Of a stretch of 64,000 nt of DNA, positions 1-64,000 are shown one piece after another. Position numbers and translations under genes: made by a program. This stretch comes from Firmicutes bacterium FC7 (GTDB lineage Bacteria > Bacillota > Clostridia > Tissierellales > Tissierellaceae), in assembly GCA_022760735.1 (NCBI GenBank), contig JAKELU010000008.1:1304-65303 (forward strand), given 5' to 3'. Under the pieces are notes generated by a model. It had not been told where the DNA came from. It ran no database searches and saw nothing but the letters and a program-made list of their open reading frames with translations. The stretch's first letter is position 1. Every line of letters begins with the position of its first letter.

Positions 1-139
1 GTTTGTCTACTTGGTATTCCGTTTAACAAACCAGCTCAGGAGTGAATATTACATATCCTCTTAATGTTGGCTTTCACCTACCCCCAACTCTCTGTGATTA
101 AGATAGGATATCTTTCTCTCCGTCAAAGCAATTATTTTA
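1..139 (-). promoter_or_regulatory. T-box leader, 5' part (Stem I and linker), probable Phe (UUC) specifier
   Basis: Read leftward, this stretch has the order of T-box Stem I: a GACGGAGAG base, an AGAGAG element, the distal GGTGAAAGCC element, and CTCCTGAGC closing the stem, followed by an AAGTAGAC linker. The arms pair: ATATCC with GGATAT, TCTTAAT with ATTAAGA, and GGAG with CTCC flanking the specifier loop. The triplet immediately before the A that precedes CTCC is TTC (plus-strand 44-46), which fits a phenylalanine specifier. ATT (Ile) in the same loop is the less likely alternative. The antiterminator and the regulated gene lie beyond the left edge, so the target (a Phe-tRNA synthetase, biosynthesis or transport gene) is not visible. 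Confidence 0.8.
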
Positions 140-145
140 ATAAGT

Positions 146-174
146 ATCTTAACACGTTAAAGTATATAAGTCAA
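146..174 (-). promoter_or_regulatory. Sigma-A promoter of the T-box transcript
   Basis: On the minus strand TTGACT (169-174) and TAAGAT (146-151) are separated by exactly 17 bp. Transcription would start near 139, just ahead of the T-box Stem I. Confidence 0.75.
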
Positions 175-378
175 CCATTATTTTTAAAATATTTAGAAAA
201 ATATTTTTCTATTAAATTTGAATAATTTATCAATTAAACTGCTGAATTTTTCTATTTAGATATATATTATGAACGAAATAGATTAGTGTGATAATATTAT
301 TTTATTTTTTAAATTAAAAGGAGATTACTTTAGAATTAGTATATAATAACATTAATAGATATTTTAGGGGGAAGTAGG
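175..378. other. AT-rich intergenic spacer with a possible rightward promoter
   Basis: This spacer separates the leftward T-box transcript from the first rightward gene. The only signal I can support is TTATGA (267-272), 17 bp, then GATAAT (290-295) preceded by an extended -10 TG. It could drive the M24 peptidase gene. The rest is AT-rich with no ORF and no clear hairpin. Confidence 0.4.
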
Positions 379-1620
379 ATGAATAAGGAGTTTTTTATAA
401 ACAATAGAAGAAGATTAGGTGAAAGGATAGAGGATAATAGCATATTAATATTGTTTGCTGGTACAGCTCCATATAAGTCAGCGGATGAACAGTATAAATT
501 TATTCCCAATAGGAATTTCTATTATATTACGGGAATTGATGAAAGTAAGATAATTTACCTAATGAAAAAAATAAATGGTAAAATTTCTGAAACCTTATTT
601 ATTCAAAGACCTGATCCAGTAATGGCTAAATGGATAGGTGCTACGATTACTGAAGAAGAAGCTATTGATAAATCAGGCATTGAGGAGATAAACTACCTTG
701 ATAAGTTTGAGGATATAATTGGTTCATTGTTAAATAGAAACAGAATAGAAAGAGTTTATCTGGATTTGGAACGACAGGAAGTAAGAGTTAATATTACTGA
801 GTCTCAATATTTTGCGAAGATGATTTTAGAAAGATATCCTTATATTCAGATTAAAAATGTTTATTATGATATTGCTGATATGAGAGTTATAAAAACTGAG
901 GAGGAAATCGATTTAATTAGAAAAGCAATTTCAGTAACTAATGAAGGCATAATGAATATGATAAAGAACATGAAACCTGGAATGATGGAATATGAAATAG
1001 AGGCATATTTTAATTTTACTTTGATGAGTCGAGGCATTAGAAACAAGGCCTTTGAACCTATAATAGGTAGTGGAATAAATGGAACTATATTACACTATAC
1101 TGATAATAATAGCAGGACTAAGGATGGAGATTTAATCCTATTTGATTTAGGAGCACAGTTCAAATATTATAATGCTGATATAAGTCGTACGTTCCCTGTT
1201 AACGGTAAGTTTACTGATAGACAAAAAGAAATTTATAGTATTGTATTAAGAGCTAATAAGGCTGTTGAAGAAGCAGCTAAACCTGGCTTGCCATTTAGAA
1301 AATTAAATGAAATTGCTAAAACAGTTTTAATAGAAGGATGTAAGGAAATAGGCTTAATAAAAGAAGATGATGAGATTTCTAAATATTATTTCCATTCAGT
1401 TTCCCACTATTTAGGGGCGGATTCCCATGATGTTGGAAGCTATGATGTTGTTTTGCAACCAGGAATGGTTATAACAAATGAACCAGGTTTATATATTGAA
1501 GAAGAGGGAATTGGGGTAAGGATAGAGGATGACCTACTGATAACTAAAGATGGTGTAGAGAATTTATCAATGAATATCATAAAAGAAATAGAAGATATTG
1601 AGGCTTTCATGAATAAATAG
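379..1620 (+). CDS. Aminopeptidase P family (M24B, Xaa-Pro) metallopeptidase
   Basis: Cytoplasmic dimetal peptidase expected to remove an N-terminal residue preceding proline. The N-terminal third is an AMP_N-type domain and the C-terminal two thirds the pita-bread M24 fold. The five expected metal ligands are visible: Asp256 (FDLGAQ), Asp267 (NADISRTFP), His343 (SHYLGADSHDVG), Glu368 (NEPG) and Glu383 (VRIEDD). At 413 residues it has the usual PepP length. The start follows a GGGGGAAG ribosome site. It is followed 12 bp later by a Nudix gene. A second, longer M24B paralogue lies at 49176. Exact substrate (dipeptide or longer) cannot be told from sequence. Confidence 0.9.
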   Translation: MNKEFFINNRRRLGERIEDNSILILFAGTAPYKSADEQYKFIPNRNFYYITGIDESKIIYLMKKINGKISETLFIQRPDPVMAKWIGATITEEEAIDKSGIEEINYLDKFEDIIGSLLNRNRIERVYLDLERQEVRVNITESQYFAKMILERYPYIQIKNVYYDIADMRVIKTEEEIDLIRKAISVTNEGIMNMIKNMKPGMMEYEIEAYFNFTLMSRGIRNKAFEPIIGSGINGTILHYTDNNSRTKDGDLILFDLGAQFKYYNADISRTFPVNGKFTDRQKEIYSIVLRANKAVEEAAKPGLPFRKLNEIAKTVLIEGCKEIGLIKEDDEISKYYFHSVSHYLGADSHDVGSYDVVLQPGMVITNEPGLYIEEEGIGVRIEDDLLITKDGVENLSMNIIKEIEDIEAFMNK

Positions 1621-1632
1621 GAGGATTTTTAA

Positions 1633-2148
1633 TTGGAAATCTGGGATGTATTAGATGAGAATGGCAATAAAACTGGTAAAACAATATTAAGAGGGGAAGA
1701 GCTTAAGGAAAGTGAATACCATCTTGAAGCTCACCTATGGGTTATTAACAGCATGGGAGATTTTTTGATACAAAAAAGGAGTAAAAATCTTAAAAATGCA
1801 CCAGGTATATGGGCTATAACAGGCGGCTGTATAACTCAAGGTGAAGATAGTATAACAGGTCTTAAAAGAGAAGTTAAGGAAGAATTAGGTTTGGATATTG
1901 ATGAAAACAAATTGAGTTTTCACATAAGACATAAGAGAAAAAATGCACTTGCGGATATTTATATTTTATATGATGATGTAAATATAGATGTATTAGTATT
2001 GCAAAAAGAAGAAGTAGAGGAAGTTAAATGGGTTAGTTTAAATCAACTAAAAAACATGTTAAGTGAAGGAACATTCTTTAAATATAATAATGATTACCTT
2101 GAGTTGATATTTAATGCTTTAAAGAACTTTAAGGGAAATAATGATTAA
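1633..2148 (+). CDS. Nudix hydrolase, IDI/YfcD-like
   Basis: A 171-residue Nudix-fold protein. The Nudix box is complete (GGCITQGEDSITGLKREV followed by KEELG). The N-terminus (MEIWDVLDENGNKTGK) and the HLEAHLWVIN segment resemble the YfcD / isopentenyl-diphosphate isomerase-like branch, whose members often hydrolyse nucleotide or prenyl diphosphates. The start is TTG at 1633, with AGGAGG overlapping the stop of the peptidase gene, so the two are co-transcribed. The substrate is not predictable. Confidence 0.82.
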   Translation: MEIWDVLDENGNKTGKTILRGEELKESEYHLEAHLWVINSMGDFLIQKRSKNLKNAPGIWAITGGCITQGEDSITGLKREVKEELGLDIDENKLSFHIRHKRKNALADIYILYDDVNIDVLVLQKEEVEEVKWVSLNQLKNMLSEGTFFKYNNDYLELIFNALKNFKGNND

Positions 2149-2171
2149 CAAATGATATTGGGGTTGAGTAC

Positions 2172-2630
2172 ATGACAGTTGATAGTGTTAGAGAACAGTT
2201 TAGAAGAGAAGGTTTAAATTTAGAAGTAATAGAGATGGATACAAGTACCGCTACAGTTGAATTAGCTGCTAATGCCTTAGGGGTAGAGCCAGCAAGAATT
2301 GCAAAAACAATGGCATTAAGACTTAAGGATAGGGATATTTTAATTGTTGCAAAAGGAGATGTAAGAATAGACAACAGAAAATTTAAGGACTATTTTCAGG
2401 AAAAGGCTAAATTTATAGATGCTGATGAATTAGGTGAAGCAACTGGCCATCCAGTAGGTGGAATTTGCCCATTCGGGTTAAATAGAGATTTAGATATATA
2501 CTTAGATGAATCATTAAAGGTATTCGACTATGTATTCCCAGCTGGTGGTAGTCCAAATACTTGTGTAAAAATAGATGTTGATTATCTTGCAGAAGTAACC
2601 AAGGGTAAATGGATAGATGTATGTAAGTAA
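2172..2630 (+). CDS. YbaK/EbsC-type aminoacyl-tRNA deacylase
   Basis: A 152-residue single-domain member of the YbaK/ProRS-editing superfamily, which hydrolyses mischarged tRNAs in trans (Cys-tRNAPro or Ala-tRNAPro types). Family features seen are the ARIAKTMALR segment with the conserved lysine, the GHPVGGICPFGL loop and the GGSPNTCVKI strand near the C-terminus. Length is typical for freestanding members. It sits 23 bp after the Nudix gene with a modest GGGGTTGAG site. Which mischarged tRNA it clears cannot be read from sequence. Confidence 0.88.
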   Translation: MTVDSVREQFRREGLNLEVIEMDTSTATVELAANALGVEPARIAKTMALRLKDRDILIVAKGDVRIDNRKFKDYFQEKAKFIDADELGEATGHPVGGICPFGLNRDLDIYLDESLKVFDYVFPAGGSPNTCVKIDVDYLAEVTKGKWIDVCK

Positions 2631-2752
2631 TCTCCATCAATATAGCAAGATTAATAGATTGAATACTTTAATAATGGTGTGTAATACTAATTATTATAAA
2701 AAGTTGTTTTGAAATTTACAATTACATAAAGAACTAGAAAGGTATGAAAAAG

Positions 2753-3457
2753 ATGAATAAGAAAACAAGATATATTTTACTAACTTTAATAATTTTAGTT
2801 CTAATATCTGCATGTACACCTATTGCTAATAAAGATTTACAGGAAGAATTAAATGCTAAAAATGATATTATAACAGCTTTAGAAAAAGAAAATAAGGAAC
2901 TAGAAGATAAGATAGCCGAATTGGAGAAGGAAGCAGAAAATCCTGCAAAACTTAATACAAATAGACTACTTGATACATCTTTAAAAGTAGTTAATTTGCT
3001 AAAGAACAAAGATATGGAGAGATTATCATCATATGTACACCCAACAAAGGGAGTAAGATTTAGTCCATATGGAAATATAAATGTTGAATCTGACATGGTC
3101 TTTTTACCTGATGAGATAACTAATTTACTAAGTGATAGTAAAACGTATGTATGGGGTAATTATGATGGTTCTGGTGAACCAATAGAATTGAATTTTAATG
3201 ACTATTATGAAAGATTCGTTTATGATGTAGATTTTGCAAGTCCTCATATGATTGGAAATAATGTAGTTATAGGAAAAGGCAACACTCTAATTAATATTTC
3301 TGATGCATATCCTAATGCAGAATTTATTGAATTTCATTTTACTGGTATTGAGCCTCAATATGAGGGAATGGACTGGAGAAGCTTAAGGTTAATATTTGTA
3401 GAGGATAATGGTAAGTATTATTTAATTGGAATAGCTCATGACGAGTGGACAATATAA
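2753..3457 (+). CDS. Lipoprotein with coiled-coil stalk, function unknown
   Basis: A type II signal peptide ends in LISAC, so the mature protein should be lipid-anchored on the outer membrane face. Directly after the cysteine lies about 40 residues of heptad-rich coiled coil (LQEELNAKNDIITALEKENK), then a globular domain of about 160 residues with aromatic-rich strands and a GMDWRSLRLIFVEDNG ending. I do not recognise the globular fold. I chose ATG 2753 because GAAAGG (2737-2742) is 10 bp away; the in-frame ATG at 2744 would leave 1 bp. It ends at a bidirectional terminator shared with the convergent yetF-type gene. Confidence 0.7.
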   Translation: MNKKTRYILLTLIILVLISACTPIANKDLQEELNAKNDIITALEKENKELEDKIAELEKEAENPAKLNTNRLLDTSLKVVNLLKNKDMERLSSYVHPTKGVRFSPYGNINVESDMVFLPDEITNLLSDSKTYVWGNYDGSGEPIELNFNDYYERFVYDVDFASPHMIGNNVVIGKGNTLINISDAYPNAEFIEFHFTGIEPQYEGMDWRSLRLIFVEDNGKYYLIGIAHDEWTI

Positions 3458-3488
3458 AAGAAGTAGGGCAGAGCCTTACTTCTTTTCT
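3456..3488. terminator. Bidirectional terminator between convergent genes
   Basis: AAAGAAGTAGG and CCTTACTTCTTT form a stem with a one-base irregularity around a GCAGAG loop, flanked by A and T runs on both sides. It overlaps the last codons of both converging genes. Confidence 0.65.
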
Positions 3489-4150
3489 CTTAATTGAGTA
3501 TATAAAGTTCCATCATCTTGTAGTTCAGCATAAAAAACATCAGAAATACTCTTTATATTTTGTTGTTTAAGTTGCTTTTCTAGCCACATAACATTTAGTC
3601 CATAGCTTGTTAGATTATTGTATACAACTTTGCCATCTATAATAATCTCTTCAGGTAAGTATTTTGGTTGAGTAGTAGGTATATTTAAATCCTTTTTTTT
3701 AACATTAAGTTGGTCTTGAACTTTCAAAACACTTAGTTTTCCATTAGGTTCTAAAATCGCATAATCAACTTCTTTAATGGAGAAAATATTTTGCTCCCTA
3801 AGCATCATTGTAATATTATCTATACTAACCTTTGTAGCTCTAAGAGCGTCCTCTTGAAACTGACCTTTCTTTATTAAAATAGTAGGTTGACCATCAATAA
3901 TAACTCTAGCCTTAGCAAACTTTAAAGTTACTATTGATAATAATAGTGTTAATACACACCACCATATAAGGCCAACAACTTCGTCCCATATTGTCTCATC
4001 ATTAAAAGTAATAATCTCTGCTGCTAACGAGCCAATGGTTATGCCAGTTACATAATTAAAGAAAGTCATTTGACTCATTTGCTTTTTACCTAATATTCTT
4101 GCTAAAAGTAGTAGCAGAAAAAAAGCAAATGTTGGTTTAAGAATCATCAT
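3476..4150 (-). CDS. DUF421/YetF-family membrane protein
   Basis: A 224-residue protein with N-terminal membrane helices (roughly residues 1-20, 35-50 and 57-75), including the family-typical LLLLARILGKKQMSQMTFF segment, then the cytoplasmic YetF domain (ARVIIDGQPTILIKKGQF and the LREQNIFSIKEVDYAILEPNG strand). Such proteins are common in sporulating Firmicutes, where some are linked to spore maturation or germination, but a biochemical role is not established. Start ATG 4150 lies 3 bp after the preceding 88-residue ORF, so translation is probably coupled. Confidence 0.88.
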   Translation of the reverse strand: MMILKPTFAFFLLLLLARILGKKQMSQMTFFNYVTGITIGSLAAEIITFNDETIWDEVVGLIWWCVLTLLLSIVTLKFAKARVIIDGQPTILIKKGQFQEDALRATKVSIDNITMMLREQNIFSIKEVDYAILEPNGKLSVLKVQDQLNVKKKDLNIPTTQPKYLPEEIIIDGKVVYNNLTSYGLNVMWLEKQLKQQNIKSISDVFYAELQDDGTLYTQLREKK

Positions 4151-4153
4151 GTC

Positions 4154-4420
4154 TTATTTTAGACCTTCTATTTCTTTATATTTTTCATAAGGATCAGTTT
4201 CTAAATCAGCATTAAATGGGGTAAAACTAGAAGCTAGCAAATAGCTAGTAGGAAGGTTTAAATATATTCCATTGTCTCTATAATTTTCTATTGAATAAGG
4301 CTCATCATAATCTAAATAGTCTATATCATTTAATTGTTCTTCACTTAAAATAATACTTTTATCATATCTTTCATAATCTTCCATATCAAAAGGTGAATCA
4401 TAATTTCTTCGCTTGGCCAA
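4154..4420 (-). CDS. Small acidic protein of unknown function
   Basis: An 88-residue, strongly acidic, tyrosine-rich soluble protein (many D, E and Y; motifs such as YDSPFDMEDYERYDKS). It has no signal peptide or membrane segment. A strong GGAGGTG site precedes the ATG and the gene is 3 bp upstream of the YetF-type gene, so the pair forms one operon. I do not recognise the family. A partner or regulator of the adjacent membrane protein is inference from position only. Confidence 0.7.
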   Translation of the reverse strand: MAKRRNYDSPFDMEDYERYDKSIILSEEQLNDIDYLDYDEPYSIENYRDNGIYLNLPTSYLLASSFTPFNADLETDPYEKYKEIEGLK

Positions 4421-4504
4421 TTTAAAACACCTCCATACTTATTGTATCCAATTGGCCATTGACAATTCATACTCTAAAGTTTTTCAGTGAAAATACAAAG
4501 GCAT

Positions 4505-4531
4505 AGAAAAAGGAAATCCTTTCGGATTTCC
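4505..4531 (-). terminator. Rho-independent terminator of metNIQ
   Basis: Perfect 8-bp stem GGAAATCC / GGATTTCC (4512-4531, plus-strand loop TTTC). On the minus strand it is followed by TTTTT, right after the metQ stop. Confidence 0.9.
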
Positions 4532-4536
4532 ATTAT

Positions 4537-5358
4537 TTAAAATGCTGGTACTACTCCACCATTGTAGTTTTCTTCTATATAAGCTCTTACTTCATCTGAT
4601 TGTAAAGCTTCCATTAGTTTTACGAATACTTCTTTGTTTTCTTCACCAGCTCTAACAGCTACTATATTAGCATATGGTGATTCTTTACCTTCAACTACAA
4701 TTCCATCTTCTACAGGGTTTAATCCTGCTTCTAATGCATAATTACCATTGATTACAGCACCATCAACTTCACCTAAAACTCTTGGCAAAGTAGCTGCCTC
4801 AAGTGCAGTAAATTTAATGTTTTTAGGATTCTCCACAACATCTTTTTCAGTAGCTTCTAATCCAACGCCTTCTTTAAGTTTAATAAGGCCATTAGCTTCT
4901 AATAATAGAAGTGCTCTACCACCATTTACTGTATCATTAGGAATAGCTATTTCAGCACCATCTTTAATTTCATCAAGTGATTTTACTTCATTTGCATATA
5001 ATGCCATTGGTTCAACATGAACTCCACCTATTGATACTAAGTCTAAATTTTCTTTTGCTATAAAATCATCTAAATAAGGTTTGTGTTGGAAGAAGTTTGC
5101 ATCAATTTCACCGTCAGCTAAGGCATGATTTGGTTTAACATAATCAGTGAATTCTATGGTTTTAACCTTTATTCCTTCCTTTTCTAAATCGTCAACTACA
5201 AGAGAAACTAATTTACTATGTGGTTCTGGTGATACACCTATTGTTATTTCTACAGTTTCAGCAGATGTCTCTGTTGGTGCTTTTTCCTTTGGTGTACAAC
5301 CTGCTAATAGTGATAATGATATTATTGCTGATAAAGCTATTGATAATGTCTTTTTCAT
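4537..5358 (-). CDS. metQ: Methionine ABC transporter substrate-binding lipoprotein
   Basis: NlpA/MetQ-family lipoprotein, 273 residues. The signal peptide ends in SLLAGC, then the two-lobe binding domain begins with EITIGVSPEPHSKLV. Family signatures seen are NFFQHKPYL, VHVEPMALY, AIPNDTVNGGRAL and the PYANIVAVR strand near the end. It captures L- or D-methionine outside the membrane and delivers it to MetI. It is the last gene of metNIQ, with GGAGGA before the ATG, and the S-box leader upstream supports methionine as ligand. Confidence 0.95.
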   Translation of the reverse strand: MKKTLSIALSAIISLSLLAGCTPKEKAPTETSAETVEITIGVSPEPHSKLVSLVVDDLEKEGIKVKTIEFTDYVKPNHALADGEIDANFFQHKPYLDDFIAKENLDLVSIGGVHVEPMALYANEVKSLDEIKDGAEIAIPNDTVNGGRALLLLEANGLIKLKEGVGLEATEKDVVENPKNIKFTALEAATLPRVLGEVDGAVINGNYALEAGLNPVEDGIVVEGKESPYANIVAVRAGEENKEVFVKLMEALQSDEVRAYIEENYNGGVVPAF

Positions 5359-5380
5359 TTATATATAATCCTCCTAATAC

Positions 5381-6022
5381 TTATTTTTTATTTATTTTTT
5401 CCGCTAAGGTATTTCCTAAAAATTGAATTGACTGAACCAAAATTACTATAATAACTACGGCTACAATCATAACATCGGTTTGGAATCTATATAAACCAAA
5501 CCTAATTGCAAGGTCACCAAGACCTCCACCACCAATTGAACCTGCCATGGCAGAATAACCTATTAAGTTTATAATTGTAAGCGTAATTCCAAGAATAATT
5601 GAAGGTAAAGCCTCTGGTATTAATACTTTAGTGATAATTTGTGGAATTGTTGCTCCCATGGATAAGCTAAACTCAATTACACCTTTATCAACTTCCTTTA
5701 AGCTACTTTCCATAACTCTAGCAACAAAAGGAGCAGCTGATATGGAAAGGGGAACTATAGTTGCTGTTGTGCCAATGGTCTTTCCAATTATTAATTTCGA
5801 AAGTGGAAATAATAATATCATTAATATTAAAAATGGGAAGGACCTTAGTAGATTAATTATGCTATTTAATATTTTGTTTAGCATAGGCTTTTCCCATAAT
5901 CCATCCTTTTCGGTAATCACCAATAGTATTCCTAAAGGGAAACCTAGCAATACGGAAAATATTGTTGAGAAAAATACCATATATAAGGTTTCAAGGAGTG
6001 AAGGTATGACTAAATCTATCAT
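5381..6022 (-). CDS. metI: Methionine ABC transporter permease
   Basis: A 213-residue permease with about five membrane helices. The cytoplasmic EAA-type loop is visible as ESSLKEVDKGVIEFSLSMGA followed by IPQIITKVLIPEALPSI. The GGGGLGDLAIRFGLYRFQ segment near the end is characteristic of MetI. It forms the channel with MetN (ATPase) and MetQ. Its ATG overlaps the metN stop by 4 bp, indicating translational coupling. Confidence 0.95.
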   Translation of the reverse strand: MIDLVIPSLLETLYMVFFSTIFSVLLGFPLGILLVITEKDGLWEKPMLNKILNSIINLLRSFPFLILMILLFPLSKLIIGKTIGTTATIVPLSISAAPFVARVMESSLKEVDKGVIEFSLSMGATIPQIITKVLIPEALPSIILGITLTIINLIGYSAMAGSIGGGGLGDLAIRFGLYRFQTDVMIVAVVIIVILVQSIQFLGNTLAEKINKK

Positions 6023-7026
6023 TGTAACACCTCCACATGAACATTTTCATTTCTTAAATATGATATAGCATTTTCAACCTCAACATCTGTACCAATTAGT
6101 TCAAGTACTAAATGGCCTACATTGCTTTCATGCAACTTGTTAATGTTTCCAGATAATATATTCACATTAATATTAAATTCTTTAATAGCTTTTGAAACGA
6201 TTGGCTTCTTAGCACTTTGACCAAGATAGCTTAATCTAATTAACTTACCCTCAAAATCACTAGGATTAATGATTTCGTCCTCAATATTATTTTGCAGAGA
6301 ATTTATAAAACTTTGGGCAGTTTTAGTTTTTGGATTTCTAAATATATTTTCAACAGTATTTAACTCAACAACTTTTCCTTCTTCCATGATAGCAACTCTA
6401 TCGCATATTTCTTTAACAACTTCCATTTGGTGCGTTATCATCACTATAGTAATACCAAACTCGTTTCTTATTCTATTTAACAATGATAATATCGATTTTG
6501 TGGTTTTAGGGTCTAGGGCAGAAGTTCCTTCATCACTTAGAAGTATCTTTGGATTGTTTGCTATAGCTCTTGCTATGGCAACACGCTGCTTTTGACCACC
6601 ACTTAGTTGGCTAGGATATGAATCTTTTTTATCAGTAAGATCAACATATTCTAGTAATTCATCAACCTTTTCTTCTATATAATTTTTACTTTTACCCTCT
6701 AGACTAAGTGGAAAGGCAATGTTCTCAAATACTGTTTTTTGTGCTAGGAGATTAAAATGTTGAAAAATCATTCCTATCTCCTTTCGCGTTAATCTTAAAG
6801 ATTCTTTGTCCAAAGATGTAATATCAACATTATCAATGAAGATTTTACCACTTGTGGGTTCTTCTAATCTATTTATACATCTAATTAGTGTGGACTTACC
6901 TGCTCCACTAAGCCCTATGATTCCAAAGATTTCACCTTTATTAATATGCAGATTAACATCTTTGACAGCAGAAAAGCTAGCTTTTCCATTTATATAATCC
7001 TTCGAAAGATTTTTTATATCTATCAT
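6019..7026 (-). CDS. metN: Methionine ABC transporter ATPase with C-terminal NIL domain
   Basis: A 335-residue ATPase: Walker A GLSGAGKST (about residues 38-46), Q-loop IFQHFNLL, signature [14 protein letters not shown], Walker B with KILLSDEGTSALDP, and H-loop MITHQ. The last 80 or so residues (LIRLSYLGQSAKKP onward) match the NIL regulatory domain that binds methionine and inhibits transport. The Walker B run reads SDEGTSALDP where CDEATSALDP is usual; the catalytic Glu is kept. It is the first gene of the S-box operon. Confidence 0.96.
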   Translation of the reverse strand: MIDIKNLSKDYINGKASFSAVKDVNLHINKGEIFGIIGLSGAGKSTLIRCINRLEEPTSGKIFIDNVDITSLDKESLRLTRKEIGMIFQHFNLLAQKTVFENIAFPLSLEGKSKNYIEEKVDELLEYVDLTDKKDSYPSQLSGGQKQRVAIARAIANNPKILLSDEGTSALDPKTTKSILSLLNRIRNEFGITIVMITHQMEVVKEICDRVAIMEEGKVVELNTVENIFRNPKTKTAQSFINSLQNNIEDEIINPSDFEGKLIRLSYLGQSAKKPIVSKAIKEFNINVNILSGNINKLHESNVGHLVLELIGTDVEVENAISYLRNENVHVEVLQ

Positions 7027-7053
7027 TGAAGCACCTCAATTCTTTTTAGAAAT

Positions 7054-7200
7054 AAAAAAAACCTCTTAGATAAAAGAGGCGGCCGTCCTCTCTTATCTTG
7101 CGATCTAAGTCGCTGGAATTAGCACCTTGCGATATAAGTATCGCAGGTTGCTGGGTTTCATCGGGCCATTCCCTCCACCTCTCTTGATAAGAGTGTTTTT
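7054..7200 (-). promoter_or_regulatory. SAM-I (S-box) riboswitch with terminator
   Basis: On the minus strand the aptamer begins with CTCTTATC, then AGAGGTGGAGGGA, then ATGAAACCCAGCAACC, GGTGCTAATTCC, and closes P1 with GATAAGAG. The expression platform is complete. CCTCTT/AAGAGG (7062-7079) plus eight Ts is the terminator. The P1 3' strand with its extension, GATAAGAGAGG, can pair with CCTCTTTTATC of the terminator with one G-U, giving the antiterminator. High SAM should therefore stop transcription before metN. Confidence 0.97.
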
Positions 7201-7214
7201 TCAATTTAAAGACA

Positions 7215-7243
7215 ATGATAATACATTTAATACGTTTTGTCAA
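7215..7243 (-). promoter_or_regulatory. Sigma-A promoter of the metNIQ operon
   Basis: Minus strand TTGACA (7238-7243), 17-bp spacer, TATCAT (7215-7220). It places the transcription start just ahead of the S-box P1 stem. Confidence 0.85.
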
Positions 7244-7354
7244 TTTAAATCATAAAAATATTTTTTTCAAAAATTGCCTAATGGATTTATAGAATAATTT
7301 AACCTTAAGAACAAACAATAATTTAGAACAAATTCTATTTAGGAGGGAAAAATT

Positions 7355-7564
7355 TTGGCATTAAAAAATACTCTAAATTTAAATAATCTTACACAACAAG
7401 AATTAAACCTTGTTAAAGAAATAGCTGGAGAGCATTTAACAATGGCTAATAAGTTTGATTTGTATGCAAACCAAGTTCAAGACCAACAATTTAAGCAAAT
7501 GCTTAAACAATCTAGTCAGGATGCAAAAACAACTGCAACTAATCTAATAAATTCAATACAATAG
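7355..7564 (+). CDS. Small spore coat-type protein
   Basis: A 69-residue helical protein starting at TTG with AGGAGGG 8 bp upstream. The pattern LTQQELNLVKEIAGEH then LYANQVQDQQFKQML resembles the helical repeat of small CotF-related coat proteins. It sits 12 bp before a clearer CotF-type gene, and the two should form one sporulation-stage operon. I did not see a convincing mother-cell sigma promoter. The coat assignment rests largely on the neighbour. Confidence 0.7.
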   Translation: MALKNTLNLNNLTQQELNLVKEIAGEHLTMANKFDLYANQVQDQQFKQMLKQSSQDAKTTATNLINSIQ

Positions 7565-7576
7565 GAGGGTTATTAA

Positions 7577-8008
7577 ATGCAAGATAGAGATGTTTTTATG
7601 GATGTTTTAGCTGGTACAAAACATAGTATAAACTGCTATACTAATGCTATTATGGAAACATCAAATCAACAGCTTAGAAGTACATGGCAAACTTTAAGAA
7701 ATGAAGCTGAGCAATTGCAATATCAAATATATCAAATGGCTGAACAGAAAGGTTATTATATCCCAGCACCACCTGCAAATCCTCAGGATATACAAAAGGT
7801 TAAATCAACATTAACATCAGCTGTGAATAATATGAATAATTCAGGTTCACAAGGAAGCAATATATACAGTGGAGGTACAGTAAATCCAACTCTACACGTA
7901 AATACTGACACTACCCCAAGCATGGTAAGCTCAACAAACCAAAATATGACAAATTCATTTAATCAAAATCAATTGAATAACACAAATAATATGAAATTAA
8001 AGAAATAA
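7577..8008 (+). CDS. Spore coat protein, CotF family
   Basis: A 143-residue protein. Residues 1-70 match the Coat_F helical domain (DVLAGTKHSINCYTNAIMET, then NQQLRSTWQTLRNEAEQLQY and QIYQMAEQKGYY). The remainder is a low-complexity tail rich in Asn, Ser, Thr and Gln, as is common in coat proteins. It is the second gene of the coat pair and ends at a clear terminator. It is expected in the coat of the developing spore, made in the mother cell. The partner and layer cannot be predicted. Confidence 0.85.
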   Translation: MQDRDVFMDVLAGTKHSINCYTNAIMETSNQQLRSTWQTLRNEAEQLQYQIYQMAEQKGYYIPAPPANPQDIQKVKSTLTSAVNNMNNSGSQGSNIYSGGTVNPTLHVNTDTTPSMVSSTNQNMTNSFNQNQLNNTNNMKLKK

Positions 8009-8017
8009 TTTTGATAT

Positions 8018-8043
8018 AAAGGAGCCCTTTGGGTTCCTTTTTT
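8018..8043 (+). terminator. Terminator after coat genes
   Basis: AAAGGAGCCC and GGGTTCCTTT pair (one G-U) around a TTT loop and run into a T tract. Confidence 0.85.
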
Positions 8044-8155
8044 AGTAGAAATTCAAACTTAAGATTGCTATACTATGTTTATAACGATATGAAGTCTCGT
8101 TAAACAGTATGTACTTCAAGCTATTTTCATAGATGCTTATGCTGAGGTGATTTCC

Positions 8156-9370
8156 TTGAGAACAGGCGTTGATATTGTAAAAATAAATAGAATAAGAGAA
8201 ATATTAGATCGAAAGAGAAGTAGTTTTTATAAGAAAATTTTTACAGAAAATGAAATAGGGTATTTTGAAAGAAAAAATCATGATCCTAAGACAGTTGCAG
8301 GACATTTTGCAAGCAAAGAAGCCATTAGTAAATTGTTGGGTACTGGAATTGGAGCAGTAAGTTGGAAAGATATTGAAGTACTTCATGATAAAAAAAATAA
8401 ACCCTATATAAGACAGAATGAAAAACTAAAAAATATGCTAAAATTATTAAATATTGATTTAATAGAATTGACAATATCCCATGAAGATGAATATGCAATT
8501 GCATTTGCAGTGGGCTATAAAGATGAAAATAAAATCCATAGAAATATTCCAAATGAAATTAAGGAGATATTACCAAAGCGAAAACCTGATACTCACAAGG
8601 GAACCTATGGAAGAGTTGGAATAATAGCAGGTAGCAAGGGAATGACAGGTTCAGCATATCTTGCAGCTACAGCGGCTTTAAAAAGTGGATCGGGTTTAGT
8701 GTATTCCATAGTACCTGAAGAATTGTCAGATATAATGTCTGTTAAATTTACAGAAATAATTGTAAAGAGTTATAATGATATAGATGCATGTTTAAATCAT
8801 CTTGAGAAGATTGATGGTTTGGTCTTAGGTCCTGGGTTAGGACAAGATTATTATAAGAAAGACTTAGTTGAGAGAATTTTAACCCAATTTAAAGGGCCTA
8901 TAGTTCTAGATGCAGATGGAATAAATTTAATAGATAATCCTAAAGTTCTCTTTAATAGGGAAGGAATTACTGTAATAACACCTCACCCAGGAGAATTAGC
9001 TAGATTATTGAATACAGATACAAAAGAAATCCAGAAAAAAAGAATTTATTATTCTAAATATACTAGTAACAAATATAATGTAATAACCGTATTGAAAGGC
9101 AATGAGACCTTAGTATCATCAAATGATGAACTTTATAAGAATGAAACTGGAAATCCCGGAATGGCAACAGCAGGTTCTGGAGATGTGTTATCGGGAATGA
9201 TTATAAGCTTTATCTGTCAAGGAATCGAGCCTTTTAAGGCTTGTAAACTTGCTACATATAGTCATGGATTAGCAGGAGACTTAGCAAAAGAAGAGAAGGG
9301 AGAATATGGATTAGTAGCAACAGATATATTGGATTTTATCCCTAAAGCGTTGAGGTTAATAGAAAATTAA
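8156..9370 (+). CDS. Fusion of holo-ACP synthase and ADP-dependent NAD(P)H-hydrate dehydratase
   Basis: Residues 1-125 or so are AcpS, which moves 4'-phosphopantetheine from CoA to acyl carrier protein: GVDIV with Asp6, FTENEIGYFERK, and HFASKEAISKLLGTG with Glu55. Residues from about 135 to 404 are the YjeF C-terminal kinase-like fold of NnrD, which repairs hydrated NAD(P)H: GTYGRVGIIAGSKGMTG, LGPGLGQ, ITPHPGELARLL, and the ADP/Mg site NPGMATAGSGDVLSG. The NnrE epimerase domain usually found N-terminal to NnrD is absent. TTG 8156 is chosen because GAGGTGA ends 5 bp before it; GTG 8147 lies inside that site. A GerS-like gene follows 13 bp later. Confidence 0.9.
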   Translation: MRTGVDIVKINRIREILDRKRSSFYKKIFTENEIGYFERKNHDPKTVAGHFASKEAISKLLGTGIGAVSWKDIEVLHDKKNKPYIRQNEKLKNMLKLLNIDLIELTISHEDEYAIAFAVGYKDENKIHRNIPNEIKEILPKRKPDTHKGTYGRVGIIAGSKGMTGSAYLAATAALKSGSGLVYSIVPEELSDIMSVKFTEIIVKSYNDIDACLNHLEKIDGLVLGPGLGQDYYKKDLVERILTQFKGPIVLDADGINLIDNPKVLFNREGITVITPHPGELARLLNTDTKEIQKKRIYYSKYTSNKYNVITVLKGNETLVSSNDELYKNETGNPGMATAGSGDVLSGMIISFICQGIEPFKACKLATYSHGLAGDLAKEEKGEYGLVATDILDFIPKALRLIEN

Positions 9371-9383
9371 GAGGTGGTTGTAT

Positions 9384-9965
9384 TTGAGAAGGCTTTTATT
9401 ATCTATTATTGTTTTTACGCTTATTTTAACATCTTGTAGTTTTAACAGTGAAGACAGGATATTAGATAAACTTGAAAAACATCTAGATAAATACACTGGT
9501 TACAAGACTGAGTTACAGATGAAGACAATAATGGATGATAAAGAGAACATCTATAGGATGAAGGAAAGCTATACTTTAGGTGGTAAGTATAGGCTGGAAA
9601 TCATTGAACCTTCTGAGAGCAATGGTATCATTATTGAATATGACGGCGATAAGATATATATTCAACATGCAACAATTAAAGAGTCTATTGAGTTAAACTC
9701 TATTAAAAAGTTTGACCAAGGACTTTTAATTGGAAGATTTCTTAGAAAAAGAGATAATATAGATTATATTGAGGAAAAGGAAATAGATAATGAAAAATAC
9801 TATGTGTTTTATAATGATGTAGATGAAAAGAACAAATATAATACCAAGCAAGTTATCTATTTAAGAAAAAAAGACTTTAAACCTTATATGTTGAATATTC
9901 TAGATTCAAATAATGAACCAAGGGTTATAATCAAATATGACAACTTCGAATTTACTAAGGATTAG
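9384..9965 (+). CDS. gerS: GerS-like lipoprotein (LolA fold), probable germination factor
   Basis: A 193-residue lipoprotein. The signal peptide ends in LILTSC with the lipid cysteine near residue 18. The mature part looks like a LolA/LolB-type beta sheet (YKTELQMKTIMDDKENIYRM, GGKYRLEI, GIIIEYDGDKIYIQH). In Clostridioides difficile GerS, a LolA-like lipoprotein needed for cortex breakdown during germination, is encoded immediately upstream of an alanine racemase, as here, so orthology is likely. TTG 9384 is 6 bp after GAGGTGG; the in-frame TTG at 9378 touches that site. The symbol is given on synteny plus fold-like features, not on a search. Confidence 0.65.
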   Translation: MRRLLLSIIVFTLILTSCSFNSEDRILDKLEKHLDKYTGYKTELQMKTIMDDKENIYRMKESYTLGGKYRLEIIEPSESNGIIIEYDGDKIYIQHATIKESIELNSIKKFDQGLLIGRFLRKRDNIDYIEEKEIDNEKYYVFYNDVDEKNKYNTKQVIYLRKKDFKPYMLNILDSNNEPRVIIKYDNFEFTKD

Positions 9966-9983
9966 AAAGGAAGAGATAAATGT

Positions 9984-11159
9984 ATGGACACCCTAAGGGA
10001 AGTAAGACCAGTATGGCTTGAGATAAATATGGACAATTTGGTTTATAACTTTAAAGAAATTCGACGAATAGTAAATCCGAGCACAAAGATTATGGCTGTA
10101 ATTAAGGCAAATGCATATGAACATGGCTCAGTTGAGTTAGCAAAGCTATACGAAGAAATTGGAGCTGACAGATTGGCCGTGTCAATTATAACTGAGGCAG
10201 TTGAGCTTAGAAAAGCAGGTATAAAAATACCTATCCATTTATTAAGTTACACTCCTAAGGAACATATAAGTTTAGTTGTTGATAATGATGTAATTCAAGG
10301 AATATATAGATATGAAGATGCAAAATACTTATCTGATTATGCTGTGACTAAAAATAAAATAGCAAAAATACACGTAAAGATTGATACCGGCATGAGTAGA
10401 ATAGGTTTTTTACCTAATAATGAATCAATAGAGGACATAGTTAGAATAAGCAAGTTACCTAATATAGAAATTGAGGGGATATTTACACATTTTGCTAAGG
10501 CAGATGAAGTCGATAGGGAATTTACAAAGATTCAAATTGATAGATTCAATTGGATTATTGATATGCTCAAAGAAAGGGGAGTTTACTTTAGGATAAAACA
10601 TGTGTCTAATTCAGCTTCTATACTAGATTTCCCTGAATATAACTTAGATATGGTACGCCCTGGCATTATTTTATATGGATATTATCCTTCAGACGTAGTT
10701 GATAAATCAAAGGTCAAGCTAAAACCAGCCATGAGTCTAAAAGCAAAAATATCCAATATTAAAGTTGTACCAGAGAATACGGGAATAAGTTACAATCATA
10801 TATATTATACAAAGAGGGAATCTACTATTGCAACAATACCAATAGGTTATGCTGATGGGTACACTAGAATGTTATCAGGTAAAGGCTTTGTATGTATAAA
10901 AAACAGAAGGGTTCCTATAGTAGGTAAAATATGTATGGATCAAATGATGATAGATGTTACAGGTATAGAAAATGTAAAAATAGGAGATGAAGTAGTCTTA
11001 TTTGGTCATGATAATGATAATTATCCACATATAGAAGAGTTAGCAGCTCTTTTAGGTACAGTAAACTATGAAATAATATGTATGATGGGAAGAAGATTAC
11101 CAAGGGTATATTATAGAAATAATGAATTAATTAGCATCAAAGATTATTTAGTCGATTAG
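9984..11159 (+). CDS. alr: Alanine racemase (PLP)
   Basis: Interconverts L- and D-alanine for peptidoglycan; in spore formers it can also modulate alanine-triggered germination. The 391-residue protein has the PLP lysine Lys41 and catalytic Tyr270 (GISYNHIYYT), with GTDRIGF-type DTGMSRIGF and the CMDQMMID segment. The motif after the lysine reads NAYEHG where NAYGHG or DAYGHG is nearly universal, so Glu46 replaces glycine. It follows the GerS-like gene by 18 bp with GGAAG upstream, and ends before a separate mazEF promoter. Confidence 0.95.
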   Translation: MDTLREVRPVWLEINMDNLVYNFKEIRRIVNPSTKIMAVIKANAYEHGSVELAKLYEEIGADRLAVSIITEAVELRKAGIKIPIHLLSYTPKEHISLVVDNDVIQGIYRYEDAKYLSDYAVTKNKIAKIHVKIDTGMSRIGFLPNNESIEDIVRISKLPNIEIEGIFTHFAKADEVDREFTKIQIDRFNWIIDMLKERGVYFRIKHVSNSASILDFPEYNLDMVRPGIILYGYYPSDVVDKSKVKLKPAMSLKAKISNIKVVPENTGISYNHIYYTKRESTIATIPIGYADGYTRMLSGKGFVCIKNRRVPIVGKICMDQMMIDVTGIENVKIGDEVVLFGHDNDNYPHIEELAALLGTVNYEIICMMGRRLPRVYYRNNELISIKDYLVD

Positions 11160-11177
11160 TAACTCAAGACGTTTAAG

Positions 11178-11207
11178 TTGACACAATTAAACTCAACAAT
11201 ATATAAT
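11178..11207 (+). promoter_or_regulatory. Sigma-A promoter of mazEF pair
   Basis: TTGACA (11178-11183), 18-bp spacer, TATAAT (11202-11207). It lies just after alr, so the toxin-antitoxin pair can be transcribed independently. It also excludes a start codon at 11207 for the antitoxin. Confidence 0.75.
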
Positions 11208-11254
11208 TGACTTATACCATTTTTTCTCTTGTAGTGTATGGGGGGTGGGAATTT

Positions 11255-11482
11255 ATGACGGAAGTAAATCACATGCTTCCAATGATAAAAAATAGTAAAT
11301 CTGATGAAGTGATGGAGTCTTTAGTCCTCTACTTAAAAGAGAAACGTGATATTTACGAAAGGCTAAAGTGTGGATATTGTGAAATGAGTCATATAAATTT
11401 AACCCTCGCTGAATTAGGATTAGAGGAAGATATGCTGGACCTATGTAGATATGAATTAGAATTAAGGTGTGAGACATCGTGA
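11255..11482 (+). CDS. MazE/EndoAI-type antitoxin, divergent and short
   Basis: Antitoxin partner of the downstream MazF, expected to bind and block it and to repress the operon. The C-terminal half keeps the EndoAI toxin-binding pattern ([16 protein letters not shown]). The N-terminal ribbon-helix-helix half is weakly recognisable and short: the protein is 75 residues against about 90 in EndoAI. ATG 11255 follows a very strong GGGGGGTGGG site at 11240-11249. The stop codon overlaps the toxin GTG, a typical antitoxin-toxin coupling. Confidence 0.78.
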
Positions 11483-11826
11483 TAGTAAAAAGAGGAGATA
11501 TATTCTATGCCGACCTAAGCCCTGTCATAGGTTCAGAACAAGGTGAAGTAAGGCCAGTGTTGGTTATTCAAAATGATATTGGAAATAAATATAGTCCAAC
11601 GATTATTATAGCTGCAATTACTTCGCAAATAAATAAGGCTAGATTACCAACTCATATAGAAATAAATGCTCCTGATTTTGGTCTTCCCAAGGATTCTGTA
11701 GTACTATTGGAACAAATTAGAACTATAGATAAAAAAAGACTAAGAGAAAAAATAGGTAAATTTGACGAGGATATGATGAAACACGTAGACGAAGCACTAA
11801 AGATAAGTTTAGGTCTTACCATATAA
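11479..11826 (+). CDS. ndoA: MazF/EndoA endoribonuclease toxin
   Basis: PemK/MazF-family ribonuclease cutting mRNA at short specific sites; the Bacillus EndoA type cuts UACAU. The 115-residue protein aligns end to end with Endo[52 protein letters not shown] and the [19 protein letters not shown] strand holding the catalytic region. Start GTG 11479 overlaps the antitoxin stop by 4 bp. This locus (alr then ndoAI-ndoA) is conserved in Firmicutes. No damage to the gene is seen. Confidence 0.95.
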
Positions 11827-11856
11827 TATAAATATTCCTCAAATACATATTTGAAG

Positions 11857-11903
11857 AATAAGCATTCATTTTAAGCATATTTAAAATAAATGCTTATTTT
11901 TTT
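11857..11903 (+). terminator. Terminator of the alr-mazEF region
   Basis: A long stem, AATAAGCATTCATTTTAA against TTAAAATAAATGCTTATT with one mismatch, is followed by a T run. A smaller AT-rich hairpin (11833-11859) precedes it. Confidence 0.85.
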
Positions 11904-11929
11904 ATGTTCAAAAATTGATTAAATGTTTT

Positions 11930-11952
11930 AAGCTTCAATAGAAGCTTTTTTT
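11930..11952 (+). terminator. Second terminator-like hairpin
   Basis: Perfect AAGCTTC-AATA-GAAGCTT stem followed by seven Ts, 27 bp after the first terminator. It may be a back-up stop for the mazEF transcript. Confidence 0.7.
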
Positions 11953-11962
11953 ATAGTATAAT
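11934..11962 (+). promoter_or_regulatory. Possible promoter of the secreted-protein gene
   Basis: TTCAAT (11934-11939), 17 bp, then a perfect TATAAT (11957-11962). The -35 is weak and lies inside the preceding hairpin. Confidence 0.45.
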
Positions 11963-12034
11963 CAAAGACATGAATACAAATGAACATGTAGTTGTGAATC
12001 GTAATAATTGAGAATTTTTTAAAGGGGTGTATAT

Positions 12035-12481
12035 ATGAAAATTAGAAAATCATTATTAGCTGTAGGTGCATCAGTAATCCTTTTAGGTTCAAGCGCAGTT
12101 TTTTCAGAACCTGGTTCAGAAACTGATCCGTTAGTTACACTAAGCTATGTAAATAAGAGTATAGAGCAGATAAAATCATATATAGATGAAAAATTAAGTA
12201 TTCAGAAGAACTCAGAAAATGAATTAGAAGTAGTTAATTTGGCAAAGGGACAATACTTAATTGCTAAGGCAGGAACAGAGATAATTTTAAGAAGCGGTAA
12301 GGCCGTAGCAGTTGTAAGTGAATTAGGAGGATTAACGGATGTAACCGCAGGCGTAGACTTAGCAAAAGATGAAAATGTACCAACTAACCATCTCCTAATT
12401 ATACCAAGAAATGATGGAAGAGGATTATATTGTCTTACTGAAACCTATATTATGGTTAGAGGAGAGTACGAAATTAAATAA
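12035..12481 (+). CDS. Secreted protein of unknown function
   Basis: A 148-residue protein with a clear signal peptide (MKIRKSLLAVGASVILLGSS, cleavage probably after VFS). A short helical stretch (YVNKSIEQIKSYIDEKLS) precedes a compact beta-rich domain (GQYLIAKAGTEIILRSGKAV and NHLLIIPRNDGRGLYC). I believe similar exported proteins exist in other Clostridia but I cannot assign a function. AGGGGTG lies before the ATG. It stands alone, 81 bp upstream of the glycosyltransferase operon. Confidence 0.75.
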   Translation: MKIRKSLLAVGASVILLGSSAVFSEPGSETDPLVTLSYVNKSIEQIKSYIDEKLSIQKNSENELEVVNLAKGQYLIAKAGTEIILRSGKAVAVVSELGGLTDVTAGVDLAKDENVPTNHLLIIPRNDGRGLYCLTETYIMVRGEYEIK

Positions 12482-12562
12482 GATATCATAGGAATTAGAT
12501 TCAAATAATTATTCTAACGGGAATAATAGTAAATAACTGTAATTGGAAGGGGGTAGTATTGT

Positions 12563-13684
12563 ATGAAAGTACTGCATCTAATCAGCGGAGGCGATACTGG
12601 AGGAGCTAAGACTCATATTATATCGCTTATTAAAGGTTTAGATAAGTTAATAGATGCAAAGGTAGTCTGTTTTATTGAAGATACATTTTATGAAGATGCT
12701 AAAAAAGAAGGAATTGACATAGACGTTTATGAGCAAAAGAACAGATCAGATTTAAGTGTTGTGAAAAGGTTAGCCAATTTAGTTAATGAGGAAGGATTTG
12801 ATATTGTTCACTGTCATGGAGCACGTGCTAATTTTATAGCTATGTTTTTAAAAAATAAAATTAATACCCCCATGATTACAACGATACACAGCGACTATAA
12901 GCTTGACTTTAAGGATAATCTATATAAAAGACTGATATTTACAACTTTAAATACCATTGCTTTGAAGAAATTTAAATATTTTATAGCAATATCCGATACT
13001 TTTAAGGATATGCTTGTAGAAAGAGGCTTTAAAAGGAATAGCATTTTTGTATCATATAATGGTATAGATTTTGAATCGGATTTAAAATATGTTCCAAAAT
13101 CAGAGTTTTTATCAAAGTATAACATTGATTATGATGGTAAAATCATAGTAGGGATTTTAGCCAGATTGGATTTAGTAAAGGACCATGAAACCTTTATAAA
13201 AGCAGCTAAAGAAGTTCTTACGATTAGAGATGATATTGTATTTTTAATTGGTGGTAGTGGAAATAACGAGAACAGATTAAAGCATCTGGTATCTGACTTT
13301 GGAATAGAAAAAAATGTTAGTTTTCTTGGCTATATAAATGATCCTGATTCATTTATGAACGCAATAGATATTAATGTTTTAACTTCAGTTAGTGAAAGCT
13401 TCCCTTATGTTATACTAGAGGGTGCAAGAATGGCTAAGCCAGTTATATCTACAAATGTAGGCGGAATAAGCAATCTTATCAAAGATGGATATAATGGATA
13501 TTTAATCGATGTTGGTGATTACAAAATGCTGGCCGAAAGAATTCTAACATTTTCTAATAATAAGAGTATACTTGAAGCTATGGGGTTAAATCTATTTAAA
13601 GAGGCAAAGGCAAATTATTCCTACGATTCAATGGCAAAGACACATATAGAAATATACAAAAAAATCTTAGAAAACAAAAGGTAA
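12563..13684 (+). CDS. GT4-family glycosyltransferase
   Basis: A 373-residue GT-B glycosyltransferase. The N-terminal acceptor lobe starts LHLISGGDTGGAKTHI and holds VHCHGARANF; the C-terminal nucleotide-sugar lobe has VGILARLDLVKDHETFI, ISVLTSVSE-type VLTSVSESFPYVILEGARM and GGISNLIKDGYNGYL, the E-x7-E type retaining GT4 signature. It transfers a sugar from an activated donor to a cell-surface polymer or lipid intermediate. It heads an operon with csaB and tagA (10- and 8-bp gaps). Donor and acceptor are unknown. Confidence 0.9.
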   Translation: MKVLHLISGGDTGGAKTHIISLIKGLDKLIDAKVVCFIEDTFYEDAKKEGIDIDVYEQKNRSDLSVVKRLANLVNEEGFDIVHCHGARANFIAMFLKNKINTPMITTIHSDYKLDFKDNLYKRLIFTTLNTIALKKFKYFIAISDTFKDMLVERGFKRNSIFVSYNGIDFESDLKYVPKSEFLSKYNIDYDGKIIVGILARLDLVKDHETFIKAAKEVLTIRDDIVFLIGGSGNNENRLKHLVSDFGIEKNVSFLGYINDPDSFMNAIDINVLTSVSESFPYVILEGARMAKPVISTNVGGISNLIKDGYNGYLIDVGDYKMLAERILTFSNNKSILEAMGLNLFKEAKANYSYDSMAKTHIEIYKKILENKR

Positions 13685-13694
13685 GGAGATTATT

Positions 13695-14795
13695 ATGGGA
13701 CATGTTAAAAGGATACTTATGTCTGGTTACTATGGTTTTGATAATAGTGGAGATGATGCTATATTAAAGGCTATAGTCAATGACTTAAGAGAAACAGATG
13801 AAAGTTTGAATATAACTGTGCTATCTAATAACCCTGCTAAAACAGAGAAAATGTATCCAGTTAAGGCTGTTAATAGATTTAAATTTAGCGATGTCTTTAG
13901 AGCTGTAAAGGAAACGTCGTTACTTATTAGTGGAGGCGGTAGTCTATTACAGGATGTAACAAGTACAAGATCTCTGTTATACTATCTAGGTGTAATGTCT
14001 TTAGCCAAAATTTTTAATAAATCCGTAATGGTATATGCTAATGGAATTGGACCAGTTAATGGAAGGTTCAATAGATTCTTAACAAAGCTAGTATTAAATA
14101 AGGTAGATTTAATCACATTAAGAGATCAGATGTCTAAGGATTATCTTGAGGAAATGGGTGTAAACAATAAAGAAATTTATGTGACTTCAGACCCAGTTTT
14201 CACACTTGAACCATCATCTAGAGAAGTTGTACAAAAAATATTTATAGATGAAGGAATACCCCAAGGGGAACGTCTACTAGGCATATCCATTAGGGAATGG
14301 AAAAAAGCCAATAATCTTGAATCAAAAATAGCTGAAACTATAGACTATTTAATAGAAAAGTATAATGTTAAAGTAGTATTGATACCAATGCACTATCCTG
14401 AAGATTTAAAAATAAGTAAAGAAGTACTTAATCTAGTTCAAAGGGATGGTTGTTATATATTAAGCAAAAAGTATACTGTTGAGGAGATTATGGGTGTTAT
14501 TAAGGAGTTAGATCTCATAGTTGCTATGAGGCTACATTCACTAATTTATGCCGCAACTCAGTCCATACCAATGGTAGGATTGGTTTATGATCCAAAAGTT
14601 GAAGGTCTATTAAATAGCATTGGGATGACATATATGATTGATGTGGAGAATTTTAGTACAAAGGATTTAATTGCTGATATAGACAATGTATGGAGTAATA
14701 AAGATGATATAAAGAAAGTATTAACAAAGCAAAAGGAAGATTTGAAGAAACTTGCTTTACAAAATGTAAAATATGCCTATGATATGTTAAGGTAG
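13695..14795 (+). CDS. csaB: Polysaccharide pyruvyl transferase
   Basis: CsaB adds ketal-linked pyruvate to the secondary cell wall polymer, creating the ligand for SLH-domain surface proteins in Bacillus and related genera. The 366-residue protein matches CsaB from the start: MSGYYGFDNSGDDAILKAI, LLISGGGSLLQDVTSTRSLL, YANGIGPV, and the C-terminal AMRLHSLIYAATQSIPMVGL. AAGGAGAT precedes the ATG. Lying between a glycosyltransferase and TagA/WecG, it supports a pyruvylated wall polymer in this organism. No SLH protein is encoded in this window. Confidence 0.93.
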   Translation: MGHVKRILMSGYYGFDNSGDDAILKAIVNDLRETDESLNITVLSNNPAKTEKMYPVKAVNRFKFSDVFRAVKETSLLISGGGSLLQDVTSTRSLLYYLGVMSLAKIFNKSVMVYANGIGPVNGRFNRFLTKLVLNKVDLITLRDQMSKDYLEEMGVNNKEIYVTSDPVFTLEPSSREVVQKIFIDEGIPQGERLLGISIREWKKANNLESKIAETIDYLIEKYNVKVVLIPMHYPEDLKISKEVLNLVQRDGCYILSKKYTVEEIMGVIKELDLIVAMRLHSLIYAATQSIPMVGLVYDPKVEGLLNSIGMTYMIDVENFSTKDLIADIDNVWSNKDDIKKVLTKQKEDLKKLALQNVKYAYDMLR

Positions 14796-14803
14796 GTGAT
14801 TAA

Positions 14804-15559
14804 ATGAATATTGTGAATATATTTGGTGTAAATATACATAATACTACTTTGGTTGAAACTGTAAATCTCCTTGATCAATATCTAAAAGGTGACAAGTTAA
14901 GAGTAATATATACACCAAATACCGAAATAGTTATGGCAGCAAAGGATAATAAAGATTTAAAGGAATTAATAAACAAAGCTGATATTATAATACCAGATGG
15001 TATCGGACTTATTTATGGCTCTAGAATTAGAAAGCTGCCTTTAAAGGAAAGGGTAACTGGATTTGACACATCTATAGAGTTGCTAAAATTAGCTAATAAG
15101 AATTCTTATAGCTTATATCTGTTAGGTGGTAAGGAAGGTGTAGCTAAAGCCGCAGCAGAAAATATTAAGGAAAACTATCCAAATATTAGGATAGGAGGTT
15201 TCCATCATGGGTATTTTAAAGGAAGCCACCTTGGTTTAAAAAAACATCCAGAAGAGGAAGATATAATTAATGAAATAAATAAGGTTAACCCTGATATTAT
15301 ATTTGTTGGCTTTGGATTTCCTAAACAGGAAATTTGGATAGATTCTAATAAAGATAGACTTAAGGGAAGAGTAATAATAGGAAATGGTGGAGTGATGGAT
15401 GTACTTTCAGGAAACTCAAAAAGAGCACCAGAGATTTTTATAAAGTTGGGACTTGAGTGGTTATATAGGCTGCTTCAGGACCCTTCAAGGATAAAAAGAC
15501 AAATTGTATTACCAAAGTTTTTGATAGAAGTAATAATTAATAAAGATTCAATTCATTAA
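14804..15559 (+). CDS. tagA: WecG/TagA-family N-acetylmannosaminyltransferase
   Basis: GT26 enzyme that adds ManNAc to GlcNAc-PP-undecaprenol, the committing step for wall teichoic acid or secondary wall polymer linkage units. The 251-residue protein has the family features TPNTEIVMAAKDNKDLKEL, ADIIIPDGIGLIYGSRI, the YLLGGKEGVAKAAAE Rossmann segment, FVGFGFPKQEIWI and GNGGVMDVLSG; the conserved Asp of the PDGIG motif is present. It is translated 8 bp after csaB. The basic C-terminus (RIKRQIVLPKF) fits membrane association. Confidence 0.93.
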   Translation: MNIVNIFGVNIHNTTLVETVNLLDQYLKGDKLRVIYTPNTEIVMAAKDNKDLKELINKADIIIPDGIGLIYGSRIRKLPLKERVTGFDTSIELLKLANKNSYSLYLLGGKEGVAKAAAENIKENYPNIRIGGFHHGYFKGSHLGLKKHPEEEDIINEINKVNPDIIFVGFGFPKQEIWIDSNKDRLKGRVIIGNGGVMDVLSGNSKRAPEIFIKLGLEWLYRLLQDPSRIKRQIVLPKFLIEVIINKDSIH

Positions 15560-15585
15560 TTCACAATACAAGGAGGAGTTAGACA

Positions 15586-17559
15586 ATGAATATTGACCAA
15601 CTATCAATTGATACTATAAGGGTATTATCAGCAGAAGCTGTTGAAAAAGCTAAATCAGGACACCCAGGGATGCCTTTAGGTGCAGCACCTATGGCATATA
15701 CACTTTGGTCTAAGGTAATGAAGCATAATCCCAAAAATCCACAATGGATAAATAGAGATAGATTTATCTTATCAGCTGGACATGGTTCTGCACTATTGTA
15801 TTCATTACTGCATCTATTTGAATATGGACTAACAATAGATGATTTAAAAAACTTCAGACAATTGGATAGCAAGACTCCAGGCCATCCAGAATATGGGCAT
15901 ACTATAGGAGTAGAAGCCACTACAGGACCATTGGGACAGGGAATTGCGACAGGTGTTGGAATGGCAATGGCAGAGGCACATCTAGCAGCTAAATTTAACA
16001 CAGAGGATATCAAGTTAATTGATCACTATACTTACATTCTATCTGGTGATGGCTGTTTGATGGAAGGTATAAGCAATGAAGCCGTATCTTTAGCTGGCTC
16101 ACTAAAATTAGGAAAGTTAATTGTATTATATGATTCTAACAAAATAACTATTGAAGGTAATACTGAACTAGCATTTCAAGAAAATGTTAGAGCAAGATTT
16201 GAAGCATTAGGTTGGGAAACACTATATGTAGAAGATGGAAATGATATTAAGAAGATAGAAGAAGCAATTAATCTAGCTAAGAACAATACAGAAAAACCAA
16301 CTTTAATTGAGATTAGAACGGAGATAGGCTATGGAACATCTAAACAAGGTAAAGCATCAGCCCATGGAGAACCATTGGGAGCTGAAGCTCTATCAGAAAT
16401 GAAGGAAATGATAAAGTGGGATTATGATGAGTTTCATGTGCCTGAAGAAGTAAGACAACATATGAATAATATTGTTGAACAAGGAAAAAAAGAAGAAGAA
16501 ATCTGGAATACCAAATTTAAAGAATACAAAGCAAAGTATCCTGAGCTTGCTAAAGAGCTAGAAAGCTGGCTAAACCTTGAGTTACCAATGGATTATCTTG
16601 AATCAGATGAATTCTGGACCTTTGATAAAGCTGTTTCTACAAGAGAAGCATCAGGAATCCTTATAAATAGAATTGCCGAAAGAGTTCCAAATCTAATTGG
16701 GGGCTCAGCAGACTTAGCTCCTTCTAACAAAACAAATATGAAAAACAGAGAGGAATTTTCATCAGAGAACTATAAAGGTTCAAATATCCATTTTGGTGTA
16801 AGAGAGCACGCAATGGCAGCTGCTTTAAATGGGATGGCATTGCATGGTGGATTAAGACCTTATGGTGGAACCTTCTTTATATTCTCAGATTATATGAAAC
16901 CTTCTATGAGATTATCATCACTAATGAATTTACCAGTTACCTATGTATTAACACATGATAGTATAGGTGTTGGTGAAGATGGACCTACTCATCAGCCTAT
17001 AGAACAATTAGCAATCTATAGAGCACAACCTAATTTTATTACATTTAGACCTGCCGATGCTGTAGAAACTGCTGCAGGATGGTATATTGCTTTAACAAGA
17101 AAGCAGACACCTATAGGTTTAGTACTAACAAGACAAGGTCTACCTATATTAGAGGGAACAGGAAAAGAAGCTCTTAAGGGTGGATATATCCTAAGAAAAG
17201 AGAAGGAAAATCTTGATATAATATTAATTGCTACAGGTTCAGAAGTACAGTTAGCTATAGAGGCTGCTAAGATTCTTGAAGAAGGAAATATTGGGGTAAG
17301 AGTTGTAAGCATGCCTTCTATGGAATTATTCGATGAACAAAGTACTGAATATAAAGAGTCAGTGTTACCAAATAATATAAGAAAGAGAATTTCAATTGAA
17401 GCAGGCTCTTCATTTGGATGGCATAAATATGTAGGACTTGATGGCCAAATAATTTCTATAGATACTTTTGGAGCATCTGCACCTGCAAATAAGCTATTCC
17501 AGAAATTTAATTTAACAGTTGAGAACTTAGTAAATACAGCACTTGGATTACTAAAATAA
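15586..17559 (+). CDS. tkt: Transketolase
   Basis: Thiamine-diphosphate enzyme moving two-carbon ketol units in the non-oxidative pentose phosphate pathway. At 657 residues it is full length: [20 protein letters not shown] at the N-terminus, the TPP/Mg motif with [14 protein letters not shown], the Pyr-domain segment [18 protein letters not shown] and [16 protein letters not shown], and a complete C-terminal domain. AGGAGG lies before the ATG and the gene follows tagA by 26 bp, so read-through from the surface-polymer operon is likely. No sign of damage. Confidence 0.97.
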
Positions 17560-17577
17560 TTAAAGAAATAAGACAAT

Positions 17578-17603
17578 AAAGCCTGCTAGAAATAGTGGGC
17601 TTT
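17578..17603 (+). terminator. Weak terminator after tkt
   Basis: AAAGCCTGCTA pairs with TAGTGGGCTTT (two G-U) around a GAAA tetraloop. Only a short T run follows, so termination may be partial. Confidence 0.55.
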
Positions 17604-17660
17604 AGCATATATTCCCCTTAATATGAATAAATATTAACTAAGACAAAAGGGGGGATATAA

Positions 17661-18098
17661 TTGAAGAGATATTTGATAGTTGGGTTAATTCTGATTGTCA
17701 TTCTAGGAGCCCTAATAGTTCCTAAAATACTAAAGAGTAATGATAATGAAGTCAGCTTTAAAGTAATAGATAAAGAAGAACTACCTACAGAAATTCAAGA
17801 AGCCTTACCAAAGTACATAATGGAGGAGAGGGCGCTTACTTGTAAGTTTAAGGACGAGATCTTTGTAATAGTTACTAGAGGCGAGAAGAAATCAAAGGGG
17901 TACTTTGTTGATATTGAAAGTATAGAGAAGGAGTACTATGGTGAGGATAAATTTGATTTGGTGGTTAAGGCTAAATTTATAGATCCTAAACCAGATGAAA
18001 TAGTTACACAAGAATATGATTATCCAATAATTGTAGTAAAGACAAATTTAAAGGAGATGCCTCAAGCAGTTCATTTAGATATTGAGTATGCAGATTGA
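17661..18098 (+). CDS. Membrane-anchored protein with PrcB-like C-terminal domain
   Basis: A 145-residue protein with one N-terminal membrane segment (YLIVGLILIVILGALIV) and an external domain. The part from about residue 70 (FVIVTRGEKKSKGYFVDIES to DEIVTQEYDYPIIVVKT) matches the pattern of the PrcB C-terminal domain known from spirochaete protease complexes and many Firmicute surface proteins. Start is TTG 17661 after GGGGGGAT. The role is unknown. It sits between transketolase and a glycosyltransferase and has its own strong terminator. Confidence 0.72.
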   Translation: MKRYLIVGLILIVILGALIVPKILKSNDNEVSFKVIDKEELPTEIQEALPKYIMEERALTCKFKDEIFVIVTRGEKKSKGYFVDIESIEKEYYGEDKFDLVVKAKFIDPKPDEIVTQEYDYPIIVVKTNLKEMPQAVHLDIEYAD

Positions 18099-18128
18099 TG
18101 GGAAGCAAAAATAGCTTCCTATTTTTTT
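18099..18128 (+). terminator. Terminator after the PrcB-like gene
   Basis: Perfect GGAAGC/GCTTCC stem (18101-18119) followed by ATTTTTTT. Confidence 0.9.
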
Positions 18129-18130
18129 GG

Positions 18131-18159
18131 TTTAAATCTATCATTTTAAATGCTATAAT
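18131..18159 (+). promoter_or_regulatory. Promoter of second glycosyltransferase operon
   Basis: TTTAAA, 17 bp, then TGC-TATAAT (18154-18159), a perfect extended -10. A GCAA/TTGC-rich segment (18168-18222) lies between it and the gene and may hold a leader structure. Confidence 0.6.
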
Positions 18160-18273
18160 AAGTTTTAGCAACTTATTGCAGTTGTGTGATGCAATTTCTA
18201 CGCAATTGCTCCGTTGCTTAAATGAATCTTATAAACTTGTCTTATAACACTAAAAGTAAAGGATGGTGATAAG

Positions 18274-19380
18274 ATGCTTAAAGTCTTACACTTATTAAAT
18301 TACCTAGGTAATGGTGGTACAGAAGTATATATACAATCCTTAGCTAAAAAGTTACATAATAAAAAATGTAAGTTTTATATTGCTTATTCAGAAGACGGAA
18401 TAGGCAGAGAAATGTTCCAGGAACTTGGTATAGAGTTAATAAATCTAAACATGAAAAGTCCTTTCGATGTAGGAGCTGCTAAAAACTTAAAGAAGATATG
18501 CAAGGAGCTTTCTATAGATGTAATACATACACATTTCTTAAGAGAAAACTATATAAGTATTTTAAGTAATATCTGTGGGAATACTCCTAAAGTTATTAAT
18601 TCTAGACATATGCTATTTGAGAATTCAAAGTCTGTTATACTTATGAATAAGATATTCACAAGAAAAAATGATTATATTATAGCAGTAAGTCAAAGTGTAA
18701 AAGATCAATTAATATCAGAAGGAATTTCTGAAGATAAGATAAGGCTTATTTATACAGGTATAGACCTAGACGAATGGAATAGTCAATGCACCTTATCATT
18801 TAGAAAAGAATTTAATATCCTTGATGATGAACTACTTATTACTTCGGTTTCAAGATTTTCTGAAGAAAAGGGACATGATTTCTTTTTAGATGTAATTAAA
18901 GATTTTGAAGGGTATGTTAAAGAAAATAATTTATCTATAGGGAAGTACAGATTTGTTCTTGTTGGAGATGGTATCTTACTAGACTCTATGAAGGAAAAGG
19001 CATTTAAACTTGGGATTCAAGATAAAATCATATTTACTGGATTTAGAAGAGATATAAAAAATATACTGAAATCTTCAGACATCTTTATATCCCATTCAAA
19101 GAATGAAGCTTTTGGAATTTCCTTATTAGAAGCAATAGCAGCAAATTTACCAGTTATAACTACAGACAGTGGTGGAACCAAGGAAATTATAAATAATGAT
19201 TTTGAAAATGGAATTTTAGTTGAATTTGGAAATAAGAAAGAAATGGCGTTAAACTTATTAAAATTAATTGAGGATGATTATTTGCGTAATAAAATGAGGG
19301 AAAAGGCCTATGAAATAGTAAAAGATAGATTTACTCTTGATAAAACAGCTGAGAGAACATATAATCTTTATGAAGTTTAA
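18274..19380 (+). CDS. GT4-family glycosyltransferase
   Basis: A 368-residue GT-B enzyme, similar in size and layout to the one at 12563 but clearly distinct in sequence. N-terminal LHLLNYLGNGGTEVYIQSLA and IDVIHTHFLRENYISIL; C-terminal SVSRFSEEKGHDFF, KIIFTGFRRDI, and ISHSKNEAFGISLLEAIAAN with the paired glutamates of GT4. It likely adds a sugar to the same surface polymer handled by the following DUF4330 proteins and the ligase-like protein. Gap to the next gene is 17 bp, one operon. Sugar specificity is unknown. Confidence 0.9.
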   Translation: MLKVLHLLNYLGNGGTEVYIQSLAKKLHNKKCKFYIAYSEDGIGREMFQELGIELINLNMKSPFDVGAAKNLKKICKELSIDVIHTHFLRENYISILSNICGNTPKVINSRHMLFENSKSVILMNKIFTRKNDYIIAVSQSVKDQLISEGISEDKIRLIYTGIDLDEWNSQCTLSFRKEFNILDDELLITSVSRFSEEKGHDFFLDVIKDFEGYVKENNLSIGKYRFVLVGDGILLDSMKEKAFKLGIQDKIIFTGFRRDIKNILKSSDIFISHSKNEAFGISLLEAIAANLPVITTDSGGTKEIINNDFENGILVEFGNKKEMALNLLKLIEDDYLRNKMREKAYEIVKDRFTLDKTAERTYNLYEV

Positions 19381-19397
19381 ACAAAGGAAGGGATAGA

Positions 19398-19886
19398 ATG
19401 CTAGACAAGAATGGAAAGTTATTTGGGAAGATAAGCATAATAGATATAATAATAGTATTAGCAATTATATTTGCCGGTATTTTTGTGGTAAATAAAATAG
19501 GGATTTTTAAGCCTGAAACTATTATTACAAATAGTGGGGACAAGTTAAAAATTACCTTTTATCAGGAAGAAGTAAATAGCTTCACTGCAAATAATGTAGA
19601 AATAGGTGATCCGACTACAGAAACTTTACAAAATATGAGCTTTGGAAATGTTGTAGAAATAGAGGTTGGACCTTCTGTTTCCTGGGGAACTGACAAGGAT
19701 GGAAGACAGGTTAAATCAACTAAGGAAGGTTGGTCATCGATTTCTATAACTATGGAGACAAATGGCAAGTTAGGCCCTAATGGCATAAACATTGGTGGTT
19801 CAAATTATTATATAGGACAGTTTATTACACTTAGAGTGGGGGATTCAATATTTTACGGAAGAATCTCAAATGCTGAAAAGCTTTAG
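19398..19886 (+). CDS. DUF4330 membrane-anchored protein (first copy)
   Basis: A 162-residue protein. Residues 1-12 form a short cytoplasmic lead (LDKNGKLFGKISIID), then one membrane helix (IIIVLAIIFAGIFVV) and a beta-rich outer domain. The lead plus helix matches the DUF4330 family. The outer domain carries GDPTTETLQNMSFGNVVEIE and GPSVSW motifs that recur in the next gene. No enzymatic motif is seen. Its position between a GT4 enzyme and an O-antigen-ligase-like protein points to export or assembly of a polysaccharide. Confidence 0.8.
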   Translation: MLDKNGKLFGKISIIDIIIVLAIIFAGIFVVNKIGIFKPETIITNSGDKLKITFYQEEVNSFTANNVEIGDPTTETLQNMSFGNVVEIEVGPSVSWGTDKDGRQVKSTKEGWSSISITMETNGKLGPNGINIGGSNYYIGQFITLRVGDSIFYGRISNAEKL

Positions 19887-19897
19887 GAGGTATTAGC

Positions 19898-20371
19898 ATG
19901 AAAAGAAAATTTACCTTTATAGATTTTATCATTATTTTAGTAGTAGCTATAGGTATTATAGGGATAAGTGGAAAATTTGAAACAGCAAAAGTAGCTGCAC
20001 CTGTTGGCAAATCTAATGAGGAAATATATATAACATTTTATATTGAGGAAACACCAGACTTTGTAATTGATGCAATATCAATTGGAGATCCTGTAACAGA
20101 ATCAGTACAAGGATCTAACTTTGGAGAAGTTGTAGAAATAAAACCTGGGCCATCCATTTACTGGAAAGAAAATGAAGATGGCCATTTAGTATCATCAAGT
20201 AGAGAAGGATACTCTTCACTTTATTTAAAAATGAAGACCAACGGTATTATTAGTGGAAGTGGTGTATCAATAGATAAGTCTGTTTACTATGTTGGACAGA
20301 CAGTTACTCTATATGCTGGTAATTCTATATTGAAGGATGGCAGAATTTCAGATGCAACCTTAATAGACTAA
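19898..20371 (+). CDS. DUF4330 membrane-anchored protein (second copy)
   Basis: A 157-residue paralogue of the preceding protein: membrane helix near the N-terminus (FIDFIIILVVAIGIIGI), then an outer domain repeating the same landmarks (SIGDPVTESVQGSNFGEVVE, GPSIYW, VYYVGQTVTLYAGNS). The two copies are clearly diverged, so the duplication is not recent. AGGAGG precedes the ATG, 11 bp after copy one, and the stop overlaps the start of the next gene by 1 bp. They may act as a heterodimer, which is inference. Confidence 0.8.
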   Translation: MKRKFTFIDFIIILVVAIGIIGISGKFETAKVAAPVGKSNEEIYITFYIEETPDFVIDAISIGDPVTESVQGSNFGEVVEIKPGPSIYWKENEDGHLVSSSREGYSSLYLKMKTNGIISGSGVSIDKSVYYVGQTVTLYAGNSILKDGRISDATLID

Positions 20372-21822
20372 TGAAAAGGATGAACAGTATGAGAAATTAT
20401 ATTCAAGCTTTACTTAACAACAGCAAAATAATATCATCCTTTAAAGAACCTGACAAACTTAATAGTATATGGGAGGATAGTCTTTTCTATAGATTTTTAA
20501 ATTTAATAATTAATACACCTTTTACATGGCTACAAAAAGTGTACTCAAGACATGAAAGTTTATTTTTATCAAGTATTATAGGTAAAATTTTAATGTTTCT
20601 TGCAAAGCACCTAAATATACTTGTTGGGATGATATTAGTAATAACTATGATAATACCAGATAATAGATGGTATAACTTATATGGAGTAATATTAACTTTT
20701 GGTCTTTTTTTAATGTTTATTATAAAAGTAATTATTACAGAAGACTTAAGGGTTAATTTTAGCAATATTGATTTTACCATAATAATATTTTTTATAAGCA
20801 TTTTTATAGCAGCAGTTACTTCTCTATTTCCTACTGATAGTATAAACTATTTAATATACTATTTTATAACGTTTTTAACACTTGTAATTATAGTTAGCTC
20901 TATAAATTCCTTTGATGAGCTATATAGTATGATAAAGTTAATACTAATTGGAGCCATACTTACAGCTCTATATGGTGCTTATCAATGGCTAGTAGTTGGG
21001 ATAGAGGTAAATCCTTCATTAACGGACTTAACTATAAACCAGGGAATGGGTGGAAGGGTTTATTCAACAATGGGCAACCCAAATATATATGGTGAGCTGC
21101 TAGTACTAACATTACCATTCTTTGGACCAGTTATATTAAATGAAAAGTCAATATTTAAAAAACTCCTATGGGGAGTAATGCTATTACCTGTATTAGTTAT
21201 ATTATTAAAAACAGGTTCGAGATCTGCGTGGATTTCATTTGCGTTTGCAGTTTTTGTATTCGTATTTTTTTGGAATAAGAAATTTGTGCCATATATGATA
21301 TTGGTAGGTCTTTTGGCAATACCATTTTTACCTAGTTCAATCTATAAGAGGATTTTAACAATTTTTAATCCTAATGATACATCACTGCAATACAGGCAGA
21401 GAATCTTAGGACCTGCTTTTTCGATGTTAAAGGATTATTGGATTACTGGAGTAGGCTTAGGTAATAGAGTTTTTGCAGTGATTTATCAAAGATATAAATC
21501 TTTTGGTCTTACTACTGTAGCGCATACACATAATCTTTATGTACAGATTTGGTTAGAAACAGGTGTTATGTCAATATTATCATTTATATACATGATGATT
21601 AGAATGATAAAACATACTTTTGTTGCAATAAGATTTAAAAAGGATAAAAGGCTAAATACTATTTTAGTAGCAGCATTATCAGGAATTTTAGGACTGTGTG
21701 TAATGGGTTTAGCTGATCACGTTTGGTTCTATAATCGAATACTATATATGTTCTGGATAAATGTTGCAATTATTTTAGCGGCATTGAAGTTAATAAGCTA
21801 TGCAGACAAAAAAGAAGCCTAA
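20371..21822 (+). CDS. O-antigen ligase/polymerase-like membrane protein
   Basis: A 483-residue polytopic protein with 10 to 12 predicted membrane helices. The large loop GMGGRVYSTMGNPNIYGELL and the later GVGLGNRVFAVIYQRY and HTHNLYVQIWLETGVMS segments are the landmarks of the Wzy/WaaL (PF04932) ligase-polymerase superfamily. Such proteins polymerise or transfer lipid-linked glycans outside the membrane. It is the last gene of the GT4-DUF4330-DUF4330 operon. The first about 60 residues form a cytoplasmic extension. Confidence 0.87.
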   Translation: MKRMNSMRNYIQALLNNSKIISSFKEPDKLNSIWEDSLFYRFLNLIINTPFTWLQKVYSRHESLFLSSIIGKILMFLAKHLNILVGMILVITMIIPDNRWYNLYGVILTFGLFLMFIIKVIITEDLRVNFSNIDFTIIIFFISIFIAAVTSLFPTDSINYLIYYFITFLTLVIIVSSINSFDELYSMIKLILIGAILTALYGAYQWLVVGIEVNPSLTDLTINQGMGGRVYSTMGNPNIYGELLVLTLPFFGPVILNEKSIFKKLLWGVMLLPVLVILLKTGSRSAWISFAFAVFVFVFFWNKKFVPYMILVGLLAIPFLPSSIYKRILTIFNPNDTSLQYRQRILGPAFSMLKDYWITGVGLGNRVFAVIYQRYKSFGLTTVAHTHNLYVQIWLETGVMSILSFIYMMIRMIKHTFVAIRFKKDKRLNTILVAALSGILGLCVMGLADHVWFYNRILYMFWINVAIILAALKLISYADKKEA

Positions 21823-21846
21823 TTTATACTAATAGGCTTCTTTTTG
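21810..21846. terminator. Bidirectional terminator
   Basis: AAGAAGCCTA and TAGGCTTCTT pair around the ligase stop codon, with a T run on the right and an A run on the left. It separates the ligase gene from the convergent aminotransferase. Confidence 0.85.
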
Positions 21847-21849
21847 TGT

Positions 21850-23040
21850 TTATTTTCTACCTGGATATACTTTTAAAGCTTCTTTAAGTATATGCATTGA
21901 TTTCTTAAGAGCTTCTAAATTAATGCTATATGAAATTCTAATTTCGTCTCTTCCTAACCCTTCTGTTGCATAGAAGTTTTCAGCTGGTGTTATTAAAATT
22001 GTTTCATTATTGATATTGAACTCTTCAAGTAACCAGATAGCAAATTTTTCAGCATCGACTACAGGTAGTTTAGCCATTATGTAAAAAGCACCTAAAGGTT
22101 TTTTACAAATTACCCCCTCCATTTCCTGTAGTGCATTATAAACTAAATCTCTTCTCTTTTTATATTCAATTTTAACTTCTTCCATGTAGGAATCAGGAAC
22201 ATTTATTAGATTAGCTGCCCCAACTTGTTCCAAAGTAGCTACAGATAATCTACTTTGAGCAAGTTTTAACATACCTTTCATTAGATCTTTGTTTTTTGAA
22301 GCAACACAACCAATTCTAGCACCACATGCACTATATCTCTTAGAAATACTATCTATGACAATTACCTTATCTTCAACATCTTCAAAATGTGCAAAGCTTA
22401 TAAAATCCAATCCGTCATATATGAACTCCTTATAAACCTCGTCTGCTATTATAAATAGGTTTTTTTCTAATGCTATTTCCCTTATTAAACTTATTTCAGC
22501 TTCAGAATATACTTTACCAGTTGGATTGCTTGGATTGGTAATTAGCATAGCCTTTGTTTTTGGTGTAACCAAGTTCAATATAGTTGATTTATCTGGAAGG
22601 CTAAATCCACTTTCAGCATTAGTAGTAATTGGAATAATATTTACACCTGCTATTTGTGCTAAGGCATTATAGTTCGAGTAATATGGTTCAGGAATAAGAA
22701 TTTCATCGCCAACATCACATAGAGCTAACATTGAGAATAATAATGCTTCGCTTCCACCATTAGTTATGATAATTTCATCACTGTTAAAGTCTATTTTGTG
22801 TTTATTATAGTATTTAACAAATGAGTTGATTAATTCAGGAACTCCTCTTGAAATTGCATAGGAAAGAACCTTGTCTTCAAAATTGCAAATTGCGGACAAA
22901 TATTCTTTAGGCGTTTCGATATCAGGTTGCCCTATATTTAAAGGATATACATAGATTCCTCTTCTTGTGGCTTCATCAGAATATGGATAAAGTCTTCTGA
23001 TTGGTGATGCTTGAATCATGTTAAGTCTATTAGAAAGCAT
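21850..23040 (-). CDS. Class I/II PLP-dependent aminotransferase
   Basis: A 396-residue fold-type I aminotransferase. Landmarks are NIGQPDIETP, ITNGGSEALLFSM, TNPSNPTGKVYSEAE, ADEVYKEFIYDG and the PLP lysine region SISKRYSACGARIGC. It belongs to the aspartate/aromatic aminotransferase group; substrate is not determined by these motifs. ATG 23040 is chosen because AAAGGAGGTG lies 6 bp upstream and the promoter overlaps the 19-residue longer reading. It is a single-gene unit between its promoter and a shared terminator. Confidence 0.92.
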   Translation of the reverse strand: MLSNRLNMIQASPIRRLYPYSDEATRRGIYVYPLNIGQPDIETPKEYLSAICNFEDKVLSYAISRGVPELINSFVKYYNKHKIDFNSDEIIITNGGSEALLFSMLALCDVGDEILIPEPYYSNYNALAQIAGVNIIPITTNAESGFSLPDKSTILNLVTPKTKAMLITNPSNPTGKVYSEAEISLIREIALEKNLFIIADEVYKEFIYDGLDFISFAHFEDVEDKVIVIDSISKRYSACGARIGCVASKNKDLMKGMLKLAQSRLSVATLEQVGAANLINVPDSYMEEVKIEYKKRRDLVYNALQEMEGVICKKPLGAFYIMAKLPVVDAEKFAIWLLEEFNINNETILITPAENFYATEGLGRDEIRISYSINLEALKKSMHILKEALKVYPGRK

Positions 23041-23068
23041 CAAAACACCTCCTTTAGATATTTTTATT

Positions 23069-23097
23069 ATGATATCACTTAATAAAATAGAATGCAA
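23069..23097 (-). promoter_or_regulatory. Sigma-A promoter of the aminotransferase
   Basis: Minus strand TTGCAT (23092-23097), 17 bp, TATCAT (23069-23074), about 28 bp upstream of the ATG. Confidence 0.75.
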
Positions 23098-23181
23098 TCA
23101 TTTATTTTTCCTTGTAAACATATATTACTACTAGTTAAGTATATTCAAATTTTTAACTATTATTAAAAGGGGGAAAGACAC

Positions 23182-24327
23182 ATGAAAAATCGTAAATTAG
23201 TTATGATACCTGGACCAACACCGGTAGTTAGATCGATTCAAGATCAAATGGGACGAGATACTGTAGCATTTGGGGATCCCAAATTTGTGGAAGATTTTAA
23301 AGGAGTGCTAGTAGACTTAAAAAAATTATGGGGAACTACAGGTGAAGTATTTGTAGTTGCAGGTACAGGTACAATGGCTATGGAAATGGCGATTTCTAAC
23401 ATCCTAAAAAGAGGTGACAACCTTCTGATTATATCGCATGGTTATTTTGGGGACAGGTTCATTGAACTAGCAACAAGAAAAGGTATCAATGTAGATGTAC
23501 TAAGAAGTGAATGGGGAAAGATTGTACCAATAGAAGAAATTGAAGCTAAACTAAGGGAGAAAAATTATCAAGCTATGACAGTAACACATGTAGACACATC
23601 AACTGCAGCTGTGGCACCTATAAAGGAAATAGGTGACATGATGAAAAACTTCCCTGATACCATATACATAGTAGATGGTGTAGCAGCTACTGCCGGAGAA
23701 AGAGAATACGTTGATGAATACAATATTGATATTTTATTAACCGCATCTCAAAAGGCTTTTGGAGTTGCGCCGGGATTAGCTATACTTTGGGCAAGTGAAA
23801 GAGCAATGGAGAGAAGAGCTACTTTGGGTACTATACCAGAATATTATGTAGACTTTGATAAATGGCTTCCAATAATGCATGATACATCAAAATATTATGC
23901 AACACCAGCAGTTAACATGATATGGGCACTTCAGGAATCCATCAAGATTATTAAAGAAGAAGGGCTAGAAAATAGATACGAAAGACATATAAGAAATGCA
24001 AAAGCAATGAGAGCAGCCATTGAAGTGATGGGGTTCTCCATATTGGCAGATAAAGGTAATAGAGCTGCAACTCTTTCGTGTGTTCTATATCCTGATGGAA
24101 TAGATGATGTTAAATTTAGAACTATTCTTGCAGAAGAAGGAGTACAAGTCGCTGGTGGATTAGGTGCCTACGCAGGTAAGATGTTTAGGATAGGGCATAT
24201 GGGAAATATTGACTACCTAGATATGGTAGGAGCAATTTCAGCTATTGAAAGAACACTATTTAGAATGGGCATTGATGTTCTTGGGAAAGGAGTTGAAGCA
24301 TTACAAAGGGGATTGCTAGTTAAGTAA
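23182..24327 (+). CDS. Class V aminotransferase (alanine/serine-glyoxylate type)
   Basis: A 381-residue fold-type I enzyme of the class V group that includes alanine-glyoxylate, serine-glyoxylate and ureidoglycine-glyoxylate transaminases. Landmarks are MIPGPTPVVRSI near the start, VVAGTGTMAMEMAI, THVDTSTAAVAPI, VDGVAATAGE and the PLP lysine in TASQKAFGVAPGLA. It is the first gene of a cassette with a cupin (24 bp on) and a GntP-type permease (24 bp on), suggesting that the permease supplies or exports its substrate. I cannot fix the substrate. Confidence 0.9.
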   Translation: MKNRKLVMIPGPTPVVRSIQDQMGRDTVAFGDPKFVEDFKGVLVDLKKLWGTTGEVFVVAGTGTMAMEMAISNILKRGDNLLIISHGYFGDRFIELATRKGINVDVLRSEWGKIVPIEEIEAKLREKNYQAMTVTHVDTSTAAVAPIKEIGDMMKNFPDTIYIVDGVAATAGEREYVDEYNIDILLTASQKAFGVAPGLAILWASERAMERRATLGTIPEYYVDFDKWLPIMHDTSKYYATPAVNMIWALQESIKIIKEEGLENRYERHIRNAKAMRAAIEVMGFSILADKGNRAATLSCVLYPDGIDDVKFRTILAEEGVQVAGGLGAYAGKMFRIGHMGNIDYLDMVGAISAIERTLFRMGIDVLGKGVEALQRGLLVK

Positions 24328-24351
24328 TTAACAAACAAGGGGGGATACTTT

Positions 24352-24702
24352 ATGATTTTAAAAGCCAACAATATGAAAGTCATAGAGCATGAAGAGTTTT
24401 TAGGTGGAAAAGGAACACTGACAAATACTTACTTCTTAAACAATGAAGATGCTTGTGGCACTGGTAGATTATTTGTTAAAAGTATGCTAAAACCAGGAAG
24501 TTCTATTGGATATCATACGCATAAAGGGGATTTTGAAGTTTACTATATATTGTCAGGAAAAGCTTTAGTTAACGATAATGGTACAGAGCATATTTTAGAG
24601 CCAGGGGATTCAATTCTATGTAGAAATGGTGAATCACATTCCATAGAAAACATTGGTGATACAAACTTAGAATATATAGCTCTAATATTATTTGATAAAT
24701 AA
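24352..24702 (+). CDS. Single-domain cupin protein
   Basis: A 116-residue beta-barrel protein. Cupin motif 1 is intact (GYHTHKGDFEVYYILSGKA, giving the two histidines and the glutamate metal ligands) and motif 2 reads EPGDSILCRNGESHSI with the third histidine, so it should bind a divalent metal. Small cupins of this kind are sugar/acid isomerases, decarboxylases or sensors. GGGGGGAT lies before the ATG. Its role in the aminotransferase-permease cassette is open. Confidence 0.85.
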   Translation: MILKANNMKVIEHEEFLGGKGTLTNTYFLNNEDACGTGRLFVKSMLKPGSSIGYHTHKGDFEVYYILSGKALVNDNGTEHILEPGDSILCRNGESHSIENIGDTNLEYIALILFDK

Positions 24703-24726
24703 AATGCACAAAGGGGGGGCTTGTAA

Positions 24727-26091
24727 ATGGTAGCAGATTTTAGTTCACTAGTAGTTATGATCTTAAGTATTATAGCATTGGTAATAACTATTATGAAGTT
24801 TAAGATACATCCATTTTATGCGTTAGTTGGTATTGGAGTTTTATCTGCTTTAGCATTTGGTTTTCCGCTTTCTGAAGTATTTCCATTAATAACAAGCAGC
24901 TTTGGTAGTACTATTGGAAGTATTGGTATAGTAATCGTTCTAGGTTGTGCTATTGGTGTTATTTTAGAGGATACTGGTGGCGCTCTAGTTCTTGCAAATA
25001 CCATACTAAAATGGGTTGGAAAGAAGAATTCCAAATTAGCCATGGGAATAACAGGATATTTAGTTTCTATACCAGTTTTTAGTGATTCTGCAATTGTTAT
25101 CATGTCACCTGTTGCAAGAGCACTATCTGCTCGTGGGGGTATTCCGCTAATTGCATTACTTGGAGCACTAAATGGTGGTATATTAGCAACTCACACTATG
25201 GTTCCACCAACACCTGGACCTATAGCAGCGGCTGGAACTTTAGGTGCAGATCTTGGTATGATGATTGGCTTGGGTCTAATATCTTCAATTGCTTATACTG
25301 CTGTTGCTACTTGGTGGTGCGGTAGTAAAAGGATGTTGAAAAAGTATCCAGAAATTAGTGAGATGGCTAATGTGGAAACTGCTATAGGAGAGGATTTTAC
25401 ACTGGAAAGCCCGGATGGACGTCCTTTACCAAGTGCGTTTTTATCATTTGCTGCGATATTAGTACCAGTTCTTTTAATATGCATTAACTCATTTGGAGCA
25501 ATGTTTTTAGATAAGGAATCTCAATTAGCAACTATATTAGGTTTTATAGGAAATCCAATATTCGCTTTATTCTGCGGTGTAATGATAGCATTAATGTTAG
25601 ATAAAGAACGATTAAGTTTGGATTTAGTTAATAAATGGTTTACTGATTCAGTTGAAAAGTCAGGATTTATTATGATAGCTACAGGAGCAGCTGGTGCTTT
25701 CGGTGGAGTTCTTAAAGCTTCTGGAGTTGGAACATATTTAGGAAATCTCATTGCATCTACAGCTTTGCCACCTGTTTTTGTACCTTTTCTAGTATCGCTA
25801 TTATTATCAGTGGCTAATGGTTCAGCAACTGTATCATTAATTACTGGATCAGCAATTATATTACCTTTATTACCATCATTAGGTTTGCACCCAGTTATTG
25901 CAGCACTTGCAATTGCAGCTGGATCCTCCTTCTTCTACCATGCTAATGCAAGCCACTTCTGGGTCGTATTAAAAGCTAATGGGGATTTACCTATGAAGGA
26001 AGGATATGACTTAGTATCAATACCATCTGCATTAGGAAGTTTAGCTGCTATGGTTGTAGTATTCATAATGTCTTTATTTATCCATCCTTAG
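24727..26091 (+). CDS. GntP-family permease
   Basis: A 454-residue polytopic proton symporter of the gluconate:H+ (GntP) family with about 12 membrane segments. Family landmarks are FGSTIGSIGIVIVLGCAIGV, EDTGGALVLANTIL, THTMVPPTPGPIAAAG and SVANGSATVSLITGSA. GntP members move hydroxy acids such as gluconate, D-serine or glycerate. Together with the class V transaminase and cupin upstream it suggests use of a small hydroxy or amino acid. GGGGGGG precedes the ATG. Confidence 0.9.
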   Translation: MVADFSSLVVMILSIIALVITIMKFKIHPFYALVGIGVLSALAFGFPLSEVFPLITSSFGSTIGSIGIVIVLGCAIGVILEDTGGALVLANTILKWVGKKNSKLAMGITGYLVSIPVFSDSAIVIMSPVARALSARGGIPLIALLGALNGGILATHTMVPPTPGPIAAAGTLGADLGMMIGLGLISSIAYTAVATWWCGSKRMLKKYPEISEMANVETAIGEDFTLESPDGRPLPSAFLSFAAILVPVLLICINSFGAMFLDKESQLATILGFIGNPIFALFCGVMIALMLDKERLSLDLVNKWFTDSVEKSGFIMIATGAAGAFGGVLKASGVGTYLGNLIASTALPPVFVPFLVSLLLSVANGSATVSLITGSAIILPLLPSLGLHPVIAALAIAAGSSFFYHANASHFWVVLKANGDLPMKEGYDLVSIPSALGSLAAMVVVFIMSLFIHP

Positions 26092-26122
26092 ATAGAAAAT
26101 TATTCTTAAGCTTTACATTTAA

Positions 26123-26175
26123 GTATAAAGGATAAGCTCATTTAGAATAGTACTAACTGAGCTTATCCTTTATAC
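26123..26175. terminator. 18-bp perfect inverted repeat between convergent operons
   Basis: GTATAAAGGATAAGCTCA (26123-26140) and its exact complement (26158-26175) enclose a 17-base loop. It lies midway between the GntP gene and the convergent CofE-like gene and most likely stops both. Neither side has a long T run, so it is unusual as an intrinsic terminator. Confidence 0.6.
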
Positions 26176-26201
26176 ATCTTGCACTGTCTGTTATTAATTT
26201 A

Positions 26202-27386
26202 TTACTCTGTAGCATAATTATCAAAATATCCTTGAATTAAGACAACAGGTGTACCTTTATCTCCGCTACCGCTTGTCAAATCGCACAAACTGCCTAATAA
26301 ATCAGTTATTTTTCTTGGTGTGGTTCCTAAGGAATCAGCTTTTCCAGTTAAATTTGCTTCTTTATTTTTTATTTTTTCTTTCATTACGTATATAGCTTCA
26401 TCTTCAGAAAGGTCCTTTAATTCATTATCAGCAACGTATTTTAACTTTATTTCATTAGGAACACCCATCAAGCCATCAGTGAATCCAGGAGATACTACCG
26501 GATCAGCAAGTTCCCATATCTTACCAACAGGATCTTTAAAAGCTCCGTCACCATATATCATTACTTCAACCTTTTTCCCTGTTTTTTCAAATATTATATT
26601 TTGAATTTCATTTACGTAATTATCGCAGTTTCTAGGGAATAATTTTACTTTATCTTCTGAAGAAAGATTTGAACCTAATAAGCCGTACTCTTCATTATAT
26701 CCACTTCCATTAATTGACGATGTCAAAATATCATCAAGTCCTAATACAATATTAGCACCTGCATTTTTTAACCATCTCTTAGTGCGATTTCTCTCGTGTA
26801 TATTAGCTACTAAAACATCTTTAGTATATTTTAGGATTGCTCTTGGGTCATTAGCTAAATAAATACTTCCGTTTTCACCAATTATATCCTTGTACAATTG
26901 AACATAGTCAATGGCTGTAAAAGGATGGGTTACCTTTTCACCAAATAATCTTCTATAATCTTCTTCGGTAAGTACATCTGAATACGGATTTATATTTAAT
27001 TCATCCATTTTATCAATATCCATTAAGTGATTTCCAACTTCATCAGATGGATAACTTAAAAGAAGATGAATTTTTTTATTGCTTTTTGCTATTCCTTTTA
27101 GGAGTATAGAAAATCTGTTTCTGCTTAGTATAGGAAAAACTATACCTATATCATTTGGGAATTTATAAGCTATATCATGTGCTATGTCCTCGATAGAAGC
27201 ATAATTACCCTGAGCTCTTGCAACTAAGGATTCAGTGATTCCGATAACGTCCTTGTTGTTTAAATGAATGTTTTCACTTTCAACAGCCTTTATAACCGCA
27301 TCAACAACTATATTAACTAAATTGTCTCCCTGTTTTACAATAGGAGTTCTTATACCCCATACGGTGGTACCAACCAATCTACTCAT
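26202..27386 (-). CDS. CofE-family (F420-0:gamma-glutamyl ligase-like) protein
   Basis: A 394-residue protein. The N-terminus (GTTVWGIRTPIVKQGDNLVN and DVIGITESLVARAQGN) matches the F420-0:L-glutamate ligase (CofE, PF01996) fold, which adds glutamate to a lactyl-phospho-deazaflavin. It is longer than archaeal CofE (about 250), with extra C-terminal segments (MIYGDGAFKDPVGKIWELAD, TGKADSLGTTPRKITDLLGS). F420 is not expected in this kind of organism, so the substrate is probably another gamma-carboxylate or amine. AGGAGG precedes the ATG. Confidence 0.72.
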   Translation of the reverse strand: MSRLVGTTVWGIRTPIVKQGDNLVNIVVDAVIKAVESENIHLNNKDVIGITESLVARAQGNYASIEDIAHDIAYKFPNDIGIVFPILSRNRFSILLKGIAKSNKKIHLLLSYPSDEVGNHLMDIDKMDELNINPYSDVLTEEDYRRLFGEKVTHPFTAIDYVQLYKDIIGENGSIYLANDPRAILKYTKDVLVANIHERNRTKRWLKNAGANIVLGLDDILTSSINGSGYNEEYGLLGSNLSSEDKVKLFPRNCDNYVNEIQNIIFEKTGKKVEVMIYGDGAFKDPVGKIWELADPVVSPGFTDGLMGVPNEIKLKYVADNELKDLSEDEAIYVMKEKIKNKEANLTGKADSLGTTPRKITDLLGSLCDLTSGSGDKGTPVVLIQGYFDNYATE

Positions 27387-27419
27387 TTTAACCTCCTAGC
27401 TTGATCTTTTTCCTTAACC

Positions 27420-27448
27420 ATTATACCATGATATCCTAAAATTAAAAG
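27420..27448 (-). promoter_or_regulatory. Possible promoter of the CofE-like gene
   Basis: Minus strand extended -10 TGG-TATAAT (-10 at 27420-27425). The -35 (CTTTTA, 27443-27448) is poor. Confidence 0.4.
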
Positions 27449-27464
27449 AAATTCTTAAATTGTC

Positions 27465-28037
27465 TTATTTACAAATTATTGTTTCCTTTTCAGTAATTAT
27501 CATATCAACAGGAATGTCATGGTCTTCCTTTGGAACCTCATCTACAATTTGAAGATCAAAAGCTAATGAAATTCTCTTTGTGCTTTTATCAATATCGTTT
27601 GCTAAAAATCTATCATAATATCCGCCACCATAACCGATTCGATAACCTCTTCTGTCAAAAACTGCACCAGGCACTATTACAAGGTCAATTTCCTTTGGAT
27701 CTATATATCTTATAAATTCTTTTTTAGGAGTAAGGATATTATAATACCCCAGCTCAAGCTCATCAAAATCCAATAAGAGTGAAGGTTTCATTACTCTTGG
27801 TTCGTGAAAAGTAACAGGTACAGCTATTCTTTTGCCAGACATAATACTTGTTTTTATAAAATCATGTGTATTTATTTCACTACCAAAGCTAATATAGCAC
27901 ATAATTGTATTAGCGCTTTTATAGTATTCTAAATCCATTAAAGATTCAATTATTTTTTTGCTCAGGAAACTATTTCCATCCTTGCCTAAAGCAGCTCTTT
28001 TAGCTAGAATCTCCCTTCTTATCATTTTTTTATCCAA
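27465..28037 (-). CDS. 5-formyltetrahydrofolate cyclo-ligase
   Basis: MTHFS-type enzyme that converts 5-formyl-THF to 5,10-methenyl-THF using ATP, a folate salvage step. At 190 residues it has usual length. The basic N-terminus (KKMIRREILAKRAALG), the IMCYISFGSEINTHDFI strand, VIVPGAVFDRRGYRIGYGGG and YYDRFL near the end are the family's ATP/substrate loops. AGGTGA lies before the ATG. It is 78 bp upstream of the CofE-like gene on the same strand, which may have its own promoter. Confidence 0.94.
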   Translation of the reverse strand: MDKKMIRREILAKRAALGKDGNSFLSKKIIESLMDLEYYKSANTIMCYISFGSEINTHDFIKTSIMSGKRIAVPVTFHEPRVMKPSLLLDFDELELGYYNILTPKKEFIRYIDPKEIDLVIVPGAVFDRRGYRIGYGGGYYDRFLANDIDKSTKRISLAFDLQIVDEVPKEDHDIPVDMIITEKETIICK

Positions 28038-28077
28038 ATAAAATCACCTCAAACAGTTTATTTATCCCTTAATTTAT

Positions 28078-28106
28078 ATTATAATATAACAAGATGAAAA
28101 TGTCTT
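28078..28106 (-). promoter_or_regulatory. Promoter of the folate cyclo-ligase
   Basis: Minus strand AAGACA (28101-28106), 17 bp, TATAAT (28078-28083). The -10 sits in a palindrome, TTATATTATAATATAA, that also reads as a -10 on the plus strand (28080-28085). Confidence 0.5.
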
Positions 28107-28178
28107 TAATGGAAAGTAAATATAGCTTTTATAAAGCATTATATGCTGTAATGGCTTTACATAGATTGAGGTGGAAAA

Positions 28179-28874
28179 ATGATAAAATTAGTTGATGTTA
28201 GTAAGGAGTATGATAATGGAGTAAAAGCCCTCTCAAATATAAATTTAGAAATAAATAAAGGTGAATTTGTATTTTTGGTTGGTTCAAGTGGGGCTGGAAA
28301 ATCAACTTTGATTAAGCTTTTACTTAAGGAAGAAGAAGTTACCAATGGGAAAATATATTTAAATGATATAGATATAACAAAGGTACCTAATAGAAGGATA
28401 CCTTATATAAGAAGAAATGTAGGAGTTGTATTTCAGGATTTTAGATTATTACCAAATAAAACAGTTTATGAAAATGTAGCATTTGCCATGGAGATCATAG
28501 GAGCACATCCTAGAGAAATAAGAAGGAGAGTACCTATGATTTTAAGTATGGTAGACCTTAGTAGAAAGGCCTCAAGTTTTCCTGACCAGCTTTCTGGTGG
28601 AGAGCAGCAGAGAGTATCAATTGCAAGGTCTATAGTAAACAATCCGCCAGTTTTGATTGCGGATGAACCTACAGGAAACCTTGACCCTGAAACAGCTTGG
28701 GAAGTAATGAAGGCACTTATAGATATAAATGGAAGAGGGACAACCATATTGATGGCTACCCACGCTAGAGATATTGTAAATAGCATGAAGAAGAGAGTTA
28801 TTACTTTAGAAAATGGAAGAATTAGTAGAGACGAACAGAAGGGTGGTTATGAACTTGAGATTCCGAATATTTAA
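28179..28874 (+). CDS. ftsE: Cell division ABC ATPase FtsE
   Basis: ATPase that, with FtsX, transmits a division signal across the membrane to a peptidoglycan hydrolase or activator. The 231-residue protein has Walker A VGSSGAGKST, Q-loop FQDFRLL, signature LSGGEQQRVSIARSI, Walker B LIADEPTGNLDP and H-loop MATHAR. The FtsE-typical KEYDNGVKALSNINLEI start is present. GAGGTGG precedes the ATG. Its last 26 bp overlap ftsX. It opens a five-gene wall-hydrolysis/division operon. Confidence 0.96.
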   Translation: MIKLVDVSKEYDNGVKALSNINLEINKGEFVFLVGSSGAGKSTLIKLLLKEEEVTNGKIYLNDIDITKVPNRRIPYIRRNVGVVFQDFRLLPNKTVYENVAFAMEIIGAHPREIRRRVPMILSMVDLSRKASSFPDQLSGGEQQRVSIARSIVNNPPVLIADEPTGNLDPETAWEVMKALIDINGRGTTILMATHARDIVNSMKKRVITLENGRISRDEQKGGYELEIPNI

Positions 28875-29754
28875 AAACATCATGAAGCAGGGATTTCAAG
28901 GGATGTGGCGAAACAGAGGTATGGGTGTTGCTTCCATAACTTCAATCTCTGCTGTACTTATGATTTTAGGCATTATATTAATTTTGATTCTAAGTATAAA
29001 TAACTTTGTTATGGATACTACTACTAAATTTGATGAGATAACTGTATTTTTAGAAGATGATATAAATGATGAGCAAATGACTAAGATAGAAGAAAAAGCA
29101 AAGGAAAATGAAGGGATTGTTTCAATTATATTTGAATCAAAAGATCAAGCATTAGAAAAGTTCAAGGAAGATTGGGGAGATGAAGCTTATCTTTTAGATG
29201 GTTTAGAAAAAAATAATCCTTTGCCAAATTCATATATTATAAAAATAGAAGAAATAGCTTATGCCCAAAATCTGGTAAATAGCTTAAAAGGTCTAGACGG
29301 AGTAGAAGAAGTTAAGTATGATAAGGAAATAATAGACAAGCTATTAGTTGTTGCTGATTATATAAGACTTGGTGGTATAATAGTAATAGCGATTTTAGTA
29401 TTTGTTTCCATATTTATAATTTCAAATACGATAAAATTAACAGTAACTTCTAGAAGAAGAGAAATTAATATTATGAAATATGTAGGAGCAACTAATAACT
29501 ATATAAGAGGGCCGTTTATTATTGAAGGTGTGCTTTTTGGATTAATTGGGGCCATAATCTCAATATTCATCGTATATTATGGATATGAATACTTCTTTGG
29601 ATTAGTCAATGAGAGACTTTATTCTCTATTTTCAGTATTTTTAATTGCACCAACAATGATATTTACTGATATAGCGATTATTTTTTCAGCTATAGGAATA
29701 GGCATCGGAGCATTAGGTAGTTTGGTTTCTATGAAGCGCTTTTTAAATGTTTAG
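28849..29754 (+). CDS. ftsX: Cell division protein FtsX
   Basis: Four-helix membrane partner of FtsE, about 301 residues. It has a short cytoplasmic lead (FRIFKNIMKQGFQGMWRNRG), TM1, a roughly 130-residue outer loop with the EITVFLEDDINDEQM start that in other bacteria contacts the hydrolase, then three helices including IKLTVTSRRREINIMKYVGA, the MacB/FtsX signature. ATG 28849 follows AAGGGTGG; an in-frame GTG-type reading from 28813 would lengthen the lead by 12 residues and has no ribosome site. Confidence 0.94.
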   Translation: MNLRFRIFKNIMKQGFQGMWRNRGMGVASITSISAVLMILGIILILILSINNFVMDTTTKFDEITVFLEDDINDEQMTKIEEKAKENEGIVSIIFESKDQALEKFKEDWGDEAYLLDGLEKNNPLPNSYIIKIEEIAYAQNLVNSLKGLDGVEEVKYDKEIIDKLLVVADYIRLGGIIVIAILVFVSIFIISNTIKLTVTSRRREINIMKYVGATNNYIRGPFIIEGVLFGLIGAIISIFIVYYGYEYFFGLVNERLYSLFSVFLIAPTMIFTDIAIIFSAIGIGIGALGSLVSMKRFLNV

Positions 29755-29764
29755 GGGGTATCTT

Positions 29765-30901
29765 ATGCTAAAGAAAAAAGGGGTAGTAGTATTATTAATC
29801 GTATTGATTTTATCACTTACAATTGTACAAGCCTTTGGGCAAACTATTGATGATTTGAAAAAACAACAGCAAAATATCAATAAACAGATTGATAAGACGC
29901 AAAAAGAAATAAAATCTATGCAACAACAAACAAAAGATATTTCCAAACAGATAGAAGAGTTGGATTTAGCAGTTGATAAGGCTGCAACTGAGCTTCAGAA
30001 AGTCGAAGCTCAGCTAGAAGATCTAAACATTAAAATTGAAAAGACATTAGAAGATTTAAAAGAAGCTGAAAATAAGGTTAGTGAACAGGAAGAAAATTTT
30101 AATAAAAGACTAAGAGTTATGTATAAAAATGGTAACGTAGGTTATCTTGAAGTTCTTCTTGCTTCAAAGGATGTAGATGATTTCCTTACAAGAAGAGATA
30201 TGCTTCAATATATTGCAGAATATGATAGAGAATTAATCAGATTTATGAAAGAACAGAGAGATATAATAGAAGCTAAAAAAACAGAGCTTGAAGCACAAAG
30301 GGCTTCGGTAGAGGTAACAAAATCTAAAATTGAAGCAAGAAAAAGAGAATTAGAAACAGCTACTAGAGAAAAAGAAAATCTAATGAGCAGGCTTCAAAAA
30401 GATATAAAAGCATACGAAAAAGAATATGATAAGCTAAATTCATTAGCGAAAGAAATTGAAAGCAAGATTGTTAAATTACAAAGAAATACAGGACCTTATT
30501 CTGGTGGAAAGATGGACTGGCCTTTACCAGGACATACAAGAATAAGTTCATATTATGGATATAGAATTCATCCTATATTTAAAACTAAGAAACTTCACAC
30601 AGGAATTGATATTCCAGCACCAACAGGTACCGCTGTTAAGGCTGCAGCAGCTGGAACGGTTATATATGCAGATTGGCTAGGTGGTTATGGTAAATGTCTA
30701 ATGGTTGACCACGGTGGAGGTATTGTCACACTTTATGCACATAACTCTTCATTAACTGCCCAGGTTGGTCAAACTGTAAGCAGAGGACAAACTATTGCTA
30801 AGGTTGGTAGTACAGGTAATTCTACAGGTCCACATTTACACTTTGAAGTAAGAAAAAATGGTGCATATGTAGATCCATTGCCATGGGTAAAGGGGAATTA
30901 A
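29765..30901 (+). CDS. EnvC/PcsB-like murein hydrolase (coiled coil + M23 domain)
   Basis: A 378-residue secreted protein: signal peptide (VVVLLIVLILSLTIVQAFG), about 220 residues of long coiled coil (TIDDLKKQQQNINKQIDKTQ and following), then a C-terminal LytM/M23 domain. The zinc-site residues are present: the H and D of LHTGIDIPAPTG and the HLHFEV motif near the end, so the peptidase should be active rather than degenerate. Position after ftsEX makes it the probable hydrolase gated by FtsEX. ATG 29765 has AGGGGG 7 bp upstream; ATG 29747 would put that site inside the gene. Confidence 0.93.
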   Translation: MLKKKGVVVLLIVLILSLTIVQAFGQTIDDLKKQQQNINKQIDKTQKEIKSMQQQTKDISKQIEELDLAVDKAATELQKVEAQLEDLNIKIEKTLEDLKEAENKVSEQEENFNKRLRVMYKNGNVGYLEVLLASKDVDDFLTRRDMLQYIAEYDRELIRFMKEQRDIIEAKKTELEAQRASVEVTKSKIEARKRELETATREKENLMSRLQKDIKAYEKEYDKLNSLAKEIESKIVKLQRNTGPYSGGKMDWPLPGHTRISSYYGYRIHPIFKTKKLHTGIDIPAPTGTAVKAAAAGTVIYADWLGGYGKCLMVDHGGGIVTLYAHNSSLTAQVGQTVSRGQTIAKVGSTGNSTGPHLHFEVRKNGAYVDPLPWVKGN

Positions 30902-30915
30902 CCCCTTTTTTTCTT
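30890..30915 (+). terminator. Terminator after the M23 gene
   Basis: AAGGGG-AATTAA-CCCCTT overlaps the stop codon and runs into TTTTTTT. Some read-through to ctpA is possible, because the next gene continues the same theme. Confidence 0.8.
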
Positions 30916-30997
30916 TAGAGACTTTATATATGGAATAATACTTGAAACAAACTAATAGAATATATCTATATAACCTATAACAATAGAGGTGGATTAA

Positions 30998-32218
30998 ATG
31001 ATAAATAGAAAATCCATATTTTTTATGGTGGCTTTATTATTGATTACAAACATTATTACCTTCAGTATATCAAATATAGTCGCATTGACTTTTAATGATA
31101 GGGTAGTAATACCAAAAAACAAGTATGATGAGTTGATGGAAATCTATAAAGACTATGGAAAGGTAATGGCCATCAAACAATATATTGATACTAGCTATTT
31201 ACGTGAAGTGGATGACAAAAAATTATTAGATGGTCAGTTAAAAGGGATGGTTCAAGCTCTTGAGGACCCATATTCTGTTTATATGACAGAGGATGAATTT
31301 ACCAGTTTTACTGAAGAAACAGCTGGAGTATACGGTGGTATAGGTGTAGTTGTAACACCAGGTGAAGATAACTTAATTACTGTTGTATCTCCGATTGAAG
31401 GAACACCTGGGGAGAGAGCTGGACTAAAAACTGGAGACAAAATTATAAAGGTAAATGGAATTGAATATTCTGCTGAAAAAATGGATGAGGCAGTAGCTGT
31501 TATGAAGGGCGAGCCTAATACAAAGGTAAATATAACTATAATGAGACCTAATAAGAATAATGATCTTGAAGAAATTGAGTTGGAAATAACAAGGGAAATT
31601 ATTAGGCTTATAACAGTAAAATCGGAAGTACTTGATAAAAATATTGGCTACTTAAAGATTACATCTTTTGATGAGATAACCTATGAGGACTTTATGAAGG
31701 AATTAAAATCTTTAGAAAAGTCAAAGGTAGAGGGTATAATTATAGATTTAAGAAACAACCCAGGAGGTTTGCTGAATATCTGCGCAGACATTGCTGATGA
31801 GTTATTAGGGGAAGGAGATATAGTATATACTCAGACTAAGAATGGAGAGAGAGAGTATCTGAAATCAGATAAGAATAAGATTGACCTTCCATTGGTAGTG
31901 CTAGTAAATGAAGGTAGTGCTAGCGCTTCAGAAATATTAGCAGGAGCAATAAAGGATCATAACAGAGGAGAGTTAATTGGGACTACAACCTTTGGTAAAG
32001 GCGTTGTTCAGAGAATTAGAGATCTAGGAGATGGTACAGGACTAAAGCTAACAGTGTCAGAATATTTTACACCAAATGGAATCAATATTCATGGTATTGG
32101 CATAACACCTGATATCGTAGTAGAGCTTAACGAAGATGCAGAAGGTATTGGACCTGAATTTTTAGAGCAGGATAATCAATTACAAAAAGCAATAGAAGTT
32201 ATAAAAGCAAAAATGTAA
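30998..32218 (+). CDS. ctpA: C-terminal processing peptidase (S41, PDZ)
   Basis: Membrane-tethered serine protease that trims C-termini of extracytoplasmic proteins, often wall hydrolases. Order: signal anchor (IFFMVALLLITNIITFSI), a helical segment, PDZ domain (AGVYGGIGVVVTPGEDNLIT to MKGEPNTKVNITIMRP), then the S41 fold with IIIDLRNNPGGLL, the nucleophile Ser in VNEGSASASEILAGAIKDH and the Lys base in GTTTFGKGVVQ. 406 residues, typical. GAGGTGG precedes the ATG. It may process the neighbouring M23 protein, as CtpA does with hydrolases elsewhere; that is inference. Confidence 0.95.
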   Translation: MINRKSIFFMVALLLITNIITFSISNIVALTFNDRVVIPKNKYDELMEIYKDYGKVMAIKQYIDTSYLREVDDKKLLDGQLKGMVQALEDPYSVYMTEDEFTSFTEETAGVYGGIGVVVTPGEDNLITVVSPIEGTPGERAGLKTGDKIIKVNGIEYSAEKMDEAVAVMKGEPNTKVNITIMRPNKNNDLEEIELEITREIIRLITVKSEVLDKNIGYLKITSFDEITYEDFMKELKSLEKSKVEGIIIDLRNNPGGLLNICADIADELLGEGDIVYTQTKNGEREYLKSDKNKIDLPLVVLVNEGSASASEILAGAIKDHNRGELIGTTTFGKGVVQRIRDLGDGTGLKLTVSEYFTPNGINIHGIGITPDIVVELNEDAEGIGPEFLEQDNQLQKAIEVIKAKM

Positions 32219-32240
32219 TAAAATAAAAGGAGAATTTGGA

Positions 32241-33293
32241 ATGGATGGATTATATCTAATTATTTATTTTGCAATAATGGATATTATCAGAACTCTGACT
32301 TCTCCTTTTTTTATTATTATTTTTTTAATTATTCTGTATCAGTACTATAAATTAAGCAAGTCAGAAAATTGTATTTCCATTAATAAATTTTCTCCATTTC
32401 TCAGTGCATTAAATTCTGCTTTTTATGGTGCTATTGGAGGTGTCATCTCAACTGTCGCTTTTATTTATCTTGAAGTCGTTGTAATACCTAGGGATTTTAT
32501 GTATATAATTATAATTGCAATAATCTTATCTTTTATAAATACTAGATTTATGTGTATAGCATATGGTGGGAGTATTTTAAGCCTTCTTAGTATACTATTT
32601 GGGCTTCCAGTTGGTGACACAAGAGATATCATGTTGATAGTTTCTACCTTACATATAGTAGAGAGTTTTCTTATACTGCTAAATGGATATAAGGGGAAAT
32701 TTGCTGCCTTCTTTGAACAGAGGGGACAGTATGTTGGAGGCTATAATATAAATCGTTTTTGGCCTTTACCTTTTGTAATTTTTGTTGGTGATGGACTAAT
32801 AAGACCAGTTACTTTAATGGCTATTCTTTCTTATGGTGATTTTACGCTTACTTTTCCTAGAAGAAAGATCATAGCTACCAGTTTAATACTTTTACTTTAT
32901 AGTTCTATTCTAATGATATTGATAAAATTAAACCTACCATCTATATTTTCGCCAATATTTGCTTTAGTTGGGCATGAAGTAATCATACATCTCAATCGTC
33001 TTAGGGAAGAATCAAGACTTCCTATATTTACAAATCCAAACAAAGGTGTAAGAGTAATTGATGTATCAAAGAATGGCATTGCAAATGATGTTGGAATTAC
33101 TATAGGAGACATTGTATTAAGTGTAAATGAGGCTTCTATTTATAGTTATAAGGACTTAGAGGAATTAGAAAGATTAAGTATTGAAACATGGAGGATAAAT
33201 TACTTTAGCCGAAAAAAAGGGCTTAGAACTGAAATTTACAGTGGAAATAAAAAGTCCCTAGGTATTTCTGTAGTTCCTAGGGAGCTGTACTAA
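32241..33293 (+). CDS. Polytopic membrane protein with C-terminal PDZ domain (MinJ-like)
   Basis: A 350-residue protein with about seven or eight membrane helices over residues 10-265, then a soluble PDZ domain (GVRVIDVSKNGIANDVGITI, then GDIVLSVNEASIYSYKDLEE). The layout, many helices plus one terminal PDZ, matches the MinJ/YvjB-associated topology proteins found next to ctpA in Firmicutes. In Bacillus MinJ links DivIVA to MinD. AGGAGA precedes the ATG, 22 bp after ctpA. The 3' end overlaps the convergent lipoprotein gene by 17 bp. Confidence 0.82.
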   Translation: MDGLYLIIYFAIMDIIRTLTSPFFIIIFLIILYQYYKLSKSENCISINKFSPFLSALNSAFYGAIGGVISTVAFIYLEVVVIPRDFMYIIIIAIILSFINTRFMCIAYGGSILSLLSILFGLPVGDTRDIMLIVSTLHIVESFLILLNGYKGKFAAFFEQRGQYVGGYNINRFWPLPFVIFVGDGLIRPVTLMAILSYGDFTLTFPRRKIIATSLILLLYSSILMILIKLNLPSIFSPIFALVGHEVIIHLNRLREESRLPIFTNPNKGVRVIDVSKNGIANDVGITIGDIVLSVNEASIYSYKDLEELERLSIETWRINYFSRKKGLRTEIYSGNKKSLGISVVPRELY

Positions 33294-34872
33294 CTAATTT
33301 TTTTAAGTCAACGGAATAAATTATTTCTGATTTTTCGGATTCAAATGGAACAATTAAATCAACATAAATAAGGTTTTTGTCCTTATTATAGTAGATGTTA
33401 TCACTATTAACCTTCGTTATGGAGGTTAATTCTTTGTTTTTTAGGCTATACTCATATATTGTAAAATCATTTACGGCATGATTTTTCTCTATTACAAATA
33501 GTTCGTTATCTGGCAGTATTGACATTGATGATACATTTAAATCTAATTTTTCATACAAAGAGTTCTTCTTAGCATCATATATATGCAGTATATTTCTATC
33601 ATCTTTTTCGTTATTCTTTAGGTATGCAATAATATTATCATCTATAAGACGAGCATTAAAGCCATTATCAATATAGTCTATATTATCGAAATCAGTTGTG
33701 ATATATATGTTCTTATTAATCTCTGTATCATGGTTTTCTAACAAAATGCATAAATTTTCTCTTAACCTGAAATCTGCAATATTTTTTTCTAGCTGCTTAA
33801 TCAACTTTGTTTCATCATTTTTTATATTGTAGCTATAAATTCTTGCACTGTTCTGGTTATTAACTAGAACAAAAAGATTATTTTTATCCTTCCATCTGGC
33901 TAATGATGGCCCATAGGTATCATCTAATAGTACCTTATAAGCTTTACTTTCATCAGTGTCTATTATATATAGGTCATTGCTGCTTCCATTATTTTCAATG
34001 ACTGATATGAAATCATGGTTTGGTGAGTATGCTGCAGAAATGATATTAAGATTTGTAAAATATAATCTTCTCTTTTCATTTTTTTTAATATCATAGCACC
34101 ATATACTCTCTGTTTTCATAAGCGTATCAGAATTAACTTCTGCTTGACGATAGAGAATAAATTTATTCATAATATAATCAAGAACATGACCTTCATCAAT
34201 ATAGGAGGATATAAACCCCTTTCTAGATTGAATGATCTGAGCGCTATTAGCATCTAGTTCTACTGATAAATTAACTAATGGTGTTTCGGGATTGTCCTTA
34301 TCAAAAATACTATTATATGTTATGTCCCATACAAATCGATCATCTATTCTTCTAAGATTTACTTCTGGTACTGTATTTGCAGTTACATTAAAATCTGATT
34401 TTACTTTATTAATTGCGTCATTTAAACTTAATTTAATCTCTATAGGTTTAAAATTCTCATTTACAATATTAAATTTAATATTTTCTAAATCCGACAGCTT
34501 TATATTTTTTAAGCTCAGGCTAATTTGAGGAACAGCTAATTGTAAATTTTCCTCATCTAATTCATTTTCTACATAGATGTTTATTATATTTCCATCTTTA
34601 ACGATTTGATTAATTTTAACACCAGAGGTTTCCAATAAACCAACATTAATTAATAGTTGAACTTCATTGGTCTTCTTTTGTACCTCAATCTTAGGTTCTA
34701 CAGATTGATAGCCTTTTGATAACAAAACCTTATCAATTTTATATTTAATTTTTTCATCATTTTCTGATAAAGTTTGTGTATCTTTATTCAGGAAAGGCAA
34801 ATCTTCTATTTTGCATCCAACTAGGGATATTGTTATAACTATGGTTAGGATCATTATTAAAAAATGCTTCAT
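33277..34872 (-). CDS. Large lipoprotein with probable beta-propeller domain
   Basis: A 531-residue lipoprotein, signal peptide ending in ISLVGC. The N-terminal half (KIEVQKKTNEVQLLINVGLL and ENELDEENLQLAVPQISL) looks like small repeated alpha/beta units. From about residue 240 the sequence shows repeating four-strand blade-like stretches (KKNEKRRLYFTNLNII, YIIDTDESKAYKVLL, IYSYNIKNDETKLI, LHIYDAKKNSLYEKL) suggestive of a TolB/WD-like propeller. No enzyme motif. ATG 34872 lies after GGAGGTGG; a GTG at 34884 overlaps that site. Function unknown. Confidence 0.75.
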   Translation of the reverse strand: MKHFLIMILTIVITISLVGCKIEDLPFLNKDTQTLSENDEKIKYKIDKVLLSKGYQSVEPKIEVQKKTNEVQLLINVGLLETSGVKINQIVKDGNIINIYVENELDEENLQLAVPQISLSLKNIKLSDLENIKFNIVNENFKPIEIKLSLNDAINKVKSDFNVTANTVPEVNLRRIDDRFVWDITYNSIFDKDNPETPLVNLSVELDANSAQIIQSRKGFISSYIDEGHVLDYIMNKFILYRQAEVNSDTLMKTESIWCYDIKKNEKRRLYFTNLNIISAAYSPNHDFISVIENNGSSNDLYIIDTDESKAYKVLLDDTYGPSLARWKDKNNLFVLVNNQNSARIYSYNIKNDETKLIKQLEKNIADFRLRENLCILLENHDTEINKNIYITTDFDNIDYIDNGFNARLIDDNIIAYLKNNEKDDRNILHIYDAKKNSLYEKLDLNVSSMSILPDNELFVIEKNHAVNDFTIYEYSLKNKELTSITKVNSDNIYYNKDKNLIYVDLIVPFESEKSEIIYSVDLKKLVSTAP

Positions 34873-34895
34873 TAGAGAACCCACCTCCTTCCTTC

Positions 34896-34924
34896 ATTTT
34901 ACAATATCTTGTTTTTTTCATCAA
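34896..34924 (-). promoter_or_regulatory. Sigma-A promoter of the large lipoprotein
   Basis: Minus strand TTGATG (34919-34924), 17 bp, TAAAAT (34896-34901). It is back-to-back with the uvrB promoters. Confidence 0.65.
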
Positions 34925-34932
34925 TAATAGTT

Positions 34933-34992
34933 TTGACAATAATAAATAATATTATATAATGATTTGCATCATGAGATAAATAATTATATAAT
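34933..34992 (+). promoter_or_regulatory. Two tandem sigma-A promoters of uvrB-uvrA
   Basis: The upstream one is TTGACA (34933-34938), 16 bp, TATAAT (34955-34960). The downstream one is TTGCAT (34964-34969), 17 bp, TATAAT (34987-34992). The SOS box lies 13 bp after the second -10, so it would cover the start of that transcript. Confidence 0.75.
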
Positions 34993-35005
34993 AGAATATG
35001 GTAGT

Positions 35006-35017
35006 GAACAAATGTTC
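35006..35017 (+). promoter_or_regulatory. LexA/DinR SOS box (Cheo box)
   Basis: GAACAAATGTTC is an exact match to the Gram-positive LexA core GAAC-N4-GTTC. It sits between the uvrB promoters and the uvrB ribosome site, where LexA would block transcription until DNA damage. Confidence 0.88.
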
Positions 35018-35032
35018 ATGTGGGGTGAAATT

Positions 35033-36994
35033 ATGAACAAGTTTAAGATAGAATCAAGTTATAAGCCTACAGGAGACCAACCTCAAGCCATAGAGAAACT
35101 GGTTGAAGGGATTAATTCCAATTTAAAACACCAGATACTACTTGGGGTAACCGGTTCTGGTAAGACTTTTACCATGGCAAATATAATTGAAAGAGTACAA
35201 AAACCTACATTAGTTATAGCGCACAATAAGACGTTAGCATATCAACTGGCTAGTGAATTCAAGGAGTTTTTTCCTAACAATGCGGTGGAATACTTTGTTA
35301 GCTATTATGATTACTATCAACCAGAAGCTTATGTACCACAGACGGACACATATATAGAGAAGGACAGTTCAATAAACGATGAAATAGATAAACTACGTCA
35401 CTCTGCTACTGCAGCTTTATTTGAGAGAAGAGATGTTATAATTGTTGCTTCTGTATCTTGTATATATGGATTGGGTGACCCAATTGATTACGAAAATCTA
35501 ACTCTTTCATTGCGTCCAGGAATGATTAAAGATAGGGACGAAATAATGAGAAAATTAATTGATATACAATATATGAGAAATGATATTAACTTCGTAAGAG
35601 GTACATTTAGGGTAAGAGGCGATGTACTGGAAATATTTCCAGCATCATCTAGTGAGAATACTATCAGAGTAGAATTCTTTGGCGATGAAATTGAAAGATT
35701 AGTTGAGGTTAATCATTTGACTGGTGAAATAATAGGTTATAGGAATCATGTATGGATATTTCCTGCTTCACACTTTGCTACAACTGAAGAAAAGGTAAAA
35801 AAAGCCATAGAGTCAATAGAGATAGAGTTACAAGAGAGAATTAAAGAGTTTAAAGATAAGGAAAAACTAGTAGAAGCACAGAGAATTGAACAAAGAACAA
35901 GATACGATATAGAAATGCTAAGTGAAATGGGATTTTGTAGTGGTATAGAAAACTACTCTAGGCATATGAGTCAGCGACCACCTGGAAGCAGGCCGTATAC
36001 ACTTATTGACTACTTCCCGGACGATTTCTTGATAATTGTTGACGAATCTCATGTAACAATACCGCAGATTAGAGGTATGTATGAAGGAGACAGATCAAGA
36101 AAGATGAATCTAGTTGAATATGGATTTAGATTACCTTCTGCTTTGGATAATAGACCTCTTAAGTTTGAGGAATTTGAAGAAATGGTAAATCAGATAATAT
36201 ATGTTTCAGCGACTCCAGGACCTTATGAAATGGCTCATACACAAAATACCGTTGAACAAATAATAAGGCCGACAGGATTACTTGATCCTATTATAGAGGT
36301 AAGACCAACTGAGCATCAAATTGACGACCTTGTAAGTGAAATCAATAAAGTAATTAGTAGAAAAGAAAGAGTGCTTATTACAACCCTTACAAAGAAAATG
36401 GCAGAAGACCTTACAAATTACTTTAAGGAAATAGGCATTAAGGTTACTTATCTTCATTCAGATGTTGATACAATTGAAAGAATGGAGATACTTAGAGATC
36501 TTAGACTAGGAAAATATGATGTATTAGTGGGTATAAATTTACTTCGTGAAGGTCTTGATTTGCCAGAAGTTTCACTAGTTGCTATTCTTGATGCAGATAA
36601 GGAAGGATTCCTAAGAAGCGAAACATCATTGATACAAACAATAGGTAGAGCAGCAAGAAATGTTGAAGGCAAAGTAATAATGTATGCTGATACTATAACA
36701 AAATCAATGGAAAAGGCAATTTCAGAAACTAATAGAAGAAGGGAAATTCAAGATAGATACAATAAAGAACATAACATTACACCTAAATCAGTTGTAAAAG
36801 GAGTTAGGGATATAATAGAAGCAACTATCGTTGCTGAAGAAGAAATTAAATATGAAGATAAATTTAGTAAAGAAGAAATTGAAGCTATGATATCTGGAAT
36901 TGAAACAGCTATGCTTAAGGCAGCAGAAGAGCTTAACTTTGAAAAAGCAGCTGAATTAAGAGACAAGATGATAGAGCTAAAGAAGATGTTATAA
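35033..36994 (+). CDS. uvrB: Excinuclease ABC subunit B
   Basis: Damage-verification helicase of nucleotide excision repair. 653 residues. Walker A GVTGSGKT near residue 40, the beta-hairpin region [20 protein letters not shown], the DEAD-like [13 protein letters not shown], helicase motifs [20 protein letters not shown] and [12 protein letters not shown], and a C-terminal UVR motif ([20 protein letters not shown]) that binds UvrC. ATG 35033 follows GGGGTGA; a longer reading from 34964 would start inside the promoter and is rejected. Followed 17 bp later by uvrA. Confidence 0.97.
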
Positions 36995-37011
36995 CATTGA
37001 GGTGTAAATAA

Positions 37012-39843
37012 ATGACAAAAGATAATATAGTAATACGGGGAGCCAAGGTCAATAACTTGAAGAATGTAGATATTGAGCTTCCTAGAAATAAGTTTATTGT
37101 GTTTACCGGACTTAGTGGATCTGGTAAATCTTCTTTGGCATTTGACACTATTTATGCTGAAGGTCAGAGAAGATATGTAGAATCACTATCTAGCTATGCC
37201 AGACAATTCTTAGGACAAATGGATAAGCCCGACGTTGAATATATAGAAGGTTTATCTCCATCTATAGCCATAGATCAAAAGACAACATCAAACAATCCCA
37301 GATCAACAGTAGGTACGGTTACTGAGATTTATGATTTCTTAAGACTTTTGTATGCAAGAATTGGTACACCATATTGTCCAGTTTGTGGGAGAGAAATAAC
37401 AAGCCAGACTGTAGAGCAAATGGTTGATAGACTTATGGAATATCCAGAAAGAACGAAATTGCAAATTCTAGCACCTATCATTAGAGGGAAAAAGGGTGAG
37501 CATATAAAAGTTCTTGATCAAATTAAAAAGGAAGGCTACGTAAGAGTAGTTATTGATGGAGAGATGCATGATGTCTCAGAAGATATTAAACTTGAGAAAA
37601 ATAAGAAGCACACAATAGAAATAGTAGTAGATAGAATAGTCGTTAAGGAAGGTATTGAAGGTAGGTTAGCAGATTCCTTAGAAACAGCATTGAAATTAGG
37701 TGATGGACTGGCCATAGCTGATTTAATGGACGGCAATAGAATAATGTTCAGTTCAAAATTGTCTTGCCCTGACCATGATATAGCCATAGAGGAATTAACA
37801 CCAAGAGCTTTTTCCTTTAATAGTCCATATGGGGCATGTCCAACTTGTAATGGATTAGGTTTTCATAAGGAAATAGATCCAGATTTAATAATTCCAAATA
37901 AGGATATTAGTATTAGTGAAGGAGCTATAGCACCTTATAGCAGCGCTAAAGAGACAACTTATTATTATGAAATGATAAAAACTATTGCTGAAAAGCATGG
38001 ATATAGCGTAGAAAAGCCTATTAAAGATGCACCTAAAAAGTTTATAGATGAGATATTATATGGTACAGATGATGATGTATCATTTAATTTTGATAGTCAT
38101 TTCGATGATAAGGGAATGAGAAATTATACTGGCAAATTTGAAGGGATTATTCCTAATCTTGAGAGGAGATATAGAAGTACGAGTTCTGATTATATGAAGG
38201 ACAAAATAGATGAATATATGGTGGAGACTCCATGTCCAAGTTGTCATGGACAAAGATTAAGGGATGAGGTATTATCAGTTAAAATCAATAATTTAAACAT
38301 ATCAGAGGTTACTGACCTTTCTGTTGAAAAAGCTATAGAGTTTTTTAATAATCTTGAGTTATCTGAAAAACAGAGAATTATAGGAGAACAAATATTAAAG
38401 GAAATAAAAGAAAGATTGAATTTCCTTAAAGATGTTGGATTAGATTATTTGACATTATCTCGTATGGCAGGAACTTTATCAGGTGGAGAATCCCAAAGAA
38501 TTAGACTTGCGACTCAAATTGGTTCTAGCCTTGTAGGTGTAGTTTATGTACTAGACGAGCCAAGTATTGGATTGCATCAAAGAGATAATGAAAAACTCTT
38601 AAAAGCATTAAGAAATTTAACTAATATAGGTAATACATTGATAGTTGTAGAGCATGATGAGGATACAATGTATGAAGCTGACCATATTGTAGATATTGGA
38701 CCTGGAGCTGGTATACATGGTGGACAAATAGTTGCTCAGGGTACAGTTGAGGATATAATAAATAATCCAGATTCTATTACTGGGGCATATTTATCTGGTA
38801 GATTAAAGATTGAAGTGCCTGAGAAAAGAAAGGCTGCTAATGGAAAGTGGCTCGAAATAAGAGGAGCTAGTGAAAATAATCTTAAGAACATAGATGTTAA
38901 GATACCTTTAGGCGTATTTACGTGTGTTACAGGAGTTTCGGGCTCAGGTAAGAGCTCATTAGTTAATGAGATATTATATAAAACATTAGCTAATAAGCTA
39001 AATAATGCTAAAACAAAGCCTGGAAAATGTAAAGAAATAAAGGGCATAGAACATCTAGATAAAGTAATAGAAATAGATCAGAGTCCAATAGGTAGAACTC
39101 CTAGGTCAAATCCAGCTACTTATACAGGAGTCTTCGATTATATAAGGGACTTGTTTGCAATGACAAATGAAGCTAAACTGAGGGGCTATGATAAAGGTAG
39201 GTTTAGCTTTAATGTAAAAGGTGGAAGATGTGAAGCTTGTAGTGGTGATGGAATATTAAAGGTAGAAATGCACTTTTTACCGGATGTTTATGTACCATGC
39301 GAAGTATGTAAAGGCAAGAGATATAATAGAGAAACTTTGCAAGTGAAGTATAAGGGTAAAACAATTGCTGATATATTAGATATGACTGTAGAAGAAGGTG
39401 TTGAATTCTTCCAAAATATCCCAAAAATTCATAGGAAGTTACAGACTTTATTGGATGTAGGTCTAGGCTATATTAAGATAGGCCAATCTTCAACTGAACT
39501 ATCAGGAGGAGAAGCTCAAAGAGTTAAGTTGGCAACTGAATTATCTAAGAGACCAACAGGAAAAACAATATATATATTAGACGAGCCTACTACTGGGTTA
39601 CATTCAGCAGATATTCACAAGCTTGTAAATGTGTTGAATCAACTTGTTGAAGGTGGAAATACAGTAGTAGTTATCGAGCACAATCTTGATGTTATTAAAA
39701 CTGCTGATTATATAATAGATTTAGGACCTGAAGGTGGAGATAGAGGAGGTACTATAGTTGCAACTGGAACTCCTGAGGAAGTAAGCAAGAATCCAGCTTC
39801 ACATACTGGAAGATTTCTAAAGAAAGTATTAGAAAGAGGTTAA
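37012..39843 (+). CDS. uvrA: Excinuclease ABC subunit A
   Basis: Damage-recognition ATPase, 943 residues, two ABC modules. Module [21 protein letters not shown], and signature [18 protein letters not shown] with [13 protein letters not shown]. Module [16 protein letters not shown], signature [18 protein letters not shown] with [13 protein letters not shown]. Zinc-binding pairs are seen in [10 protein letters not shown], in ACPTCNG and in [11 protein letters not shown] with [12 protein letters not shown]. Length and motifs are complete, so it should be functional. GAGGTG precedes the ATG; it is co-transcribed with uvrB and so shares LexA control. Confidence 0.97.
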
Positions 39844-39876
39844 AAAGTGGTGTGAATTATTCACACCACTTTTTAA
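39842..39876 (+). terminator. Terminator of uvrBA
   Basis: AAAAAGTGGTGTGAA and TTCACACCACTTTTT pair perfectly, starting at the uvrA stop codon and ending in Ts. Confidence 0.92.
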
Positions 39877-39955
39877 TACCCAAACTGTGATTTTAGTAAT
39901 TCGCTTATAAGTTTCACGATACGAGACGATGATTTATATTATGAAATAATGATTG

Positions 39956-39984
39956 TTGTTAGACTAATAGATTTGTATTATAAT
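39956..39984 (+). promoter_or_regulatory. Promoter of the MFS transporter
   Basis: TTGTTA (39956-39961), 17 bp, TATAAT (39979-39984). Confidence 0.65.
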
Positions 39985-40040
39985 GGTTAGGGAAAACATT
40001 TGCGGTAAAATGCGTATAGAATATAGGGAGGATTAAATCA

Positions 40041-41234
40041 GTGAAAAAAAATAAGGAATCATTTTATACACAACTAAATAAGAATCAGAGATATATTCTA
40101 ATTTGTTGTTTTTTTGTTTTTGCTGTAAATGGATTATATGCTATGGTTTTAGGTTCGCTTTTACCCTTAATTAGCATGGAATATGGATTAAATGATACAG
40201 TAAGTGGAGGGTTGATATCTGCCCACCAAGTTGGCAATCTAGTTGCTGGTTTTATTGCTGGGGTATTGCCATTATATTTAGGTAGAAAAAAATCAATTAT
40301 ATTCTTATGTAGCTTCGTAGTTGTAGGTTTCTCAATTATGATTTTAACAGGAAACCCTGTTTTATTGATCTTAGGCTTTTTATTTACAGGGCTAAGCCGT
40401 GGTAGCATTTCTAACTTTAATAATACAATTGTAAATGAAATTACTGATAGTAACCCGGTAGCGCTCAATATTTTACATAGTATTTTTGCTGTCGGAGCCC
40501 TAATCTCTCCATTTTTAGTTATTTTATCTACTAATATAGCTGGACAATTAGGTTGGAAAATAGCTGTAGGCATTATTATTCTACTTTGTATCATTTCTCT
40601 ACTTCTTTTTTCCAAGCTTAAAGTAGAAGAAGTTAGAAAAGACACTAAAAGGCAAAAAATATCTTATGAATTTTTTAAGGATAAGGATTTTTGGATTAGT
40701 TCTGGAATATTGTTTTTTTACCTTTGCTCAGAGGCGACTATAAACGGATGGATAGTTAAGTATTTTGTTGATTCAAAAATTATGACAATAGAATATGCTC
40801 AAATGCTTGCCTCCTTATTGTGGGCAGTTATTCTTGCTGGTAGACTAACTTGTGCATTTTTAGGAGATAAGGTATCTAAGAAAACCATATTATTAGCAAC
40901 TAGTTGTGGAACAGCTGCTTTTTATTTATTATTGCTTTCTTCATCTAATTTGAGTGTAATTACAATTGCTATTGCTGGGTTAGGATTTTCTATGGCCGGA
41001 ATATATCCAACAACAATTTCTATAGTTGGGAATATTCTTAAGGTATATCCTATGGCTATGGGTGTATTATTGATGTTGGGAGGGATTGGAGCGATTATAA
41101 TGCCTATTATAACAGGTGCTTTATCAGATGTTTTTGGTATTTTTGCTGGCATGGCTGCTATTGTAGGTGCTATTATTTTCATGATAATATGTGTAATCCT
41201 ACATATATCAAGGTCAGTAAAGACTTCCTCATAG
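40041..41234 (+). CDS. MFS transporter
   Basis: A 397-residue polytopic protein with 12 predicted helices in two halves split by the cytoplasmic stretch around KVEEVRKDTKRQKISYEFF. The loop between helices 2 and 3 carries GVLPLYLGRKKSI, the MFS motif A pattern. The second half repeats it as LGDKVSKKTI. Overall it resembles the sugar/fucose-type FucP or YfkF-like MFS group, substrate unknown. GTG 40041 follows GGGAGGA. The next gene, an AEC carrier, starts 44 bp downstream. Confidence 0.85.
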   Translation: MKKNKESFYTQLNKNQRYILICCFFVFAVNGLYAMVLGSLLPLISMEYGLNDTVSGGLISAHQVGNLVAGFIAGVLPLYLGRKKSIIFLCSFVVVGFSIMILTGNPVLLILGFLFTGLSRGSISNFNNTIVNEITDSNPVALNILHSIFAVGALISPFLVILSTNIAGQLGWKIAVGIIILLCIISLLLFSKLKVEEVRKDTKRQKISYEFFKDKDFWISSGILFFYLCSEATINGWIVKYFVDSKIMTIEYAQMLASLLWAVILAGRLTCAFLGDKVSKKTILLATSCGTAAFYLLLLSSSNLSVITIAIAGLGFSMAGIYPTTISIVGNILKVYPMAMGVLLMLGGIGAIIMPIITGALSDVFGIFAGMAAIVGAIIFMIICVILHISRSVKTSS

Positions 41235-41278
41235 TGTGTGAAGAAACTACCATTAATTTTAAATTTAGGGGGATAAAA

Positions 41279-42207
41279 ATGGGTTCCACAGTTACTAATT
41301 CTGTAACATCATTATTCTTAATATTGTTAGTAGGGGTTTATGGGAGAAAAAAAGAGATTATAAATCAAGAAATTAATAAAGGTCTAACAAATATTCTTAT
41401 AAATATTACATTACCCCTACTAATAATTTCATCTTTCATGATTGATTTTGATATAGAAATGAAGAAAAATGTCTATCAAACTTTCTTCTTCAGCTTAATT
41501 ACATTTGGAATCACATTAATAATATCCAAAGTACTTGTGATCCCTATTAAAGGAAATAAGAGGAACATATTAAACTTTTCTAATATATTTACTAATACCG
41601 GTTTTATTGGATTTCCATTATTAAATGCTGTTTTGGGCCCAGAAGGCGTTGTATATGGTTCTACATATAATATTATATTTAACATTTTTGTTTGGACCTA
41701 TGGATTAATGATATATAAAGGACGTAATCAAGCAAGTAGTATAAAAGATAAAGTATTAGATATCTTTAAACAGCCTACAATTATTGCCGTACTTATCGGG
41801 TTAACTATAATGATATTTTCTATTAAAATTCCACCAGTCATATTCACTAGTATAAAACTAGTAGGTGATATAACTGGACCATTATCAATGATAGTAGTAG
41901 GTGTAAGTCTATTAAACATAAATTTTAAAAATATTTTAAGGACTGGACCATATATTATGGAATAGTTATAAAACTATTACTAATGCCGATAATTGTAATT
42001 TTTCTATTTAAATTAATTGGTGTATGGTCTTTGTTTGTCAATTCTATAATTCTCCAAGTAGCTATGCCAACAGCTACATTAGCTTCTATATTTGCTGAAA
42101 AGTATAATTATGAGCTAGAATACTCAACTATCATGGTTGTAACAACTACCTTATTTTCTGTTGTTACTATTCCCTTAATAGTGGGTATATTACAATATAT
42201 TAACTGA
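41279..42207 (+). pseudogene. AEC-family transporter, frameshifted
   Basis: Auxin-efflux-carrier type permease broken by one frameshift. Residues 1-228 or so run from ATG 41279 (GGGGG site upstream) to a stop at 41963-41965. The rest continues in another frame to 42207. At about 41950-41965 the sequence CCATATATTATGGAATAG reads PYIME-stop, while in the other frame it gives YYGIVIKLLLMP, which matches YYGLIVKMAILP of the intact paralogue at 43882. A single-base deletion or a sequencing error explains it. No slippery heptamer suggests programmed shifting. Confidence 0.85.
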
Positions 42208-42210
42208 AAA

Positions 42211-42266
42211 TTGATTAAAATAGCAAATAGGAAAATATTAGGATGTGCTTGTTATATTTTAATCAA
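42211..42266. repeat. 12-bp perfect inverted repeat
   Basis: TTGATTAAAATA (42211-42222) and TATTTTAATCAA (42255-42266) match exactly across 32 bases, just after the AEC pseudogene. The right arm lies in the spacer of the next promoter. It may be a weak terminator or an operator. Confidence 0.5.
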
Positions 42267-42277
42267 TATAGTAATAT
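42249..42277 (+). promoter_or_regulatory. Promoter of the stalk-domain secreted protein
   Basis: TTGTTA (42249-42254), 17 bp, TAATAT (42272-42277), overlapping the right arm of the inverted repeat. Confidence 0.5.
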
Positions 42278-42315
42278 TATATAAGAAAACATACTAAAAA
42301 ATGGGAGGAAAAAGA

Positions 42316-43647
42316 ATGAATAGGAAAGGATTTATAATAGGATTAATTTTAATCTTAACTATGCTAACATCTACTGTATTTGCAGAAAGTGAAATCATTG
42401 TAAGAATTGATTCAACGAATGTAGAGTTTAATGATGTAATTGGTAGACCTTTTATTGATGAAAATAATAGGACTTTAGTTCCGTTCAGAGCAGCCTTAGA
42501 AGCATTTGGAGCAGATGTTGAATGGGATTCTGAAACAAGAACAGCAAAAGCTATAAAGGGTGATATTATTGTCGAAGTTCCTGTTGGCCAAAAATATATA
42601 GTTAAGAATGGAGAAAATATTGAATCCGATTCTGCAGCTATTATAAAAGACGGAAGAACATATTTACCTATAAGAAAGGTAATTGAGGCATTTGGAGCAG
42701 AAGTTCAATGGGATAGTAAGTTAAAAACAGTTGTTATAACAACTGAACCATTTGATGCAAGGGCTAAAGTAATGGAAGCCTATGATAAATATTATAAATG
42801 GGAAAACTTTGATATGTATGCATTAATCAACTTATCGATGGCTTTGCCGGATGAAACTGGTAATATGCAACAAATGAATATGCAAATGGATATGAATGCT
42901 ACTGCTTTTATGAATCCTATGAAGTTGAAAGCCAATGCAAATATGATTCTTGACTTAGGTTTTGATAAATTATCACAGCCTATAATGGAAATGTATATGG
43001 TTGCAGATGAGAATAAGTTCAGCACTTATATGGCTATGACTGATCAAATTTCAGGTGAATTAACATGGATTAAACAAGAAATTGAAGATGAAAGTTTTGC
43101 TACATTATTAGATCCTAATAATGAAGAAATGAAAGAGCTTAATGAAAAGTCTATTACAGATGTAAAATACTTAGGAACATATACAGTTAATGGTGTAAAT
43201 CTAGAAAAGTATGAAATTACAATGTCCTTTGAAGCATTTAATGAAATATTAGGTCAAAATTTATCTATGCTGACTGAAACATTGGGTGACGATGCAGAAT
43301 TAGTACTTAAACTATATGCGAATTTAGATGATGTAACATCTATATTTTATATTGATGAAGCAACAGGCGAATTAGCTAAGATGGAAATGGATATGAGTTC
43401 ATTACTAAGCACTATTATGGAAAATATGATGGACTTAATAGTTCAAGAAGTACCAGAAGGCGTTAGTGAAGAGGAATTTACTAATCAAATACTACAATTA
43501 ACTAATGGTATAAAAATGGATATGATGGCTGAGTATAAAAATATAAATGCTGCTGATGATTTTGAAATTCCAGAGGAAGCATTAAATGCTATAACAACTG
43601 AAGAATTGTTAAAAGAAGTTGAAACTACTGAAGAAGTAAACGAATAA
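42316..43647 (+). CDS. Secreted protein with copper amine oxidase N-domain repeats
   Basis: A 443-residue exported protein. Signal peptide (FIIGLILILTMLTSTVFA), then two units of the copper-amine-oxidase N-terminal (stalk) domain: RTLVPFRAALEAFGADVEWD and RTYLPIRKVIEAFGAEVQWD, about 65 residues apart. The remaining 290 residues are a methionine-rich domain (NMQQMNMQMDMNATAFMNPM) resembling DUF6612/LppX-like lipid-carrier sheets. No oxidase domain is present. ATG 42316 follows GGGAGGA; the ATG at 42301 overlaps that site. Such proteins sit at the wall in Clostridia; function unknown. Confidence 0.82.
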   Translation: MNRKGFIIGLILILTMLTSTVFAESEIIVRIDSTNVEFNDVIGRPFIDENNRTLVPFRAALEAFGADVEWDSETRTAKAIKGDIIVEVPVGQKYIVKNGENIESDSAAIIKDGRTYLPIRKVIEAFGAEVQWDSKLKTVVITTEPFDARAKVMEAYDKYYKWENFDMYALINLSMALPDETGNMQQMNMQMDMNATAFMNPMKLKANANMILDLGFDKLSQPIMEMYMVADENKFSTYMAMTDQISGELTWIKQEIEDESFATLLDPNNEEMKELNEKSITDVKYLGTYTVNGVNLEKYEITMSFEAFNEILGQNLSMLTETLGDDAELVLKLYANLDDVTSIFYIDEATGELAKMEMDMSSLLSTIMENMMDLIVQEVPEGVSEEEFTNQILQLTNGIKMDMMAEYKNINAADDFEIPEEALNAITTEELLKEVETTEEVNE

Positions 43648-43671
43648 TATAAATAAACTTCATATAATAAT

Positions 43672-43706
43672 AAAACTCTAGTCACAATGATTTGACTAGA
43701 GTTTTT
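43672..43706 (+). terminator. Terminator after the stalk-domain gene
   Basis: AAACTCTAGTC/GACTAGAGTTT, 11-bp perfect stem followed by TTTTT. Confidence 0.9.
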
Positions 43707-43784
43707 ATTGACTTAAAAGCTAGAATATTTTAATTTAAGCTATCAAAAAGAAATAAGAAACATAAAAAATAGACCGTAGTAATT

Positions 43785-43819
43785 AATAACCCTATCAGAT
43801 TAAAGATAGGGTTATTTTC
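43785..43819 (+). terminator. Hairpin upstream of the AEC gene
   Basis: AATAACCCTATC/GATAGGGTTATT, 12-bp perfect stem with a short T run, 66 bp before the next ATG. It is either a second terminator or an attenuator in the AEC leader. Confidence 0.65.
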
Positions 43820-43881
43820 ATGAACCATAACCCCTAAATGGAATAAAATAATAATTAAAAATGCTAATCTAGAGGTGGATT

Positions 43882-44799
43882 ATGGTTACGACTGTTCTAA
43901 AATCAGTAATCTCTTTATTTTTAATAATGTTAGTAGGGGTATATGGCAATAAGAAAGGAATTATTACAGAAGAGTTTAACGATAATCTAATAAACTTTCT
44001 ATTAAATATTACCTTACCTCTTATGGTCATATCTTCATTTACATTTTCCTTTGAAGAATCCATTAAAAGTAATGTGGTAAAGGGGTTTTACTATAGTTTA
44101 ATTGCTTATGGAATTCTTATAATTGCATCTTACTTGTTCTTGTTGCCAGTTAAGGGGGACAAGAAGACTATTATTCATTTTGCAAATGTATTTACAAATA
44201 CAGGATATGTAGGATTTCCTGTATTAAACGCTATCTATGGTCCAGAGGGTGTAGTATATGGTTCCATATTTAATATGTTCTTTGTACTATTTGTATGGAC
44301 TTATGGAATAATGTTATTTAAAGGTCACATAGATAAAATGGAATTGAAAAAGGAACTAAAAACTACATTACTTAACCCGTCGATAATTGCAGTTGTCATT
44401 GGTGTAATAATTATTGTATTCGATATTCAAATCCCTAAGATTCTTTACACAAGCATAAATTCTGTTGGTAGTATTTCAGGACCTTTATCTATGATAATTA
44501 TAGGTGCAATTTTATCTAAAGGTAAAATTGGAAATAGCCTAAAGGACTGGACCTTATATTATGGGTTAATAGTAAAGATGGCAATACTTCCATTGATATT
44601 ATGTTTAACCTCACTACTAGTAGATAAATCCATAGTATCAAATTCAGTAGTTATAATAGCATCTATGCCTGCTGCAGCAATGACGTCAATATTTGCTGAA
44701 AGCTATAACAAAGAGAAAGAACTAGCATCTATGTTTGTACTTTTGACCACATTATTATCGGTAATTACTATACCAATACTTGTAAGGGTACTGATATAA
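43882..44799 (+). CDS. AEC-family transporter
   Basis: A 305-residue permease with about ten membrane helices in two inverted halves, family of auxin efflux/malonate carriers. Landmarks are FLIMLVGVYGNKKGIITEEF, ITLPLMVISSFTFSF, FANVFTNTGYVGFPVLNAIY and the second-half crossover VVIIASMPAAAMTSIFAESY. It is the intact paralogue of the frameshifted gene at 41279, with which it shares most landmarks. GAGGTGG precedes the ATG. AEC carriers in bacteria move malate, malonate or similar anions; the cargo here is unknown. Confidence 0.9.
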   Translation: MVTTVLKSVISLFLIMLVGVYGNKKGIITEEFNDNLINFLLNITLPLMVISSFTFSFEESIKSNVVKGFYYSLIAYGILIIASYLFLLPVKGDKKTIIHFANVFTNTGYVGFPVLNAIYGPEGVVYGSIFNMFFVLFVWTYGIMLFKGHIDKMELKKELKTTLLNPSIIAVVIGVIIIVFDIQIPKILYTSINSVGSISGPLSMIIIGAILSKGKIGNSLKDWTLYYGLIVKMAILPLILCLTSLLVDKSIVSNSVVIIASMPAAAMTSIFAESYNKEKELASMFVLLTTLLSVITIPILVRVLI

Positions 44800-44864
44800 T
44801 AAGAAAATGATTATATAGATTTTTTATTGGGAATAGAATATATAAAAACTAAAGGAGTAAAAAC

Positions 44865-45458
44865 ATGTGTGGTAGATATGCGCTAGAAGCAGATATAGAT
44901 ATTTTAATAGAGAGATATAAAGCAATTATTATGGATACAAATTTTAATTCGACCCCTGAAGTATTTCCGACTGATACAGTACCGATAATTAGGCAAAACA
45001 AAGGTAATATAGAAATAAGTAATATGAAATGGGGGTTTATGCCCAGTTTCGCAAAATCACCATTGATAAATGCTAGATCAGAAACGATTGATAGCAAACC
45101 TACTTTTAGAGATTCCTTCATCAATAGAAGGTGTATTATCCCAGCAACAAGTTTTTATGAGTGGGAAAAGGTAGGAGGGAAGAAAATTAAGAGAAAAATA
45201 AATATTAATGAGGAAAATATATTTTCTATTGCTGGAATATATAATAGCTTTTTTGATAGAGAGGGTAAAAAATATGAAGCCTTTACTATACTTACTACAT
45301 CTGCCAATGAATCAATAAAGCATATTCATGATAGAATGCCAGTAATAATTCCAAGAGAAAAGGAATATATTTGGTTAAATACGGATAATAGGGATATTTC
45401 TTACATTAAGTATTTGATTATGCAATGGAGTAATTGTATGCAATTAAATCACAGCTAA
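44865..45458 (+). CDS. SRAP-domain protein (YedK/HMCES family)
   Basis: Protein that covalently traps abasic sites in single-stranded DNA. The 197-residue sequence begins MCGRYALEAD, so Cys2 becomes the catalytic N-terminal residue after Met removal. Other conserved sites are NARSETIDSKPTFRDSF (Asn and Glu), RRCIIPATSFYEWEK, and the catalytic His in IHDRMPVIIP. Length is typical. AAAGGAG precedes the ATG. It stands as a single gene between the AEC carrier and the amino-acid transporter operon. Confidence 0.95.
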   Translation: MCGRYALEADIDILIERYKAIIMDTNFNSTPEVFPTDTVPIIRQNKGNIEISNMKWGFMPSFAKSPLINARSETIDSKPTFRDSFINRRCIIPATSFYEWEKVGGKKIKRKININEENIFSIAGIYNSFFDREGKKYEAFTILTTSANESIKHIHDRMPVIIPREKEYIWLNTDNRDISYIKYLIMQWSNCMQLNHS

Positions 45459-45476
45459 ATTTTTGAATAAAATTTG

Positions 45477-45505
45477 TTGCAATATTATTAATTCCATCAT
45501 ATAAT
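45477..45505 (+). promoter_or_regulatory. Sigma-A promoter of the leader ORF and amino-acid ABC operon
   Basis: TTGCAA (45477-45482), 17 bp, TATAAT (45500-45505). Transcription would start near 45512, ahead of the small ORF. Confidence 0.78.
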
Positions 45506-45542
45506 AAATCTATTATTAATTTTTATAAAGGAGGTCTTAATC

Positions 45543-45650
45543 TTGCAACTAAATAAGTTTGTCAAGAGAAATTGGAAATCTTTTTCCAATAATTTAACGA
45601 TTATAGAGAATAAGATTTCCGAAGGAATGAGGAGGTCCTCACTATTATAA
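45543..45650 (+). CDS. Small leader ORF, 35 codons
   Basis: TTG 45543 is preceded by AAAGGAGGTC, a near-perfect ribosome site 7 bp upstream, and opens a 35-codon frame (MQLNKFVKRNWKSFSNNL and onward) ending in TAA at 45650, 36 bp before the lipoprotein ATG. The peptide is basic with no signal sequence. Within it the RNA can form ATTGGAAA/TTTCCAAT (45571-45590). It could be a leader peptide controlling the transporter or simply a small protein. I do not recognise it. Confidence 0.5.
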   Translation: MQLNKFVKRNWKSFSNNLTIIENKISEGMRRSSLL

Positions 45651-45686
45651 AAAATTTAATTTTAAAATAATAGGGAGGATTATGAA

Positions 45687-46508
45687 ATGAAAAAATTTGT
45701 TATTGCATTATTAGTAGTTAGTATGTTATTAGCATTTGGAGCATGTAGTAAAACTGAAACACCAGCTGAAAACAATTCCGTGGAAAAAGGTAGTAAGTTG
45801 GAAGAGATTAAAAAAGCTGGAAAGATCGTTCTAGGAACATCAGCAGATTATCCACCATTTGAATTCCATAAGATAATAGATGGTAAGGATGAAATTGTTG
45901 GTTTTGATATTGAAATAGCAAAATTGATTGCTGAAAGAATAGGTGTAGATTTAGAAATAATAGATATGAAATTTGAAGGACTACTTCCAGCAATCGTTAC
46001 AGATGATATAGATTTTATAGTGGCTGGAATGTCAGCTGATGAAGAGAGAGCAAAAACTGTTGATTTTTCAATAGTTTATTATGAAGGTAGCCATTCTATG
46101 GTTGTTAGAGCTGAAGATAAGGATAAATATAAAGGGCCAGAGGATTTAGTTGGAAAACCAGTAGGGGCACAAAAAACAACTTTACAAGAGGAAGTAGTTT
46201 TAAACCAATTCTCAGAATCGCAATACGTTGGTTTGTCTAAAATTACAGATTTAGTTCTAGAACTTCAAAATAAGAAGGTAGAAGCTATAATTTTAGCTGA
46301 ACCTGTTGCAAAAGCCTATGTGAAACAGAATCCAGACTTATACCTTGCTGAAGTAGACTTAGGTAAAGAAGATGGAGTGTCTGTGGCAGTAAATAAAGGT
46401 AATGAGGATTTATTAGAGGTTATAAATGAAGTTATAGAAGAAATAGTAAACGATGGTACAGTTGATAGACTTATAAATGAGGCAACGATATTAGCAGAGG
46501 AAGAATAA
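45687..46508 (+). CDS. Amino-acid ABC transporter substrate-binding lipoprotein
   Basis: Family 3 solute-binding protein, 273 residues. Signal peptide ending in AFGAC, then KAGKIVLGTSADYPPFEF, the GFDIEIAKLIAERIGVDLEI segment, FDGLLPAL-type KFEGLLPAIVTDDIDFIVAG, SADEERAKTVDFS and the hinge GKPVGAQKTTLQE. It binds a polar or basic amino acid outside the cell; the ligand cannot be fixed. GGGAGG precedes the ATG. First of three transporter genes, 65 bp before the permease. Confidence 0.93.
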   Translation: MKKFVIALLVVSMLLAFGACSKTETPAENNSVEKGSKLEEIKKAGKIVLGTSADYPPFEFHKIIDGKDEIVGFDIEIAKLIAERIGVDLEIIDMKFEGLLPAIVTDDIDFIVAGMSADEERAKTVDFSIVYYEGSHSMVVRAEDKDKYKGPEDLVGKPVGAQKTTLQEEVVLNQFSESQYVGLSKITDLVLELQNKKVEAIILAEPVAKAYVKQNPDLYLAEVDLGKEDGVSVAVNKGNEDLLEVINEVIEEIVNDGTVDRLINEATILAEEE

Positions 46509-46573
46509 GAACACTAATTGGCAAAGGAGTTTACTCTTTTGCCAATATTTTTGATAAGGGAGGTTGTTAGATA

Positions 46574-47257
46574 GTGGATATATTTACCAATTTTGCAGAA
46601 TTTATTACAAAATATTACTCATATTATATTAATGGAACTTTAACTACATTACAAATATCTTTTTTTGGTGTCATCTTTGGTTCCCTTGTTGGTGTTCTTT
46701 TATGCCTTTTAAGAATGTCAAACAATAAAATAATTAGTAGCATTTCCACCGCATATATTGAAATAGTTAGAGGTACACCGTTAATTTTACAAGTATATGT
46801 TGTATATTATGGTTTACCTATGGTATTACCATTACCAGACTCAAGATTGTTCTTAGGTACATTAGCAGTTTTATTAAATAGTGCTGCCTATGTTGCGGAA
46901 ATTATAAGAGCGGGTATTCAATCAATAGATGTTGGACAAATGGAGGCTGCAAGATCATTGGGGATGACTAAAGGAATGAGTATGAGATATATTATTATAC
47001 CTCAGGCCTTTAAAAACATATTGCCAGCCCTAGGTAATGAATTCATAGTATTAGTTAAAGAGTCTGCAATTATTTCTGTTATAGCAATACCTGATTTAAT
47101 GTATAATGCTGATACATTAAGAGGAATAACCTACAAACCTTTTATGCCTTTAATAATCGCAGGTGTAATCTATTTTGCGATTACATTTACATTATCAAAG
47201 GTATTGGGGATGCTTGAAAGGAGGTTAGCTGCTAGTGATAAAGGTAGTGAATCTTAG
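46574..47257 (+). CDS. Amino-acid ABC transporter permease
   Basis: A 227-residue HisM/GlnP-type permease with about five helices. The leading segment [20 protein letters not shown], the [20 protein letters not shown] motif and the cytoplasmic EAA loop ([20 protein letters not shown]) are diagnostic of polar amino acid permeases. It probably works as a homodimer, since only one permease gene is present. GTG 46574 lies 10 bp after GGGAGG. It overlaps the ATPase gene by 23 bp. Confidence 0.93.
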
Positions 47258-47960
47258 TAAAAAGTTCGGGAAGTTACATGTATTAAAAGGAATAAATGAA
47301 GAAATTAAAAAAGGAGAAGTAGTAGTTGTTATTGGCCCTAGTGGGTCAGGTAAGAGTACTTTTCTTAGATGTTTGAATTTATTAGAGGAACCAACTAGTG
47401 GTGAGATTATATTTGATGGTGTATCCATAACGGATAAAAAGAACGATATCAACAAACAAAGAGAAAAAATGGGGATGGTTTTTCAACAATTCAATCTTTT
47501 TCCACATCTAACTGTTTTGGAAAATATAACTATAGCTCCTATTAAAGTTAAAAAGATGAAAAAGGAAGAAGCTGAAAAAATAGCTATGAATTTGCTTAAG
47601 AGAATAGGGCTAGAGGATAAGGCAAATACGTATCCAAATAAATTATCAGGAGGTCAAAAACAGAGAATAGCTATTGTAAGAGCTTTAGCTATGTCACCTG
47701 AAGTAATGTTATTTGATGAACCTACTTCAGCCCTTGACCCTGAAATGGTAGGAGAAGTTCTTGAAGTAATGAAGGACTTGGCAAAGGATGGAATGACAAT
47801 GGTAGTTGTTACTCATGAGATGGGATTTGCTAAAGAAGTTGGAGACAGAGTATTATTTATGGATGGTGGGAATATTGTTGAACAAGGCACACCAAAGGAG
47901 TTGTTTACAAATCCGCAACATCCAAGAACACAAGACTTCTTAAGAAAAATACTAGTTTAA
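47235..47960 (+). CDS. Amino-acid ABC transporter ATPase
   Basis: A 241-residue GlnQ-type ATPase. Walker [15 protein letters not shown]-loop [13 protein letters not shown], signature [15 protein letters not shown], Walker [17 protein letters not shown]-loop VVTHEMGFA. All key residues are in place, with IVRAL instead of the usual IARAL after the signature. GTG 47235 follows GGAGG 10 bp upstream, inside the permease gene. It completes the substrate-binding protein/permease/ATPase set and ends at a terminator. Confidence 0.95.
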
Positions 47961-47974
47961 TATTTAATCAACTA

Positions 47975-48010
47975 ATGGGGGAAAGGTTAATCCTTTTTCT
48001 CATTTTTTAT
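47975..48010 (+). terminator. Terminator after the ABC operon
   Basis: ATGGGGGAAAGG and CCTTTTTCTCAT pair with several G-U around TTAAT, followed by TTTTTT. Confidence 0.7.
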
Positions 48011-48057
48011 TGAGAAATTCTGCTAATGTAAATATTCTATTAATTCTAAATTTTTGC

Positions 48058-48063
48058 TATAGT
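48058..48063 (+). promoter_or_regulatory. Possible extended -10 promoter of eutH
   Basis: TGC-TATAGT gives an extended -10 about 38 bp upstream of the ATG. The -35 (TTCTAT at 48035) is weak. Confidence 0.35.
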
Positions 48064-48100
48064 ATAGTTATGGTGTAAAATTTCTATGTTGAGGTGCATA

Positions 48101-49186
48101 ATGCTATACATAATGATTGTTTTTTCAATAATAGGTGGCGTTGATAAATTACTTAATAATAAATTTGGTCTTGGAGTTAAATTTGAAGAAGGATTTAAGG
48201 CTATGGGAGGCTTAACCTTATCTATTATTGGAATATACAGTCTTAGTCCACTAATAGCAGTAGCGTTGGTTCCAGTATTAAATCCTCTAGCTAAAATTTT
48301 GAATACTGATCCATCTGTATTTATTAGCAGCATACTAGCCACTGACTTGGGAGCATATAAAACAAGCTTGGAAATAGCTTATAATCCTATAATTGGGAAA
48401 TTTAATGGCCTTATATTAGCTTCCATGCTAGGATGTACAATTTCTTTTACCCTTCCAGTTGCTACAAATATGATATCTCATAATGATTATCCATATTTTA
48501 TAAAGGGGATTTTATCAGGAATAGTTACAATACCTATAGGAATGATAGTCTCTGGTATACTTATGAAAGTTCCTGTAATGGATTTGTTTTTTAGCCTAAT
48601 GCCTGTTATATTAGTGATTATTCCTATTGTTATAGGCCTTATTAAGGCTAAGGATAAGATGGTTAGGCTATTTGGTTTTCTAGGTAAGTTTGTTAATATG
48701 GTAGGTATAGTTGGTTTGCTACTAGGTATTTTAGAATTTTCATTAGGAATTAAGTTAGTAGATGGAATAATTCCATTTGAAGAGGGATTAATAATTGTTG
48801 GTAATATATCAATTATATTATCAGGTGCATATCCTTTATTGTACTTTATATCTAGGAAATTACATAGAATTTTGCGAATAATAACTAATAAATACGATAT
48901 AGATGAATACTCTATTTTAGGATTAATATCTTCCTTAGCAAATTGTATTCCTATGTTTGGTGTATACAATGAGATGAACTGGAGAGGGAAAATTCTTAAT
49001 GCAGCTTTTGCCGTTAGTGGTGCATTTACTTTTGGTGGACAGCTTGGATATGTTTCAGCTGTATCACCTGAAAGTGCAAATCCATTTATAATTGGGAAAT
49101 TAATCGGCGGGCTTGCAAGTTTAGGCGTGTCTTTTATGCTAATAAAATTAGAAACTCAGAAGGAGGTCTTACTAAGTGAAAATTAA
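48101..49186 (+). CDS. eutH: EutH-family ethanolamine permease-like protein
   Basis: A 361-residue polytopic protein with about ten helices. It matches EutH landmarks in order: YIMIVFSIIGGVDKLL, the GVKFEEGFKAMGGLTLSIIG segment, SSILATDLGAYKTSLEIA, LGCTISFTLPVATNMI and GILSGIVTIPIGMIVSGI. In gut bacteria EutH brings in ethanolamine, but no eut enzymes, shell proteins or EutVW regulators are in this window, so the substrate is uncertain. ATG 48101 lies 4 bp after GAGGTG; an upstream in-frame start at 48086 has no site. Its end overlaps the next gene by 11 bp. Confidence 0.82.
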   Translation: MLYIMIVFSIIGGVDKLLNNKFGLGVKFEEGFKAMGGLTLSIIGIYSLSPLIAVALVPVLNPLAKILNTDPSVFISSILATDLGAYKTSLEIAYNPIIGKFNGLILASMLGCTISFTLPVATNMISHNDYPYFIKGILSGIVTIPIGMIVSGILMKVPVMDLFFSLMPVILVIIPIVIGLIKAKDKMVRLFGFLGKFVNMVGIVGLLLGILEFSLGIKLVDGIIPFEEGLIIVGNISIILSGAYPLLYFISRKLHRILRIITNKYDIDEYSILGLISSLANCIPMFGVYNEMNWRGKILNAAFAVSGAFTFGGQLGYVSAVSPESANPFIIGKLIGGLASLGVSFMLIKLETQKEVLLSEN

Positions 49187-50954
49187 TGAACGATTAAGTA
49201 AATTAAGAGCTTTAATGGTGGAAAGGGGAATTACTGCCTATATTGAACCTACAGCAGATCCACATCAATCTGAATATGTGGCTGACCATTTTAAGAGCAG
49301 GGCATGGATATCAGGGTTTACGGGTTCTGCAGGTACAGTAGTGGTAACTAAGGACGAAGCTATACTTTGGACAGATGGTAGATATTTTATTCAAGCTGAA
49401 AAGCAAATAAAAGATAGTGATTTTAAATTATATAAGATGAATACACCCGGATTTCCAACATATATGGAATGGTTAAAAACTATATTAAAGGATGGAGATG
49501 CTTTAGGATTTAATGGAAGGGTATTTGCTCAGTCATTAGTAGATGAGCTAAAAGAGCATTTAAAAGGGATAAAAATTAATCTAGTTGATGAATACGACTT
49601 AGTAGGTGAAATATGGGATGATAGACCAGAGTTGCCAGTTAGAAAGGTATTTTCACTAGAAGAGAAATATTCCGGAAAGGCAACTAAGGAAAAATTAGAA
49701 GAAGTTAGAGATGAAATGGCTAAAGAAAAGGCGGATTATTTCTTATTGGCTAGTTTGGATGATATAGCGTGGCTATACAATATAAGGGGAAATGATATTG
49801 ATAACAATCCTGTGGTTATTTCATATGCTCTAATTTCAAAGGATAATGCTTATTTGTTCGTTGATAAGAGGAAAATTGACTGGGAAGTAGAAAAATTCTT
49901 AAATGATAACGGAGTACTTGTAAGAGAGCATAACGATGTTATAAAGTTCATAAAAGAAATAGATGAATCCTCAAAGGTAATCCTTCAAAAGGAGAAAATA
50001 AATAGGTGGCTATTTAAGGAAATTCCTGATACAGTAGTAGTTATCGATAAAATTAATATAACTACTAGATTAAAAGCTATAAAAAATAAAGTAGAGATAG
50101 AAAATCAGAAAAATGCGTATATTAGGGATTGTGTAGCTTTAGTGAAGTATTTCTATTGGATAGACCAAAATATAGGAAAGGTGCCATTGGATGAATTCTC
50201 TGCACAGGAAAAGTTGCTTGAATTCAGAGAAGAACAAGAAGGCTTCTTAGAGCCAAGCTTTGATACTATTTCAGCTTATGGTGAAAATGCAGCTATGATG
50301 CATTATTCTGCTAGTGCAAGTAAAAATGCTAAATTAGATGCAAAGGGTCTATATTTAGTTGATTCAGGTGGACAATATTTTCTTGGAACAACTGATATTA
50401 CACGTACTATAGCTTTAGGACCTATTACTGAGGAAGAAAAGAAAGACTTTACACTTACTTTAAAAGGACATATAAATCTAATTAGTTCGAGATTCTTATA
50501 TGGTACATCTGGTCATGTGCTTGATGTTTTAAGTAGATATCCATTATGGCAAGAGGGTATAGATTATAAATGTGGAACAGGTCATGGTGTAGGTTACTTA
50601 TTAAATGTACATGAAGGTCCACATAGGCTAGCAGCAGTTCCGAACAATGTAGTTTTAGAAAAAGGGATGATAATTACAATTGAGCCTGGTGTATATAAAG
50701 AAGGTAAACATGGAATTAGAATAGAAAATGTTGTTGTTGTAGATGAAGATATAAAGACTGAATCAGGTCAATTTATGAGATTTGAAGTATTATCATATTG
50801 CCCAATAGATTTAGACTGTATAGATGTAGATATGTTACTTCCTAAGGAAAGAGAATGGCTTAATAATTATCATAAAGAAGTATATAATAAGCTTTCACCA
50901 TATTTAAATGAAGAAGAAAGAGAATGGTTAAAGCGTGAAACAAGAAGTATATAG
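49176..50954 (+). CDS. Three-domain Xaa-Pro aminopeptidase (M24B, AMPP type)
   Basis: A 592-residue peptidase of the long, three-domain aminopeptidase P type (two creatinase-N-like domains, then the M24 catalytic domain). It starts KINERLSKLRALMVERGITA and keeps metal ligands Asp396 (VDSGGQY), Asp407 (GTTDITRTIALG), His470 (GHGVGYLLNVHEGPH), then IEPGVY and GIRIENVVVV glutamates. It removes residues before proline. GTG 49176 with AGGAGG 9 bp upstream overlaps the eutH stop by 11 bp, so the two are co-translated. A shorter paralogue is at 379. Confidence 0.94.
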   Translation: MKINERLSKLRALMVERGITAYIEPTADPHQSEYVADHFKSRAWISGFTGSAGTVVVTKDEAILWTDGRYFIQAEKQIKDSDFKLYKMNTPGFPTYMEWLKTILKDGDALGFNGRVFAQSLVDELKEHLKGIKINLVDEYDLVGEIWDDRPELPVRKVFSLEEKYSGKATKEKLEEVRDEMAKEKADYFLLASLDDIAWLYNIRGNDIDNNPVVISYALISKDNAYLFVDKRKIDWEVEKFLNDNGVLVREHNDVIKFIKEIDESSKVILQKEKINRWLFKEIPDTVVVIDKINITTRLKAIKNKVEIENQKNAYIRDCVALVKYFYWIDQNIGKVPLDEFSAQEKLLEFREEQEGFLEPSFDTISAYGENAAMMHYSASASKNAKLDAKGLYLVDSGGQYFLGTTDITRTIALGPITEEEKKDFTLTLKGHINLISSRFLYGTSGHVLDVLSRYPLWQEGIDYKCGTGHGVGYLLNVHEGPHRLAAVPNNVVLEKGMIITIEPGVYKEGKHGIRIENVVVVDEDIKTESGQFMRFEVLSYCPIDLDCIDVDMLLPKEREWLNNYHKEVYNKLSPYLNEEEREWLKRETRSI

Positions 50955-50986
50955 AAAAAAGAAGGCAAATGCCTTCTTTTTTCTAT
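50955..50986 (+). terminator. Terminator after the M24 peptidase
   Basis: AAAAAAGAAGGC-AAAT-GCCTTCTTTTTT, a perfect stem ending in a T run. Confidence 0.93.
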
Positions 50987-51066
50987 TATATTTTATGCTA
51001 TACTAAAACTAAGAGAATATTAATCATCTCATATAATAAAATCATAATTAGATAAAGGTGAATAAT

Positions 51067-52944
51067 GTGTTTAATATAGAAGAAGAATTAAAGAAGCTAC
51101 CTGATTCTCCAGGTGTATATATAATGAAGGATAAGAATGATGAGATTATATATGTAGGAAAAGCGATATCATTGCGTAAAAGGGTTAGACAGTATTTTCA
51201 ATCGTCTAAAAACCATCCCCCAAAGGTAAATGCCATGGTAAGGAATATTAGAGAATTTGAATATATAATGGTAGATAATGAAGTGGAGGCATTGGTTCTT
51301 GAATCTAACCTTATTAAAAAGAACAGACCTAAATACAATATATTATTAAGGGATGATAAACAGTATCCATATATAAAGGTTACTTTAAATGAAAAATATC
51401 CTAGAGTTATAAAAACTAGACAAATACTTAAGGATAAGGCAAAGTACTTTGGGCCATATCCAAGTGCAACTGCTGTTAATGATGCATTAGAGATTATTAG
51501 AAATATTTATCCTATTAGGACATGTAAATTAAATTTAGAAAAGAATTTGAGTAACTTTAGACCATGCCTGAATTACTATATTGGAAGATGTCAGGCTCCA
51601 TGTTTAGGCAACGTTGATGAAGAAAGATACTTGAAAATGATAGATGAAATAATACAATTTTTGAATAATAAGGACGATAAAATAGTAAAGATTATTGAGG
51701 GCAGGATGAAGGATGCTGCACAAAAATTAGATTTTGAAACAGCTGCTAGATATAGAGATCAGTTGAACTCGTTAAAGATATTACAGGAAAAGCAAAAAAT
51801 AGTAACTGCCTCTAATCAAATGGACCAGGATATAATTGCAATGGCTAGAGGTGTGGAAGAAGTATGTGTCCAAATTTTCTTTGTAAGGGATGGGAAAATT
51901 GTAGGTAGAGAACATTTTATTCTTGAAGATACTTACAATGAAGAAAGAAAAGAGATACTGAGTTCATTTATAAAACAGTTTTATATTGGATCAGCCTATG
52001 TGCCTAAAGAGATTATTGTAGAGGAAGAAATAGATGATCAAGAAGCAATACAGAGATGGCTTGAAGGAAAAAGAGGTTCTAAGGTTCATATGATAACTCC
52101 TAAGAGAGGAGAAAAAGTAGAACTTATAGAAATGGTTAGAAAAAATGCTATGGATATGCTAAATCAATATGGTGACAGATATTTAAAGAAACAAAGAGAA
52201 GACATGAAGGCATTAGAGGAGATAAAACATATATTGGGCTTAGAGGATATACCAATGAGGATAGAAGCTTACGATATTTCAAATATTAGTGGTGTTGAAT
52301 CAGTTGGTTCAATGGTGGTCTTTGAAAAAGGGCAGGCTAAAAAATCAGATTATAGAAGATTTAAAATAAGATCTGTAAAAACTCCAAATGACTATGCAAG
52401 CTTAGAAGAAGTACTAACTAGAAGATTTACAAGAGGATTAGAAGAGAAGGAACTATTAAAGAACAATGAGCTAGAAAAGAAAGGATTTTCAAGTTTTCCT
52501 GATCTAATAATGATGGATGGAGGAAAAGGGCAAGTAAATATTGCTCAAAGGGTATTAGATAATTTAGGGATTGATATTCCGATTTGTGGATTAGTGAAGG
52601 ATGATTTTCACAAGACAAGGGGTATTATATATAATAATATAGAATACCATTTAAAAGAAGATTCAAAAGGATTTAGATTGATTTATAAGATACAAGAAGA
52701 AGCCCATAGATTTGCGATTAGCTATCACAGAAGTTTAAGATCTAAGGCTTTGTTTAAATCGGAATTAGATGATATTAAAGGTATAGGTCAAAAGAGAAAA
52801 GTTTCTCTCATGAAACATTTTCAAAGTATTGAAAAAATAAAGAATGCAACAGTCGAAGAATTAGCAAAAGTAGAAGGTATGAACATCAAAGTTGCTGAAG
52901 AGTTATATAATCATTTCCATAATAAGGAGGAAAAAAATGACTAA
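51067..52944 (+). CDS. uvrC: Excinuclease ABC subunit C
   Basis: Dual-incision nuclease of nucleotide excision repair, 625 residues. N-terminal GIY-YIG domain ([20 protein letters not shown]), Cys-rich segment around [21 protein letters not shown] motif ([20 protein letters not shown]) for UvrB, the RNase H-like endonuclease domain ([20 protein letters not shown] and [14 protein letters not shown]), and a C-terminal helix-hairpin-helix pair. GTG 51067 is 6 bp after AAAGGTGA; GTG 51058 overlaps that site. No SOS box is visible upstream, unlike uvrB. Confidence 0.96.
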
Positions 52945-53134
52945 AAAATTATATTTATCAAATACAGATAAGAAAATTGCAGGGGTTTGTGGTGGCATTG
53001 GCGAGTACTTAGAAATTGATTCAACTCTTATAAGACTTGCCTGGGTATTTTTGTTGATACCAACTGCCTTTTTTGGCGGTATCATAGCATATTTTATTGC
53101 TGCTGCAATAATACCAAAACAACCATGGGAGTAA
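52937..53134 (+). CDS. PspC-domain membrane protein
   Basis: A 65-residue protein that is almost entirely a PspC domain: [39 protein letters not shown] and a following helix [16 protein letters not shown]. Such proteins sit in the membrane and respond to envelope stress. ATG 52937 follows AAGGAGG and lies in the last codons of uvrC, overlapping by 8 bp. The next gene, hprK, starts 4 bp after its stop, so the three are one unit. Confidence 0.92.
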
Positions 53135-53138
53135 GAAA

Positions 53139-54077
53139 ATGCAATATATAACATTAGATCAATTAATAGAGGACTTAAATTTAGAAGTGATATATAAAGC
53201 CACCGATGCAATAAATGTAAAAATATACTCTGCTGAAATAAATAGACCAGGCTTACCTATAGTAGGCTATTTTGAGAAATTTGCACCTGAAAGATTACAG
53301 ATAATTGGAAGTTCTGAATGGCATTATTATAATGAGTTGCCTGAGAGTCTGAGATATGATAGTTTAGATAAATTTTTAGCATATCCTATACCAGCACTTA
53401 TTTTTTCAAGAAATTTAGAGATTTTTCCTGAGGTAATAGAGCTTGCCCAAAAACATGATAGAACAATATTAAGAGTGGATACACCTACATCAAAGCTTAT
53501 TAATGACCTGATAAATCATATAAATTTTGCCATTGCACCCTCAACTACAATTCATGGTGTATTATTGGAGGTTTATGGGATAGGGGTGCTTATTACTGGA
53601 AAGTCAGGAGTTGGTAAATCTGAAACTGCTTTGGAATTGTTAATTAGGGGTCATAGATTAGTTTCAGACGATACAGTCGAAATTAAAAAGGTTGAGGATA
53701 GGTTAAGAGGAGAATCGCCCGATTTAACTAGGCATTTTATGGAAATAAGGGGGATTGGTATACTAGATATAGAACGTCTATATGGTGTAGGTGCTGTAAA
53801 ACAGTTTGAATATATTGACCTTATTGTGGAGCTTGAACTATGGGATGAAAATAAATTTTATGATAGGATAGGGTTAGATGAAGAAACTGTTGAAATATTA
53901 GGTGTAAAGGTGCCAAAAGTCACTATTCCATTAAGGCCAGGCAGAAATATTGCGATGATTGTCGAAGTAGCAGCTAGAAATAATAGACAAAAGAAGCTAG
54001 GTTATAATGCTGCTCATATCTTAAATGATAGAATTATGAAAGAAATTGAAAAAAGAAAAAATGCTTTAAAGAAGTAA
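53139..54077 (+). CDS. hprK: HPr kinase/phosphorylase
   Basis: Bifunctional sensor enzyme that phosphorylates Ser46 of HPr when glycolytic intermediates are high and removes the phosphate when they are low. 312 residues. N-terminal domain about 1-130, then the catalytic domain: Walker A GVLITGKSGVGKSETALEL, the LVSDDTVEI loop with catalytic Asp pair, and the HprK signature MEIRGIGILDIERLYGVGAV. Its target HPr is encoded at 63696 with the matching Ser46. It ends at a strong terminator. Confidence 0.96.
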   Translation: MQYITLDQLIEDLNLEVIYKATDAINVKIYSAEINRPGLPIVGYFEKFAPERLQIIGSSEWHYYNELPESLRYDSLDKFLAYPIPALIFSRNLEIFPEVIELAQKHDRTILRVDTPTSKLINDLINHINFAIAPSTTIHGVLLEVYGIGVLITGKSGVGKSETALELLIRGHRLVSDDTVEIKKVEDRLRGESPDLTRHFMEIRGIGILDIERLYGVGAVKQFEYIDLIVELELWDENKFYDRIGLDEETVEILGVKVPKVTIPLRPGRNIAMIVEVAARNNRQKKLGYNAAHILNDRIMKEIEKRKNALKK

Positions 54078-54087
54078 TAAATATTGA

Positions 54088-54116
54088 AAACTCCTATATT
54101 ATAGGGGTTTTTTTTC
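54088..54116 (+). terminator. Terminator after hprK
   Basis: AAACTCCTAT/ATAGGGGTTT (one G-U) around ATT, then TTTTTTTT. Confidence 0.9.
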
Positions 54117-54128
54117 GTGTGATATTTA

Positions 54129-54151
54129 ACATTGACATTGAAGTCAATGTC
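54129..54151. promoter_or_regulatory. Palindromic operator-like site in the nifJ promoter
   Basis: GACATTGA-AG-TCAATGTC (54134-54151) is a perfect 8-bp-arm palindrome, nested in a second dyad ACATTGAC/GTCAATGT (54129-54150). TTTAACATTG occurs here (54125) and again at 54207. The regulator is unknown. It does not match the Rex consensus. Confidence 0.6.
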
Positions 54152-54160
54152 TAATATACT
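54132..54160 (+). promoter_or_regulatory. Sigma-A promoter of nifJ
   Basis: TTGACA (54132-54137), 17 bp, TATACT (54155-54160), a near-consensus strong promoter. Its -35 and spacer overlap the palindrome noted next. Confidence 0.85.
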
Positions 54161-54244
54161 AATATATGTTAAATACTTATACCAAATATATGTATTGTAA
54201 TTTGTTTTTAACATTGTTATTTATATATCAAAGGAGGATTCCAA

Positions 54245-57200
54245 ATGGCAAAAGTTATGAAGACCATGGATGGTAATACTGCTGCAGCGTATGTCTCCTA
54301 TGCATTCACAGATGTTGCTGCAATCTACCCTATAACACCATCATCCACTATGGCTGAAATTGTAGACGAATGGTCTGCAAAAGGCAAGAAGAACGTATTT
54401 GGACAAAAAGTTTTAGTTACAGAAATGCAATCTGAAGCAGGTGCGGCAGGTGCTGTACACGGTTCATTACAAGCTGGTGCCCTTACTACTACATATACAG
54501 CATCACAAGGTTTATTATTAATGATCCCAAACATGTACAAGATTGCTGGAGAATTACTTCCAGGAGTATTCCATGTATCAGCTAGAGCCTTGGCTTCACA
54601 TGCACTAAGCATTTTCGGTGACCACCAAGACGTTATGGCTGCTAGACAAACAGGTTTTGCTCTATTAGCATCAGGTTCAGTTCAAGAAGTTATGGATCTA
54701 GGTGGTATTGCTCACTTATCAGCAATTAAGGGAAGAGTACCATTCTTACATTTCTTTGACGGATTTAGAACAAGTCACGAAATTCAAAAGATAGAAGTAA
54801 TTGAATACGAAGATTTTGCGAAATTATTGGATAAGGATGCAGTTAATGAATTTAGACAACGTGCATTAAATCCTAACAACCCAGTTACAAGAGGTACTGC
54901 TCAAAACCCTGATATTTATTTCCAAGGTGTTGAAGCTTCAAATCCATACTATGAAAACATCGTAGAAATAGTTAACGACTACATGAAGGAAATAACTAAG
55001 TTAACAGGTAGAGAGTATAAACCATTTAATTACTATGGACATCCAGAAGCTGAAAGAGTAATCGTTGCTATGGGTTCAGTAACTGAAACTATAGAAGAAA
55101 CAATAGATTACTTAATGGCAAAAGGAGAAAAAGTAGGGGTTATAAAGGTACACCTATATAGACCATTCTCAGCTAAGTACTTCTTCGATGTGTTCCCAAG
55201 CACAGTAAAGAAAATAGCTGTATTAGATAGAACAAAAGAAAAAGGTGCTATTGGAGAGCCATTATACCTTGACGTTGTAGATTTGTTCTATAATAAAGAA
55301 GAAAGACCTGTTATAGTAGGCGGAAGATATGGTTTAGGATCAAAAGATACTACTCCATCTCAAATATTAGCTGTTTATGAAAACTTAAAATTAGAAGAAC
55401 CTAAACATGGATTTACAATTGGTATTGTAGATGATGTTACATTCAAATCTCTTGAAATAAAAGAAACTATCAAGACAGAACCAGAAGGAACAATTAAATG
55501 CAAATTCTGGGGATTCGGTTCAGACGGTACTGTAGGAGCAAATAAACAAGCTATTAAGATTATCGGTGACGACACTGATATGTACGCTCAAGGTTATTTC
55601 TCATACGACAGTAAAAAGTCAGGTGGAGTTACAATTTCTCACTTAAGATTCGGACATACTCCTATAAAATCAACTTATTTAATAACAGAGCCTGATTTCA
55701 TCTCATGCTCAAAACAATCCTATGTATACCAATATGACTTGCTAAAAGGATTGAAGAAAGGTGGTACTTTCTTATTAAACTGCATCTGGAATGAAGCAGA
55801 ATTAGATGCTAATTTACCAGCTAAAATGAAGAGATATATAGCTGAAAATGATATAAACTTCTATACAATCAATGCTACAAGAATTGCTAGTGAAATAGGT
55901 CTTGGCGGAAGAACTAACATGATAATGCAATCAGCATTCTTCAAGTTAGCTGAAGTATTGCCAATAGATGAAGCAGTAGCACACCTTAAGAAATCCATAG
56001 TTGATGCTTATGGTAAAAAAGGTGAAAAGATTGTTAATATGAACTATGAAGCAGTAGATAAAGGTATTGAATCATTAGTTAAGGTAAATGTTCCAGAATC
56101 ATGGAAAAACGCTGTTGATGAGGAAGCTGCAGATGATAATTTACCAGATTTCATTAAGAATGTAGTTGAACCAATTAATAGACAAGAGGGAGATGACCTT
56201 CCAGTAAGTACATTTGTTGGAAGAGAAGATGGAACTTTCCCTAATGGAACAACAGCATATGAAAAACGTGCTATAGCTGTAGACGTACCTCATTGGATTA
56301 AAGAAAATTGTATCCAATGTAACCAATGTTCATATGTATGTCCACATGCTACTATTAGACCTATACTAGTAGATGCAGAAGAAAAGGCAAATGCACCTGA
56401 AACATTTGAAACAATTAAAGCAATTGGTAAAGGTTTAGAGGATTTAGAATATCGTATTCAAGTTTCTCCATTAGATTGTACAGGTTGTGGAAACTGTGCT
56501 GATGTATGTCCTGCTAAGGAAAAAGCATTAGTAATGACTCACTTTGAAGACGAATACGAAGAACAAGCTAAGAACTGGGAATATGCAATGACAGTTAAAG
56601 CTAAGGGAGACAGATTCGAACCTACTACCTTAAAGAATACTCAGTTCCAAGAACCACTTCTACAATTCTCAGGAGCTTGTGCTGGTTGTGGAGAAACACC
56701 ATATGCTAAATTAATGACTCAATTATTTGGAGATAGAATGCTTATTGCTAATGCTACAGGTTGTTCATCAATCTGGGGAGCAAGTGCTCCAGCAACTCCA
56801 TACTGCACAAATCAAGAAGGTAAAGGTCCTGCTTGGGCTAACTCCTTATTTGAAGATAATGCAGAATATGGATATGGTATGGCAGTAGCTAATAGACAAG
56901 TAAGAGAAAAAATTGAGCTTGCAATGAAGGAATTCATTGAATTAGGCTTAGATTCAGAATTAAATCAATATTTCCAAGAATGGATTGAAGGAATGAATGA
57001 TGCAAAAGCATCAAAAGCAGCTGCTGGTATGATTATTCCAAGATTAGGAACAGATACTGGCAATGCAAGAGGAAATGAAATATTAAAAGAAATCGAAGAG
57101 CTTAAGGATTATCTAATCAAAAAATCAGTTTGGATTCTTGGTGGAGACGGTTGGGCTTACGATATAGGCTTTGGTGGATTAGACCATGTATTAGCATCTG

Positions 57201-57769
57201 GAGAAGATATTAACGTATTAGTATTTGATACAGAAGTATATTCAAATACTGGTGGTCAATCTTCAAAAGCAACACCTACTGCTGCTGTAGCTAAATTTGC
57301 TGCTGCTGGTAAGCAAGTAAGAAAGAAAGATTTAGGTATGATTGCTGCAACTTATGGTTATGTATATGTTGCTCAAGTAGCTATGGGTGCTAACATGAAT
57401 CATACATTAAAAGCATTTAGAGAAGCAGAAAGCTACAATGGTCCTTCACTAATAATAGCTTATGCACCATGTATAAACCATGGAATTAAGTCAGGTATGG
57501 GTACAACTATTAGACAAGAAAAGAGAGCTGTAGAAGCTGGATACTGGCATCTATATAGATTCGACCCAAGACTTGCTGATGAAGGAAAGAATCCATTTGT
57601 TCTTGACTCAAAAGAGCCAACAGCATCATTCCAAGACTTCATCAACTCAGAAGTAAGATATACTTCATTAAAACTTCAATTCCCAGAAGAAGCTGAAGTA
57701 TTATTTGCAGAAGCAGAAAAGAATGCAAAATTAAGATATGAAACTTACAAGAGAATGGCAAGAGACTAA
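54245..57769 (+). CDS. nifJ: Pyruvate:ferredoxin (flavodoxin) oxidoreductase, single chain
   Basis: Oxidises pyruvate plus CoA to acetyl-CoA and CO2, reducing ferredoxin; the central pyruvate step in anaerobes. 1174 residues, full length. Domain order: pyrimidine-binding domain (NTAAAYVSYAFTDVAAIYPI, with the TEMQSEAGAAGAVHG loop), transketolase-C-like domain, gamma domain, a 2x[4Fe-4S] ferredoxin domain (CIQCNQCSYVCPHAT and CTGCGNCADVCPAKEKAL), and the TPP domain (GACAGCGETPYAKL, ATGCSSIWGASAPATPY, GGDGWAYDIGFGGLDHVL). Codon use is visibly more GC-rich at third positions (many TTC, CCA, AAC), as in highly expressed genes. AAAGGAGG precedes the ATG. Confidence 0.98.
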   Translation: MAKVMKTMDGNTAAAYVSYAFTDVAAIYPITPSSTMAEIVDEWSAKGKKNVFGQKVLVTEMQSEAGAAGAVHGSLQAGALTTTYTASQGLLLMIPNMYKIAGELLPGVFHVSARALASHALSIFGDHQDVMAARQTGFALLASGSVQEVMDLGGIAHLSAIKGRVPFLHFFDGFRTSHEIQKIEVIEYEDFAKLLDKDAVNEFRQRALNPNNPVTRGTAQNPDIYFQGVEASNPYYENIVEIVNDYMKEITKLTGREYKPFNYYGHPEAERVIVAMGSVTETIEETIDYLMAKGEKVGVIKVHLYRPFSAKYFFDVFPSTVKKIAVLDRTKEKGAIGEPLYLDVVDLFYNKEERPVIVGGRYGLGSKDTTPSQILAVYENLKLEEPKHGFTIGIVDDVTFKSLEIKETIKTEPEGTIKCKFWGFGSDGTVGANKQAIKIIGDDTDMYAQGYFSYDSKKSGGVTISHLRFGHTPIKSTYLITEPDFISCSKQSYVYQYDLLKGLKKGGTFLLNCIWNEAELDANLPAKMKRYIAENDINFYTINATRIASEIGLGGRTNMIMQSAFFKLAEVLPIDEAVAHLKKSIVDAYGKKGEKIVNMNYEAVDKGIESLVKVNVPESWKNAVDEEAADDNLPDFIKNVVEPINRQEGDDLPVSTFVGREDGTFPNGTTAYEKRAIAVDVPHWIKENCIQCNQCSYVCPHATIRPILVDAEEKANAPETFETIKAIGKGLEDLEYRIQVSPLDCTGCGNCADVCPAKEKALVMTHFEDEYEEQAKNWEYAMTVKAKGDRFEPTTLKNTQFQEPLLQFSGACAGCGETPYAKLMTQLFGDRMLIANATGCSSIWGASAPATPYCTNQEGKGPAWANSLFEDNAEYGYGMAVANRQVREKIELAMKEFIELGLDSELNQYFQEWIEGMNDAKASKAAAGMIIPRLGTDTGNARGNEILKEIEELKDYLIKKSVWILGGDGWAYDIGFGGLDHVLASGEDINVLVFDTEVYSNTGGQSSKATPTAAVAKFAAAGKQVRKKDLGMIAATYGYVYVAQVAMGANMNHTLKAFREAESYNGPSLIIAYAPCINHGIKSGMGTTIRQEKRAVEAGYWHLYRFDPRLADEGKNPFVLDSKEPTASFQDFINSEVRYTSLKLQFPEEAEVLFAEAEKNAKLRYETYKRMARD

Positions 57770-57779
57770 TTAAAATACT

Positions 57780-57815
57780 AAGAGCTATCAGGAAACTGAT
57801 AGCTCTTTATTACTT
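57780..57815 (+). terminator. Terminator of nifJ
   Basis: AGAGCTATCAG-GAAA-CTGATAGCTCT, 11-bp perfect stem with a GAAA loop and a short T run. Confidence 0.9.
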
Positions 57816-57967
57816 TTGGAATAAATTAAAAGAGGCAAAATCAGCATTCTCTCCAGTACTAGTTGCTAAACTCATTATCTTCATTCACTATGAGTTATAT
57901 TAATGTTATTCAAATTTTCGCCTAATATAACTGTTAAATCAACTAAAACTGTAACATGTAAGAAGTT

Positions 57968-57996
57968 TTCAAATATTTATATGTATATGGTATAAT
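57968..57996 (+). promoter_or_regulatory. Promoter of the murB-rapZ-yvcK operon
   Basis: TTCAAA (57968-57973), 17 bp, TATAAT (57991-57996) with an extended -10 TGG. The rest of the 227-bp gap shows only a loose AACTCAT/ATGAGTT dyad (57869-57896). Confidence 0.6.
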
Positions 57997-58042
57997 TATT
58001 AGGTATATCATATAATGATGCTAATATTATAGGGGTGAGGTT

Positions 58043-58954
58043 ATGGAAAAAAATCAACTGAAAGGTTTATTTATAGATAAAAGTATAGGTACAATATTAT
58101 TTGATGAACCAATGAAAAATCATACATCATTTAAAATTGGGGGCCCAGCTGATGTAATGATAATTCCTAGAAGTGAAGAGGAATTAATAAATGCTGTTAA
58201 AATATGTAGAGACAACGGTATTAATATGTACATAATGGGCAATGGATCTAATCTGCTTGTTAGAGATGGTGGAATTCGAGGAGTAGTAATAAAAGTAAAT
58301 GAAGGAATAAATAATATAAAGGTTGATGGAAATACTATAATAAGTCAGGCAGGTGCATTAATAACAGCTGTTAGTCGTATAGCCATGTCTAATTCATTAA
58401 CTGGATTAGAGTTCGCCAATGGTATACCTGGTTCAATAGGTGGGGCTGTAACCATGAATGCTGGTGCCTACGGTGGTGAAATGAAGGATGTTATTAAGAA
58501 AGTTAGAGTACTTGATAGTGAAAATAATATAAAAGAACTTAGTAATGAGGAAATGAATTTTAGATACAGAGGAAGCCGCGTAGTAGATGAAAACTTAATT
58601 GTTTTATCTGCTGAATTTGAACTTAAACCTGGAAATTATGAGGAAATTCAAGCTGTTATGAAGGAACTTACACATAAGCGTACATCTAAACAACCTCTAG
58701 AATTACCTAGCGCGGGGAGCACTTTTAAAAGACCAGTAGGATATTTTGCTGGAAAATTAATAGATGATGCTGGATTACGAGGTTTAAGACATGGAGGAGC
58801 TCAAGTTTCTGAGAAACATTGTGGATTTATTGTTAATATTGACAATGCAACTTGTAAAGATGTATTAGAATTGATTGCAGTTGTTCAGAAAACTATTAAG
58901 GATAAATTTGCTGTTGAATTAGAAACGGAGATAAAGATTATTGGAGAGGATTAA
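58043..58954 (+). CDS. murB: UDP-N-acetylenolpyruvoylglucosamine reductase
   Basis: Flavoenzyme reducing UDP-GlcNAc-enolpyruvate to UDP-MurNAc in peptidoglycan synthesis. 303 residues, short type IIa form as in Bacillus. FAD-binding segment MGNGSNLLVRDGGIRGVVIK, GLEFANGIPGSIGGAVTMNA with the following GAYGGEMKDV, the proton-donor Ser in PSAGSTFKRP, and RGLRHGGAQVSEKHCGFIVN near the end. GGGGTGAGG precedes the ATG. Next gene 3 bp downstream; it opens the wall/carbon regulation operon, as in many Firmicutes. Confidence 0.96.
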   Translation: MEKNQLKGLFIDKSIGTILFDEPMKNHTSFKIGGPADVMIIPRSEEELINAVKICRDNGINMYIMGNGSNLLVRDGGIRGVVIKVNEGINNIKVDGNTIISQAGALITAVSRIAMSNSLTGLEFANGIPGSIGGAVTMNAGAYGGEMKDVIKKVRVLDSENNIKELSNEEMNFRYRGSRVVDENLIVLSAEFELKPGNYEEIQAVMKELTHKRTSKQPLELPSAGSTFKRPVGYFAGKLIDDAGLRGLRHGGAQVSEKHCGFIVNIDNATCKDVLELIAVVQKTIKDKFAVELETEIKIIGED

Positions 58955-58957
58955 TTT

Positions 58958-59728
58958 ATGTTCAAGATCTTAGGTGATTATCATACACATACAATCTATA
59001 GCAGCGGATTTAGGAAAGAAGGGACTCATGCTACAGGGACAATAGAAGATAATGCTAAGGCAGCTCTTAGTAAGGGTTTATCTACTATAGTTATAAGCGA
59101 GCATGGTCCTGGACATTATCTCTATGGAGTTAGAAAGAGTAATATAAAGAGAATGAGAGATGAGATAGATAGATTAAATGAAATCTTTGAGCCAAAGGGA
59201 TTAAAGATTTTGCTAGGAGTTGAATCCAACCTTGTAAGTATTGATGGCAAGTTGGATGTAGAAGAAGAATTCTTAAAATATACTGACTTACTTTTAATGG
59301 GTTACCATTATGGAGCAACTCCCAAGTCCATAAGAGATTTATATGGCTTATATATACTTAATCCGATATCTAAGGTTGCTAAATTAGTTGAAGATAGAGC
59401 AATAGAAGTTAATACAAAGGCTTATCTTAAGGCATTGGATAATTACCAGATTGATATAATTACCCACCCTGGTTCTAAAGCCAAAATAGATATAGTAGAA
59501 GTAGCTAAAAAAGCAGCTAGATTAGGTACTGCTTTGGAAATAAGTTCAAAGCATAGCGAATTATCCGTTGAAAGTTTAAAAAAAATAAAGGATATAGACG
59601 TATTCTATTATATAAATAGCGATGCTCATAGGCCTGAAGATGTGGGTAATCTAACAAACGGAATACAAAAGGCTAAGGAAGCTGATATAGACTTTAATAG
59701 AATAAAAAACATACGAGAAATTAGGTGA
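58958..59728 (+). CDS. PHP-domain phosphoesterase
   Basis: A 256-residue protein of the PHP (polymerase and histidinol phosphatase) family, a trinuclear-metal phosphoesterase. Metal-site motifs seen in order: DYHTHTIYSSG, the SEHGPGHYLYG segment, LLGVESNLVSIDGKLD, DIITHPGSKAKIDI and NSDAHRPEDVGNL. It resembles the YcdX/PolX-C group. Substrate unknown; histidinol phosphate is possible but there are no his genes near. It sits 3 bp after murB and 4 bp before rapZ in one operon. Confidence 0.9.
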   Translation: MFKILGDYHTHTIYSSGFRKEGTHATGTIEDNAKAALSKGLSTIVISEHGPGHYLYGVRKSNIKRMRDEIDRLNEIFEPKGLKILLGVESNLVSIDGKLDVEEEFLKYTDLLLMGYHYGATPKSIRDLYGLYILNPISKVAKLVEDRAIEVNTKAYLKALDNYQIDIITHPGSKAKIDIVEVAKKAARLGTALEISSKHSELSVESLKKIKDIDVFYYINSDAHRPEDVGNLTNGIQKAKEADIDFNRIKNIREIR

Positions 59729-59732
59729 TATA

Positions 59733-60590
59733 ATGGATTTACTCATTATTACTGGAATGTCTGGTGCAGGTAAATCACAGGCAATGAAGGTAGTGGAGGA
59801 TATGGGTTTTTATTGTATGGACAACCTACCTCCTGCCTTGCTTTCAAAATTTGTTGAACTATGCCAGGAATCAAAGAAGATCATTGATAAGGTTGCTGTT
59901 GTAGTTGATATTAGAGGAGGAGAGTTTTTTAACCATCTCTTTACAGAATTAGACGAGTTAGAAGCTAAGGGAATAAAATATAAAATACTTTTTCTAGACG
60001 CTACAGATGCAGTTTTAATAAAAAGGTATAAAGAATTAAGAAGGCCTCATCCCTTAACACCAGATGGAAGTCTTATAAACGGAATAAATGCGGAAAGAAA
60101 TATCCTTAAAGAGGTTAAGGTGAGATCTAATTACATAATAGATACATCTAAATTGACTCTTGGAATGTTACGTGAAGAAATGTCTAGGATATTTTTAGAA
60201 GGAGGAGAAACAAGAAAAATCTCTATTTCAGTCACATCTTTTGGATTCAAAAATGGGATGCTTTTAGATGGAGATTTGGTCTATGATGTAAGATTTATAC
60301 CTAATCCGTTCTATATTCCAGAGCTTAAACAATTATCTGGTAAAACTGAAGACGTTACTAATTATGTTTTTAAATGGCCGCAGACAAATATTTTTATTAC
60401 AAAAGTTATAGATATGCTTGAATATCTCATACCATATTATATAGAAGAAGGAAAAACTCAGTTAGTTGTAGGTATAGGATGTACTGGTGGTTACCATAGG
60501 TCTGTAGCTATAGCAGAAAGAATTGGGGAAATATTGAAAGAAAACGGTCAAAGAGTCATCGTGATTCACAGAGATTTAAAAGATAATTAG
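59733..60590 (+). CDS. rapZ: RapZ/YvcJ-family nucleotide-binding protein
   Basis: P-loop protein; in E. coli RapZ guides RNase E to a small RNA governing glucosamine-6-phosphate synthase, and in Bacillus YvcJ affects competence. 285 residues. Walker A ITGMSGAGKSQAMKV, the GFYCMDNLPPALL segment, KRYKELRRPHPL, the C-terminal SVTSFGFKNGMLLDGDLVYD, the DVRFIPNPFYIPEL stretch and GIGCTGGYHRSVAIAERIGE, all conserved. Gene order rapZ-yvcK is the Firmicute standard. Its ATG is 4 bp after the PHP gene with TAGGTGA upstream. Confidence 0.95.
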   Translation: MDLLIITGMSGAGKSQAMKVVEDMGFYCMDNLPPALLSKFVELCQESKKIIDKVAVVVDIRGGEFFNHLFTELDELEAKGIKYKILFLDATDAVLIKRYKELRRPHPLTPDGSLINGINAERNILKEVKVRSNYIIDTSKLTLGMLREEMSRIFLEGGETRKISISVTSFGFKNGMLLDGDLVYDVRFIPNPFYIPELKQLSGKTEDVTNYVFKWPQTNIFITKVIDMLEYLIPYYIEEGKTQLVVGIGCTGGYHRSVAIAERIGEILKENGQRVIVIHRDLKDN

Positions 60591-60618
60591 AATCTTAATG
60601 TAAAAAGGGGAATTATAA

Positions 60619-61599
60619 ATGAAACATAATCCAAAAATTGTAGCAATTGGTGGTGGAACTGGGTTATCAATTTTATTAAGAGGGTTAAAGCAATTTACTC
60701 CTAATATAACGGCGATTGTGACAGTTGCAGATGATGGAGGAGGGTCTGGAATATTAAGAGAGGACCTAGGTATGCTTCCACCAGGAGACATTAGAGCTTG
60801 TCTGTTAGCATTGGCAAATACAGAACCTACAATGGAAAAGGTACTTCAATACAGGTTTAAAGAAGGGCAATTAAAAGGCCAAAGTTTTGGGAATTTATTT
60901 ATTGCTGCTATGAATGAAATATATGGCAGTTTTGAAGAAGCAATTAAGGAAACGAGCAATGTTTTATCCATAACAGGTAAGGTATATCCTATGACACTAG
61001 AGGATGTAAGACTTCATGCAGAGTTGGAAAATGGAAAGATAATACATGGTGAATCAAAAATTCCATGTGAAGCAAAAAATGAAGGATGTAGAATTAAAAG
61101 AGTATTTATGTATCCTAAAATATCTTACCCAATGACAGAAGCCGTAGAGGCAATTAATGAAGCTGACTTAATTGTATTAGGGCCTGGTAGTCTCTATACT
61201 TCAATTGTACCAAACCTTTTAGTTAATGATATGGTAAGTAGCATATACAATGCAAAGGCACCAAAGGTTTATATATGTAATGTTATGACGCAACCTGGTG
61301 AAACTGATAACCTTGGAGTAATAGAGCATGTTCAAGGTATATTAAATCATAGTAGAGAAGATTTCATAGATTATGTAATCGTAAATACTGAGGAAATACC
61401 AGAAGAAACTCTAAGAAAATACATTACTGATGGTTCAAGGCCAGTGATATTAACTTTGGACGATGAGAAAAAATTAAAAGAAAAAAATATAAAATTAATT
61501 ACAGAAAAGTTAATTGATATAAAGAAAAATTACATTAGACATGATAATATCAAGCTAAGTAAAATGTTAATTAAAATAGCAAATAATGAGTACTGTTAG
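60619..61599 (+). CDS. yvcK: YvcK/GlmR gluconeogenesis and wall-synthesis factor
   Basis: CofD-fold protein that binds UDP-GlcNAc and is needed for wall synthesis on gluconeogenic carbon (GlmR in Bacillus). 326 residues: KIVAIGGGTGLSILLRGLKQ, VTVADDGGGSGILRE, LGMLPPGDIRACLLALAN, IVLGPGSLYTSIVPNLLV and VYICNVMTQPGETDN. The first-loop GGGTG and GGGSG runs form the nucleotide site. GGGG precedes the ATG, 28 bp after rapZ. It ends at a strong terminator, so whiA is no longer in the same unit. Confidence 0.95.
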   Translation: MKHNPKIVAIGGGTGLSILLRGLKQFTPNITAIVTVADDGGGSGILREDLGMLPPGDIRACLLALANTEPTMEKVLQYRFKEGQLKGQSFGNLFIAAMNEIYGSFEEAIKETSNVLSITGKVYPMTLEDVRLHAELENGKIIHGESKIPCEAKNEGCRIKRVFMYPKISYPMTEAVEAINEADLIVLGPGSLYTSIVPNLLVNDMVSSIYNAKAPKVYICNVMTQPGETDNLGVIEHVQGILNHSREDFIDYVIVNTEEIPEETLRKYITDGSRPVILTLDDEKKLKEKNIKLITEKLIDIKKNYIRHDNIKLSKMLIKIANNEYC

Positions 61600-61610
61600 A
61601 GCAATTTAGA

Positions 61611-61645
61611 AAACGAAATGATTATATAGTCATTTCGTTTTTTAA
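61611..61645 (+). terminator. Terminator after yvcK
   Basis: AAACGAAATGA/TCATTTCGTTT, 11-bp perfect stem, then a T run. It also ends the convergent rrf2 gene region. Confidence 0.9.
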
Positions 61646-61686
61646 AATTATCTTTTATAATTTTAATTATGGATTATAAATCCTAA

Positions 61687-62130
61687 TCATATATAAAATA
61701 TATAATTATCACCTTTGTTTCTTAAACTTTCATCTAATATTTCTTTTATTGATATTGACTTAAGGTGATTATAAATACACATGTCCAAAGGGTCAAAAAC
61801 TATTGAGAATAAAGCTGTTTCTAGGTTAGGAACTTTTTTATCTACAGTATTCTCGGTTTTCTCAAATAATGTGGTTTCAGTGGCAGATAAAATATCATAT
61901 ACAGATAACTCTTCTGGTGGTTTTGCAAGTTGATACCCTCCTTGAGGACCTTTAATTGAAACAACGATATCTGATTTTTTTAGAGCAGAGAATATCTGTT
62001 CCAAGTATATTTTCGAAATTTCTAAAGACTCAGAAATATTTAATATAGTTATGTACTCTCCAGTATTATATTTACTAGCTAGATAGACAATTGATGCTAA
62101 TGCATACCTTCCTTTTGATGATATTCTCAT
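61687..62130 (-). CDS. Rrf2-family transcriptional regulator
   Basis: A 147-residue winged-helix repressor. N-terminal MRISSKGRYALASIVYLASK, recognition region ISKIYLEQIFSALKKSDIVV, wing SIKGPQGGYQLAKPPEELSV, then a dimerisation helix. The IscR-type three-cysteine cluster is absent; only one Cys (LDMCIYNHL) is present, so it is more like the CymR/cysteine-sensing branch than an Fe-S sensor. GGAGG precedes the ATG. A palindrome in its own promoter suggests autoregulation. It interrupts the yvcK-whiA neighbourhood on the opposite strand. Confidence 0.92.
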   Translation of the reverse strand: MRISSKGRYALASIVYLASKYNTGEYITILNISESLEISKIYLEQIFSALKKSDIVVSIKGPQGGYQLAKPPEELSVYDILSATETTLFEKTENTVDKKVPNLETALFSIVFDPLDMCIYNHLKSISIKEILDESLRNKGDNYIFYI

Positions 62131-62155
62131 GAGATTTTCCTCCTTTTATAATATC

Positions 62156-62176
62156 TATTCTATATTATTTAGAATA
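62156..62176. promoter_or_regulatory. Inverted repeat over the rrf2 -10 region (putative operator)
   Basis: TATTCTA-N7-TAGAATA, perfect 7-bp arms, overlapping the -10 and part of the spacer of the rrf2 promoter. Confidence 0.6.
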
Positions 62177-62184
62177 AATGTCAA
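62157..62184 (-). promoter_or_regulatory. Sigma-A promoter of rrf2
   Basis: Minus strand TTGACA (62179-62184), 16 bp, TAGAAT (62157-62162). Confidence 0.75.
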
Positions 62185-62245
62185 TAACATAGTAAATAAG
62201 TATGTTTAATTTTTTATTTCCTTTTTACATAATATGCTGAAAATG

Positions 62246-62276
62246 TTTACAAAAATTTAATAAAATATAGTATAAT
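62246..62276 (+). promoter_or_regulatory. Promoter of the Nudix-whiA-ptsH unit
   Basis: TATAAT at 62271-62276 with TTTACA at 62246 (19 bp) or TTACAA at 62248 (17 bp). Confidence 0.6.
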
Positions 62277-62326
62277 AGATATATTATTTATCATATATTT
62301 TTTTATTTATTCAGGAGTTGGTTTAG

Positions 62327-62731
62327 ATGGTTGAGATTAGTTCAGGAGGTGTCGTAGTATTTGGTAATGCTATTTTATTGCTGAAGAAATATAATGGAGA
62401 TTGGGTATTACCGAAGGGACGATTAGAAAAAGGTGAAAATATTAAGAGTGCTGCCCTTAGAGAAGTACTAGAGGAGACTGGGGTTAAGGGTGAAATACTT
62501 GACTATATTGGAGCAGTACACTATAATTATAAGAATCTCAAAGAAGGGGAAATAGTTAATAAAACAGTTCACTGGTATCTTATGAAGAGCAATTCAATGG
62601 AATGTAAACCGCAAAGAAAAGAAGGGTTTATTGATGCTATGTATGTCCATGTGGATAAAGCAAAGGATTTAGTAAGATACGCAGATGAAAGAAAGATTAT
62701 AATAAAAGGGATAGAGCTTATGAACCAATAG
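62327..62731 (+). CDS. Nudix hydrolase, YvcI-position
   Basis: A 134-residue Nudix protein. The box is complete: GRLEKGENIKSAALREVLEE then TGVKGE. The start SSGGVVVFGNAILLLKKYNG and the WVLPKGRLEKG strand fit the small diadenosine-polyphosphate/MutT-like group. Bacillus has a Nudix gene (yvcI) in the rapZ-yvcK-whiA-crh cluster, and this one sits 10 bp before whiA, so it is its positional counterpart. CAGGAG precedes the ATG. Substrate unknown. Confidence 0.88.
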   Translation: MVEISSGGVVVFGNAILLLKKYNGDWVLPKGRLEKGENIKSAALREVLEETGVKGEILDYIGAVHYNYKNLKEGEIVNKTVHWYLMKSNSMECKPQRKEGFIDAMYVHVDKAKDLVRYADERKIIIKGIELMNQ

Positions 62732-62741
62732 GAGTGATAAT

Positions 62742-63695
62742 ATGTCCTTTTCATCAACAACAAAGAATGAATTGTCAAGGATAGAATTATGCGAAGACTG
62801 TTGTGCATTAGCTGAATTATCAGCTTTAGTTAGAATGAATGGTACAATTCAGATTATGGGCTCAAATAAGCTAATGCTAAAATTTAACACTGAGAATGCT
62901 GCTATTGCAAGAAGAATATTTTCCATATTAAAAAAGATATATACTACTAATGTAGATGTTATGGTTAGAAGAAACAGGCAGCTAAAAAAGAATAATAACT
63001 ATTTAATTGTAGTAAGCGATAAAGATATTTCAAGTAAGATTCTTCATGATGTAGGCTTTATATATCAGGATAAATCTAATCTACTATCACCAAACTATAG
63101 AGTAGATGAGAGGATTATAGAAAAAAGATGCTGTAAGAGAAGCTATATTCGTGGTTCATTTCTTGGTGGAGGTTCAATAAGTAACCCAGAGAAAACATAT
63201 CACTTAGAATTTGTAACTAACAATGAAGAACATGCAAAGGATTTATCGGATATAATTAACTCCTTTAATTTAAATTCAAAGATAGTGACGAGAAAAGAAA
63301 ATTTCGTAGTATATATTAAAGAGGGTGAGCAAATAGTAGATTTACTTAATATAATTGGTGCTCATCAAGCATTATTAAAATTAGAGGATATTAGAGTACT
63401 GAAAGATGTAAGGAATAATATTAATAGAATTGTAAATTGTGAAACTGCTAATCTGAGTAAAACTATCGATGCTTCTATGAGGCAAATTGAGCATATAGAG
63501 TTGATAAAAAGCAAAATGGGACTAAATAAATTACCTAATAGTTTAAGAGAAATTGCTGAATTGAGATTAGATAATCCGGATGCGAGTTTAAAGGAAATAG
63601 GTGCGATGTTAAACCCACCTATTGGGAAATCTGGTGTTAATCATAGATTTAGAAAGATCGAAGAGATAGCAAATGAATTGAGAGGAGTGAATTAG
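62742..63695 (+). CDS. whiA: WhiA (YvcL) sporulation/division-associated DNA-binding protein
   Basis: A 317-residue protein: an N-terminal LAGLIDADG-endonuclease-like domain without the acidic catalytic motif (SSTTKNELSRIELCEDCCAL and SYIRGSFLGGGSISNPEKTY), and a C-terminal helix-turn-helix (NSLREIAELRLDNPDASLKE then IGAMLNPPIGKSGVNHRFRK). In Streptomyces it drives sporulation division; in Bacillus it affects chromosome segregation and division. GGAGTG precedes the ATG. Its stop is directly followed by the ptsH ATG. Confidence 0.95.
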   Translation: MSFSSTTKNELSRIELCEDCCALAELSALVRMNGTIQIMGSNKLMLKFNTENAAIARRIFSILKKIYTTNVDVMVRRNRQLKKNNNYLIVVSDKDISSKILHDVGFIYQDKSNLLSPNYRVDERIIEKRCCKRSYIRGSFLGGGSISNPEKTYHLEFVTNNEEHAKDLSDIINSFNLNSKIVTRKENFVVYIKEGEQIVDLLNIIGAHQALLKLEDIRVLKDVRNNINRIVNCETANLSKTIDASMRQIEHIELIKSKMGLNKLPNSLREIAELRLDNPDASLKEIGAMLNPPIGKSGVNHRFRKIEEIANELRGVN

Positions 63696-63962
63696 ATGGA
63701 GCAATTAACTATTAAATTAAATAATCCTGATGGATTACATGCAAGACCAGCGGCTATATTTGTACAAGTAGCTAGTAGATATACAAGTGATCTAGAGATT
63801 GAAGCTCATGGTACAAAAGTTAATGGTAAAAGTATTATAGGTATTATGTCATTAGGTGCTTTCCATGGAGAAGAAATAACGCTTACAGCTAATGGTCAAG
63901 ATGAAAAACAATTAATTGAGGCGTTAAAAAATTTAATAGAAAACGAATTTGAAGGTTATTAA
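63696..63962 (+). CDS. ptsH: HPr phosphocarrier protein
   Basis: An 88-residue HPr with both phosphorylation sites: His15 in GLHARPA (phosphorylated by enzyme I) and Ser46 in NGKSIIGIMSLG (phosphorylated by HprK). Bacillus has Crh, which lacks the histidine, at this place after whiA; here the histidine is present, so it can serve sugar transport as well as regulation. GAGG precedes the ATG. No enzyme I gene is visible before the window ends 38 bp later, so its genomic partner is off-window. Confidence 0.95.
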   Translation: MEQLTIKLNNPDGLHARPAAIFVQVASRYTSDLEIEAHGTKVNGKSIIGIMSLGAFHGEEITLTANGQDEKQLIEALKNLIENEFEGY

Positions 63963-64000
63963 AATGGTGTTCTCTATGAAGAGTATGATAATAACTAATA

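Follow-up and report, generated by a model that had tools for sequence, protein, structure and literature searches.

Four genes packed into a single tight operon, encoding a GT4 glycosyltransferase, two DUF4330 proteins, and a Wzy_C-family membrane protein (hereafter Wzy), probably serve to polymerize, on the outer side of the membrane, the pyruvylated secondary cell wall polymer (SCWP) that anchors SLH-domain proteins, with DUF4330 acting as the partner of Wzy. The operon lies in a 64,000-nucleotide stretch of DNA from Firmicutes bacterium FC7 (the window), and across genomes DUF4330 is tied to CsaB, to SLH proteins, and to one type of Wzy. CsaB pyruvylates the ManNAc of the SCWP, which is the ligand of SLH domains, and both polymerization and ligation of this polymer have been called open questions, with WpaA and WpaB (PF13425) proposed for the task in Bacillus anthracis (PMC6030368). 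Two nearly exclusive candidate modules can now be named for the polymerization step—DUF4330-Wzy and DUF5693—and two uncharacterized families, of which we found no mention in the literature searched, gain a specific place in a known kind of pathway.

The operon and its setting

How are the genes arranged? Gaps of 17 nt (GT4/DUF4330a) and 11 nt (DUF4330a/DUF4330b) separate the first three, while DUF4330b and the Wzy_C gene overlap by one base (TAATG). The three families represented (DUF4330 twice, Wzy_C, and GT4) all score well above their Pfam gathering cutoffs, which are 27.6 bits for DUF4330 and 31.7 bits for Wzy_C (Table 1). This tightly spaced GT4-DUF4330-DUF4330-Wzy_C operon had been described in an initial annotation made from the sequence, and its open reading frames were recovered to the base, with Pfam matches. 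A terminator-like hairpin precedes the operon, and at its 3′ end an inverted repeat that closes on a T run faces a convergent gene; the loop of this repeat, at 11, is longer than the hairpin scan allows, which is why it has no scan listing.

The csaB gene is 3.5 kb upstream on the same strand, with wecG adjoining; the GT4-CsaB-WecG group as a whole sits 3–6 kb 5′ of the operon, and a transketolase gene and a PrcB_C gene stand between csaB-wecG and the operon. Elsewhere in the genome, 27 SLH repeats score above cutoff and two LCP genes (PF03816) are present; three marks of a CsaB-dependent SCWP locus—a CsaB equivalog, SLH proteins, and an LCP wall ligase—were thus found. The initial annotation had named the operon its best candidate for an undescribed system in the window; the nearby csaB and wecG and the many SLH proteins of the genome show that it does not stand alone. 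On the best reading, the polymer it helps to make is the SCWP that CsaB pyruvylates and SLH proteins bind.

Table 1. The operon, its edges, and the csaB region in the window
Feature	Coordinates	Strand	Basis
Exported 148-aa ORF, unnamed family recurring at csaB loci	12035..12481	+	no Pfam/NCBIfam match
GT4 glycosyltransferase, 5′ of csaB	12563..13684	+	PF00534, 117.6 bits
CsaB, polysaccharide pyruvyl transferase, makes SLH ligand	13695..14795	+	TIGR03609, 302.7 bits (cutoff 213.1)
WecG/TagA/CpsF-family (ManNAc-type) transferase	14804..15559	+	PF03808, 210 bits; TIGR00696, 167.5 (cutoff 69)
Terminator-like hairpin, 5′ of operon	18097..18123	+	hairpin scan; 1.3 expected by chance in region
GT4 glycosyltransferase, operon gene 1	18274..19380	+	PF00534, 134.9 bits; PF13439, 81.1 bits
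DUF4330 copy a (DUF4330a)	19398..19886	+	PF14221, 88.5 bits
DUF4330 copy b (DUF4330b)	19898..20371	+	PF14221, 61.3 bits
Wzy_C-family multi-pass membrane protein, 483 aa, predicted SCWP polymerase	20371..21822	+	PF04932, 70.8 bits
Inverted repeat ending in T run, operon 3′ end	21810..21844	.	by eye

Neighbors and counterparts of DUF4330

How regularly does DUF4330 keep this company? Within 219 genomes of the Bacillota phylum, with up to 20 kb taken around each DUF4330, the family was found in 48 genomes and recovered in 49/49 loci (window included). A Wzy of the window's type lies no more than 10 kb from DUF4330 in 45 of the 49 loci in the open reading frame survey, with gene midpoints less than 1.8 kb apart in 35 of those 45; a genome-wide search added two adjacent pairs (genomes G026 and G051), and in the two loci still unaccounted for DUF4330 sits at a contig end. 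With Wzy within 10 kb at 47/49 loci, what the initial annotation had seen at one locus, a glycan context and the pairing of DUF4330 with Wzy_C, is thus general in this sample. The commonest order is GT4-DUF4330-Wzy-(GT4-DUF5693)-CsaB-WecG, and most loci have a GT4 gene ahead of DUF4330. TagO, LCP, UDP-sugar dehydrogenase, a MurJ-type flippase, and DUF5693 are other recurrent neighbors; together, the recurrent neighbors are what a Wzx/Wzy-type pathway ending in LCP ligation would need. In a separate collection of 80 named DUF4330 loci, Wzy was present in 64, the other 16 being cyanobacterial (ten), Flavonifractor-type (four, in three of which DUF4330 is divergent from an apparent GT4-CsaB fusion gene), or at contig ends (two). 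As a control, we took 20 CsaB loci in genomes that lack DUF4330: Wzy was nearby in 2/20 and DUF5693 adjoined CsaB in 19/20. Profile matches related to the 148-aa ORF family were found in 29/49, 27/80, and 12/20 loci.

We also asked which genes accompany DUF4330 at the level of whole genomes. CsaB (E < 1e-40) occurs in 182 genomes of the Bacillota sample, including 48/48 with DUF4330, and SLH proteins are present in all 48 as well. The profile of the DUF4330-linked Wzy (A5) has matches in 48/48 DUF4330 genomes, 45 of them at 250 bits or above, a figure that is partly circular and favors DUF4330 genomes because the profile was built from DUF4330 loci. At this score A5 also matches 11 genomes without DUF4330. 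Ten of these are CsaB-positive genomes with neither DUF4330 nor DUF5693, a group in which 10/16 carry such a Wzy.

Among CsaB-positive genomes, DUF4330 and DUF5693 (PF18949), a large multi-pass protein, are nearly exclusive: 11 have both, 37 DUF4330 only, 118 DUF5693 only, and 16 neither (Fisher P = 1.5e-16). Taking one genome per family (80 families) gave median counts of 4/17/54/5 and a median P of about 1e-9, and splits between the two occur inside families f20 and f26. The same comparison of Wzy (at least 250 bits) with DUF5693 (both/Wzy only/DUF5693 only/neither, 11/44/118/9; P = 7e-23) leans on the DUF4330 figure through A5, its independent part being the ten Wzy-positive genomes with neither DUF. 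Adjoining CsaB, DUF5693 stands in for DUF4330-Wzy in most Bacillota, and this nonhomologous neighbor probably performs the same step in many of them; the eleven genomes with both indicate that the two are not strictly interchangeable. Unlike single-pass DUF4330, DUF5693 crosses the membrane many times, and profile comparison detected no similarity between it and either DUF4330 or Wzy. The ideas that DUF5693 is a distant Wzy, MurJ, or TagO, or that DUF4330 is a piece of DUF5693, were set aside, as profile similarity was absent in each case. Control genomes with SLH proteins were those of Synechococcus elongatus, Thermus, Deinobacterium, and Thermotoga. Among the control genomes, DUF4330 was present only in S. 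elongatus, where DUF5693 was not found; DUF5693 was present in Thermus, Deinobacterium, Thermotoga, and Bacteroides ihuae, one of these four matches being below cutoff.

A candidate polymerase and its proposed partner

What kind of protein is DUF4330? The two copies in the operon, earlier described as diverged but sharing landmarks, are indeed 42% identical and both contain GDP.TE, GPS..W, and YY.GQ, which are confined to the window's bacterial family. DUF4330a and DUF4330b are nearer to their counterparts in a locus of the same family (L084; 58% and 51%, respectively) than to each other, and the duplication is therefore older than that split. Family searches found two copies in most genomes of the window's own family and one in most others; in this genome they found none outside the operon. 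D16 and G102 are the sole positions that never vary among the 76 homologues, and the near-invariant sites fall mostly in an N-terminal D-x-K-G-R-x-F-G-x-x-N motif; no other part of the family is as well conserved as this cytosolic motif (D-x-K-G-R/K-L-F-G). The motif is missing from DUF4330b, whose architecture is otherwise that of DUF4330a, for which the predicted layout is a short cytosolic motif, one transmembrane (TM) helix (residues 14–34), and extracytoplasmic beta domain (48–161). AlphaFold2 modeled DUF4330a, with the 76 homologues, at a pLDDT of 91.8, and its ectodomain alone at 93.8 (pTM 0.84), with about ten beta strands following the single TM helix. Foldseek returned no match to either model in the PDB at E ≤ 0.001, with a best TM-score of about 0.34 among the matches listed, and function is thus not readable from the fold; a sequence search of the PDB with DUF4330 and Wzy gave nothing meaningful. 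A G-x-P-V-x(6)-G-x-V-like motif in DUF4330 had raised the idea of an MCE (MlaD-like) ring protein, which was rejected: hhalign gave probabilities of 3–14% against MCE domains, and the 50 top-ranked matches that Foldseek listed include no MCE structure.

The Wzy_C protein of the operon finds its best NCBIfam model in IctB (TIGR00947), at 112 bits against an equivalog cutoff of 366, and scores 38.8 bits against the curated RfaL model NF012031 (cutoff 277). PF04932 spans polymerases and ligases without telling them apart; a polymerase is the more likely of the two, since wall ligation is expected from the LCP enzymes, two of which the genome encodes. Of the glycan export or ligation complex suggested in the initial annotation, the glycan context therefore stands, and ligation probably gives way to polymerization.

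Onto the observed gene run, family assignments, co-occurrence, and exclusivity with DUF5693 we can project established Wzx/Wzy and SCWP biochemistry. In the cytosol, GT4 and WecG-type enzymes would assemble a repeat linked to undecaprenyl, CsaB would pyruvylate it, a flippase would turn the pyruvylated repeat over the membrane, the Wzy_C protein would join the repeats outside, and LCP enzymes would fix the resulting chain onto peptidoglycan. DUF4330, single-pass with a beta ectodomain, may be a dedicated polymerase partner that holds the lipid-linked substrate or growing chain, or sets chain length; channel formation is another option. Its near-universal proximity to Wzy, together with its membrane topology, suggests this partnership, and in the window's clade, where the gene is duplicated, each Wzy may work with two DUF4330 subunits. 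The scheme resembles Wzx/Wzy/Wzz assembly, in which a Wzy-family polytopic protein joins lipid-linked repeats outside the membrane alongside a membrane-anchored co-protein, but Wzz and the PCP co-polymerase layout have two TM helices flanking a coiled-coil domain, and in DUF4330 a single TM helix is followed by a beta domain without a PDB match. WpaA and WpaB of B. anthracis also belong to the Wzy/WaaL clan and are expected to polymerize and ligate pyruvylated SCWP, a role likewise only proposed; they are, however, PF13425 members for which no DUF4330 partner has been described (PMC6030368).

Could the same genes serve another purpose? The operon might belong to the SCWP locus while DUF4330 receives, tethers, or exports the finished chain in the wall, independently of Wzy. 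The ectodomain fold gives no functional hint, and in a few loci (L048, L049, and L053) several genes separate DUF4330 from Wzy; nevertheless, the near-universal proximity of the two, and the way DUF4330 tracks Wzy and not simply CsaB, make such a separate role somewhat unlikely. The Wzy_C protein, for its part, might be a WaaL- or PglL-like ligase that moves finished pyruvylated glycan to protein, lipid, or peptidoglycan, with DUF4330 presenting the acceptor. We regard this as unlikely: two LCP genes are already available for wall ligation, any Wzy_C-type SCWP polymerization would require this gene because a genome search found it to be the only Wzy_C gene present, and a WaaL would have no lipid A-core substrate if the host is a monoderm. 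These points outweigh for us the inclusion of ligases in the Wzy_C family, an H-N-x9-G motif spotted by eye in the window protein and resembling that of WaaL, and weak matches of 19/26 homologues to a model for a putative exosortase-linked O-glycosylation ligase.

A further alternative, in which the operon serves some other surface polysaccharide and owes its place near csaB to the clustering of glycan genes, would suit the transketolase and PrcB_C genes that intervene and a genome of the same family (G180) in which csaB is on another contig. Such a coincidence is very unlikely given the 48/48 co-occurrence with CsaB and SLH proteins and the exclusivity with DUF5693, itself a CsaB neighbor.

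DUF4330 and IctB in cyanobacteria

How far beyond the Bacillota does DUF4330 extend? It is present in 76/78 cyanobacterial genomes, one copy each, and the Gram-positive scope originally assigned to it was accordingly too narrow. The cyanobacterial genes are unclustered with glycan genes and are near neither ictB nor csaB; cyanobacteria scatter pathway genes. The possibility that DUF4330 genes mostly lie away from glycan genes, named at the outset as the observation that would count against a glycan role, thus does not hold in Bacillota and does hold in cyanobacteria.

The A5 Wzy profile gave one clear top match in each of ten DUF4330-positive cyanobacteria (10/10; 250–287 bits, runner-up at most 112), and all six of these that were scanned are IctB (TIGR00947, 522–641 bits). 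The ten form one clade in the Wzy tree, which does not settle where IctB branches among the DUF4330-linked Wzy. Conversely, 26/26 DUF4330-linked Wzy match the IctB model, and the IctB profile puts 24 of these 26 above all other cyanobacterial Wzy_C proteins tested (54–175 vs. at most 39 bits). IctB is thus the nearest named family to the window Wzy and shares with it conserved R229, R284, R327, and R342, most of which are general to Wzy_C; the distance is nonetheless large, as the window protein falls far below the IctB cutoff.

Tentatively, we suggest that DUF4330 and an IctB-type Wzy may form a polymerase complex of ancient origin, common to clostridia and cyanobacteria, that builds the SLH-anchoring polymer and in which IctB would be an envelope glycan polymerase and not a carbon transporter; unrelated DUF5693 would do the same job in most other CsaB-positive Bacillota. 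The bicarbonate transport first proposed for IctB has been challenged and is disputed, although the protein has been put into crops as such a putative transporter (PMC7861388). Its polymerase-type domains have been remarked on as unexplained (PMC4594306). Counting against the proposal are the distance of DUF4330 from ictB and csaB in cyanobacteria and a reported absence of IctB-group sequences from one Prochlorococcus clade (PMC4594306). IctB gains a testable role, and DUF4330-IctB as the cyanobacterial version of the complex is the claim most worth testing. In Synechocystis, suppression of the csaB homologue slr0688 depletes pyruvylated wall polysaccharide and thereby detaches the outer membrane (PMC9163127), indicating that the polymer needed by the model exists in cyanobacteria.

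Tandem DUF4330 copies and the linked predicted polymerase

A cytosolic N-terminal motif, otherwise highly conserved, is often missing from one copy of a duplicated DUF4330 (window 19898-20371; loci L071, L084, and L120), suggesting that labour is divided between the copies. Both tandem copies lack it in L084, which comes from the window's own bacterial family. In cyanobacterial genomes (L222-L231), the closest relative of the DUF4330-linked Wzy, a predicted polymerase, is the disputed "bicarbonate transporter" IctB.

Neighbours of CsaB

In Bacillota without DUF4330, the standard neighbour of the pyruvyl transferase CsaB is DUF5693 (PF18949), judging from 20 CsaB loci (L200-L219), of which 19 have it, and from a search of the genome sample for DUF5693. 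No mention of this protein of ~640 aa was found in the literature searched; its N-terminus is hydrophobic, it contains a long hydrophilic stretch, and its C-terminal half is multi-pass. The exported ORF matched nothing in Pfam or NCBIfam; its profile recovered relatives at csaB loci (29/49 with DUF4330 and 12/20 with DUF5693) but may be impure, because longer proteins were also caught.

Features at the surveyed loci
Feature	Coordinates	Remark
Exported ORF, 148 aa	window 12035-12481	unnamed family
PrcB_C-domain ORF	window 17661-18098	between wecG and operon
Apparent GT4-CsaB fusion	L160:5650-7881; also L146, L159	Flavonifractor-type genomes

Intervening genes and an apparent fusion

A transketolase gene also lies between wecG and the GT4-DUF4330-Wzy operon; its family recurs in ~10 surveyed loci, across which no recurrence of the PrcB_C-domain ORF was found. 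The apparent fusion, a single protein of 743-766 aa, is encoded divergently from DUF4330, and CsaB lies inside ~740-aa frames in other genomes too (e.g., G180, of the window's family).
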